In this document: positions 1 through 37,178 of the stretch, piece after piece
Layout of the letters: every line of letters starts with the position of its first letter
Numbering within the stretch: the stretch's first letter is position 1
Source: a virus
Direction: 5' to 3' (one strand)
DNA length: 37,178 bases
IMG/VR virus record: IMGVR_UViG_3300042885_000830
Span: 1 to 37,178 of that record
Translations under genes and position numbers: made by a program
The notes under the pieces: generated by a model
The model's input: the letters and a program-made list of their open reading frames with translations, nothing else
The model's database searches: none
Told to the model about the DNA's origin: nothing

Positions 1-738
1 GATAATTACACCATTGACCGGGATGCATTGCACGAACGCCTTCTCAGGATTAAAGGTCACGGGATGGAAGGCGAGAGAAGGTACAAGGTTTGGGCCTTGG
101 GTGACTGGGGAGTTGAAGATGTTGATTCAACCTTTGCCTATTCATTCGAGGCTGATAAGCACGTTGTAAAGGGCAGGATCAACATCAACCCTCAGTTTGA
201 AATATACCTATCATTTGACTTCAACGTAACCAACACCTGCGGAGTTTATCAGTTTCTCAAGAACATCAAAGGCCAGAAATACTATGCGACCATCAACAAG
301 ATTAAGACCTATCGAATCGGGGATTTGAAAATCCTTTGTGAAACGATCAAGGCTGAATTCCCAAAAGCAAAGTTCATCATCAACGGGGATGCATCCGGAC
401 AGAACAAGTCAGCCTTTACATCGGATAATATCTCAGCCTACACGGCTATCAAATCACATCTGCAATTGAATGATATGCAGATTCAGGTCGCACCTGCTAA
501 CCCGTCACACATCCAGTCCAGAGTCATTACCAATATGGTTCTTCAAAGATGTAATGTCAGGATTGCTGAAGAAAATGACTTGCTCATCGAAGATTTAAAA
601 CAAGCACAGGTCGACCGAAAAGGAAGCCTCGACCCGTGGAAGCTGAAGAACCCGAACCTATCGCACAGTCTGGATGAGTTCAGATATTTTGTTTTCACAA
701 ATTTTCATGAAATTGCAAACGATTACGAAATTGATTGA
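1..738 (+). CDS. terL: Terminase large subunit, C-terminal nuclease part (left-truncated)
   Basis: The frame is open from base 1, so this is the 3' part of a gene that starts outside the window. The visible 245 residues match the RNase H-like nuclease half of large terminases. A beta strand carries an Asp (SFDFNV, near residue 73), followed by a second acidic strand (FIINGDASG, near 127) and a late Asp in a helix before the end (SLDEFRYF), which is the usual spacing of the metal-binding acidic residues. This domain cuts concatemeric DNA during packaging at the portal. The ATPase half is missing only because of the window edge. The stop overlaps or abuts the next gene, so they are probably co-transcribed. 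Identification is from motif layout, with good confidence. Confidence 0.85.
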   Translation, partial: DNYTIDRDALHERLLRIKGHGMEGERRYKVWALGDWGVEDVDSTFAYSFEADKHVVKGRININPQFEIYLSFDFNVTNTCGVYQFLKNIKGQKYYATINKIKTYRIGDLKILCETIKAEFPKAKFIINGDASGQNKSAFTSDNISAYTAIKSHLQLNDMQIQVAPANPSHIQSRVITNMVLQRCNVRIAEENDLLIEDLKQAQVDRKGSLDPWKLKNPNLSHSLDEFRYFVFTNFHEIANDYEID

Positions 739-743
739 ACAAA

Positions 744-1139
744 ATGAACTGCTGCAAAACGTGTTACTCCATCTGTGAGCCTCTGATTTCCTGCTTTGAG
801 GATTTGATAATCTACGTTCCAATTGGATACCTGGAGGACCAGATTAAAGTCAGGATCAAGAACGGACAAGGCCATGTTACTTATCAGACCTTGGATGTCC
901 TCGGTGGTACTCATGTGGAGATCAATGTTGAAACGGCAGCAATCCCCGAAGGGTTCTTCTCGTCCTATGGTGGCCCGTATGAAATCAGGTTCTTGAATCC
1001 ATCCTTGCAGGAATTGAATTTTGTTGCAATTGATGGAAAGATGTATAATTGCATTTCATTCAATGTGGCGAACGGATCGACAGACGAGACGGTTGCTTTC
1101 GTGAATGCATTTTACAACGAACTGCCGGAAGGTTACTGA
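744..1139 (+). CDS. Hypothetical phage structural protein, Cys-rich N-terminus
   Basis: This 131-residue protein begins MNCCKTCYSICEPLISC, with five Cys in the first 17 residues, and continues as a beta-rich domain. A TTG codon at 735, overlapping the terL stop, is also possible as a start; I prefer the ATG at 744. It has no signal peptide or membrane segment. It lies in a tight same-strand run between terL and the tail genes, which suggests a virion or assembly role. I do not recognise a family. The N-terminal Cys cluster could bind metal or form disulfides, but nothing in the sequence decides this. Confidence 0.65.
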   Translation: MNCCKTCYSICEPLISCFEDLIIYVPIGYLEDQIKVRIKNGQGHVTYQTLDVLGGTHVEINVETAAIPEGFFSSYGGPYEIRFLNPSLQELNFVAIDGKMYNCISFNVANGSTDETVAFVNAFYNELPEGY

Positions 1140-1140
1140 T

Positions 1141-1296
1141 ATGAGAATAGTAAACGGTCTTAAAGTTTTCACCCATGACGAGGCGGTTGATATGCTGAAT
1201 CAGGATGAACCACAGCCAGACAACGACACTAAATCAGCGTTTAAAATCCTATTGATTCTTGCAATCGTTGTCATTCTCGCAATCCTTTTCTTTTAA
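1141..1296 (+). CDS. Small single-pass membrane protein
   Basis: This 51-residue product starts MRIVNGLKVFTHDEAVDML one base after the previous stop. Residues 1-30 are polar and resemble a short amphipathic or adaptor segment. Residues 34-51 are almost entirely Ile, Leu, Val, Ala and Phe, ending ILFF at the C-terminus, so it should be a tail-anchored inner-membrane peptide. An upstream ATG at 1105 would put most of the extension inside the preceding gene and is unlikely. Function is unknown. Such short hydrophobic proteins near tail genes may be virion-associated or affect the host membrane; this is speculation. Confidence 0.6.
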   Translation: MRIVNGLKVFTHDEAVDMLNQDEPQPDNDTKSAFKILLILAIVVILAILFF

Positions 1297-1312
1297 TCAA
1301 CCATGAACAACT

Positions 1313-1642
1313 ATGAATCAAATTGTGGAGGCAAGCGCAGAGGATGCTGCATTATTAGCCCTGTTTCAGATTGCGATACTGTCAGCAATGCTATCATTGT
1401 TCTTGGACTACCTGATGGATCATATGCCGCCTTTCCAATGGTATCTAAGCCAGTTAAGCCAACTGCCCGAAAACATCGCAAAGCCCCTCGGTGAATGCCT
1501 CTTCTGCTCTGGTGCATGGCAATACCTTATCATCTCAATATTTTACTTTAATCAACCTATATGGCTTTCAATCTTTGGCCTTGGAATAAACCATCTGGCA
1601 CTCAAACTACTGGCATTCTTACGCAGCAAGATCAACCTATAA
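1313..1642 (+). CDS. Small multi-pass membrane protein with CLFCSGAW motif
   Basis: This 109-residue protein has two or three hydrophobic stretches, near residues 14-34, 68-80 and 82-100. Between them is a conserved-looking CLFCSGAW segment (CxxCxGxW), which resembles small phage membrane proteins of Bacteroidetes phages that I know only as hypothetical. The last 82 bases overlap the start of the next gene in another frame. A second ATG frame beginning at 1303 gives a basic, Cys-rich 63-residue peptide and is judged a shadow. Membrane location is supported by hydrophobicity; the role is unknown. Confidence 0.6.
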   Translation: MNQIVEASAEDAALLALFQIAILSAMLSLFLDYLMDHMPPFQWYLSQLSQLPENIAKPLGECLFCSGAWQYLIISIFYFNQPIWLSIFGLGINHLALKLLAFLRSKINL

Positions 1643-2307
1643 CACCTCAATACAATGGGACTGCCGACCGCAAACATTGGGATAAGATCAAGTTTGCGTT
1701 TCGTTCTGGTGACAAGAACTACTTTTGTTTCGGTCACGACATCAACATTCCTTACGAGAGGATGCACGCAGCCATTGACATTTATCGGGAATTGGATGCG
1801 GCAGTTAATCCGGTATACCTGGATAGCCATTGCAAGGCCGTTGATGCCGTTCTGGAATCAGAGAAGATCAAGACCAACAAAAAACTAATTGAGATCGGCA
1901 TACTCAATGCCAGACTAAAGGAACGCAAAGAACTGGCTATATCCGTCCAGATTCAGATCAAACTAGCAACGGTCAAATACTTTGACGAGATTGAAAATCC
2001 GTTTAGCTATCAGCACGATTACAACAAGACCAAGATTGAACATTGGGCTAAGTATGCCGATGTACCCACTTTTTTTTTGACATTGCCGGAAAATCAATAT
2101 CTGACTACTGGAGACGAATTACAGAGGAGTTTGAACACCTATTTAACGGGGGAAACTCTGATGAATTTAAAGATGTTAGAGCATCATATTACATTACTTG
2201 CCTCCGAGACTTCAAACGAAGATTCAGTGAAAATCTTAGCTTTGCAAAAGGAATGGGAACAGACCTTTCTCAATTGGTCGAACAACCCCTCTACACTTAC
2301 TACCTGA
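1561..2307 (+). CDS. Tail assembly chaperone, short (gpG-like) form
   Basis: This 248-residue protein starts MAFNLWPWNKPSG. It lies immediately upstream of the tape measure gene, the standard place for the lambda G/GT-type chaperones that bind the tape measure during tail assembly. The body is helical and charged (KAVDAVLESEKIKTNKKLIE and following). At 2070-2078 the frame runs through nine T residues and continues for 76 more residues to a TGA at 2305-2307. A second open frame begins there (see the next entry), so this is probably the unshifted product of a frameshifting pair. The start overlaps the previous gene by 82 bases. The assignment rests mainly on position plus the frameshift signature. 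Confidence 0.65.
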   Translation: MAFNLWPWNKPSGTQTTGILTQQDQPITPQYNGTADRKHWDKIKFAFRSGDKNYFCFGHDINIPYERMHAAIDIYRELDAAVNPVYLDSHCKAVDAVLESEKIKTNKKLIEIGILNARLKERKELAISVQIQIKLATVKYFDEIENPFSYQHDYNKTKIEHWAKYADVPTFFLTLPENQYLTTGDELQRSLNTYLTGETLMNLKMLEHHITLLASETSNEDSVKILALQKEWEQTFLNWSNNPSTLTT

Positions 2308-2363
2308 TGTACTCGCATTGGGTAGCAACACTTAAAGCTGACAAGTCCAATGCGAAACTATGA
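2052..2363 (+). CDS. -1 frameshift extension of the tail chaperone (gpT-like part)
   Basis: This reading frame opens right after a TAA at 2049-2051 and runs to TGA 2361-2363, overlapping the tape measure ATG. It has no ATG until 2253, so it is not a normal gene. Slippage by -1 on T TTT TTG (2073-2079) would join the first 173 residues of the upstream gene to 94 residues beginning DIAGKSISDYWRRITEEF and ending in a helical segment (YLMYSHWVATLKADKSNAKL). This makes a protein of about 267 residues, like lambda gpGT. The new part looks protein-like: amphipathic, with normal codons. A miscounted homopolymer could mimic this, in which case the two frames would be one gene. Confidence 0.6.
   Translation, partial: VCRCTHFFFDIAGKSISDYWRRITEEFEHLFNGGNSDEFKDVRASYYITCLRDFKRRFSENLSFAKGMGTDLSQLVEQPLYTYYLMYSHWVATLKADKSNAKL
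2073..2079 (+). promoter_or_regulatory. Slippery heptamer T_TTT_TTG for -1 frameshifting
   Basis: The heptamer sits at the end of a nine-T run (2070-2078) followed by G. In the chaperone frame it reads T TTT TTG, a classic X XXY YYZ form. A one-base backward slip enters the frame that stays open to 2363. The alternative frame is closed only 22 bases upstream (TAA 2049-2051), so the opening coincides with the slip site. I did not identify a clear stimulatory pseudoknot. Confidence 0.6.
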
Positions 2364-4825
2364 GTACCTTAAGTACCAATCAGATTGTCGTTGAATACAT
2401 CATCAGAGGTGATGAAGTCAATAAAGCCAGAACAGCATTTGATAAATTAACCGAAGCTGAAAAACAAGCTATTATAGCTGCTTTAAAATTAAATGATAGT
2501 TTAAGAACTACCGGAAGAGAAGGCAGAAGAGCAGCCGATGATGTTTCAAAAAGCTTGACTTCTTTGAGTGGAATTGCCGGAAAACTTACTGGTTTATTGG
2601 CAGGGGCGTTTGCCATTTCGTCAATTAAATCATTTTCGGAACAAGTATTAAAAACTACAATTGAATTTGATACTTTAAGAAAGGCAATCAATTTTACTTC
2701 TGGATCAATGGAAGTAGGGTCTGCGAATTTTAATTTCTTAAAAGAAAACGCAAATCAATTAGGAATATCTCTTGAAGCTGCATCACAAGGATTTAAAACA
2801 ATTTCAGGGGCAGCAAGTCAGGCAGGATATTCAAATAAACAAGTACAAGAAATTTTCCTAAATACTTCAAAAGCAATATCTGCATTTGGTTTGAGTGCAG
2901 AACAATCAAATGGTGTTTTTCAAGCCCTTTCACAAATAATTTCAAAAGGAGTTGTGTCGATGGAAGAATTGCGGCAACAACTTGGGGAAAGACTACCTGG
3001 TGTTTTTGCTATTGCCGCCAAAGCAATGGGATTGACAACTCAAGAACTAACTAAATTAGTTGGTCAGGGTAAAATAACACAAGAAGAGTTCATTATTCCA
3101 TTTACAAACGCAATGGGAATAATGGCTGAAAAAGCTTCTGGAATTGATTCGGCAGGCAAAGCAGTAACACGATTTAAAAATGCGTATGATCAATTATTAA
3201 TATCATTAGGTAGGTCTGCCGATGAAGAAGTTGGCGTGATTGGGTTCGTAACAAAAAGAGCAACAAATCTTTTTAATTATTGGTCTAAAGCTTTTGAAAC
3301 TGATTTACAAAAAGTTGAAAACGCAGCAGGAGAAGGATATCAAAGCACTATTGATTCTGTAATTAAAGATTTACCTGCGGCTGAAAAAGAAGCCGTAAGA
3401 TTGAAAATTATAGAAATGCAAAAAGAATCACAGGCGAGAAAAAAAGAAATACAAAAACAACTTGACGCAGAAAAGAAAAGATATGAACAATTAGGATTTT
3501 TTGAAAAATTAGCAGAAGGCGGTATTGCTTCATATTATGAAGAACAAATAAAAGCACAAGACTTATTAATATCTAAATATAACGGTCAATTAAAAGCACT
3601 AAAAGAACTATCTGAAATAAAACCGCCTCCACCCCCACCTACAACATTAAATGAAGAAGATATAAAAGCCCTAAAAGAAAAATTTAAACTGGAAGAAAAA
3701 CGTCTTGAACTTCTTACTCAAATCCGTAAAATTGAAATGGATTCACGAGCAGGAAACCTTGCGGCTGACAAGGCTCTTTACGATGCCAAACTTGAATTGA
3801 GAAGACAATACACCGCCAAAGGATTGACGTTTGCCAAAGAAGAAACAGACCTTTTAAAAGCCCAAAGTAAAAAGACCGGAGAGGACTTGATTCAGCAAGA
3901 CCTTAAAGACCGGATGGAAGGCAAAAACATTTTAGACCAATATCACAAAGATTCTGAAAAGTCTTACGATGAATACCTTGCAAACCTTCAGAAAAAGAAA
4001 CTGCAAACCGTTGACATTGATAAATCAGCAAACAAAGAATTCATTAAAGATGAAAAAGAAAAATGGCAAGAAATTATAAATATAACTGAGGCATACTCAC
4101 AATTGGCAAATAACATTGTTCAAGGGTTTGCCACCCTACGCCAACAACAAGCTCAAAACGAACTGACGGCATTGAATAATAAATACAATGCTGAACTTCG
4201 TCTGGCCGGAGATAATGAGCAGAAGGTTAATGAATTGAACGAGAAAAAAGCACAGAAAGAAAGGGAGATCAGAACCAGAGCATTTGAAGCCCAAAGAATG
4301 GCCGCAGTTGCAGAGGTTGTTTTTAGAGTCGGTCCAATCATTGCCCAACAAATAGCCGGAGTTATTACCGCACCATTAGCCATTGCATCATACGCAGCAG
4401 CAGCAGCCCAGATTGGGTTCATATTAGCCCAACCAACACCCGAGTTCAAGGAAGGAACGAAGGGTAAGCCTTTCAAAGGTGGAAAGGCCATTGTCGGTGA
4501 AATCGGTAAAGAGTGGGTTGTAACCACATCCGGTCAGGTGTACGAAACACCAGGAGTAGCTACTTTGGTCGATTTGCCAAAAGGCTCTCAGGTAATCCCA
4601 CACAACGAGGTGATCAGGGCTGAACGATACATGGGTTCAAAGCTGATGAGAGAAGGCCGTGGTGACGGTGCAACGGGTCACATAGTGAATGAATTGATTT
4701 CGATCAAGGACACATTGTCGAAACTCCCAATCACATCCCTGACGATGGACGAACGAGGGTTCACAAAGAAGATTCAAACCAAATCAAGAGAAACCAGAAT
4801 CCTAAACAATCGTTTTGGTAATTAG
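2360..4825 (+). CDS. Tail tape measure protein
   Basis: This 821-residue protein starts with ATG overlapping the frameshift-frame stop (ATGA). The N-terminal third resembles the tape measure N-terminal domain: helical, Ala/Ser/Gly-rich, with a stretch ending near GVVSMEELRQQLGERLPGVF, a recognisable landmark of this family. A hydrophobic segment lies near residues 72-92 and a longer one (AAVAEVV...IGFILAQP) near 650-695. Between them are long charged coiled-coil-like helices with a PPPPPP linker near residue 425. The C-terminal part (KGGKAIVGEIGKEWVV, then LPKGSQVIPHNE) is typical of Bacteroidetes phage tape measures. It sets tail length; 821 residues suggests a tail of roughly 120 nm by the usual 0.15 nm per residue rule. 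Roughly the first half is more AT-rich than its flanks. Confidence 0.88.
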   Translation: MSTLSTNQIVVEYIIRGDEVNKARTAFDKLTEAEKQAIIAALKLNDSLRTTGREGRRAADDVSKSLTSLSGIAGKLTGLLAGAFAISSIKSFSEQVLKTTIEFDTLRKAINFTSGSMEVGSANFNFLKENANQLGISLEAASQGFKTISGAASQAGYSNKQVQEIFLNTSKAISAFGLSAEQSNGVFQALSQIISKGVVSMEELRQQLGERLPGVFAIAAKAMGLTTQELTKLVGQGKITQEEFIIPFTNAMGIMAEKASGIDSAGKAVTRFKNAYDQLLISLGRSADEEVGVIGFVTKRATNLFNYWSKAFETDLQKVENAAGEGYQSTIDSVIKDLPAAEKEAVRLKIIEMQKESQARKKEIQKQLDAEKKRYEQLGFFEKLAEGGIASYYEEQIKAQDLLISKYNGQLKALKELSEIKPPPPPPTTLNEEDIKALKEKFKLEEKRLELLTQIRKIEMDSRAGNLAADKALYDAKLELRRQYTAKGLTFAKEETDLLKAQSKKTGEDLIQQDLKDRMEGKNILDQYHKDSEKSYDEYLANLQKKKLQTVDIDKSANKEFIKDEKEKWQEIINITEAYSQLANNIVQGFATLRQQQAQNELTALNNKYNAELRLAGDNEQKVNELNEKKAQKEREIRTRAFEAQRMAAVAEVVFRVGPIIAQQIAGVITAPLAIASYAAAAAQIGFILAQPTPEFKEGTKGKPFKGGKAIVGEIGKEWVVTTSGQVYETPGVATLVDLPKGSQVIPHNEVIRAERYMGSKLMREGRGDGATGHIVNELISIKDTLSKLPITSLTMDERGFTKKIQTKSRETRILNNRFGN

Positions 4826-4892
4826 TTCTTTTTGTTGCTACTTTGCAGACATAGGTTTTTTATCCATCTTTTTTGTTTTTTCGCTTGTTTTC

Positions 4893-4923
4893 AAAAAGCC
4901 CGGCTCATAAGGTCGGGTTTTTT
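4893..4923 (+). terminator. Intrinsic terminator after tape measure
   Basis: Arms AAAAAGCCCG (4893-4902) and CGGGTTTTTT (4914-4923) pair around an 11-base loop, with one G-T pair, and end in a T run. It lies 68 bases past the tape measure stop and just before a promoter, so it separates two transcription units. Confidence 0.8.
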
Positions 4924-4935
4924 GTTGCAAAATAG

Positions 4936-4966
4936 TTTGCTAATTTAATTCTCTTGTTTACTTTTG
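4936..4966 (+). promoter_or_regulatory. Bacteroidetes-type promoter for the gene at 4990
   Basis: TTTG (4936-4939), a 19-base spacer and TACTTTTG (4959-4966) match the TTTG-N19-TAnnTTTG consensus exactly. It lies directly after a terminator and 23 bases before the next ATG. This gene, flanked by its own promoter and terminator, is arranged like a moron. Confidence 0.7.
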
Positions 4967-4989
4967 TTGCAAATTAAAACAAACCAGAA

Positions 4990-5349
4990 ATGACTAAAAA
5001 AGAGTATTTATTTGAACTTCAATTAATTGAAATTGAAATCAATAAAAAACATATTGAACTGAAAGATATGGACCGGAAACGGTCTTCCCTAAGGGCTGAA
5101 TACATTAAGCAGAATTACAAGTTTTGGTCTGCCACAAAAGTTTTAATAACATATCCAGAGTATGTAGTTGTTATGAAAAGAAAAGAAGTTGTTCTTCCTG
5201 CAACCACAATTGAGGTATATGCCGATCATTATGAATTAGCAAGGGATCATGATGTAGTTAATCTTTGGGTTACAATCTTGCCAGACGGAAGCAGAGGTAA
5301 AAAATACGAAATTGAACGCAGACCACATACAATAACAATAATTGAATAA
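4990..5349 (+). CDS. Hypothetical protein, independently transcribed (moron-like)
   Basis: This 119-residue protein has a highly charged helical N-terminus (residues 1-40, heptad-like Leu/Ile spacing, possible coiled coil) and a beta-rich C-terminus ending RRPHTITIIE. It has no signal peptide or membrane helix. It stands alone between the tape measure and the next tail gene, with its own consensus promoter and a UUCG-loop terminator overlapping its stop. This layout is typical of a moron, a gene expressed apart from the surrounding late operon. Codon use is AT-rich compared with the next gene. I do not recognise the family. Confidence 0.7.
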   Translation: MTKKEYLFELQLIEIEINKKHIELKDMDRKRSSLRAEYIKQNYKFWSATKVLITYPEYVVVMKRKEVVLPATTIEVYADHYELARDHDVVNLWVTILPDGSRGKKYEIERRPHTITIIE

Positions 5350-5369
5350 AGGGCTTCGGCCCTTTTTTT
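5348..5369 (+). terminator. Intrinsic terminator with TTCG tetraloop
   Basis: AAAGGGC (5348-5354), loop TTCG and GCCCTTT (5359-5365) form a seven-pair hairpin followed by T (T run 5363-5369). It begins inside the stop codon of the preceding gene. It should terminate the single-gene unit started at about 4970. Confidence 0.85.
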
Positions 5370-5372
5370 ATT

Positions 5373-5380
5373 TACCTTTG
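5373..5380 (+). promoter_or_regulatory. Possible -7 box (TACCTTTG) before the tail protein gene
   Basis: TACCTTTG fits TAnnTTTG and lies four bases before the ATG at 5385. The place where the upstream TTTG should be is occupied by the terminator hairpin, so support is partial. If active, the mRNA would have almost no leader. Confidence 0.35.
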
Positions 5381-5384
5381 TCAC

Positions 5385-7751
5385 ATGGCAGGATGGAAGT
5401 TTTACTTAAACAATATTCAGGTTGCTGAACCCATTGGATGGGATGCAATCGAATTCACGGCCAAAAGGCTACCTTCTTACGGGATTGATTCGCCATTCTC
5501 AACTGAATTGACCTTTACCGGCAAGGCCGCAAAGCTGATAAAGGCTGAATATGATGTTCACTACATCAATGCTGAAATAGCTATCCTGATTCAATCGGAT
5601 GTGAACGTGAACGGTTCAGCGTATGCCTTTGTTGGATTCCTGAATCTATCAATTTACTCCGAAAAGAACGTCTGTGATACCAATGGATTCGAAGTGACCG
5701 TTGGAATTATTGAAGACAATTTCCGTGAACAGTTTTTGGCCCGTCAGAACGTAGAGATTGATTTGTTGTCAGCAAAGGACTTGGATGAAAACGCCATCAC
5801 TCCCGTTGTTCTGGATACGATTGTGACCCATACGCAGGAATTGTTTCTGATTGGCAAGGCAAGGAACTATTCGAATTCAGTAACAAGTCTTGATTATACA
5901 AGTGTCATCGGATGGGATCTTGATTATTTTGCTGCATTGCTTCCGGCATATTGGATAAATTCAGATTTCAAAGGTTCTTTTGGAACTACATTTCCACCAA
6001 TATCAACTAGGTATACAACAACAAGCCCATGCTTTATCAATAATACTCTATTCACCAGAAAGCTAAAATTTAATGTAACCGCAAATGGGGTATTTGAATG
6101 GTTGGCAGCCGGACTTAGTGGAGATACTGCCAATATCACTTTTTCAATTCAAGTCAAAACTGCCGTAGGAGGGGAACCTTACCGATACTATCTGTATGAT
6201 TCACCAATAGCCGCCTACGATGATGTTTCGCCTACTGATTGGGAATTTGCAGTTGAACAGGAAATAACAGTAGCCCCTGATGATCGGGTGTTTATTTTTA
6301 TGCAATGGGGATTCAACGGAACTGTTGGTCCTCCTACCCCTCCTGCCGGATTATTGACTAAAAGACTGGCCTACCTCTGTGAAAATTGTTGTGTAACTCT
6401 TACGGAATTAAATGGCGCATCTGACGCAACTACCACCGATGGCCTGACGGTTTACAATGCCCTACAACGGGCCGTCTACCTATTGACAGGTAATCCTGAC
6501 GGGTTAGTCTCTGATACGTTCAGCGATCCTGACGGATGCTATTGGAATAACTTTATAACAACGGGTTTATACCTTCGTAATGCCATCACAATCGAGCAGG
6601 CTGCAAATGGATGCGTTAATGTAGATGAGGACAACATCTATGCAATCAAGACATCCTTTGAAAAGTTATTTGATGGACTGAACCGGATATTCTGTTTAGG
6701 TTGGCAGTTTGAACAAGATGTTTACGGTTCTTGGAAACTCAGAGTTGAAAAGGCTGATTACTTCTTTAATACCAACACAGTCATTCAATCATTCCCAAAA
6801 GTCGGTCAGATCATGCAGAGTGCAATGTCTGATAAACTGGTGAATAATATTCAGATCGGCTATTCAGATAAGTTCAAGAACATTGCCATTTCAGCACTAA
6901 CTGAAATCAATGCAGACAGGAACTATTTTATTGCCAATAAAGCAAGGGCCGATAATTCATCTGTTAGTCTCGATTTATTATCCGACATCATTGGATCGGG
7001 TTATGCAATTGAGTTTTACAGACGATTGCAATTCTTAAGGGATGACTCAGGATCATCTGATAGGCCCAATGATTACGATTTGTTCATCATCTGGACGAAT
7101 CGATATGAGGTCACGGTTGATCTCGATACAGAACCAGGAATCGGTTATCGGTTGGAAGGTGAGACGGGAAGTAAAACCTTTGCACCCGGAACAGTTAGCT
7201 ACGGTTCAAACTTCATCGCAGAATCCAACGGCCCGATTGACCGGGTTTACAATGTCTTCAATTCACCTGCCCGTATTGCGGCTCGGTGGTGGAAGATATT
7301 AGGAATGCACACCTATGGCTTACCAACCGCCAAGGCGATCCTTGCCTTTCAGGTTGGGCAATACTTCACGGATTATTCCAGTCGGATTGATTCGACATCT
7401 GAACCAGAAGGATGTATGGAAGTAATCAATGGTGCATCTGATGTACTCTTTGAAAATACCAACATCGGGCCGGATATCTTAGTTCCTGGTGAAGCGGAAT
7501 ATCTGATGAAACCAATCACCGTTGAATTTGATGCACCACAAACCCTCTGTTCATTTATTGACATGAGTTACAATGGCAACGGGTTGGTTAGGGTCACATC
7601 CGGGAGTCTTGAACTCTTCGGATTCATTGAAGATGCGACAAACAAACCGCAAGACCCTAATTCTGGAATTTCAACTTTAAAATTAACTTTGGCAAACAAA
7701 ATCGGGGATGCAAAAGCCTTTTCAGATGGTTTTTCAGACGGATTTTCTTAA
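5385..7751 (+). CDS. Large tail/baseplate protein (position of distal tail and tail-lysin proteins)
   Basis: This 788-residue, mostly beta-structured protein starts MAGWKFYLNNIQVAEPIGWD. It directly follows the tape measure unit and precedes the fibres, where siphoviruses encode the distal tail and tail-associated proteins. The first 150 residues (ELTFTGKAAKLIKAEYDVHY) look like a baseplate-type domain. Residues of about 165-320 are more AT-rich and Thr/Asn-rich, resembling an inserted jelly-roll domain that may bind carbohydrate. The protein ends in a small repeat, FSDGFSDGFS. I see no lytic or protease motif. It could be the hub or adaptor that carries the fibres; a precise name is not supported. 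Confidence 0.6.
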   Translation: MAGWKFYLNNIQVAEPIGWDAIEFTAKRLPSYGIDSPFSTELTFTGKAAKLIKAEYDVHYINAEIAILIQSDVNVNGSAYAFVGFLNLSIYSEKNVCDTNGFEVTVGIIEDNFREQFLARQNVEIDLLSAKDLDENAITPVVLDTIVTHTQELFLIGKARNYSNSVTSLDYTSVIGWDLDYFAALLPAYWINSDFKGSFGTTFPPISTRYTTTSPCFINNTLFTRKLKFNVTANGVFEWLAAGLSGDTANITFSIQVKTAVGGEPYRYYLYDSPIAAYDDVSPTDWEFAVEQEITVAPDDRVFIFMQWGFNGTVGPPTPPAGLLTKRLAYLCENCCVTLTELNGASDATTTDGLTVYNALQRAVYLLTGNPDGLVSDTFSDPDGCYWNNFITTGLYLRNAITIEQAANGCVNVDEDNIYAIKTSFEKLFDGLNRIFCLGWQFEQDVYGSWKLRVEKADYFFNTNTVIQSFPKVGQIMQSAMSDKLVNNIQIGYSDKFKNIAISALTEINADRNYFIANKARADNSSVSLDLLSDIIGSGYAIEFYRRLQFLRDDSGSSDRPNDYDLFIIWTNRYEVTVDLDTEPGIGYRLEGETGSKTFAPGTVSYGSNFIAESNGPIDRVYNVFNSPARIAARWWKILGMHTYGLPTAKAILAFQVGQYFTDYSSRIDSTSEPEGCMEVINGASDVLFENTNIGPDILVPGEAEYLMKPITVEFDAPQTLCSFIDMSYNGNGLVRVTSGSLELFGFIEDATNKPQDPNSGISTLKLTLANKIGDAKAFSDGFSDGFS

Positions 7752-7765
7752 ACGAATAAAAAACA

Positions 7766-9694
7766 ATGGCAACAGCAAAATCATTACCGGAATTAAATTC
7801 ACAGGTAGATAGTAATTTTCCTAATAACACCACGAAGTTAATCACTCCGACTTTACTCAGGGGTCAGCAAAAGGATTTTATCGTATCTACTCCTTATTCT
7901 TTTTTTGATGGTGTTCCGGGTGCAGGTCAAAATGTTGCAGCAGGGTATTTGATTGGCAAAAGCAGAATTATTGATTTTAACACTCAAATTGAGTATCTAT
8001 ATTCTTCAGGAACAACTACCGCAGTTTGGACGGTAATTACTGCAAGTGGATCACCAGGAGGATCATCAACTCAGCTACAATACAATAACGCAGGGGCTTT
8101 TGGTGGAATTTCTGGGGCTACTACAAACGGAACTGCCGTAACATTTGCTTCAGGTGCATTAATTGGAACAGACTTCAAAGCAAGTGGAAGCGGTGGCGTT
8201 TCAATTCTTAATAGTTCAGGTACGACAGTTGCTTTATTTGGTGCAGGTGGAGGGACAGGCGTTTCATTAAATGGAGGAACAAATATCGGTGCAGCCTCTG
8301 CTGATTATTGGGGATTTGCAGGAGGTACAGGAACGATTGCCATGACTGCAACCGGATCATCATCAGACATCAATATAAACCTTGTACCAAAAGGAACGGG
8401 AGTTCTTCAGTCGAATGGCGTTGAAGTGGTAACGATATCAGGATCACAAACCTTAACCAATAAGACACTAACCTCTCCGGTGGTTACTACGAGCCTTACA
8501 ACGGGGTCTGCGTCTTTTGCGTTGCTCAATACAACTGCCACTACAATAAACTTTGCAGGTGCGGCTACCACCATAGCAATTGGGGCAGCTACGGGAACAT
8601 TGACCCTTAACAATGCAACCGTAGCACTAACGGCAACGCCTTCAACTAGTGCATCCTTTTCAACGGCTACCATTCTGACAAGGGCTTCTGGCGGAAACTT
8701 AGAGAAAATTGTAGCAAGTGGTGGTGGCACAACCAATTTCCTAAGAGCCGATGGAACATGGGCCGCACCATCAGGTAGTGGTGGAATGGCAATCGGTGGT
8801 TCAATTACGAGTGCAACCGCAGGAAGCGTATTATACGCAGGTGTTTCGGGAGTCTTAGCACAATCAAACTCAAACTTCTTTTTTGATGCTACCAACAACC
8901 GATTAGGGATTGGATTTGGAACAACTATTTCCGCAAGATTAGCCTTAGGTGCAGGAACGGCATCTGTTCCACACTTTACACTAACGCCTTCGTCTGCAGC
9001 CTTTACCGGAACAACTGACGGAATGCTGACTTATCAGAACGTATCTTCCGTTCCGAATCTTGTTCTTTACAAAGGAACAGGAGCAACCAATGTATTGACA
9101 ACGGCAAGGAACTCTGACTTTGCCACAGGTTCATCCTCTGGGGTACTTATTGCCGATACCTCTGGAAATCTTACCAAGTCGGGTGACTTGACGGCATTGG
9201 GAATATTTACTCAGACAAATACAATAACGGTAGCCAATACAGCAACCTCTACAACACTACTTGGAACATTAATTGGAAGCTCCACATTACCTGCCAGTTT
9301 TTTTGCAGTAGGTAAGACGATTAAAATATTTGTATCAGGAACTTATAACCAAGACTCAGGGAGTCAAGAATGTGCATTAAAATTGACCATCGGTGGTGTA
9401 GCAGTTGGAACAATAACCTTTTCCCATAATGGAGGTTTGACAACAGTATATTATGATGCAGAATTTACATTGACTTGCAGAACCGTAGGAGCATCTGGAA
9501 CTCTTCAATTTATGGGAATCGGTAGACTAAATCATACTGGAAGTAGTTTACAAAACTATTTTCAAGTAAGTAGTACATCTGGATCAATCAACACCACAGG
9601 AACACTTGCCATTGACTTGCAAGCCGATTGGGTGACCGCAAACGCTGCCAATTCTATTACTGCTTCAATTGTTACCGCTACCTACCTAAACTAA
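7766..9694 (+). CDS. Tail fibre / receptor-binding protein
   Basis: This 642-residue, very Gly/Ser/Thr/Ala-rich protein has the repetitive beta pattern of trimeric phage fibres. Landmarks are GSQTLTNKTLTSPVVTT near residues 225-242, a recurring fibre motif, FLRADGTWAAPSGSGG near 325-340, and NRLGIGFGTT near 378. The last 150 residues are less repetitive and probably form the receptor-binding head. It lies 14 bases after the baseplate-like protein and one base before another fibre-like gene. There is no intramolecular chaperone peptidase motif. The adhesin role is inferred from composition and context. Confidence 0.78.
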   Translation: MATAKSLPELNSQVDSNFPNNTTKLITPTLLRGQQKDFIVSTPYSFFDGVPGAGQNVAAGYLIGKSRIIDFNTQIEYLYSSGTTTAVWTVITASGSPGGSSTQLQYNNAGAFGGISGATTNGTAVTFASGALIGTDFKASGSGGVSILNSSGTTVALFGAGGGTGVSLNGGTNIGAASADYWGFAGGTGTIAMTATGSSSDININLVPKGTGVLQSNGVEVVTISGSQTLTNKTLTSPVVTTSLTTGSASFALLNTTATTINFAGAATTIAIGAATGTLTLNNATVALTATPSTSASFSTATILTRASGGNLEKIVASGGGTTNFLRADGTWAAPSGSGGMAIGGSITSATAGSVLYAGVSGVLAQSNSNFFFDATNNRLGIGFGTTISARLALGAGTASVPHFTLTPSSAAFTGTTDGMLTYQNVSSVPNLVLYKGTGATNVLTTARNSDFATGSSSGVLIADTSGNLTKSGDLTALGIFTQTNTITVANTATSTTLLGTLIGSSTLPASFFAVGKTIKIFVSGTYNQDSGSQECALKLTIGGVAVGTITFSHNGGLTTVYYDAEFTLTCRTVGASGTLQFMGIGRLNHTGSSLQNYFQVSSTSGSINTTGTLAIDLQADWVTANAANSITASIVTATYLN

Positions 9695-9695
9695 T

Positions 9696-10547
9696 ATGCC
9701 ACTAACAGCACTTGGAGGACCGACCGGAACTGTAGTTGTTGGAGATGTCGGAACGGTTTTATTCCCTCAAATTTTACATCCAAATGTCTTTGCTTATATC
9801 GATGCTCAAGCAAGCATCGGATATCAAATGACCAGGACTGAAATTAATGCCATTAATAATTTGGTTTGGGGATTAGTTGGAACGGGACTATGGGATAAAT
9901 TGAACCTCATTTATCCATTCATAGGCAGTTCTTTGAATGCCCAAAAATGGAATTTGAAAGATGTTGCCAATTATAACATAGTATTCACTGGTACTGCATT
10001 TACTACATCAACTGCAAACGGATTGCAAAAAACAACTACGGCCACCACTAGCTATGGCTCAATTCCGTTTAATGTCAGAACACTATTAAGCAATACCAGC
10101 TATCACATAAGTTGCTATGTAGGCACATCACAATCAGGAGGATTAGTTTCCCCATTTGGGTCTTATGCAGGTGTTGTAGGTCAAGTTTTTAGAATATATA
10201 CAAATACTACCTCTTTTGGGGCGCAATTTGGGGGAGCAACTGGTGTTAATATATTTTTAGGTACAACAGGAACTACGGGGTATATTATTGGAACAAGGAC
10301 AGCCATAAACTCTGCATCAGCCTATATTGCTGGAATACCTATTGCAAGGAATACCACAACAGCTTCAGCTACCACTTTGCCAAATGCTGCTAATATAGAT
10401 GTTGGTCTTATGACGCAAGGATTTACATTTGTATCAACCCAAGCCATACGAATGGCTACGGTTGGAAGTTCATTGACGGATTCGGATGCAGCGAATCTAA
10501 ACACACTTGTCCAGGCGTTTCAAACTAAACTTGGTAGGCAAGTCTAA
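9696..10547 (+). CDS. Fibre-associated / receptor-binding protein
   Basis: This 283-residue, beta-rich, Thr/Gly/Ala-rich protein follows the fibre gene by one base. Residues of about 75-240 resemble a lectin-like beta sandwich. The C-terminus (SLTDSDAANLNTLVQAFQTK then LGRQV) is an ending I associate with Bacteroidetes phage tail or adhesion proteins. It is the last gene of the rightward tail block; a terminator inside the convergent gene lies just beyond. Its stop overlaps the stop of the minus-strand SGNH hydrolase by four bases. Likely a second adhesin or a fibre tip; the exact ligand is unknown. Confidence 0.65.
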   Translation: MPLTALGGPTGTVVVGDVGTVLFPQILHPNVFAYIDAQASIGYQMTRTEINAINNLVWGLVGTGLWDKLNLIYPFIGSSLNAQKWNLKDVANYNIVFTGTAFTTSTANGLQKTTTATTSYGSIPFNVRTLLSNTSYHISCYVGTSQSGGLVSPFGSYAGVVGQVFRIYTNTTSFGAQFGGATGVNIFLGTTGTTGYIIGTRTAINSASAYIAGIPIARNTTTASATTLPNAANIDVGLMTQGFTFVSTQAIRMATVGSSLTDSDAANLNTLVQAFQTKLGRQV

Positions 10548-11230
10548 TAAGTAGGAATCTGCTTCTTAAACGCCCTGCCTCCGATCTTCATTTCAATAAC
10601 AGGCCCCTCAATAATAGGGGTCTTTTTTGTTAATATCGGCCCTTGAAACCAACTCCACCACGACCGGAACATTCTTAAATATCCTGCGTTATCAGGATGC
10701 ACTCCGTCTGGTCCGGCCACAGAGGAAGGTAACATCCACAGATTACAAACTCTTGCCCCGGCAGCGTATGCTTCCTCAACAGTTACTGGTACAATAACGG
10801 TATCGAGAATATCCAGAAAGGTTGGATAGTTCCGGCATTTAATGGGCGTGTTGCAGATAATCTCAGCGTTGGGCCAGAACTTCCGAACACTATCCAGAAA
10901 CCGACCATATTCTTGTTGAAAGCGAACTTGAGGATTGAATTTGCTATCATTGAAAGCCCCTCCCAGAATGATGTAGGTAGGGTTGTAGTTTCGTGAAAGA
11001 TACAACGCACTCCACATCGAGGTAGGAATACTATCCATGTATGTGCTGCCAGAGATTGCCATATTCACCACCGTTTGTGGTTTTACAGTCTTCTTTAATC
11101 GTCCCACCCAACTACTATCCGGATGTGTAGCCCCTCCGCCACGTTCGATGCTAGTCCCGAAAACAAGAAATGTCTGTGCCTGTACCGACCCTGTCAGCAA
11201 GAAGGCAAGTAAAATAAGAATGCGTTTCAT
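10544..11230 (-). CDS. Secreted SGNH/GDSL-type hydrolase (esterase)
   Basis: This 228-residue protein has a clear Sec signal peptide (MKRILILLAFLLTGSVQAQ, cleavage near 18-19). SGNH blocks follow: FGTS with the candidate nucleophile Ser27, a later Gly in NMAISGST, GGAFNDS (block III Asn, residues 90-96), and PDGVH with the Asp175/His178 pair. Members are esterases or deacetylases acting on carbohydrate O-acetyl groups and lipids. Here it would work outside the cytoplasm, for example removing acetyl groups from host surface glycans. It is encoded against the tail operon, next to the fibre genes, which fits a role linked to receptor chemistry. Phage SGNH enzymes are more often virion parts without a signal peptide, so the signal peptide is odd. 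Confidence 0.8.
   Translation of the reverse strand: MKRILILLAFLLTGSVQAQTFLVFGTSIERGGGATHPDSSWVGRLKKTVKPQTVVNMAISGSTYMDSIPTSMWSALYLSRNYNPTYIILGGAFNDSKFNPQVRFQQEYGRFLDSVRKFWPNAEIICNTPIKCRNYPTFLDILDTVIVPVTVEEAYAAGARVCNLWMLPSSVAGPDGVHPDNAGYLRMFRSWWSWFQGPILTKKTPIIEGPVIEMKIGGRAFKKQIPTY
10602..10628 (+). terminator. Intrinsic terminator embedded in the convergent SGNH gene
   Basis: CCCCT (10604-10608) and AGGGG (10616-10620), extended by a G-T and a G-C pair, are followed by TTTTTT (10623-10628) on the plus strand. It lies 55 bases past the fibre stop, inside the 3' coding part of the minus-strand hydrolase. Confidence 0.7.
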
Positions 11231-11259
11231 TTTGCAAAGAACGGGATTTCAGCTATGTA

Positions 11260-11292
11260 TTTGTCTAATTTGGGTTCATGTTCGTATCTTTC
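11260..11292 (+). promoter_or_regulatory. Possible promoter for the 11316 operon
   Basis: TTTG (11260-11263), a 21-base gap and TATCTTTC (11285-11292) resemble the Bacteroidetes consensus with one mismatch and a long spacer. It lies in the only non-coding gap between the divergent hydrolase and the rightward structural block. Confidence 0.4.
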
Positions 11293-11315
11293 CACCATTA
11301 AAGCAAAAAATCAGC

Positions 11316-11684
11316 ATGACAATCAAAATAAGCAAGGCGGCTCAATTGTACTTTGCCCTGAGTGATTTAACCAATAAAGAACTCTCATTTACAACCGCAT
11401 ACCGCATTAAGCGAAATCTTGACCGATTGAAATCAATTGGTGAAAAGTACACGGAAGAATTGAATGCTGAATTTGAAACGATACTGCCAAAAAAGGAAGT
11501 GTATGCGGATGGCGAGTTAAAACAATACCACACAATTGCAGATTCAATAGTGTTCAAAAGATGGGATGAGTCGGGTGAAATGGAGGATTTGGATTTGAAA
11601 GTATTGTCCTTAGAAGGTGAAGATATGAAATTCTCTGCCCGTCAAATTGAAGCCCTTGAATCAATCTTAACATTCGAAATCTAA
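11316..11684 (+). CDS. Hypothetical phage protein, helical N-terminus
   Basis: This 122-residue protein starts MTIKISKAAQLYFALSDL. I chose ATG 11316 because the longer open frame back to 11037 runs through the divergent hydrolase gene and its promoter region. The first 60 residues are helical; the rest is acidic (ESGEMEDLDLKVLSLEGED). It is the first gene of a tight operon in which each gene overlaps the next by one base (TAATG). It recalls small phage proteins of the DUF1617 kind, but that is only a resemblance. Function is unknown, probably assembly related because of its neighbours. Confidence 0.65.
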   Translation: MTIKISKAAQLYFALSDLTNKELSFTTAYRIKRNLDRLKSIGEKYTEELNAEFETILPKKEVYADGELKQYHTIADSIVFKRWDESGEMEDLDLKVLSLEGEDMKFSARQIEALESILTFEI

Positions 11685-12226
11685 TGGCACAGAAAACAAG
11701 AGAAGAACTAAATGCGGCTAATGCAGCCTTATTTGTCAACAACGAAACTGGTGACATCACACCGGATGAAGAAAGGGCATACAACGAGGATGTCAATGAT
11801 TCCTTTGCAATTCGTTATGAGTTTGATGTAACCATCACAGACACGGCTGCAATTCAAGGGATGGCTACTAACCCAATTCTATTAGTAGAGAATGACGAGG
11901 TTAGTTATCTGCAATTGATTGCAGCTACTATTCTAATGAATAATGACGGCACGACCCCATATGACTTTACGGGTTATATGTCAATTATTGGCACGGTTGA
12001 GAGTAATGTCAAAGCATTTAGTGCCGCTATGAATGTTAGTATTGGTTCTGGCACAACATCTATATTAACCTTTCCGGTGAATGTGCCAAATACACATAAC
12101 TTGTTTTTGACCTATAAAGCAGCCGATAACTCAGGTGGTTTAGCACTCTCAGCGTTTTCGGATGCAACAGAAGGTGATCACACCCTTCGGGTTTACGGAA
12201 CCTACACTAAATTCCCGATATCATAA
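11684..12226 (+). CDS. Hypothetical phage structural protein
   Basis: This 180-residue protein starts MAQKTREELNAANAALF, an opening I associate with tail or appendage proteins of Bacteroidetes phages. The N-terminal 45 residues are acidic and helical. The remainder is Thr/Ala/Gly/Asn-rich and probably a beta sandwich (residues 50-178). It overlaps both neighbours by one base, so translation is probably coupled. It has no signal peptide or catalytic motif. A minor virion component is the best guess; no specific function can be read. Confidence 0.62.
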   Translation: MAQKTREELNAANAALFVNNETGDITPDEERAYNEDVNDSFAIRYEFDVTITDTAAIQGMATNPILLVENDEVSYLQLIAATILMNNDGTTPYDFTGYMSIIGTVESNVKAFSAAMNVSIGSGTTSILTFPVNVPNTHNLFLTYKAADNSGGLALSAFSDATEGDHTLRVYGTYTKFPIS

Positions 12227-14322
12227 TGGGCAACGCACATCCTTTCTACCGATTCAGTCCGGCCAATGTCAATGGTGGATTTGAACCAGGGTACAGTCTT
12301 CAGTCAACCAAGTCAAAGGAGTTTCAAAACCTTTATTCGAACGGGGATTTGGTTGGTCAAACCATTGGTGCGGCCATTAAGAACTTTCAGGCTAACATTG
12401 ACACCTTGAATCTGCCTGAAGAAGGTGGTGAATTAAGATTGGTTTATCCAAAGCCTTACCCAACCATTTCAGGGACTCAGACATTGATATTTAATGTCCA
12501 GAATGACCAACTCCATGCCGTTGATTCAACGCAGAAGGCAATCATGACATTGGACTTGGTCGATGGTATTGTGGTTGATTCCGTGTTCGACGCTTATACT
12601 ATTGTTACGGCTACACAAGCCTACGATGACCCGATTGTAGATGTGGAATTATTGGTTAAACGGGCTTTGGAAATCTATTATCAGAACGGTTCAGCCATAT
12701 TCCCGATTACCTATTCATTCGACCGGACAACGGGCATTGCAACCAGTTCAATTGCGAGGGGTAAGGATTGGGAGGTTGATCTGGACACGGGCGTTGTTGG
12801 TCGGTATCCGGCACAATCAAACCCATTTGCCCCGGTGAAATCCGTGACTTTTTCAGCTTTGATTCCATCTCAGAATTACATCCTGAGTCTGATGGAACGG
12901 ATCATTTCATTGACCATCGCTGACCAGACTTTGACGGCTAGTGATCTGATCAATGCAATCAATCTCTTGCATCTTCCCGATGATTACACGGTAACCACCG
13001 ACACGGATTCATCAGGGGCGATTGAACGGGTTTCAACCCTGTTTACAGGTGAAAGGTCGTTTGCTTTAGTAGCACGTACTGACGGCTCTTTCTGGTACTT
13101 TCAGAGATTCGTGATTGATAGTTCATCTGCGATTGATCAGTTTTTATCAGATTACGTCATTGCCACAGATTTACCGTATGAACCATTGACAGGTCAATTG
13201 TTCCAAGGCAATTGGTACGACATGGATTTGATTCAGTTTGACAATGGATGTGAACCTGAAGAGGTAGACACGTTCCAGATGCCGATCAAAACGGGTGACA
13301 CTTATCAATTCAACATCATTCCTGAACAGGCCAACCTGACCGGATTAACCTCTTGTCAAATCGGTCTGTTCGATGAGAACCTAAACTTTGTGAGTGAGAT
13401 TGGAACGGCAGTTTATCCAGAGTGCTTTACTGCAAATATTTCAATTGAATTAACTGAATCCGACATCCTCAATATTTTTGATTCAGACGTTGATAATACG
13501 TATAATGGATACGATTGTAATGGGGATTTGGTTTTTAGCTATACTGTTCCTTGGTCTGAAATTAGCAATTTTCTAAACTATGGACAAGAAACTGCTGACT
13601 ACATTAATGCCCTTAATGAAGTTGTTGTCTCTTATGTTTATACCGATTCAGACGGGATTATTTTCATATTTGATGTTGCAGATTTTTATCCATCTACTCA
13701 AACTGCTGAATTTGTAGCTAATGCTCTTATTGTTCCTTCAGATGACATAAGATGTTCAAGTGCTACTCAATTCCAAGCAACTGTCACAATCCCATCCGCA
13801 CCAGATGGATGCTATGTATTCGGGCTATACGATGACAACTACCCTTACCAATCAATCTTTGCGTTCTCGAATACACTTTACTTGAACAATGAGGATTGCT
13901 TCAGTTCAATGTGGCAATTCGGATCGTCTGAGGATGCCATTATTGAGGGGTTTGAATACTATTCCGGTTGGATGCAACAGTTACGGCTACCCATCAACGG
14001 GGCAGGACAAAAGCCAAAGATTGAAGAGTCAATTTATCGGAACTCAGATGGAACGTATCAAAGACCTTCCAATTATTCTGATTTAACCGTAGATTTGCAT
14101 TCGGATTATTTGGACTTAGAAACAAGGAATGCGGTATTTTCTGCCACAAGATGCCCGATCCTAATTTTCGAAGACCAATCAATATTTGTTAGTGGGGATT
14201 TGGACGTTGCCACCGTTCAGGATTTCAGTAACAAAACATCTTATAGAAAACTTGCACAAATGAAGTTTTCCGCACTGATTCAGGGCTTTCAGCCCAATAA
14301 CAACGCCTGCATAGGGTGTTAA
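12226..14322 (+). CDS. Large virion protein, possibly tail appendage
   Basis: This 698-residue, acidic, beta-rich protein starts MGNAHPFYRFSPANVNGGFE. The N-terminal 130 residues look like an attachment domain. The middle contains beta-sandwich-like segments (TGDTYQFNIIPEQANLTGL near 363). Residues of about 400-510 are encoded by a more AT-rich stretch (13430-13750) that looks like an inserted domain. Cys residues cluster in the last third and at the end (NNACIGC). It sits between two structural genes and is translationally coupled to the first. Possible roles are an appendage or adsorption protein. I recognise no enzyme motif. Confidence 0.6.
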   Translation: MGNAHPFYRFSPANVNGGFEPGYSLQSTKSKEFQNLYSNGDLVGQTIGAAIKNFQANIDTLNLPEEGGELRLVYPKPYPTISGTQTLIFNVQNDQLHAVDSTQKAIMTLDLVDGIVVDSVFDAYTIVTATQAYDDPIVDVELLVKRALEIYYQNGSAIFPITYSFDRTTGIATSSIARGKDWEVDLDTGVVGRYPAQSNPFAPVKSVTFSALIPSQNYILSLMERIISLTIADQTLTASDLINAINLLHLPDDYTVTTDTDSSGAIERVSTLFTGERSFALVARTDGSFWYFQRFVIDSSSAIDQFLSDYVIATDLPYEPLTGQLFQGNWYDMDLIQFDNGCEPEEVDTFQMPIKTGDTYQFNIIPEQANLTGLTSCQIGLFDENLNFVSEIGTAVYPECFTANISIELTESDILNIFDSDVDNTYNGYDCNGDLVFSYTVPWSEISNFLNYGQETADYINALNEVVVSYVYTDSDGIIFIFDVADFYPSTQTAEFVANALIVPSDDIRCSSATQFQATVTIPSAPDGCYVFGLYDDNYPYQSIFAFSNTLYLNNEDCFSSMWQFGSSEDAIIEGFEYYSGWMQQLRLPINGAGQKPKIEESIYRNSDGTYQRPSNYSDLTVDLHSDYLDLETRNAVFSATRCPILIFEDQSIFVSGDLDVATVQDFSNKTSYRKLAQMKFSALIQGFQPNNNACIGC

Positions 14323-14337
14323 AATTCAAACATTCAA

Positions 14338-15180
14338 ATGAATATTACTCTCAATTGTCCTCCGGTTTCTTGCTATAAGAACTACCGTTGTGACGTGGAT
14401 TATAAAGGTCGGATCATTGGGGCAGCTTTGGTGAAAAAGACCGTTGCTAGCCTCATCGACAAGACAGATGCTACTACTCTTCTGGATTCCATTTTCTACC
14501 AAGCACTTGACGGGAATGCTATCATGTTCCTGAACATTGCAGGTGACAAGCCGAAACCAGAAACGGCAGAACTTCCGGGTGTTGGATTGCGTATCAATCG
14601 ACCAGGGGCGAAAACTCACACATTGAACTTCATCGATGCTCAGGTTATTGCCAACGTGGATTCGTACAATAAAATCCTTCGTTCTTCACAGAACTATGAC
14701 CTGTACTACTTCACACCGGAGTTGTACTGGGATGCTTCTGGAACGCAGGTAACCGTTATCGGTGATCCAGTTATCCAGAATGACCTGACTCAGTTTATCA
14801 ACGGTGAAACGATGATCAAATGGGTGGCAGATTCAAACCCTGTTCCTTCTGATTTCGACACGGATAAATTACTTGAAGGTCTGTTCTACGAGGTAAGCGG
14901 AGTTGATGCGATTGCTGCACCAATCGGTTTCATTCAGACTGAAACGTATACAGCCTCTCTGAACTACGATTTTGGTTCACAAAGTCTTCCATCAACTGTT
15001 TGGTCACTCGGTTCATCTGCTGCCGTTATTGCCAACTTAGGCGCAACGATTGACGCAACAACTGGTTCACTTGACATTGATCCGCAAGTTGTTGGGGATT
15101 ATGTCTTGACCGTAGTTGCATCCAACGAAGCCGGATGTATCTTTGGAACTATTGATGTATCAATAACTGTAACTGCATAA
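14338..15180 (+). CDS. Probable major tail (tube) protein with C-terminal Ig-like domain
   Basis: This 280-residue protein starts MNITLNCPPVSCYKNYRCDV. Residues 1-190 form a compact alpha/beta region. Residues of about 195-280 look like an Ig-like fold ending TVVASNEAGC...DVSITVTA, the pattern of the decorative Ig domains often fused to tail tube or capsid proteins. Codon use is richer in C/T-ending codons, as in the capsid gene, consistent with high expression. It directly precedes the portal gene. The tail tube call is inference from size, Ig fusion and codon use; a capsid decoration protein is an alternative. Confidence 0.5.
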   Translation: MNITLNCPPVSCYKNYRCDVDYKGRIIGAALVKKTVASLIDKTDATTLLDSIFYQALDGNAIMFLNIAGDKPKPETAELPGVGLRINRPGAKTHTLNFIDAQVIANVDSYNKILRSSQNYDLYYFTPELYWDASGTQVTVIGDPVIQNDLTQFINGETMIKWVADSNPVPSDFDTDKLLEGLFYEVSGVDAIAAPIGFIQTETYTASLNYDFGSQSLPSTVWSLGSSAAVIANLGATIDATTGSLDIDPQVVGDYVLTVVASNEAGCIFGTIDVSITVTA

Positions 15181-15184
15181 TAAC

Positions 15185-17005
15185 GTGAACGAGCAACTTC
15201 TTTTGGGCATCATCAAACTCCTTTCGAAAGACAAAATCAGAGAGGGTAAATCAGAGTACATCCATGACATCCGTGAGATTGCGGATGAACTGGAGCCGCA
15301 CTTTGACGAAGACTACCCGAAGAAGTTGCTTCGTGTGCAGCATCCGGGTGAGCAGGATTGGATGAAAATCTACCGGAAGGAACGATGGCAACCAAAAACA
15401 AGAACGGCAACCGGAAGGGTTTATACTACCCTGCAAAAGATTCAGCAAGCGGATGATTTCAAGATCATTTTCAAGAATGACTTTGCCGACATCGGGATAA
15501 GCGAGAGCAACCCGAAAGGATTACCATCGAACTATTGCCTTGAAAATCTGCCAAAGTTTGGTTCAATCGAAACATGGACTTTCTCATTGGGTTTATCCAA
15601 GTACCTGGAGAACCCAAACTCGGTGGTTTTTGTCGGTCCTGATCTGGAATCATGGATTGAAGACCCAACACCAGGCAATGAAATGTTCATCAACTGGGAG
15701 AAACCATACCCTCACGTATTTGAAGAGGATCACATCGTCTACAAGGCTGATGGTGGAATAATTTTCAAACTGGATCAATACGAAAATAAGGACGGTGACA
15801 AGGTCCAACGAAAGTATGACCAATTCCTTGCCATCTCAATGGAAGGTCTGGTTCTGGTTCGTCAGATAAGACCCTACAACGGAAGCGAGGATGTATTCGA
15901 TACGTTCGTTGCACCTTATCCATTCCTTCAATATCCGATCTATTCGCTTGGTTCGGTAATCTGTGAAATTGAAGATGGTCAAATAGTTTATGATTCAATC
16001 CTTACTCCTTGTCTCCCTGCATGGAATGATGCCTTGTTTACCAATGACGATCTTTTGGTTAATAAAGCCCTTCATTCAAATCCAATCTTTTGGCGTTATA
16101 AAAACAGCCCATGCAAGACCTGTAACGGATCAGGCTTGTTATCTGGAAAGGACAATACACAAAGAACTTGCTCAAGCTGTAGCGGAAACGGACTGGGATC
16201 GGAAGGTTCACCATTCGCCACCATCGAAATAAACCTGCAAAAGAAGAACGCAACCAATCCAGATGTCCAATATCCAACTGGCCCACCTGCCGGATATATC
16301 CAACTCGACATTGCAGCCCTTGAAGCCCAAAAGAAGGACATTGATGACGACATATACCGAGGCTTCCAAGCGATTGGAATTGAACTACTAGCAAATGTAC
16401 CTGCATCGCAATCTGGCATCGCTAAACAATACGACCGGAAGGAACTAAACACCTTCTTTTTTCAGGTAGCGGTTCACCTTGGCTATCTGATTGAAGAAAT
16501 ATCCTTTGCCATTTTCCTGCAAAGATACCGGACGGAAATCGAATCAAGGCTCTTGACATTGGATCAGATCGAGGCCAACAAGCCCAAGGTTGTGATACCG
16601 TCAGACTATGATGTGCTAACCACACAAGTCCTGTCTGCTAACCTTTCTGATGCGATTAAAAACCAGTTTGACCCGATCATTACAATGGGCCTGACTGCTC
16701 AGTACACAGAGAAAGTATTTGGTGAAAATAGCTATCAGTTGAAGGTTCTAAAAATCAAGACGGCTCTTGATCCATTGCCGTATATGACCGCAGAAGAGAA
16801 ACTGATTCTCAAGGATTCAATGGGTTGTACCGAACTTGACTACATCACATCGGCTTATCTGAGTTCATTCGTCACGGAGTTGATTGAAGTCAATATGGAT
16901 TGGATTAATGAACCAAGGCCAAAGCAACGAGCCGATGTGAAGGCAATGGCAATGGAGAAACAAAAAGAAATCAAAGCCGGATTGGTTACGTTGATGCCTG
17001 AATAG
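15185..17005 (+). CDS. Portal protein with DnaJ-like zinc motif
   Basis: This 606-residue protein starts at GTG 15185, since no ATG fits nearby. Size, acidic composition, a helical C-terminal third with the long-helix pattern of portals and the position next to a MuF-like gene indicate the portal: the dodecameric ring through which DNA enters the head and to which terminase docks. It carries two CxxCxGxG motifs (C310-KT-C313-NGSG and C329-SS-C332-SGNG), the arrangement of DnaJ-type zinc modules, inserted in the middle of the chain. The insert probably holds one zinc ion and may form an outer loop of the ring. No frame damage is seen. Confidence 0.68.
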   Translation: MNEQLLLGIIKLLSKDKIREGKSEYIHDIREIADELEPHFDEDYPKKLLRVQHPGEQDWMKIYRKERWQPKTRTATGRVYTTLQKIQQADDFKIIFKNDFADIGISESNPKGLPSNYCLENLPKFGSIETWTFSLGLSKYLENPNSVVFVGPDLESWIEDPTPGNEMFINWEKPYPHVFEEDHIVYKADGGIIFKLDQYENKDGDKVQRKYDQFLAISMEGLVLVRQIRPYNGSEDVFDTFVAPYPFLQYPIYSLGSVICEIEDGQIVYDSILTPCLPAWNDALFTNDDLLVNKALHSNPIFWRYKNSPCKTCNGSGLLSGKDNTQRTCSSCSGNGLGSEGSPFATIEINLQKKNATNPDVQYPTGPPAGYIQLDIAALEAQKKDIDDDIYRGFQAIGIELLANVPASQSGIAKQYDRKELNTFFFQVAVHLGYLIEEISFAIFLQRYRTEIESRLLTLDQIEANKPKVVIPSDYDVLTTQVLSANLSDAIKNQFDPIITMGLTAQYTEKVFGENSYQLKVLKIKTALDPLPYMTAEEKLILKDSMGCTELDYITSAYLSSFVTELIEVNMDWINEPRPKQRADVKAMAMEKQKEIKAGLVTLMPE

Positions 17006-17014
17006 ATACGTAAA

Positions 17015-17044
17015 TAAAAAGCCCTACCATTTCTGGTAAGGCTT
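17015..17044 (-). terminator. Intrinsic terminator of the tmRNA
   Basis: On the minus strand AAGCCTTACC (17044-17035) and GGTAGGGCTT (17028-17019) form ten continuous pairs (one G-U) around a six-base loop, followed by TTT. It starts four bases after the tag stop codon, so the hairpin may also be the last helix of the mature coding piece. Confidence 0.8.
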
Positions 17045-17048
17045 CCAA

Positions 17049-17102
17049 CTATGCAGCCGCACGAACCTGTGCAGGGGCGAAGTTTACTTGAATGGTTTTG
17101 CC
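17049..17102 (-). other. tmRNA tag-peptide reading frame
   Basis: From GGC (17102-17100) the frame reads GKTIQVNFAPAQVRAAA and stops at TAG (17051-17049). The Ala-Ala-Ala end fits the C-terminal degradation signal read by ClpXP-type proteases. Resume codon GGC follows ATAAAC, and Gly resume codons are familiar in Bacteroidetes tmRNAs. Starting instead at the overlapping GCA gives only five residues ending in Lys, so the GGC frame is preferred. Confidence 0.7.
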
Positions 17103-17160
17103 GTTTATGGCTTTTGAAGCACTCCCTCAGATTCTATCGCTGTCAATACCAGTCATCCCC

Positions 17161-17273
17161 ATTTTAATAAACCCACATTTCTGTGGGTCAGGCCGTAGGG
17201 ACTACCTACGGGGCTGTTAAGTTTTTGCCGTTCCTATCGGAGTTTAGAACGGCTACCCGGCGAAGGGTATTTG
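17161..17273 (-). other. Transcribed spacer of the permuted tmRNA, four hairpins
   Basis: The segment joining the mature 3' end to the mature 5' end contains four perfect hairpins in a row. They are TACCC/GGGTA (17254-17269), GCCGTTC/GAACGGC (17227-17253), CCGTAGG/CCTACGG (17193-17211) and ACCCACA/TGTGGGT (17171-17188). It should be removed during maturation, with RNase P cutting before G17160. Four hairpins in a row seems elaborate for a discarded spacer. Confidence 0.6.
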
Positions 17274-17318
17274 TGGAGATGGAGGGATTCGAACCCACGT
17301 CCAGACAATAAAGTTACA

Positions 17319-17346
17319 TTCGGTGCAAATGCGCTTCGGTGCAAAT
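17319..17346. repeat. 12-base direct repeat at the tmRNA promoter
   Basis: TTCGGTGCAAAT occurs at 17319-17330 and 17335-17346, separated by GCGC. It covers the -7 box and the start region of the tmRNA transcript. It could be a regulator-binding site or a duplication that moved the promoter. Confidence 0.6.
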
Positions 17347-17374
17347 ATACTATTTTTGTACAATGACCGACAAG
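17342..17374 (-). promoter_or_regulatory. Promoter of the tmRNA
   Basis: On the minus strand CTTG (17374-17371), a 21-base gap and TATATTTG (17349-17342) match the Bacteroidetes promoter with a perfect -7 box. Transcription would start near 17335, about 23 bases before the P2 strand of the acceptor piece. The promoter overlaps the start of the divergent MuF-like gene. Confidence 0.6.
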
Positions 17375-18229
17375 CAACTTGACATAATCAAACGGATTCA
17401 GACTTTACAAGCTGAACTTGAAGAGGGCATGAACTCCCGACTGCCTGAAATATTCAAAGGATTATCCGATCAGGTTATTGAATTGACCAACGATCTTCCA
17501 TTAGACCCAAAGAAAAGGGCCGCAAATATTCGGGCAATCATCGGACTGAAAACACAATTGACAAATGTCATTGTCACCAATCCGGAATACGTCAAAGAAG
17601 TTGGTCGGGTTCTGGATGGCTTTAAAGACCTGAAGAAACTATCTGATCTCTACTTTAGTGAACTGATTGACGGGTTCAATGCGAAAGAGGTGTTGTATCA
17701 GGAAATCCTGAAAGCCAATATCGAGATTACAAAGGATATGCTTCTTGGTTCAGGCATCAGGAATAATTTTGCCAATGCAATACAAGAAACGCTGAAGGCC
17801 AACGCATCAGGAACTACCAACCGGACGTTGCTTCAGAAAACCCTCAAAGAGTTCATAGAAGGCACGGAAGCAGAAAAGGCATACCTGAATCGATACATAA
17901 CAACCGTCACAAATGATTCTGTGATGACCTTTTCCAGACAATATGTAGAAACTATTGCCGAAGACTTAAATCTTCAGTTTTTTTTCTATTCCGGCACGGC
18001 CATTAAAGATACTCGGTCTTTTTGTCGGGCCAGACATGGGCGATACTTCAAAAAGTCCGAAGTTGAAAACTGGGCTAATCTTGGAAACTGGAATGGTCGC
18101 AAAGCAGGAACCACAAAATCAACTATATTTTCCTTCGCTGGTGGCTGGAATTGTAGGCACACAATCTATCCAATAACTCAAACTCAATACAGAGTGGCCG
18201 AGAAAAAAGGTCTTACAGGACTTAAGTAG
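17363..18229 (+). CDS. MuF-like head morphogenesis protein
   Basis: This 288-residue protein starts MTDKQLDIIKRIQTLQ. I chose ATG 17363 because earlier codons overlap the tmRNA promoter. Residues 1-205 are helical. The C-terminal part has the phage Mu gpF-like signature: a conserved Asp-Thr-Arg with nearby Cys (KDTRSFCRARHGRYF, near 221-235), then a Gly-rich turn and WNCRHTIYPI near 265-274. Such proteins sit near the portal and help head assembly, and some are carried into the head. It is divergent from the tmRNA, and its last eight bases overlap the end of the convergent HNH gene. Confidence 0.82.
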   Translation: MTDKQLDIIKRIQTLQAELEEGMNSRLPEIFKGLSDQVIELTNDLPLDPKKRAANIRAIIGLKTQLTNVIVTNPEYVKEVGRVLDGFKDLKKLSDLYFSELIDGFNAKEVLYQEILKANIEITKDMLLGSGIRNNFANAIQETLKANASGTTNRTLLQKTLKEFIEGTEAEKAYLNRYITTVTNDSVMTFSRQYVETIAEDLNLQFFFYSGTAIKDTRSFCRARHGRYFKKSEVENWANLGNWNGRKAGTTKSTIFSFAGGWNCRHTIYPITQTQYRVAEKKGLTGLK

Positions 18230-18857
18230 CTACTTTGTATTTCCACAAATATCCATGTGCTTTTTTGCATCTTCCTTTTAAAACGTGGTTTATGTTGCCT
18301 TGCCTCAAACCAGTTTCTCTTTGAACTTGTCTTTGAGATTCCCAATCTCTTATCCAATTTCCATCTAAATCAAATTGAGATATTGGCGTACTATCTTTTC
18401 TTTCAGAACCTTTTTTTGTTTTTATTAATCCAGTTTTAAATCCATGAATTGTATTTTCTGACCTCGTAACCCATTCTAAATTTTCTACCCTATTATCAAA
18501 TTTAATCCCATTAATATGGTTTATTTCTGGCTTGTTTTCTGGGTTTGGAATAAAATGTGTAGCAACCAGCCTGTGAACTGTCAATTTTTTACTTTTGCTT
18601 AATCCAATAATTAAATAAGCACGATTGGAAGAAGGGACTATTATTTTTTCAGGATAAGGCTTTTTCATTTCACTGCCCCATCTACTAATTTGCTGAATAG
18701 TTCTTTCCTTTGATTTCACCCTTCCAAGATTACTGACCATATAAGAATCTTCAAGACCAACTACATCTTTCCAGATTTCACCGGGCAATGATTCAATTTC
18801 AACTTTGTTTTTTTCTCGTTCAATTCTTCTTAATTCTTTTCTATAATCTACTTTCAT
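18222..18857 (-). CDS. HNH homing endonuclease with NUMOD domains
   Basis: This 211-residue protein has a NUMOD4-type segment near residues 26-50 (EIWKDVVGLEDSYMVSNLGR, then VKS). An HNH core follows near 95-140 (VHRLVATHFI, then EINHINGIKFDNRVENLEWV, with the catalytic His in NHINGIKFDNR). A NUMOD1-type DNA-binding segment lies near 158-208 (ISQFDLDGNWI, then HGYLWKY). This is the layout of free-standing phage homing endonucleases, which cut DNA near their own site and spread by repair. It is convergent with the MuF gene and antisense to its surroundings, consistent with an insertion. Codon use is AT-rich compared with neighbours. Its leader is structured (separate entry). Confidence 0.88.
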   Translation of the reverse strand: MKVDYRKELRRIEREKNKVEIESLPGEIWKDVVGLEDSYMVSNLGRVKSKERTIQQISRWGSEMKKPYPEKIIVPSSNRAYLIIGLSKSKKLTVHRLVATHFIPNPENKPEINHINGIKFDNRVENLEWVTRSENTIHGFKTGLIKTKKGSERKDSTPISQFDLDGNWIRDWESQRQVQRETGLRQGNINHVLKGRCKKAHGYLWKYKVAT

Positions 18858-18866
18858 AAAAATTCA

Positions 18867-18950
18867 AAAGCCCGATCAAACAGGTAGTGGACTGCTCAAT
18901 CAGGCTTTAAGGTTAAAAACCAAGTTCTTTGTTTTGGCCACTACTCCGCA
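18867..18950 (-). ncRNA. Structured leader or small RNA ahead of the HNH gene
   Basis: Two inverted repeats are interleaved. AAAGCC-C-GAT (18867-18876) pairs with ATC-A-GGCTTT (18899-18908), and GTAGTGG (18884-18890) pairs with CCACTAC (18938-18944). The order A-B-A'-B' means a pseudoknot or two exclusive folds. On the minus strand the first hairpin is followed by TTTTGAATTTTT, like a weak terminator, ten bases before the HNH ATG. This fits an attenuated leader or a short independent RNA. No known RNA family is recognised. Confidence 0.45.
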
Positions 18951-18956
18951 ACAGTT

Positions 18957-18988
18957 CAAAGATACAAAAATTGCTGTATTTTTACAAA
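18957..18988 (-). promoter_or_regulatory. Promoter for the HNH leader and gene
   Basis: On the minus strand TTTG (18988-18985), a 20-base spacer and TATCTTTG (18964-18957) match the Bacteroidetes consensus with one extra spacer base. The start would be near 18950, giving a leader of about 93 bases. Confidence 0.65.
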
Positions 18989-18998
18989 AAATTGAACC

Positions 18999-20051
18999 AT
19001 GAATAGCTGTTTGGAAAATTTCATTGGCCTACGGGGTTGCTCAACCACCGAACCAGAATCTGGTGTGTACATTAATCAATATCCCGGTATGTCAACTGAA
19101 CTGATCGACAAGGTTGCATCAAGCGATCAGGTGACCTTTGCACAGGTCTGGAAGGACATCCAACAGACGGCATATCTTGAACTGAAGACAAGTGTGCAGA
19201 AGGCATTAAAGGACTTTGCCGGGGCAAGATTAGATCAGGTACTTTTCCAGACATCCAGGCTATTCGTCCAACAATGGCAACAAATTAATCCCGTTCCTGA
19301 AGAGGCAATATTCAAAGGTGTGTTCACATCAATCGCAGGTTCAAAGTATGCCGGACTGAGAATCAAGAAAGCCTACATCTACAATTCCGGTGCAGTTGCC
19401 GTTGCTAATGTGCCAATCAAGATATTCCAATGTCAGGATGGAACTGTCCTTTGGGAAACAACCGTGACTGTTCAACCAGGGGCAAACACAATCAACATCG
19501 GTCAGACCTTCGGGTTGGTCTTTGACAAGATCAACATTGCCATGTTGGTGGATTGCACGAACCTACCAACGCTAACAGGTCAATTCATTGACAATGGCTC
19601 ATGGAACTGGCAAGGAATGGATGCCCAATGTGCCTCTCGTTACTATTCATGGTTGAATACATCCGGTTACAATATCTTTCCGGTGACCGCCCCATTGAAC
19701 TACGGATTAGGTGAGCAATGGAACAATGACTTCAGTCAATCAGCTATCTATTGGGATGCTGAACTGCTCTGCTCTTTGGATTCATTCATCTGCGGACAAC
19801 GGGAGTTCCTTTTGGAATCATGGGGCAATTTACTGGCCGCTCAGACGCTCCGTTTCAAGTTAGGGTCTAACCGTGTCAATTACTTCACACAATCCAACAC
19901 AGAGCGCACAGAGCGTTCTCTGGTTACATTTGAAGAGAAGTTCAAAGATGCCATTGATAATTGGGCTGAACAGTTGAATCTGGGTGCTGAAGGGTTGTGC
20001 TTCGACTGTGAAGATCAGGCCATGATTGCGACTACTGGGAGGAGGCCATAA
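18999..20051 (+). CDS. Phage structural protein, function unknown
   Basis: This 350-residue protein starts MNSCLENFIGLRGCSTTEPE and continues SGVYINQYPGMS, an opening I associate with Bacteroidetes phage virion proteins of unknown role. Residues 105-190 look like a beta domain (AYIYNSGAVAVANVPIKIF), followed by a Trp- and Cys-containing C-terminal half (CxxDSFICGQREF near 260; CFDCED near 336). It is isolated on the plus strand between the HNH gene and the leftward glycosyltransferase operon, whose last gene ends three bases after its stop. A minor head or tail protein is likely; Cys pairs could bind metal. No enzyme motif is seen. Confidence 0.6.
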   Translation: MNSCLENFIGLRGCSTTEPESGVYINQYPGMSTELIDKVASSDQVTFAQVWKDIQQTAYLELKTSVQKALKDFAGARLDQVLFQTSRLFVQQWQQINPVPEEAIFKGVFTSIAGSKYAGLRIKKAYIYNSGAVAVANVPIKIFQCQDGTVLWETTVTVQPGANTINIGQTFGLVFDKINIAMLVDCTNLPTLTGQFIDNGSWNWQGMDAQCASRYYSWLNTSGYNIFPVTAPLNYGLGEQWNNDFSQSAIYWDAELLCSLDSFICGQREFLLESWGNLLAAQTLRFKLGSNRVNYFTQSNTERTERSLVTFEEKFKDAIDNWAEQLNLGAEGLCFDCEDQAMIATTGRRP

Positions 20052-20053
20052 AA

Positions 20054-20671
20054 TCAGATTGAAACTACAATATGCCGGACCAAATTAATGGTCCGGTCTG
20101 AAATTAGTTGATATTCCAAAGTATTCAATCCATCATTTGCATTAATTGGATTGTGGAACTTTTCAACATTTTGAAAATAAGTAGTATCGTTTTTTTGATG
20201 AGGGTGTTTTAAAGAAAGGAATCTGCAATTCCTTCTTTTTATTTTCAATCCCACAGTTTCAATTCTTCTCCTCAACTCATCATCTTCTGCGCCCCATCCC
20301 CAAAAATCATTTGGAAAACCATTTGCCTGAATAAAATGATCATGAGCCAATATAGTCACGCCTCCAAAATACTCTGCATAAGGCATCTTATAATTGAACT
20401 GTTGAACCTTTGTAGCGATATGAACCGGACAACTGAAATCCGGTTTATAATCGGCTAAAACCGGAATCATATCAACATCATGAAAAATGAAATAATCGTA
20501 TTCAGTTGACTGATGAAATCCAATATTCAACAGTTTGCCACGATTAAATGGCTTTCCATTTTCCTGCTCAACAATAATGATTGCTTTACCGTTTTGGGCT
20601 TTGAGAAAGGCAGATAGATGGGCCTGCCTGTCTCGATATGGCACGACTATAATTCCTTGTTTTTCTTCCAT
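20054..20671 (-). CDS. GT7-type galactosyltransferase-like protein
   Basis: This 205-residue protein has the hallmarks of the beta-1,4-galactosyltransferase fold. These are NRGKLLNIGF (43-52), the DVD metal site in FIFHDVDMIP (61-70), YFGGVTILA (101-109) and FWGWGAEDDELRRR (123-136), the acceptor/donor loop of family GT7. It should transfer a sugar from a UDP-sugar to a glycan acceptor in the cytoplasm. It is the last gene of the leftward operon and overlaps the upstream glycosyltransferase-like gene by 25 bases. An 8-pair hairpin (20075-20096) lies in its 3' end. Targets could be virion proteins, host glycans or modified DNA bases; the sequence does not say which. Confidence 0.8.
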   Translation of the reverse strand: MEEKQGIIVVPYRDRQAHLSAFLKAQNGKAIIIVEQENGKPFNRGKLLNIGFHQSTEYDYFIFHDVDMIPVLADYKPDFSCPVHIATKVQQFNYKMPYAEYFGGVTILAHDHFIQANGFPNDFWGWGAEDDELRRRIETVGLKIKRRNCRFLSLKHPHQKNDTTYFQNVEKFHNPINANDGLNTLEYQLISDRTINLVRHIVVSI

Positions 20672-21252
20672 AATTCTAACGATTCCTGAAATCGGGTTTC
20701 AATTCTAGGTTGATGTTCAGCATCCCGTGAATACCAGGTATGAATCATTGAGTTTGCCAGAATAGTTGAAATTCCATCTGAATGCGTTTCACCTTTTAAA
20801 TCTAACCTGCCATATTCAAATAACTTTTCAAATAGTTTTTCAAATGGTTCTTTTTCAAATGAATTCAATTCATTCATAGAAATTTGATTAACAATTCTCC
20901 GACATTCTTTGACTTTGAAAACATTAAAAAACGGATTAGTCTGATTGTAATTGCCAAATCGATGAGGTGAGTTTTCGAAATTGTCTGGCATTCCGGCAAA
21001 TACCATTGTTGATTCATCGAGTTGAGAAACTATTTGATTCACTATTGACCAATCATAGATGAAGCAATCAATATCTACATTGACAATATAATCATCATCT
21101 GAACTAAGAATGTCCAGAAGGTAGTACAACGCCCCACGCCATGAGTCGTAACCCCAAACCCTTGCACATTCAATTTCATCAGGAATAAATGTCTTCATTT
21201 TATCCCAAGTATCACCTTCCCTTGATCGGGAGTAAACTTTAATTTTTTTCAT
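20647..21252 (-). CDS. Glycosyltransferase-like protein
   Basis: This 201-residue protein has a DxD-like motif in a hydrophobic context (YIVNVDIDCFIYD, near 55-67), an N-terminal basic strand (KKIKVYSRSREGDTW) and a later His/Asp-containing segment (GETHSDGISTILAN). That is typical of GT-A fold transferases, though no exact family is clear. A short internal repeat (EPFEKLFEKLFEYG) reflects repeated TTTTTCAAAT units in the DNA. It overlaps both neighbours, so translation is coupled within the operon. It probably acts with the GT7-like and GT2-like proteins in building a short glycan. Confidence 0.58.
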   Translation of the reverse strand: MKKIKVYSRSREGDTWDKMKTFIPDEIECARVWGYDSWRGALYYLLDILSSDDDYIVNVDIDCFIYDWSIVNQIVSQLDESTMVFAGMPDNFENSPHRFGNYNQTNPFFNVFKVKECRRIVNQISMNELNSFEKEPFEKLFEKLFEYGRLDLKGETHSDGISTILANSMIHTWYSRDAEHQPRIETRFQESLELWKKNKEL

Positions 21253-21595
21253 TTTTCAATTCTAATTCGGTTCCGGTCAATGCGAAGTAAAGGTTCTGGA
21301 GTTGGTGGACGTAATTGATGTGAATAATATCTTGATTCCATACTCTAACTATTGGGTTTTTAGCATATGTTGTTACTGTCAAAAGTTGCCCATCCCCAAC
21401 CCCTCCAATATCCCAATCTCTTTTGTGCCATGTCTCAAACCCAAACTTCAAAAGCCAGTCTTCAGTAAGTGAGATGGGTTCAAAGATGTTTTTTTCAGAT
21501 TGGTTTAAAATCCCGTAAGTATTTACCTGATGCGGGTTTGGACTATCAGGATGTTGCACCCAATTGCCTATTCGTAATTCGTTTGCTTGTATCAT
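21239..21595 (-). CDS. Small phage accessory protein (ELRIGNWV family)
   Basis: This 118-residue protein starts MIQANELRIGNWVQHPDSP. It continues with PISLTEDWLLKFGF and ends with INYVHQLQNLYFALTGTELE. I have seen this pattern of small proteins in many Bacteroidetes phages and prophages, always without known function. It has no signal peptide, membrane helix or catalytic motif. It sits in the middle of the leftward operon and overlaps the downstream gene by 14 bases. Cytoplasmic location is expected. Confidence 0.68.
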   Translation of the reverse strand: MIQANELRIGNWVQHPDSPNPHQVNTYGILNQSEKNIFEPISLTEDWLLKFGFETWHKRDWDIGGVGDGQLLTVTTYAKNPIVRVWNQDIIHINYVHQLQNLYFALTGTELELKNEKN

Positions 21596-21613
21596 TTCAA
21601 TATTCGTTGTCTG

Positions 21614-21862
21614 TTAATTTCTTGATGCCATTTCCCTTTCAAAATCGATAATAGCAGTCTCTAAAATTGCCCTAAAAACTTTTTGCTCTTTTAAAATTTC
21701 TGAAAACAAAATAACCAAACATTCAGGGCTACCTTTTACGTTGTAATTAACTTTAAGATCCTTGGTAAGTATACCATAAATAATATGATGCCCTTCTTTA
21801 TCTAAAAATGTAAATACATCTTTTAAAATTTCATCGGCCTGTTCAAGTGTTTTTATATTCAT
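21614..21862 (-). CDS. Hypothetical protein
   Basis: This 82-residue protein is predicted mostly helical and begins MNIKTLEQADEILKDVFTFL. Its ATG overlaps the stop of the upstream gene by one base, so translation is probably coupled. It is somewhat AT-rich and lacks motifs I can name. Membership in the leftward accessory operon is the only functional hint. Confidence 0.6.
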   Translation of the reverse strand: MNIKTLEQADEILKDVFTFLDKEGHHIIYGILTKDLKVNYNVKGSPECLVILFSEILKEQKVFRAILETAIIDFEREMASRN

Positions 21863-22155
21863 TACTTTAAAATTCGTTGTTCAAAAAAATCTCTGTGTTG
21901 TGGAAAGTTAGCCGTAAACATCCTTGAATACATGGATGAATAGTTGTTGTTGATCTTGAAGTCTTTCCCTCCTCTAATAACAGTATTAAACCGGATCGAA
22001 TGAAGGATGGCATCCGCACTAAAATGATTCCTACCGACCCGAATCAGGGCAAAGGTAGCATCTTTGAATTGCTGCCAAATCTCAGGATTTTCAGCATGAT
22101 ACCGTTCAAATTTAGCCTGTTTAGGATCAACGGTGAAAAGGTTTAATTGGCTCAT
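21862..22155 (-). CDS. Small phage protein (FERYHAENP type)
   Basis: This 97-residue protein contains KFERYHAENPEIWQQFKDA and later FKINNNYSSMYSRMF, then a terminal FFEQRILK. The combination is common in small phage and prophage proteins of unknown function, where it reads as a compact helical domain. Basic and aromatic residues suggest nucleic acid contact, but this is a guess. The start overlaps the stop of the GT2-like gene by four bases (ATGA), and its stop overlaps the next start, so the operon is continuous here. Confidence 0.68.
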   Translation of the reverse strand: MSQLNLFTVDPKQAKFERYHAENPEIWQQFKDATFALIRVGRNHFSADAILHSIRFNTVIRGGKDFKINNNYSSMYSRMFTANFPQHRDFFEQRILK

Positions 22156-22847
22156 CCGTGAACGTGTCTATTGTTCCCGATGTGCTTACAATAGCCCTCC
22201 AACAATGTTGCCGCCCGAAACCCGTGTCTGAAGTATTGCTTGCCGACTAATTGTTCAGCTTGCCAAGGATTAGATGGTGACCAATGGATGTCGGCATACA
22301 TCGCTCTCGGAAAGAGTTTCTGGTAATCTGCCAACCTGCGAAGACCAGGATTGAAACTGAAGCCATGCCAGACACCTCTGTACCCTGTCTTCATCAACTG
22401 ATATTTGACACCAGATTCCAGAGTGATTACCTGCCCGATTGCCGGATGCCCATTGCGGTCATTAGGTTCACGAATCCAGACCTGACAGGTCATTGGCTTT
22501 TCTTCCAGAATCGCAAGTGACTTCTGGATAAATCCGGTTTTAGTGAACTGCCAATCGTCTTCCAAATGAAATATGTAAGGAGTTGTGACTTGTTCATACA
22601 TAATATCAATTGCTTTAATCTGCCCGACTTTTCCGGTAAAGATTTCAAACGGCCATTGACCGTTTATAGACTTGCTGACAAGGTCATGCAGGATGGTCTT
22701 ATGTTGATCCGTCAAATTTTGATCTTCATAAATCAGAAACTTTTCGGGCTTTGGCCCATCCCAAAATTGAACAAGACTTTTGATGGTTGTTTCCAACAAA
22801 TCCCACCGACCGCAGGATGTAAGGCATACTGTTATTTGATTTTCCAC
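22152..22847 (-). CDS. GT2-like glycosyltransferase
   Basis: This 231-residue protein has a GT-A type N-terminus (ITVCLTSCGRWDLLETTIKS, residues 5-24) typical of family 2. The acidic metal site is FHLEDDWQF (93-101, EDD), followed by a C-terminal part rich in Trp, His and aromatic residues likely to contact the acceptor. It should transfer a sugar from a nucleotide-sugar donor in the cytoplasm. It has no membrane helix. It lies between two small proteins that it overlaps by 16 and four bases. With the GT7-like and DxD proteins downstream it forms a glycan-building set. Confidence 0.75.
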   Translation of the reverse strand: MENQITVCLTSCGRWDLLETTIKSLVQFWDGPKPEKFLIYEDQNLTDQHKTILHDLVSKSINGQWPFEIFTGKVGQIKAIDIMYEQVTTPYIFHLEDDWQFTKTGFIQKSLAILEEKPMTCQVWIREPNDRNGHPAIGQVITLESGVKYQLMKTGYRGVWHGFSFNPGLRRLADYQKLFPRAMYADIHWSPSNPWQAEQLVGKQYFRHGFRAATLLEGYCKHIGNNRHVHG

Positions 22848-23035
22848 TTTGATAAATTGCTAACGTGTGTATAAATTGAATCTTTGTAATCCCCGAATCG
22901 ACAAACATTTGCCGTTCCTTCATTATCAATCGACAAAACGACAACCTGACTGTCTGGGCTAATGATCCGGCCTTTCTCACCTCTAAGTAATCCTTTTGGG
23001 TAGTAAACACCGTACTGATTAATGGGTGATTCCAT
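22832..23035 (-). CDS. Small hypothetical protein
   Basis: This 67-residue protein starts MESPINQYGVYYPKGLLRGE and looks like a small beta barrel (SH3-like spacing: KGRIISPDSQVVVLSIDN). It overlaps the GT2-like gene by 16 bases and the upstream small membrane protein by 17 bases in different frames, a tight packing that supports all three as genes. No enzyme motif is visible; it may be an accessory or binding protein. Confidence 0.55.
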   Translation of the reverse strand: MESPINQYGVYYPKGLLRGEKGRIISPDSQVVVLSIDNEGTANVCRFGDYKDSIYTHVSNLSKWKIK

Positions 23036-23165
23036 AGTGTTTTAAGACTTGTGGAGCAACAATGTGAATCAGGAATATGATCACACAGAATGTGATCATC
23101 AACCAACTGAAGAGTCCCAGATAGGACTCTTTCAGTTCGTTACGGGTTTCTCGGTTAGGAAGCAT
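23019..23165 (-). CDS. Short single-pass membrane protein (48 residues)
   Basis: The frame starts at ATG 23165 and ends at TAA 23021-23019. The product begins MLPNRETRNELKESYLG, with one hydrophobic helix (SWLMITFCVIIFLIHIVA, residues 20-37) and a short tail ending HYGITH. It overlaps the upstream gene by 11 bases and the downstream gene by 17, so it fits the operon's pattern. It could be an inner-membrane accessory of the glycosyltransferase set or an exclusion peptide; neither can be shown. Confidence 0.55.
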   Translation of the reverse strand: MLPNRETRNELKESYLGLFSWLMITFCVIIFLIHIVAPQVLKHYGITH

Positions 23166-23499
23166 CGGAAAGGACTAAGTATTGGTTATCAATTACGGTC
23201 AGATTCGTTTCTGCTGCTACAACAAAAAGGTCAGACTGAAACACCTCTTGTTGAAGGTTTCCAGCCAATACAGTTGTGTGATGGTGCGCCCAAAATTCAC
23301 AATTATTAAATGATCCTTGAATAGAAATCATTGCTCCAGATTGACCTTGTTTAAAGGTTATCCGAATCGTTCCTCCCCACAATTTAGCCAATTCAGCTAT
23401 GTCGTGAAGCGATACCGAGGTCAAGCTGATTGAACTACGGATTGGTGACTGAGACATTACAACGATGCTCGAAATGTGAAATACTGATTTGTTGGTCAT
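23155..23499 (-). CDS. Hypothetical protein, first gene of the leftward operon
   Basis: This 114-residue protein starts MTNKSVFHISSIVVMSQSPI. It is beta-rich and Ser/Thr-rich with a His pair (EFWAHHHTTVLAG) near residue 71. It is the first gene after a good minus-strand promoter. It has no signal peptide or membrane helix that I can support. It might be a small sensor or an immunity or exclusion protein, but nothing in the sequence tells. Its 3' end overlaps the small membrane protein gene. Confidence 0.6.
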   Translation of the reverse strand: MTNKSVFHISSIVVMSQSPIRSSISLTSVSLHDIAELAKLWGGTIRITFKQGQSGAMISIQGSFNNCEFWAHHHTTVLAGNLQQEVFQSDLFVVAAETNLTVIDNQYLVLSDAS

Positions 23500-23524
23500 T
23501 TTTTTGTTATTTTGTTTTGTCCGT

Positions 23525-23557
23525 CAAATATAATGGAATCACTTTCTAATTTGCAAC
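23525..23557 (-). promoter_or_regulatory. Promoter of the leftward glycosyltransferase operon
   Basis: On the minus strand GTTG (23557-23554), a 21-base gap and TATATTTG (23532-23525) match the Bacteroidetes promoter with a perfect -7 box. The -33 region is part of the octamer GTTGCAAA, which recurs in several intergenic regions of this genome. Confidence 0.65.
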
Positions 23558-23572
23558 AATTAATTTTAAGAA

Positions 23573-24040
23573 ATGCCAAAATATAATTCTCTTCAGGCGT
23601 TTGCGGCTCAACAACTGGCTAACTTTCAGAATGCTACGGATGCAAACAAAGTATTACGTCAGGCGGTGATTGTGGTTTTACCAGACATGAAAAGACGGAT
23701 TCAAAATGATGGTGAAAACTCTGCCCAAACTAAAATGCGTACTAAATCGCCTAAAAAGTTTGGGGCATATTCATATGCCTATGGTAAGTACAGAGTTAAA
23801 ACAGGCCGTGAGGAAGTTTCAATTATTGACTTGACTTATAATGGCGATATGATGCGATCTTTTAAGGCGGGGCCAACAGGCCCGAATAGCTACGGGCTTG
23901 GATTCCTGGGGCCGGATGAATTTAAAAAGGCATCGTGGAACGAACAACGATTTGGACCTATCTTTGATCTATCAAAAAGCGAACTACAAGTCAGTCTCGA
24001 TGTAATCAACCGACAGGCTCAAAAACTCCTTTCAAAATGA
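23573..24040 (+). CDS. Head-tail connector or tail completion protein
   Basis: This 155-residue protein starts MPKYNSLQAFAAQQLANFQN. A helical N-terminus is followed by a basic region (RTKSPKKFGAYSYAYGKYRV), a Gly-rich loop (KAGPTGPNSYGLGFLG) and NEQRFGPIFDLS near residues 123-134. This is the layout of HK97 gp10-like and tail completion proteins in Bacteroidetes phages. It lies just upstream of another connector-size protein with an ATGA overlap, in the head block. The specific connector step (head closure or tail terminator) cannot be decided by reading. Confidence 0.62.
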   Translation: MPKYNSLQAFAAQQLANFQNATDANKVLRQAVIVVLPDMKRRIQNDGENSAQTKMRTKSPKKFGAYSYAYGKYRVKTGREEVSIIDLTYNGDMMRSFKAGPTGPNSYGLGFLGPDEFKKASWNEQRFGPIFDLSKSELQVSLDVINRQAQKLLSK

Positions 24041-24507
24041 CAACAGCTACCAACGACCTTTCTAAACTCTGCGATAAAATAAGCCTGAAATTCGGGATCA
24101 ACTGCCTGAACTATGGCGAGGCTCACGAAGTCATCTTAGAGAACGAAGGTGCTAATTATGCCAGTATTGAGCAGGCAGTCCCTTGTGCCGTCAATGATAA
24201 CTATGATCTGGTGTTGTTCATCGTCAGAACCGGATCAAGTCCAAAGGATCAGGTCAAAGGTGGTTATCGCAACAAGCTATCCAGAGAAGTCACGTTCAAA
24301 CTGATTGGTAATTCAAAGAATGCTGATGCGGAATTCAACCTGACTGCGATCATCAACTCAATACCTGGATTGAACTACACAGGGACGGACAACGCTGCAA
24401 AGTCAATCGCTCAGACATACTTCGGAACTGAGGAACACAATTTCGAGACCTACTTTTTCAGCATTGACTTTACCAACGTAGAAACGATTGTCTGCGAAAG
24501 GTGCTAA
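24037..24507 (+). CDS. Small virion protein, possible tail terminator or connector
   Basis: This 156-residue alpha/beta protein starts MTTATNDLSKLCDKISLKFG and contains NYDLVLFIVRTGSSPKDQ near 48-65 and LNLTAIINS-like helices later. It overlaps the previous gene by four bases (ATGA). Its size and place next to a completion-type protein suggest a tail terminator or head-tail joining protein. It ends with CERC, which could hold metal or form a disulfide. The assignment is by context only. Confidence 0.58.
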   Translation: MTTATNDLSKLCDKISLKFGINCLNYGEAHEVILENEGANYASIEQAVPCAVNDNYDLVLFIVRTGSSPKDQVKGGYRNKLSREVTFKLIGNSKNADAEFNLTAIINSIPGLNYTGTDNAAKSIAQTYFGTEEHNFETYFFSIDFTNVETIVCERC

Positions 24508-24527
24508 CCATTTCCGATTGCAACGTA

Positions 24528-24559
24528 TTTGAATAATCAAATATTCAAATGTAAATTTG
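24528..24559 (+). promoter_or_regulatory. Promoter for the GT25 gene
   Basis: TTTG (24528-24531), a 20-base spacer and TAAATTTG (24552-24559) match the Bacteroidetes consensus. The -7 box ends five bases before ATG 24565, so transcription would start at or next to the start codon and the mRNA may be leaderless. This marks the gene as a separately expressed insert in the head operon. Confidence 0.65.
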
Positions 24560-24564
24560 CAAAC

Positions 24565-25233
24565 ATGGTTTTGCCTTTTCAGAAAATCTACATCATCAGT
24601 CTAACCAAATCCACTAACAGACGGACAAACCTTTTTAAAGAGTTTGATCGGGTCGGTGGTGTGACGGATATCAATGGCAACGGGCCTGTGATATTTCCGG
24701 CTAACAATGGTTGTAAATACGGCCATAGTGTAGACAACTCTATTAAGAAGCAGAACCGGAAGCAACTGATGAGCCAAGGTGAAATAGGATGTTTTGCATC
24801 ACACCGACAAGTCTGGTCTGACTTCATGGAATCGGGCCTTGACAACTGTCTGATTCTGGAAGACGATGTCCGGTTTGGTCAATTTGCTGAAAAAGTGTTT
24901 ACCAACTTCGCAAAAATGCCGGATTGGGATTATGTGAACTTTGGCTACATCAGTAACAACAAATCGATTAAAAACGAATTTAAGCCAGTCAAGAATGAAT
25001 CATTCCCTCTGCTTTTTGGCGGTTGTGGAATGTGGCTAACCCATGCCTATTCGGTCAATCAGACTGCGGCTAAGTTCTTTTACGATGAAACCCACACCCA
25101 AACTGGTGGCATTGACTGGCAACTAACCGGATTACAGGACAAGGTCAAGTCGTTCGGTTTTCAGGGAAATCATGTCATATGTCAGGCAAAGGTCACTCCT
25201 TGCAATCCCTCATTAATTAAGCACACTCAATAA
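24565..25233 (+). CDS. GT25-type glycosyltransferase
   Basis: This 222-residue protein starts MVLPFQKIYIISLTKSTNRR. The family 25 signature is clear: an N-terminal IYIISLTKS-NRR segment, GEIGCFASHRQVW (72-84) and CLILEDDVRF (95-104, EDD as the metal site). Members transfer galactose or glucose to lipopolysaccharide or protein acceptors. I chose ATG 24565; a TTG at 24529 would extend it through the promoter. It is embedded between connector and capsid-region genes but has its own promoter, like a moron. It may act on capsid or tail proteins made nearby or on host surface glycan. Confidence 0.85.
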   Translation: MVLPFQKIYIISLTKSTNRRTNLFKEFDRVGGVTDINGNGPVIFPANNGCKYGHSVDNSIKKQNRKQLMSQGEIGCFASHRQVWSDFMESGLDNCLILEDDVRFGQFAEKVFTNFAKMPDWDYVNFGYISNNKSIKNEFKPVKNESFPLLFGGCGMWLTHAYSVNQTAAKFFYDETHTQTGGIDWQLTGLQDKVKSFGFQGNHVICQAKVTPCNPSLIKHTQ

Positions 25234-25240
25234 AATTTAT

Positions 25241-25639
25241 ATGTCAGATCAATTAGCTTACATCCGCCAAGCCATCGCAAAAGGTGAAAGGGCAATGGTA
25301 ATCCGCACTAAAATCAGCCCTGAAACGGGTCTTGTTAAAGTGGATGCCAAAATTGAAGTAAATGCTACCACCGCATTACAGTTCCTCTCCTTACCAGTCA
25401 ATCAACGACCTGCCATCTGGAAACGTATCTATCCAATCGGTTACGAATCACAATTGTCAGGAAAGACAATGGTTCAAACCAAGCAGGACACGAACCCATT
25501 GTCAGACGATGAACTCATCCAGAAGGTTCTTGCCAATCCTGAACTTCTGAAACAATTAAAGGCAGGTGAGAAGGCTTTGAAGAAAGCCGACAAAGAAGCA
25601 ACCGAACCAGAAACCACCGACAACAATCCCCTGATTTAA
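25241..25639 (+). CDS. Hypothetical head-region protein
   Basis: This 132-residue protein starts MSDQLAYIRQAIAKGERAMV. It has a beta-rich N-terminal part with a helix bundle following (DELIQKVLANPELLKQLKAG) and a very acidic, Thr/Glu-rich, probably disordered tail. It ends one base before the scaffold-like gene, so the two are coupled. It could be a head-assembly accessory such as a minor capsid protein; I do not recognise a family. Confidence 0.6.
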   Translation: MSDQLAYIRQAIAKGERAMVIRTKISPETGLVKVDAKIEVNATTALQFLSLPVNQRPAIWKRIYPIGYESQLSGKTMVQTKQDTNPLSDDELIQKVLANPELLKQLKAGEKALKKADKEATEPETTDNNPLI

Positions 25640-25640
25640 T

Positions 25641-26534
25641 ATGGCAACTGCACTCGACTTTATTAAGAGCATTGCGGCAAGAGCCGGAATAAAGGACAAT
25701 CAGGACTTTGATCTGGCTTTGGCCGGATCTGCTGCTGATACATTAAAAGGTTTGGAATTACCGGATTCCGTAATCAACCAGGTGAACACAAACCTGATGG
25801 ACTTCAATACGGCCAAGTCTAATCTTGACCTTAAAAACCATTTCACCGGCATGGCATTCAACGGGATGGAATCAGCCGTATTCGATCAACTCAAGGCATC
25901 AGGATTTGATGATACTGAAATCGAAGAAATCAAGGCTGCATCCAAATCAACAGGACAAAGGATGAGTAAGATTTTGGATAAGTACAATTCCAGAATTGAC
26001 GAGGCTAAGAAGCACAAGCCCGGATCGGAAGAATACGTCCGCAAATTGTCCGAGGCTCAAAAGGCTCTGGAAGATGCCAAAGCAAAGTTTGAAACTGAAA
26101 AGTTCCAGATATTGGAAACGCAGAAGGCTAAACAACAAAACCTTTGGATGCGTAATCAACTGGCATCGGTTCAATGGAATGATGCCATTCCTGAAATCGC
26201 AAGAGAGGCAACCTATAACGCTGCTATGTCTGCCCAACTTTCCAAACTTGAAGCTAAGTTGGTGTTTGATGCTGACACGTTATCAGCCCGGTTGGTGAAC
26301 GCAAAGGATGAAACATTACCTTTAGTTGTATCCGGTAAAGAATTTGCATTTAATGACCTGCATTCTGTAATTTTGCAAGAACATAAACTTATGAAGGAAT
26401 CAGGAGGTGGCAATCCGAATCCTTCACCCACTCCCCCCTTTACCCCTCCTTCTGGCGGTGGTAGCACTCAGCCGAAGCAACACCCAATGGTGGCAAATGC
26501 TTTAGCGAACCTGAACATCCCTTCAATGGGTTAG
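25641..26534 (+). CDS. Probable capsid scaffolding protein
   Basis: This 297-residue, highly helical and charged protein starts MATALDFIKSIAARAGIKDN. The centre (residues 98-165) is a long coiled coil rich in Lys, Glu, Ala and Gln. The C-terminus has a Gly/Pro-rich linker near 254-276 (SPTPPFTPPSGGG) followed by a short basic helix, the usual capsid-binding end of scaffolds. It directly precedes the major capsid gene, where scaffolding proteins are normally encoded. No protease motif is seen. Confidence 0.72.
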   Translation: MATALDFIKSIAARAGIKDNQDFDLALAGSAADTLKGLELPDSVINQVNTNLMDFNTAKSNLDLKNHFTGMAFNGMESAVFDQLKASGFDDTEIEEIKAASKSTGQRMSKILDKYNSRIDEAKKHKPGSEEYVRKLSEAQKALEDAKAKFETEKFQILETQKAKQQNLWMRNQLASVQWNDAIPEIAREATYNAAMSAQLSKLEAKLVFDADTLSARLVNAKDETLPLVVSGKEFAFNDLHSVILQEHKLMKESGGGNPNPSPTPPFTPPSGGGSTQPKQHPMVANALANLNIPSMG

Positions 26535-26557
26535 TTCGGTAATTCCATTTTAAAAAA

Positions 26558-27697
26558 ATGTCTGTTGCATTAAACAATATTAGCCTTGGGGTACTTACCT
26601 CACTGACGGCTAACCTCATAAACAATGCCGAAACGGTCGGGATCAACACCGGAGCGTTGGGAGCATTGAACACTGCCGAAAACCTTGCATCTGGTAAGAT
26701 CATCCGGTTGGCAAACGATGACGGAACAGGACATCAGAAGCAAGTACGGGTTGTTACCAAGCAACGCCAGACTGCTGATGATACCGTTTCCTCAAAAGAT
26801 TGTACTCCTGGTTCTGAACTGTTGTACGAAGAAGAAGTTGTAACCATTACTGACTATGTCGGTGGTAAGTTCCTTTTGAACGAATCAACTGTTCGTCAGT
26901 ACGATTCTTCTTACTCTGAACTTGTACGTTTGACAGGTTCAAAAGACCCTCGTCAGATCGTAATGAAAGCCTCTGAAATGGGGTCAGCTACTACTGAACT
27001 TTCCGTGATCCGTGAGATGTTCAGCGACTTCCAACTGTCAATGGATGCCATGATTCAAGCGGTCAACAAGAAGATTCTTGCCTACGCTGATGCGGCAAAA
27101 GGAACTTGGGTTGGTGGTGCTGCTTCAAAGTCTTATGTTGTTCAGAACGGTTCAACGTATGTGAATGGTGCAGGTAGTATTAACGCAGGTGGATTGATGA
27201 GTTTCCGTCAGGATGCTCGTGCAACCAAGTTCAACGGATTGCCTCACATCATCTCTGGTTACGGTGCAATGGATCGTATCTTCCAACAGGATAGCCGCTA
27301 CTTCGGACCGGGTGCAAATGGTTTCGACTTCGCATCTGTAAGAGGTGCTGCCGGTCAGGAAATGCGTTTGTTCACGGATGAGAACGTAGTGGATCAATTC
27401 TCTTCTGAAGATGCCGCTATCGTCTTTATGCCGGGTTCAATGTTGTACCTTCCGTTCCTTCAGTACGTAGGAAACTTTGGTGACATCGGGGTAATGAAGC
27501 GTTTCACTATGCCAATTCCACAATTGCCAAACGTGAACATTGACGTTCGTATCCTTCCTGATGAGTGTTCTGAGAACTACGCTGTGTTCTTAGATCAATT
27601 CTTCGAAATCTACACTCCATCAATGGAGTTGTTCAAGGCATCTGACCGCCTAACTGGTGTGAATGGTGTATTCGAAGCTGCTTTTACACAGGCGTAA
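26558..27697 (+). CDS. Major capsid protein
   Basis: This 379-residue protein starts MSVALNNISLGVLTSLTANL. It follows the scaffold gene and has HK97-type features: a flexible N-arm, a charged spine-helix region (residues 100-165), a Gly/Ala-rich loop (AKGTWVGGAASKSYV near 180-193) and a beta-rich C-terminal part (MPIPQLPNVNIDVRILPD). Codon use shifts to C/T-ending codons such as CGT, GGT and AAC, as expected for the most expressed late gene. It ends before a strong terminator. A Cys pair (DCTPGS near 82; DECSEN near 335) is notable. Confidence 0.8.
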   Translation: MSVALNNISLGVLTSLTANLINNAETVGINTGALGALNTAENLASGKIIRLANDDGTGHQKQVRVVTKQRQTADDTVSSKDCTPGSELLYEEEVVTITDYVGGKFLLNESTVRQYDSSYSELVRLTGSKDPRQIVMKASEMGSATTELSVIREMFSDFQLSMDAMIQAVNKKILAYADAAKGTWVGGAASKSYVVQNGSTYVNGAGSINAGGLMSFRQDARATKFNGLPHIISGYGAMDRIFQQDSRYFGPGANGFDFASVRGAAGQEMRLFTDENVVDQFSSEDAAIVFMPGSMLYLPFLQYVGNFGDIGVMKRFTMPIPQLPNVNIDVRILPDECSENYAVFLDQFFEIYTPSMELFKASDRLTGVNGVFEAAFTQA

Positions 27698-27751
27698 TTC
27701 CAACGCCTAACGAATCCTATTCAAATGGGTATTCGAATGGATATGCTTAAA

Positions 27752-27785
27752 AAAAAGAGAGGGGCCAAAAACCCCTCTTTTTTTT
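27752..27785. terminator. Bidirectional intrinsic terminator between capsid and early block
   Basis: A-rich arm ending GAGAGGGG and its partner CCCCTCTTTTTTTT (27772-27785) make a 13-pair stem around a seven-base loop (27765-27771), with T runs on both strands. It ends the capsid operon rightward and the SSB operon leftward. Confidence 0.9.
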
Positions 27786-27821
27786 CACGTACTTTTTTCA
27801 ACCAAAAAAATAACCAATTCT

Positions 27822-28286
27822 TTAAATTATTGAAATCGCAATTCCAGTCTTTGATTCTTTGCGAGCCGGATAGACGGTAAACACCTCTCCTGATTCCTCA
27901 TCCAAAAATGAGGTTTTTTCTTTTAATGTTTTCAAAAAAGCTTGACGATCTTTTTCGGCCTTGCCGATTTGGTCTTTCTGCTCTGCAATTCGGGCAATGA
28001 TTGGGTCGCCTGTTTTATCGAAAAACCATTTACTGCCCATCTCCTTAACCTCAACCTTTGCGCCATAGATCGCAAACGACTTGCCGTGTTTCTGGGCCTC
28101 TGACAAGGCGTATTCCTGAATTGAGTCTATTGCACCATCCAGAGCCTTGGTGAACGCCTTAAGCTTTACAAGAAGGAATAATGGGTCTTCAAATCCGTTT
28201 GTAACTGAATCCAGTATTTCGTTCTGGAATTCTAAAATCTGATCCCCTGTTTGAGGACCGGATTTAATAAGTTCAATGTTGTTCAT
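27822..28286 (-). CDS. Phage early protein, coiled coil, function unknown
   Basis: This 154-residue, mostly helical protein begins MNNIELIKSGPQTGDQILEF and has DPLFLLVKLKAFTKALDGAI and AEQKDQIGKAEKDRQAFLKT as long charged helices. It lies 13 bases downstream of the SSB-like gene in a two-gene leftward unit. Similar proteins occur beside recombination or replication genes in Bacteroidetes phages, where they may be nuclease inhibitors or recombination accessories. That is contextual; no domain is identified. Confidence 0.62.
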   Translation of the reverse strand: MNNIELIKSGPQTGDQILEFQNEILDSVTNGFEDPLFLLVKLKAFTKALDGAIDSIQEYALSEAQKHGKSFAIYGAKVEVKEMGSKWFFDKTGDPIIARIAEQKDQIGKAEKDRQAFLKTLKEKTSFLDEESGEVFTVYPARKESKTGIAISII

Positions 28287-28299
28287 GGTAGTTAAATTA

Positions 28300-28944
28300 T
28301 TAAAATGGTAAATCGTCTTCTTCTTTGAATGAATCCACTTTGGCCTGGACTTCTTCCATGTGCCGAATCTCAGGCGAGATCATGGTCTTGTACTCTTTGC
28401 TTTGACGAATCTTGTCTTTCAAGAAATCAGGAAGCGAATCGAATTTGGCCTGATCGAAATTCTCCAACGTGAACTCAAACGATGGGTTGATCTGCGGAGG
28501 CATAATCACACCCTTCATAACGGTTGAAACGGATGCAATCTTATCGTAAATCCTTGACGGGTCTTTCTTCCCTGGTTCATGAACAATTGAGAGCATACAA
28601 GGCACACCTAGAAGCTTGGTGACATCAAATGCCTTTGCTTCATCCTCGGTGAATCCCTTACCCCTCCAAGAGGTCAGGAAGGCCCGTAGACTGCTCTTCT
28701 CATGCATCGACAAGGTAAACTCCTTACTGATCGCCTGCGGTTGCTCACCCTTCTCAGGATTGAACACCTTTAACTCTGTTGGAAGTTCCCAAGTGATGCG
28801 GACCTTGTTCACTTGCTTTTCAAGTCCTTGAAACTCTTCTTTGACGGTTCCAATCTGAACCATCGAATAACATCGGGCAAGGTATGTACCTGCCGGAATT
28901 GGCTCATAAGATGAGCCGCCTGAATTGGTTGCGGTAATTGCCAT
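28300..28944 (-). CDS. SSB-like single-stranded DNA-binding protein
   Basis: This 214-residue protein has a beta-barrel-like N-terminal region (YEPIPAGTYLARCYSMVQIG, then VNKVRITWELP) and a C-terminal acidic tip ending EEDDLPF. That is the hydrophobic-acidic tail typical of bacterial and phage SSBs, used to recruit helicase and repair partners. A helical stretch (EKSSLRAFLTSWRGKGFT) follows the barrel. Length and layout resemble phage proteins of the T7 gp2.5/DUF669 type. It should coat single-stranded DNA during replication or recombination and serve the DnaB helicase encoded at 31.6 kb. A consensus minus-strand promoter lies 23 bases upstream. Confidence 0.72.
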   Translation of the reverse strand: MAITATNSGGSSYEPIPAGTYLARCYSMVQIGTVKEEFQGLEKQVNKVRITWELPTELKVFNPEKGEQPQAISKEFTLSMHEKSSLRAFLTSWRGKGFTEDEAKAFDVTKLLGVPCMLSIVHEPGKKDPSRIYDKIASVSTVMKGVIMPPQINPSFEFTLENFDQAKFDSLPDFLKDKIRQSKEYKTMISPEIRHMEEVQAKVDSFKEEDDLPF

Positions 28945-28967
28945 TTTTTCGTTTGTTTTAATTTTTA

Positions 28968-28998
28968 CAAAGGTAAATCAATCTTTTTCATTTGCAAC
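28968..28998 (-). promoter_or_regulatory. Promoter of the SSB operon
   Basis: On the minus strand GTTG (28998-28995), a 19-base spacer and TACCTTTG (28975-28968) match the Bacteroidetes consensus. The -33 box is again part of the octamer GTTGCAAA (28998-28991). Confidence 0.7.
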
Positions 28999-29017
28999 AA
29001 AAAAAAGTAAAAAGGAC

Positions 29018-29046
29018 AAAAAAAATAGGTCAGAAAATCCGACCTA
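29018..29046 (-). terminator. Intrinsic terminator for the HTH gene
   Basis: On the minus strand TAGGTC (29046-29041) and GACCTA (29031-29026) flank a nine-base loop and are followed by eight T residues. It ends the leftward HTH gene just before the SSB promoter. Confidence 0.75.
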
Positions 29047-29079
29047 ATTTCAACATGAATAACAAATTGATAACCATTA

Positions 29080-29301
29080 CTATTTTCGAAACCGTTTGTG
29101 CCTTGTCGCTTCAATGTGTAGAGCAGCAAGTGCATTCTCCTCACAGTCAAGTATTTTCGGTTTGCATCCTTCGACTGTTTCGGCCCACTTAAATCTGTCA
29201 GTATGCCTTGTAATGGCGTACTTCGGTATATTGTAAAGGCGTGAAAAGTCAGATGGCGTGAGAGCCATAACTACTTTTTCCGCTTGTCGTTTCTTTCCCA
29301 T
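29080..29301 (-). CDS. Small HTH DNA-binding protein, candidate regulator
   Basis: This 73-residue protein is best started at ATG 29301 (MGKKRQAEKVVMALTPSDFS). The segment LTPSDFSRLYNIPKYAITRH (near residues 14-33) reads as helix-turn-helix, and the whole protein is basic. It is transcribed away from the nuclease gene at 29371, with a 12-base inverted repeat in between that could be its operator. It has its own terminator. It might regulate the early genes or act in excision or transcription control; there is no integrase in the window, so a lysogeny switch is not supported. Confidence 0.6.
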   Translation of the reverse strand: MGKKRQAEKVVMALTPSDFSRLYNIPKYAITRHTDRFKWAETVEGCKPKILDCEENALAALHIEATRHKRFRK

Positions 29302-29314
29302 TTTCAAAATTTCT

Positions 29315-29332
29315 GTTGCAATACTATGCAAC
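29315..29332. promoter_or_regulatory. Inverted repeat, candidate operator
   Basis: GTTGCA (29315-29320) and TGCAAC (29327-29332) are separated by six bases, between the divergent HTH gene and the VRR-NUC gene. A nearby TTGCAATA occurs twice. This is a plausible binding site for the HTH protein; binding is not shown. Confidence 0.4.
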
Positions 29333-29370
29333 TTTTTGCAATATTGAAAGAAATAATGCCGGGCTTCTCA

Positions 29371-29748
29371 ATGTCAATAATTCCATACAATAAATTAGGG
29401 GAGTTCCAACCCTACATCGGATCGGAGGATAATTTCCAGAAAGCCGTTGCTCGGTATCTGGATGCGAAAGGTGTGCTATGGTTTCATTGCCCTAATGGAG
29501 GGCATAGGAACGTAGCTGAGGCTGCAAAACTCAAAGCGATGGGAGTCAAGGCCGGAATCCCTGACATCCTGATTTTAGAGCCTCGCAAGAACTGCTATGG
29601 GTTTGCGATTGAATTGAAGGTGGGTAAAAATAAATGCACGGATCACCAAAATGAAATGCGTAGGCACTTCATCGCACACAATTGGCACGTCCTTGTCAGC
29701 TATTCATTAGACCAGGTGATTTTTGAAATTGATAAATATTTTAGCTGA
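29371..29748 (+). CDS. VRR-NUC domain nuclease
   Basis: This 125-residue protein starts MSIIPYNKLGEFQPYIGSED; earlier ATG codons at 29326 and 29356 are possible. The VRR-NUC (PD-(D/E)xK) motifs are visible: an N-terminal helix with a conserved Glu (SEDNFQKAV), GHRNVAEAAKLKAMGVKAG, then IPDILIL with the Asp, and the ExK in FAIELKVGK near residues 86-94, plus a C-terminal Gln-rich helix contact. Such nucleases act on branched or damaged DNA and are common in phage replication modules. It is transcribed toward the replication block. Confidence 0.85.
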   Translation: MSIIPYNKLGEFQPYIGSEDNFQKAVARYLDAKGVLWFHCPNGGHRNVAEAAKLKAMGVKAGIPDILILEPRKNCYGFAIELKVGKNKCTDHQNEMRRHFIAHNWHVLVSYSLDQVIFEIDKYFS

Positions 29749-29751
29749 TAA

Positions 29752-29783
29752 TTTGCAACAGAAAAAAATACATTATTGATTTG
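29752..29783 (+). promoter_or_regulatory. Promoter for the coiled-coil gene
   Basis: TTTG (29752-29755, within TTTGCAAC), a 20-base spacer and TTGATTTG (29776-29783) resemble the Bacteroidetes consensus with one mismatch in the -7 box. It lies 26 bases before ATG 29809. Confidence 0.5.
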
Positions 29784-29808
29784 CAAAAAATAACAAAAAC
29801 AAAAAATC

Positions 29809-30309
29809 ATGGATACCATCGGAACAGGCAAGGCAAAAGAAAGCCTATTAACCAGAATTGATAAGTTGGAAAAGAAATCTGAATCCAGACGGAAGCAGGT
29901 CGAGTATTGGAAAGACAAATCGAATTCTTGGGAGGAAAAATTCTTCTTTGTCCAAGATCAAATCAATGCTGAAAATCAGGAAATCACCAAAAAACTGGAA
30001 ACCATTGAGACCAAATATAAATGGGCTAATGAAGCCCATAAGATTATGAAGCAATCCAACGAGGAACTTCTGGAACGATGCCGATTTGCCGAGGGTGGTG
30101 AACTGGTTTCTAAAATGGAAGTTAAAAACCAGAATGTTGAAATCATGTTGATGAAAGGTGATTTGGAATTTTACCAAAACGAATTTGAAACTTTAAAGAA
30201 GGATCACGAAGACCTCCACAATGATCATAAGTACACCAAGGTACTTACCTGGGTCGGTTGGATCATGTTCTTCACGACTCTTTTCGGTTTCATATTTTTA
30301 CGTTCCTAA
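29809..30309 (+). CDS. Coiled-coil protein with C-terminal membrane anchor
   Basis: This 166-residue protein starts MDTIGTGKAKESLLTRIDKL. Residues 10-140 are charged heptad-rich helices, a likely dimeric or longer coiled coil, followed by one hydrophobic helix (WVGWIMFFTTLFGFIFLRS) at the very C-terminus. It is therefore a tail-anchored inner-membrane protein with a long cytoplasmic rod. It lies at the start of the rightward early/middle block, before the replication genes. It could tether replication or packaging complexes to the membrane or be an exclusion factor; I know no family for it. Confidence 0.68.
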   Translation: MDTIGTGKAKESLLTRIDKLEKKSESRRKQVEYWKDKSNSWEEKFFFVQDQINAENQEITKKLETIETKYKWANEAHKIMKQSNEELLERCRFAEGGELVSKMEVKNQNVEIMLMKGDLEFYQNEFETLKKDHEDLHNDHKYTKVLTWVGWIMFFTTLFGFIFLRS

Positions 30310-30311
30310 CC

Positions 30312-30593
30312 ATGACACAAGAACAAATTAAATCAACGTTGCAACCATTATTGAAAGCCATTCAAAAGGCTGAACAGGAATATGCAGAAGCCAAGGCGTT
30401 GATCAAAACGGCCATTGCGAAGCCGTATATGAATAAGCCTTGCAGGATCACCAAAGGCAACTTTGAAGACAATCAGGGCCGTATTGTGAACGTGGTAATT
30501 GATCCGAATTATGATGTTTGGTTTCTCGTTGAAATTGGAAGAGATGCCCATTATTATCCAATCGAGTATCTGGAAGTGTTTTTGGAGAAATGA
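30312..30593 (+). CDS. Hypothetical protein
   Basis: This 93-residue protein starts MTQEQIKSTLQPLLKAIQKA at ATG 30312, two bases after the previous stop; the open frame extends further upstream inside the coiled-coil gene and is not used. An N-terminal helix of about 45 residues is followed by a small beta domain (CRITKGNFEDNQGRIVNVVI, then YYPIEYLEVFLEK). It belongs to the same transcript as the tail-anchored coiled coil. Its stop lies 11 bases before the TATATTTG box of the structured RNA. Function is unknown. Confidence 0.68.
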   Translation: MTQEQIKSTLQPLLKAIQKAEQEYAEAKALIKTAIAKPYMNKPCRITKGNFEDNQGRIVNVVIDPNYDVWFLVEIGRDAHYYPIEYLEVFLEK

Positions 30594-30601
30594 AAATTTA
30601 G

Positions 30602-30609
30602 TATATTTG
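30602..30609 (+). promoter_or_regulatory. -7 promoter box of the structured RNA
   Basis: TATATTTG is a perfect TAnnTTTG box. A TTTG at 30581-30584 lies 17 bases upstream, slightly closer than usual, in the end of the previous gene. Transcription would start near 30614, at the first hairpin of the RNA. Confidence 0.6.
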
Positions 30610-30725
30610 CAATGCCGAAAGGCTGATGGGTCACAGCATCAGAAAAATCTTTCATCTTTTTTTTGCCTTTATGCGCCTAGTAGGGACTGTGACCCCGAAC
30701 GGCACATAAAGGCATTTTTATTTTT
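30610..30725 (+). ncRNA. Structured RNA with kissing-loop hairpins and terminator
   Basis: Three hairpins fill this gap. H1 is GCC-GAAA-GGC (30614-30623). H2 is CTGATG/CATCAG (30623-30642) with loop GGTCACAG. H3 is GCCTTTATG/CATAAAGGC (30665-30713), followed by ATTTTTATTTTT, an intrinsic terminator. Inside H3, GGG-ACTGTGA-CCC can form an apical hairpin whose loop CTGTGA complements TCACAG in the H2 loop; GGTCACAG and CTGTGACC pair over eight bases in all. H2 and H3 can therefore form a kissing loop. It could be a free small RNA or an attenuator for the gene at 30726. No known family is recognised. Confidence 0.72.
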
Positions 30726-30923
30726 ATGCAAAACCGACTTTTATACAAAGATGTATTTGATGAAAAATATTTGGATGTTTTTCACAATGCAACAAATGGA
30801 GTTTCTTTTTTTATTAGAAATGAAGATGGTTCAACTATTGAATTTGTATGTGTTGATTTGATTTCCTGCGCATTCATTCATAATGAATTGGGTCAAATAT
30901 TGAAGAGTAATGAAAATGGCTAA
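30726..30923 (+). CDS. Small hypothetical protein downstream of the structured RNA
   Basis: This 65-residue protein starts MQNRLLYKDVFDEKYLDVFH five bases after the T-rich end of the RNA's terminator hairpin. It is AT-rich, beta-leaning (GVSFFIRNEDGSTIEFVCVD) and acidic. It overlaps the next gene by a few bases. If the structured RNA works in cis, this gene and the replication initiator after it would be its targets. Function is unknown. Confidence 0.6.
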   Translation: MQNRLLYKDVFDEKYLDVFHNATNGVSFFIRNEDGSTIEFVCVDLISCAFIHNELGQILKSNENG

Positions 30924-31584
30924 AGACCCTGCTTTCTTATTTTATAGTTCTGATTTTCTGACTGGTACAATGTTCATGACAAATGAACAAGTAGGTCTTT
31001 ACATTAGACTTCTTTGCGCTCAACATCAACATGGTGGAAGGATTGATACGAACGTATTACGAACGCAATGCGATTCAATTACTAATGGTTCTGTAGTTTA
31101 TTCAAAGTTTGAACATGATGATACTGGAAGCTTTTCTGTAAGGTTGGATGAAGAGATGAAAAAACGTAAAGAAAAGGGTGTAAAGGCCAGAGAATCAGTT
31201 AATAAAAGATGGAATAAAGATTTATACGATGGTAATACGAACGTATTACGTTCTGAAGATGTAAATGAAATTGTAAATGAAGATAAAACAGTAATTGAAA
31301 TTAATAAAGAGAGTCCGAAAGAAAACCGATTTACAAAACCAACTATAAATGAAATATCAATTTACCTCTCTGACAAATACCCAACTGCAAACAAAAATGC
31401 AATCAACACCTTTGCCGAAAAGTTCTGGAATCACTATGAAAACAATGGTTGGAAAGTAGGAAAGAACAAAATGAAAAAATGGAAACTTGCATTTACCTCT
31501 TGGTCTGAAACAATTCAAAAGGATTTATTCAATCGAACAACACAACCAATCGGAACACCAACTTTCTCATCTAAAAATTATTAA
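30916..31584 (+). CDS. Replication initiator / helicase-loader-like protein
   Basis: This 222-residue protein starts MAKDPAFLFYSSDFLTGTMF, then EQVGLYIRLLCAQHQHGG, the N-terminal winged-helix-like pattern of phage replisome organisers (DUF1376/DnaD-like). The middle (residues 75-125) is charged and linker-like. The C-terminus (WNHYENNGWKVGKNKMKKWK, then LAFTSW) is a common helicase-loader-like ending. It sits one base before the DnaB gene, so the pair would start replication together: origin recognition or helicase loading, then unwinding. ATG 30910 two codons earlier is possible. It is AT-rich compared with dnaB. Confidence 0.78.
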   Translation: MAKDPAFLFYSSDFLTGTMFMTNEQVGLYIRLLCAQHQHGGRIDTNVLRTQCDSITNGSVVYSKFEHDDTGSFSVRLDEEMKKRKEKGVKARESVNKRWNKDLYDGNTNVLRSEDVNEIVNEDKTVIEINKESPKENRFTKPTINEISIYLSDKYPTANKNAINTFAEKFWNHYENNGWKVGKNKMKKWKLAFTSWSETIQKDLFNRTTQPIGTPTFSSKNY

Positions 31585-31585
31585 A

Positions 31586-32923
31586 ATGAAACAACCAGAA
31601 CTTGAACAAGTCATCCTCGGATCGGTCATAATTGACCGGGATGCACAGATTGAATTTTTCGCCTTAGTGAACTCTGCTGATGTTTTCACAGAGGACAAGC
31701 ACAAAACGATTTATCAGGCTCTGAAAGCCTTGTATGATGACAACCTACCCATCGACATTTTGACGATTGCAGAGTGGGCTAAAAAGGCCGGAAGCTACAA
31801 GGCCATCGGTGGTGGTAAGACATTGGCTCAATTGTCTGGCAAGGTTTCATCAGCTGCCCATTTCAGCATTCACATCCGTTACCTGTTGGAAGCCTATGTG
31901 AAACGAGGAATCGGATCGTTCGCACAACAACTCCTGACCTCGTCAGTCAATGATGTGGATGATGTTTTCGAACGTGTAGCAAAGGTTCAAACCGGATTGG
32001 AAAACCTGATTAACCAGGTGATCATAAAAGACGAAAAAAGCATCTCCGAAACCCTGCGTGAAATCAGGGAAAAATGGGAGATTGAAAACATCTCAGGACT
32101 TGCAGGTATGTCAACCGGATTGAATACTCTTGACAAGGCCACAGGCGGCCTTGTAGACACGGACTTGATCGTTATGGGTGCAAGGCCCGGACAAGGTAAA
32201 ACGGCCTTCCTGATGAGCCTAATTCAGTCCTATTGCAAGCGAGGCATTCCGGTTGGAATGTTCAGTTTAGAAATGGGGCAAGTTCAATTGGTTCAAAGGT
32301 TGCTTTCGATGGAGTCAGACGTTTTCGCCTATAAAATCCGAAATGACAAATATGATCACATCGACAGACAAAGGTTATACGATGCCGCATCCAGAATCGA
32401 CAAATGGCCTTTGTACATCAATGATGAAGCCGGAATGACTCTGAGACGATTACGGACGAGGGCGCACATCTGGAAGAAGCAACACGGCATCAAACTGCTC
32501 TGCGTAGATTACCTGCAACTGATGTCGAGTGACAACAAGAAAGGCAATCGGGAATCGGAGATAAGCGAGATTTCCAGAGGGTTAAAGATTTTAGCGAAGG
32601 ATCTGCAAATTCCGATCATTGCCCTTTCCCAACTATCCAGAGCCGTTGAAGCCCGGCAAGATAAGATGCCGCAATTATCCGACCTGCGTGAGTCTGGAGC
32701 GATTGAGCAAGATGCAGATTCGATTTGGTTTCTAATGCGACCGGGTTACTATCCGCAGTTCAGAGAATCCAGAACGACAATGGTGGAAGGTGACGAATTT
32801 GAAACGGAAAACCTCTGCATTCTCTCAATAGCCAAATTCAGAGCCGGAGAAACGAAACTACTAGCCTTAAAATGGGATTCCAACATCATGAAATTTAGTG
32901 ACTATTCATCAACCAATTTCTAA
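31586..32923 (+). CDS. dnaB: Replicative DnaB-type helicase
   Basis: This 445-residue protein starts MKQPELEQVILGSVIIDRDA. An N-terminal DnaB domain (about 1-110) is followed by a linker and the RecA-like motor. Walker A is GARPGQGKT (198-206), Walker B is LLCVDYLQLM, the H3/H4 motifs include LSQLSRAVE and DLRESGAIEQDAD, and the arginine finger region lies near the C-terminus. It is a hexameric helicase that unwinds the fork 5'-3', loaded by the product of the gene one base upstream. Length and motif order match intact phage DnaB proteins. The frame also opens upstream at 31487 inside the initiator gene, which is not used. Confidence 0.93.
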   Translation: MKQPELEQVILGSVIIDRDAQIEFFALVNSADVFTEDKHKTIYQALKALYDDNLPIDILTIAEWAKKAGSYKAIGGGKTLAQLSGKVSSAAHFSIHIRYLLEAYVKRGIGSFAQQLLTSSVNDVDDVFERVAKVQTGLENLINQVIIKDEKSISETLREIREKWEIENISGLAGMSTGLNTLDKATGGLVDTDLIVMGARPGQGKTAFLMSLIQSYCKRGIPVGMFSLEMGQVQLVQRLLSMESDVFAYKIRNDKYDHIDRQRLYDAASRIDKWPLYINDEAGMTLRRLRTRAHIWKKQHGIKLLCVDYLQLMSSDNKKGNRESEISEISRGLKILAKDLQIPIIALSQLSRAVEARQDKMPQLSDLRESGAIEQDADSIWFLMRPGYYPQFRESRTTMVEGDEFETENLCILSIAKFRAGETKLLALKWDSNIMKFSDYSSTNF

Positions 32924-32928
32924 AGACC

Positions 32929-33168
32929 ATGAACAAATCCGGTAACGGCAATTCCAAGGACATCCGGTTGATTGAACAGATGATTGAATCGGTTATCAGG
33001 AAACGGGATCACCACTACGACAAGGCCAAGCAACTCAAGACCAAAAGCCAGATTCAGGAACACAAAGCCAATGCTGAATTTTATGATGGCCTGTTCTGGA
33101 TGCTTAAAGATTATAAACGACTAAAAACCAAAGAAATAAGCTATGCAAGTCTACCAAAAGAAAAGTAA
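32929..33168 (+). CDS. Small charged helical protein
   Basis: This 79-residue protein starts MNKSGNGNSKDIRLIEQMIE and is rich in Lys, Asp and His, almost entirely helical. It lies five bases after dnaB and overlaps the RHH gene by 26 bases. No motif is recognised. Being in the replication operon, it may be a small replication or regulatory accessory. Confidence 0.58.
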   Translation: MNKSGNGNSKDIRLIEQMIESVIRKRDHHYDKAKQLKTKSQIQEHKANAEFYDGLFWMLKDYKRLKTKEISYASLPKEK

Positions 33169-33355
33169 GAAGATGGTTGATTATTCCGGCAACCAGAAAA
33201 TAAGCTTCATGATTGCAGATGACCAGTTTGACCGATATTTGAGGGCATTGGGCCATTTGAACCGTTCACAGTTGATGCGTGATCTATTGATGAAGGCAGT
33301 ACGAGAAAAAGAGTTGGAAAAAGTTTTTCAAGAAAATTCTAACTTTGATAGATGA
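33143..33355 (+). CDS. Ribbon-helix-helix protein
   Basis: This 70-residue protein starts MQVYQKKSKKMVDYSGNQKI. The segment KISFMIADDQFDRYLRALGH (a beta strand, then helix A), then NRSQLMRDLLMKAV (helix B), fits the ribbon-helix-helix fold of Arc/CopG-type DNA-binding proteins, preceded by a basic arm. It would bind DNA as a dimer and repress or tune nearby promoters. It overlaps both the helical protein upstream and the lipoprotein gene downstream (ATGA), so these are co-translated. Confidence 0.66.
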   Translation: MQVYQKKSKKMVDYSGNQKISFMIADDQFDRYLRALGHLNRSQLMRDLLMKAVREKELEKVFQENSNFDR

Positions 33356-34617
33356 AACACACATTGCCATTTATCATTCTTGCGCTTGTCTATCTTACAG
33401 GATGCAACAAGCAAATGCCTGAAAGGGCATCAGCCACCACCGATTCAACATTCATTGCGCCCGATCTTGGCGATGATGAAGTTGAAGTGAAAGAGGATCA
33501 TCCACGTTACCTTTCACGGGGTCAGGCTGAACCCAACTTCTGGGATCCCACTTACAGGTCAAGAAAAACAATCAATGTCTACATTGAACTAGACTACTCT
33601 TTGACAACCGCATGGGGCGTGAATGCTGATGCCAACTTGCAACGGTTGTGCAATTCATCGTCTCAGATATTGGAGCGTATAGCAGGGCCGAAAATCAATC
33701 TGGTGAAAGTGAAGAAATGGACAACGCCCGATCCGTATGCCATCTATCCCGATGCAATGAATGTGTTGTATTACTGGGCAAACGCTAATCCATTGAAGAA
33801 AGACACTTTCAATGTGTTTATCTCTGGCAAAAACTTTGGCGGTATTGCCTACATAAGTCGGGAAAACGTAACGTCTGCCAGATATTCAGTATGTGGGTTT
33901 GGTCAATCCATTCCGGGCGATGGGGAGTTTTACACCTATTCGGTGTATTGTTTCACTCATGAATTGCTTCATAATTTAGGCATCTCACACACGCAAAACT
34001 GTTGTGCATGGAAGAGTCAGACAGGTGTATCGTTGGGCCGTCTGGATAGTTGCTATTCAGCCGAGATCACTTGCTCACCAACGCCTGTAAATTGTACAAA
34101 TTCGACAAAAAGAATGTCGGGTGGATTGAATAGTTATTGCCACTTGTACAATACGATGCAGTATAACCTTCATCCTGCCGTTGTACCAGTGCTGCATAAA
34201 TCATTGTTCTATTCCAATCTTCCAAATTATTCAACTAATCCACCGCCTCCACCACCAACCGGAACCAACACTTTTAGAATTGCCGGAACGCCATATCAGC
34301 CCGGATACACAAGAGCAGACACGGCAAAAGCTGTTGATGGCAATGAGGCAACCAGATGGCTCACCGCAGGGGCTACAACGCTTACATGGAATTATGCTCA
34401 GGCAGTAACACGGACGCAGGTTTATTTGAGTTCAGGATTCAATGGTGGCAGTCCGAACCAGACATTAACATTAACGGTTGATGGCGTGAATGTGCCGTTG
34501 GGATTTGACAAGAAAATAAAGTTCACCAAGGCTATCAACGTAACTGGGAAGCGGTTTGTGCTGACAACAACGGGAACAAGTAATATCAGCCGGATTTTTG
34601 AAGTAAGTTTGAAATGA
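33352..34617 (+). CDS. Secreted lipoprotein metzincin-type metalloprotease
   Basis: This 421-residue protein starts MKHTLPFIILALVYLTGCNK, a lipoprotein signal with lipobox LTGC, so it should be lipidated and carried outward. The catalytic site H203-ELLH-NLGIS-H213 is a full HExxHxxGxxH metzincin motif, and NTMQYNL near 267-273 can serve as the Met-turn. Several Cys pairs suggest disulfides in the periplasm or outside. A PPPPPP linker (near 297-302) leads to a beta-sandwich (FRIAGTPYQPGYTRADTAKA, then TRWLTAGATTLTWNY) resembling an F5/8 type C binding domain. It would cleave protein near the envelope. A secreted protease is an unusual cargo for a tailed phage. Confidence 0.83.
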   Translation: MKHTLPFIILALVYLTGCNKQMPERASATTDSTFIAPDLGDDEVEVKEDHPRYLSRGQAEPNFWDPTYRSRKTINVYIELDYSLTTAWGVNADANLQRLCNSSSQILERIAGPKINLVKVKKWTTPDPYAIYPDAMNVLYYWANANPLKKDTFNVFISGKNFGGIAYISRENVTSARYSVCGFGQSIPGDGEFYTYSVYCFTHELLHNLGISHTQNCCAWKSQTGVSLGRLDSCYSAEITCSPTPVNCTNSTKRMSGGLNSYCHLYNTMQYNLHPAVVPVLHKSLFYSNLPNYSTNPPPPPPTGTNTFRIAGTPYQPGYTRADTAKAVDGNEATRWLTAGATTLTWNYAQAVTRTQVYLSSGFNGGSPNQTLTLTVDGVNVPLGFDKKIKFTKAINVTGKRFVLTTTGTSNISRIFEVSLK

Positions 34618-34796
34618 TGCCAGATATTACAATGTGTACGAATGATGACTGCCCACTATCCTATACTTGTTGGCGGTTTAATTGCCCCCCGGCCAAATAT
34701 GCCCAAAGCTACCAAAGGTTTGAACCGCAGATTGATGAGGTATTGGGTAGGGTAGAATGCGAGTTTTATATTGAATTCCCTGAAAGTAAACGCTAA
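34614..34796 (+). CDS. Small Cys-rich phage protein
   Basis: This 60-residue protein starts MMPDITMCTNDDCPLSYTCW and continues RFNCPPAKYAQSYQRFEPQ. I have seen the same pattern of paired Cys, QSY and a later Cys in many Bacteroidetes phages without known function; it probably binds zinc. It overlaps the metalloprotease stop (ATGATG), so translation is coupled, though the relation may be only operon packing. Confidence 0.72.
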   Translation: MMPDITMCTNDDCPLSYTCWRFNCPPAKYAQSYQRFEPQIDEVLGRVECEFYIEFPESKR

Positions 34797-34866
34797 CGGT
34801 TTCGGGCTTGGCGAAGTTGCCGACACAAAACTTCATTAGTAGTACAAACTTAAAAATTAAGATAAA

Positions 34867-35163
34867 ATGTCAATTGAAAATGAAAACGGCAATTTTGCCA
34901 AACCGATGTTACCTGCTGTGCTTATTTGCGATTGCAGTAGCCGTGAACATCAAATTATCATTGAACACGATAATGAAGATAACTTAACCTACTGCCATAT
35001 TCATTTGGTAAAACACGGCTTTTTGAGAAGATTGAAAGCTGGTTTAAAATACATATTTGGTTATAAATGCAGATACGGACAATGGGAGGAATTTATATTA
35101 AAACCTGAACACGCTAACCAGCTTCGTGAATTGTCGGAGTTGCTGTCACAGCATAGCAGGTAA
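34867..35163 (+). CDS. Small phage protein (ICDCSSREHQ family)
   Basis: This 98-residue protein starts MSIENENGNFAKPMLPAVLI and contains CDCSSREHQIIIEHDNED and GFLRRLKAGLKYIFGYKCRY. Near-identical layouts are widespread in phages and mobile elements of Bacteroidetes, so I am confident it is a real gene, but its function is unknown. It is basic and has Cys/His positions that could bind metal. A 70-base gap upstream carries no clear promoter. The next gene follows after 38 bases. Confidence 0.75.
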   Translation: MSIENENGNFAKPMLPAVLICDCSSREHQIIIEHDNEDNLTYCHIHLVKHGFLRRLKAGLKYIFGYKCRYGQWEEFILKPEHANQLRELSELLSQHSR

Positions 35164-35201
35164 CGTATCGCTTTACGCAATTAAAGTAAAATTGTAAGCA
35201 A

Positions 35202-35414
35202 ATGACACACACAGAACAGGCGCAGGTAGACCTTGCGCACGCACTGCTCAGTGCGATGAAGAAAAAAGGATGGAGCGTAAAGGATTTGTCCGTTGCGGCC
35301 GATGTCCCAAAGGGTGAAATTGAAGCCATCCTCAGAGGTGAGTTTGACTTTGGTATAATTGGCAAAATTCAAGATGACTTGAACGAACAAATAATTGTAA
35401 TCAGGAAGCCATGA
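35202..35414 (+). CDS. XRE-like HTH protein
   Basis: This 70-residue protein starts MTHTEQAQVDLAHALLSAMK. The segment KKGWSVKDLSVAADVPKGEI, then EAILRGEFDFG, is a typical helix-turn-helix of the Cro/C1 (XRE) family, at residues 22-50. The protein is almost only this domain, as in small phage repressors and antirepressor partners. Its ATG is 38 bases after the preceding gene and its stop overlaps the next start (ATGA). It might control early expression; no operator is recognised near it. Confidence 0.7.
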   Translation: MTHTEQAQVDLAHALLSAMKKKGWSVKDLSVAADVPKGEIEAILRGEFDFGIIGKIQDDLNEQIIVIRKP

Positions 35415-35602
35415 CCAATCCACACCCCGACACCGAACGCCTCCGGTATGAGATTGAGGCGAAGACGAGATGGTATCAAGACTTTGAAACCTCGGCTTGG
35501 CCAAATACAATATTGAACTTTAATCAACTATACAAAAAATCTGAATACTATAACTCACTCGGCAAGTGTATTGCCATATTCAGACTGAAAGCATGGAAAT
35601 GA
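35411..35602 (+). CDS. Small hypothetical protein
   Basis: This 63-residue protein starts MTNPHPDTERLRYEIEAKTR, helical and aromatic-rich (WYQDFETSAWPNTILNFNQL). It overlaps the HTH gene by four bases and the next gene by ten, in a compact operon. No motif is recognised; it could be a partner of the small HTH protein. Confidence 0.55.
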   Translation: MTNPHPDTERLRYEIEAKTRWYQDFETSAWPNTILNFNQLYKKSEYYNSLGKCIAIFRLKAWK

Positions 35603-35871
35603 AAAACACCCATCCAGTAATTTACCTCGTCATTGATGCCGGTGGCGAAGAGGTCGAAGATTTCAAAAAACTATATCCAGTTGATTGGTGTCAGGACCGG
35701 ATTAACAAAACAGATTTGCCCTATGTTGACCCCGTAAGGTTTCTGGCATGGATTGAATTTAACCGTGTCAAGAATTTGGGTAAGACCTTTGAGCAAATTA
35801 GTCAGGAGTATATTGAAACTATAAACGGGGAGTGGATGACTAAGACTGCCCCAATCGAATCAAAGCATTGA
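35593..35871 (+). CDS. Hypothetical protein
   Basis: This 92-residue protein starts MEMKNTHPVIYLVIDAGGEE (ATG 35593; ATG 35599 is also possible). It is a small alpha/beta protein with VIDAGGEEVEDFKK and RFLAWIEFNRVKNLG. It is the last coding gene before the tRNA-like element. An earlier in-frame extension overlaps the previous gene and is rejected. Function is unknown. Confidence 0.6.
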   Translation: MEMKNTHPVIYLVIDAGGEEVEDFKKLYPVDWCQDRINKTDLPYVDPVRFLAWIEFNRVKNLGKTFEQISQEYIETINGEWMTKTAPIESKH

Positions 35872-35893
35872 CGGCCCGGAAAGACGGGCAAAC

Positions 35894-35969
35894 GGTGGAG
35901 GGGCGTAATGAGGCAAGGCTGGCCGAGGCCCGTGTGGTTGCTATTCCGGTTCGATTCCGGACTCCACCG
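35894..35969 (+). tRNA. tRNA-like element with intact acceptor and T-arm but unclear anticodon arm
   Basis: A perfect seven-pair acceptor stem GGTGGAG (35894-35900) / CTCCACC (35962-35968) is followed by G73. The T-arm is perfect: TCCGG, loop TTCGATT, CCGGA (35945-35961). The element has 76 bases, the usual length. A D-arm can be drawn (GCGT/AGGC, one mismatch) with A14, GG and A21 in place. The anticodon region does not form a proper five-pair stem with a seven-base loop; GTG after T is the best anticodon candidate but its stem fails. It is therefore either a degenerate tRNA or a tRNA mimic. CCA is not encoded. Confidence 0.5.
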
Positions 35970-35993
35970 CTTATATGGGTTGAAAAGATAAAT

Positions 35994-36021
35994 GCCTCCG
36001 CCATTGGTAGGGGCTTTTTTT
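35994..36021 (+). terminator. Intrinsic terminator after the tRNA-like element
   Basis: GCCTC-C-GCC (35994-36002) pairs with GGT-A-GGGGC (36006-36014), with G-T pairs and one mismatch, followed by seven T residues (36015-36021). It lies 24 bases past the tRNA-like element and before the convergent lysis genes. Confidence 0.7.
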
Positions 36022-36238
36022 ATTCACCCTGTTTCGGTGGTTGGGATTCGATCCGGTTACGTTTCTTGACCATATCCCAAAAACCAGTAATAAACTGGCC
36101 AAGGACATAGATCAGGATGGCATCGGACTTGTCTACCTTTTCGAATTTATAGAGCCATCCAAGGCCGAATAGAAGCCCTGCCGTCATCAGAGTGACAACG
36201 GCAAAGGTTATCGCTTCCATCCACCTCTGGAAGGTCAT
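36020..36238 (-). CDS. Holin-like membrane protein
   Basis: This 72-residue protein starts MTFQRWMEAITFAVVTLMTA at ATG 36238. Residues 5-27 form a strong transmembrane helix and residues 41-60 (AILIYVLGQFITGFWDMV) a second. A charged tail (KKRNRIESQPPKQGE) follows. Size, two helices, basic C-terminus and position in an operon with an endolysin fit a class II-like holin that opens the inner membrane at lysis. The longer frame to 36352 runs through the upstream gene and is not used. It overlaps the upstream stop by one base (TGATG). Confidence 0.65.
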   Translation of the reverse strand: MTFQRWMEAITFAVVTLMTAGLLFGLGWLYKFEKVDKSDAILIYVLGQFITGFWDMVKKRNRIESQPPKQGE

Positions 36239-36549
36239 CAAAGACCAGGGAAGAGTCCCTTGATCAGACCGCCTATAAATCGACCTCGTTTCTCTGCCCT
36301 CTCTGACTTTGGCCCTTTCGCCAAATTGACTGAATCGAGGTACTGAACGCACAAGGCCAGATCATGAATCTGATGAGCCAATGAATCATTGTTATTCTGC
36401 AAGACCTGGATTCTGACCGACTGAACCAACATCAATGAATCAACCTTACGGTCAATCTTTGTGCGTTTCTGAATGTTAGACTGGATTTGATATTCGATGC
36501 CCCCAAGGCCCATTGCAAGGACCGATAAGCCGATGATAACGTATTTCAT
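36238..36549 (-). CDS. Signal-anchored coiled-coil protein, possible Rz-like spanin
   Basis: This 103-residue protein has an N-terminal membrane anchor (MKYVIIGLSVLAMGLGGIEY), then a helical, coiled-coil-like region with heptads (KVDSLMLVQSVRIQVLQNNN) and a basic C-terminus (RAEKRGRFIGGLIKG). This matches the layout of an i-spanin (Rz), with a periplasmic rod. It lies between the holin-like gene and an unknown protein in the lysis operon. No matching outer spanin lipoprotein is seen, so the call is tentative. Its start overlaps the upstream stop by four bases. Confidence 0.55.
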   Translation of the reverse strand: MKYVIIGLSVLAMGLGGIEYQIQSNIQKRTKIDRKVDSLMLVQSVRIQVLQNNNDSLAHQIHDLALCVQYLDSVNLAKGPKSERAEKRGRFIGGLIKGLFPGL

Positions 36550-36884
36550 AAAATTGATTTGATAAATTTTAAAAATCTACTCCAAAGTGACAATCTGCGT
36601 TGCCGGATCGCATCCTTTAAAATCAAAGGTTTAATCTGTGTTTCCCATTCCGGTTTCCTCACATCCCTGACACGTTTGTAGGTGTCCAAACTGGCATTGA
36701 AGCAACGCCAAACAAGCAGGATCAGCCAACCATGATAAAACAGAAAGCCTTCGACCGATGAAAAACTTATATTCACATCAGCGAGTGAATACATCATTCT
36801 CATTGACCAATACGAGCATTGATCACCAACGGCATGAAACGAATCCTGCCGAAGGTTGCAGACAAATGTGGTTAGTATCTTCAT
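36546..36884 (-). CDS. Hypothetical protein of the lysis operon
   Basis: This 112-residue protein starts MKILTTFVCNLRQDSFHAVG at ATG 36884, overlapping the endolysin stop by one base (TAATG), which supports this start over ATG 36896. It contains a hydrophobic stretch near residues 46-60 (GFLFYHGWLILLVWR) and a basic C-terminus (RQRRLSLWSRFLKFIKSIL), suggesting membrane association. Its role is unknown, perhaps a lysis accessory, since the four genes are packed without gaps. Confidence 0.58.
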   Translation of the reverse strand: MKILTTFVCNLRQDSFHAVGDQCSYWSMRMMYSLADVNISFSSVEGFLFYHGWLILLVWRCFNASLDTYKRVRDVRKPEWETQIKPLILKDAIRQRRLSLWSRFLKFIKSIL

Positions 36885-37178
36885 TATTTCGACCAAATAA
36901 CGTGCGAAGGTAATGCAGGATCACAGTCAACGTGAATCCATGATTTATAAATACCAATCCGGTTGAACCCAACCGCCTGAAGTGAGCAGAGAATCCTGTA
37001 TCCTTCCGTTCCTGACGAATAGCCGATGTCAGCCGCCCAACCTTTGGTATGTGATGAATTCGGTTCACCACCGACCGCCTTGTTATGAGCCGGAGTCCTG
37101 AATCCTGAATTTATCTTAAAAGGAATTCCGCACAATGAACGGGCCTTGTCAAGTTTTATCAAAAAATCAGGTTGCATC
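36884..37178 (-). CDS. Peptidase M15-type endolysin (possibly truncated at the window edge)
   Basis: This protein of at least 97 residues has the M15 D-Ala-D-Ala carboxypeptidase/endopeptidase motifs. NSGFRTPAHN is near 23-32, SSHTKGWAADI is near 41-51 (zinc-binding His and Asp) and WIHVDCD is near 81-87 (zinc-binding His and second Asp). It cuts the peptide cross-links of peptidoglycan at the end of infection. An ATG lies at 37177-37175, one base from the window end; the family often has a few more N-terminal residues, so the true start may lie outside. It heads the leftward lysis operon. Confidence 0.88.
   Translation of the reverse strand, partial: MQPDFLIKLDKARSLCGIPFKINSGFRTPAHNKAVGGEPNSSHTKGWAADIGYSSGTEGYRILCSLQAVGFNRIGIYKSWIHVDCDPALPSHVIWSK

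Follow-up and report, generated by a model that had tools for sequence, protein, structure and literature searches.

Does the minus-strand interval behind the portal gene of this phage hold a complete two-piece tmRNA gene, and if so, where might it have come from and what would it do during infection? An earlier note had placed a circularly permuted tmRNA gene at 17010-17335 on the minus strand of the window, the whole 37,178-nucleotide stretch analyzed here, and had proposed a search with Infernal and the Rfam models as a check. When the whole window was searched, 17332-17049 (minus strand) matched Rfam tmRNA_permuted, RF04321, with 47.7 bits (E 1.5e-6), barely above the gathering cut-off of 47 bits; this was the sole gathering-level Rfam match in the 37 kb. 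ARAGORN reported one gene in the window, a permuted tmRNA (tmRNA*) with the tag GKTIQVNFAPAQVRAAA. Because the RF04321 score barely exceeds its cut-off, we built a family covariance model from 34 homologues, with the window excluded, and the window scored 72.4 bits with it (E 4e-12, 245 kb searched), while standard tmRNAs reached at most 38 bits in the same search. RF04321, ARAGORN and the family model thus agree with the note on place and strand. A one-piece reading was rejected, as the match to RF00023 is partial and sub-threshold and the terminator comes after the tag. The parts of the gene are as follows.

17342..17349, minus strand: promoter element of Bacteroidota type, TATATTTG (-7), recognized by sequence
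17274..17335, minus strand: acceptor piece, from the RF04321 alignment and sequence read-out; 5' end predicted
17302..17312, minus strand: 3' strand of proximal P2, TTTATTGTCTG, in duplex with 17142-17133
17298-17282, minus strand: T-arm, part of the acceptor piece
17281-17275, minus strand: acceptor strand CATCTCC, part of the acceptor piece
17274, minus strand: discriminator A17274, with no encoded CCA
17161..17273, minus strand: intervening segment of 113 nt with four predicted hairpins (fold -42.4 kcal/mol)
17012..17160, minus strand: coding piece beginning GGGGATGACTGG, from RF04321 and the family model; 3' end predicted
17133..17142, minus strand: 5' strand of proximal P2, CAGCGATAGA, from the P2 duplex comparison
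17049..17102, minus strand: tag frame GKTIQVNFAPAQVRAAA with stop TAG, from ARAGORN and translation
17012..17045, minus strand: intrinsic terminator, a hairpin (17045-17012, fold -18.4 kcal/mol) with a T run

The acceptor 3' half (17281-17274) lies upstream of the 5' half, which begins at 17160, with 113 nt between them, and the intervening segment is expected to be removed from the RNA. The seven-pair acceptor stem that the note had seen between the halves was recovered (G17160-G17154 with C17281-C17275), and it includes G17158:T17277 as G3.U70, the alanine identity pair. The promoter, tag frame and terminator that it had described were likewise found, and we infer a transcription start near 17335. 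Its P2 helix fared less clearly: CAGCGATAGA pairs with TTTATTG(T)CTG and this is the best partner choice among 35 loci, but 6% of shuffles of the window alone reach it, and over its full length the window's own duplex has an energy no better than that of shuffles. The T-stem has one mismatch, T17297:T17283.

Three further observations were made around these parts. Around the promoter and the beginning of the tmRNA, at 17325-17348 (minus strand), TTTGCACCGAA is present twice, 17 bases apart. A TAnnTTTG is also found at 17351 on the opposite, plus strand, so that the promoter may act in both directions. TTTATT follows the final hairpin of the intervening segment (17161-17190, minus strand) just ahead of the coding piece, an arrangement that resembles a weak terminator and could attenuate transcription.

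The surroundings of the gene were then compared with those in 16 close relatives, whose portal proteins are 90-97% identical.

15185..17005, plus strand: portal protein gene flanking the cassette (PHROG 7376 portal, E 8e-10)
17006..17362, minus strand: the entire cassette, a 357-bp insert that separates the portal stop from the start of the next gene; missing in 15 close relatives
17363..18229, plus strand: other flanking gene, placed like one for a MuF-like head protein; matches nothing in Pfam or PHROG

The antisense position of the tmRNA and its portal neighbor were as the note had described them, while the MuF name that it gave to the other neighbor is unproven, since that gene matches no family. 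Neither ARAGORN nor Rfam found a tmRNA in the 16 close relatives; the portal stop and the next gene start abut or overlap in 15 of them, and the window carries 357 extra bases at exactly this point. A tmRNA was also absent elsewhere in nine of the relatives' records (10 to 42 kb), which may be fragments. Like a moron, the cassette has its own promoter and terminator and is absent from close relatives. Because these lack the gene and the insertion between abutting genes is clean, the cassette looks like a recently gained moron. The sixteenth relative, L017, has a different insert at the same junction (L017:577-1000), a methyltransferase-like frame that is also antisense, and different phages seem to carry different cargo at this place. 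An HNH endonuclease gene (18222-18857, minus strand; PHROG 59, E 6e-49) also lies antisense near the cassette.

Is the arrangement peculiar to this phage? The note knew of none in a phage of Bacteroidetes. In viral contigs, three pattern scans that allowed 29 to 120 nt between the halves gave 38 loci; in 84,980 genomes, a single scan (halves 90-120 nt apart only) gave two, both in Bacteroidota. After removal of duplicates, 36 sequences remained: 33 distinct viral-contig loci, the two Bacteroidota genomes and the window. The window is not the only case: the viral-contig loci, a flavobacterial prophage, crAss-like phages and a Chryseobacterium phage share the arrangement. Acceptor pair 5:68, which was free in the search pattern, is Watson-Crick in all 36 loci (15 G-C, 13 A-T, 6 C-G and 2 T-A), a result reached by 0 of 100000 permutations; the loci are related, and family counts are therefore not independent events. 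Among the 34 homologues, 99.8% of cells are paired and 49 are changed on both sides; the covariation score is 0.311, compared with 0.060 in shuffles and a maximum of 0.083 after sliding. G3.U70 was fixed in the search pattern for loci other than the window. RNAalifold on the joined halves recovered the acceptor and T stems, and P2 was not recovered. Because P2 does not align, cognate and exchanged duplex energies were compared instead: strands from the same locus averaged -15.2 kcal/mol and those from different loci -10.5 kcal/mol (0 of 100000). TAnnTTTG stands upstream in 14 of the 36 loci, where 2.1 would be expected, and its distance is mostly constant. The note had named loss of pairing in related phages as evidence against its reading; the closest phages lack the gene entirely, and in distant homologues the acceptor pairing is preserved, with covariation.

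The homologue nearest to the window by eye, L050 (viral contig IMGVR_UViG_3300046007_011774; tag GKQINVNFAASRKLAA), has the same GCATAGTTGGAAGCC run into the terminator and the same T:T mismatch. It is inserted at another place, however, and in the examined part of the phage it shares one protein only, a metalloprotease 29% identical. These comparisons bear on whether the window holds a functionless copy, decaying or accidental, such as a captured piece of tmRNA or the remnant of an integration site. tmRNA genes are often integration sites of mobile elements (PMC11915505), and the T-stem mismatch could be a sign of decay. Yet the mismatch is common to L050 and so is not fresh decay; nothing is broken in the two halves, the tag, the promoter or the terminator; and the same order of halves, with covariation, recurs in 36 loci. 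The cassette also sits among head genes with no integrase adjoining. The integration-site remnant was rejected given the intact parts, the missing integrase and the recurrence, and we regard a functionless copy of any kind as extremely improbable.

In three phage permuted tmRNAs the intervening segment encloses an intact tRNA-Ala(TGC) (L019:3674-3748, L023:4786-4860 and L047:4462-4536). A tRNA gene in this position is called unique to one archaeal bin in PMC11915505; because of the three phage cases, that bin may hold a phage contig. The permuted tmRNA is preceded by RAGATH RNAs in three crAss-like phages and in one viral contig (L095:78-244, L098:363-464, L102:487-655 and L024:405-593).

The tag frame ends in Ala-Ala or similar in nearly all of the family. 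Tags such as GKTINFSNAPLRAVA, GKVINMFGQPQLRAVA and GKVIQMFAQPVRLAA are common in much of it and differ from sampled one-piece tags (GENNYALAA, GEDNYALAA, ANDYSYAMAA). In a small sample, the final two codons are far more variable at their third positions than at their first, which is what translation of the frame would produce. During infection, the RNA would most likely serve as a phage-chosen tmRNA for trans-translation. Transcription would run from near 17335 to near 17012; host RNase P would cut ahead of G17160, the 3' end would be trimmed after A17274 and CCA then added, and the acceptor stem and P2 would hold the two pieces together. Host alanyl-tRNA synthetase would charge the RNA through G3.U70, and host SmpB and EF-Tu would deliver it to stalled ribosomes, where GKTIQVNFAPAQVRAAA would be appended. 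No SmpB was found encoded in 30 phage records, so that of the host would have to serve. The likely benefit would be ribosomes kept free during infection, together with a tag of the phage's choosing.

The main functional rival is that the RNA acts as a decoy, mainly binding SmpB, alanyl-tRNA synthetase or ribosomes and so dampening host trans-translation instead of carrying it out. Mycobacteriophage DS6A carries a tRNA-like-only RNA, like the RNA of the window a phage-borne relative of tmRNA, but without a tag frame and suspected to be an inhibitor; it sets a precedent, and a similar RNA inhibits tmRNA (PMC4131195, PMC11915505). A phage without SmpB would also suit a decoy. Such an RNA would not need a tag frame, yet nearly all of the family keeps the Ala-Ala or similar end, and we consider a decoy quite unlikely. 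We think it very probable that the cassette is a complete two-piece tmRNA gene, carried as a moron by a Bacteroidota phage, that would work through host factors.

That the window belongs to a Bacteroidota phage is supported by several sequence features. Because searches with the portal among deposited phages and Bacteroidota genomes found no relatives, the host is predicted from promoters, absent Shine-Dalgarno motifs and DnaB. Bacteroidota promoter motifs occur in the window, none of its 34 genes has a Shine-Dalgarno motif, the lack of which is typical of Bacteroidota, and, of the phages deposited so far, Cellulophaga phage phi39:1 has the best match to its DnaB. BLASTN of the tmRNA gene against deposited phages gave no match, nor did the portal or the protein encoded at 26558-27697, and no portal relatives were found in 395 Bacteroidota genomes.

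The genome scan found the permuted gene in Zeaxanthinibacter sp. PT1 and in a Bacteroidales bin. In Zeaxanthinibacter sp. PT1 it lies in a prophage, near a phage-type integrase, RIIA, DNA polymerase, ligase and helicases; this genome also has a standard tmRNA (160 bits), with the tag GEDNYALAA as against GKVIQMNNAPVRLAA in the prophage. Among the 395 Bacteroidota genomes, only Zeaxanthinibacter sp. PT1 had a permuted match above the cut-off. The next-best match with the family model after the prophage scored 52 bits, and the 11 best such matches below the prophage were all one-piece by ARAGORN. The 24 best loci below the cut-off comprised 21 one-piece tmRNAs, two tRNA genes and one without a call. 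Since one of 395 genomes exceeded the cut-off and the lower loci inspected were mostly one-piece, the permuted tmRNA is not a usual chromosomal gene in Bacteroidota.

Phage-borne permuted tmRNAs as such are already known. They were published in 2022 for phage Melnitz and other marine phages, and 53 tmRNAs of deposited phages, 50 of them from marine or aquatic samples, were called two-piece by ARAGORN (PMC9004378). Like that of the window, the Melnitz/pelagiphage RNA is phage-encoded and two-piece and presumably uses host SmpB, but its lineage groups with SAR11 alphaproteobacteria, whereas that of the window has Bacteroidota features (PMC9004378). A 2025 database includes 79 phage tmRNAs, whose form is not stated in its main text (PMC11915505). 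Among deposited phages, permuted tmRNAs were found in the crAss-like phages cr50_1, cr10_1, cr60_1, cr7_1, cr125_1 and cr53_1 and in Chryseobacterium phage MA9V-3, with 54.8-87.5 bits in the family model; those of cr60_1 (40.3 bits) and cr125_1 (46.3 bits) fall below the Rfam cut-off, and ARAGORN calls both tmRNA*. Their records are annotated as SsrA or not at all, and the permuted form is not stated. These Bacteroidota phage genes share the permuted form and family model with the window but have tags of another kind, e.g. GNNFVTDYTQLAVA. We found no paper discussing the permuted form in Bacteroidota phages in a literature search that covered few subscription papers, and this lineage seems undescribed there. 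The gene of cr53_1 is unannotated (L101, NC_055889.1 92563-94015), scores 50.3 bits with RF04321 and is missed by ARAGORN. The deposited tmRNA of Cellulophaga phage Calle_1 was dropped as a candidate after it proved to be one-piece. When the Rfam permuted consensus was used as a query against phages, mostly T-arms of other tmRNAs and tRNAs came up.

Where did the permutation arise? The window shares with RF04321, the two-piece tmRNA of alpha-, beta- and cyanobacterial lineages, the order of halves, the acceptor and T-stem, a tag frame and a score above the cut-off. It differs from the RF04321 members in a Bacteroidia-type tRNA-like domain, in being phage-borne and in its tag. Sampled one-piece Bacteroidia tmRNAs start like GGGGnnGACTGGTTTTGACAGC and have GTTTGGAC ahead of the T-stem; the equivalents in the window are GGGGATGACTGGTATTGACAGC and TGTCTGGAC, and window and family resemble these one-piece genes and are unlike the Rfam permuted consensus, GGGGgTGaAaTGGuUUCGACgg. 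The window reads TGACTGGTATTGACAGC where the alpha, beta and cyanobacterial lineages have a tRNA-like domain of the TGaAaTGG...TTCGACgg type. Because these signatures resemble one-piece Bacteroidia tmRNAs and not the Rfam permuted consensus, the comparison suggests a permutation within Bacteroidia-type tmRNA, separate from the alpha-, beta- and cyanobacterial ones; the search pattern fixed some signature positions (spacer, TTGAC), which weakens the claim of independent origin and leaves the window and the unfixed positions as its evidence. Alternatively, the gene could descend from an alpha-, beta- or cyanobacterial permuted tmRNA and have acquired Bacteroidota features later, a route made conceivable by permuted tmRNAs that travel in phages of other hosts. 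As window and family have the 2-nt spacer before TGG, TTGACAGC and the TTTGGAC of one-piece Bacteroidia tmRNAs, where the Rfam permuted consensus instead reads TGaAaTGG and TTCGACgg, we hold such descent to be unlikely, though a serious contender. We advance only tentatively, at somewhat less than even chances, the broader proposal that Bacteroidota phages have their own tmRNA lineage, permuted independently of the three known ones and absent from host chromosomes bar prophages, and that its conserved family of tags (GK[TV]I..F...LRAVA) would redirect host protein tagging during infection.

Such a lineage would add a phage-borne branch to the known permuted tmRNAs and would show that it is common, in a main phylum of the gut and the sea, for phages to come with a ribosome-rescue RNA of their own. 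The role of phage tmRNAs becomes testable because cultured carriers exist, in the lysogen Zeaxanthinibacter sp. PT1 and in MA9V-3 with its cultured host, and differing host and phage tags can be distinguished by mass spectrometry. About 27 kb from the permuted tmRNA of Zeaxanthinibacter sp. PT1, and perhaps in the same prophage, lies an open frame of 5143 codons (L118:3433-18864).
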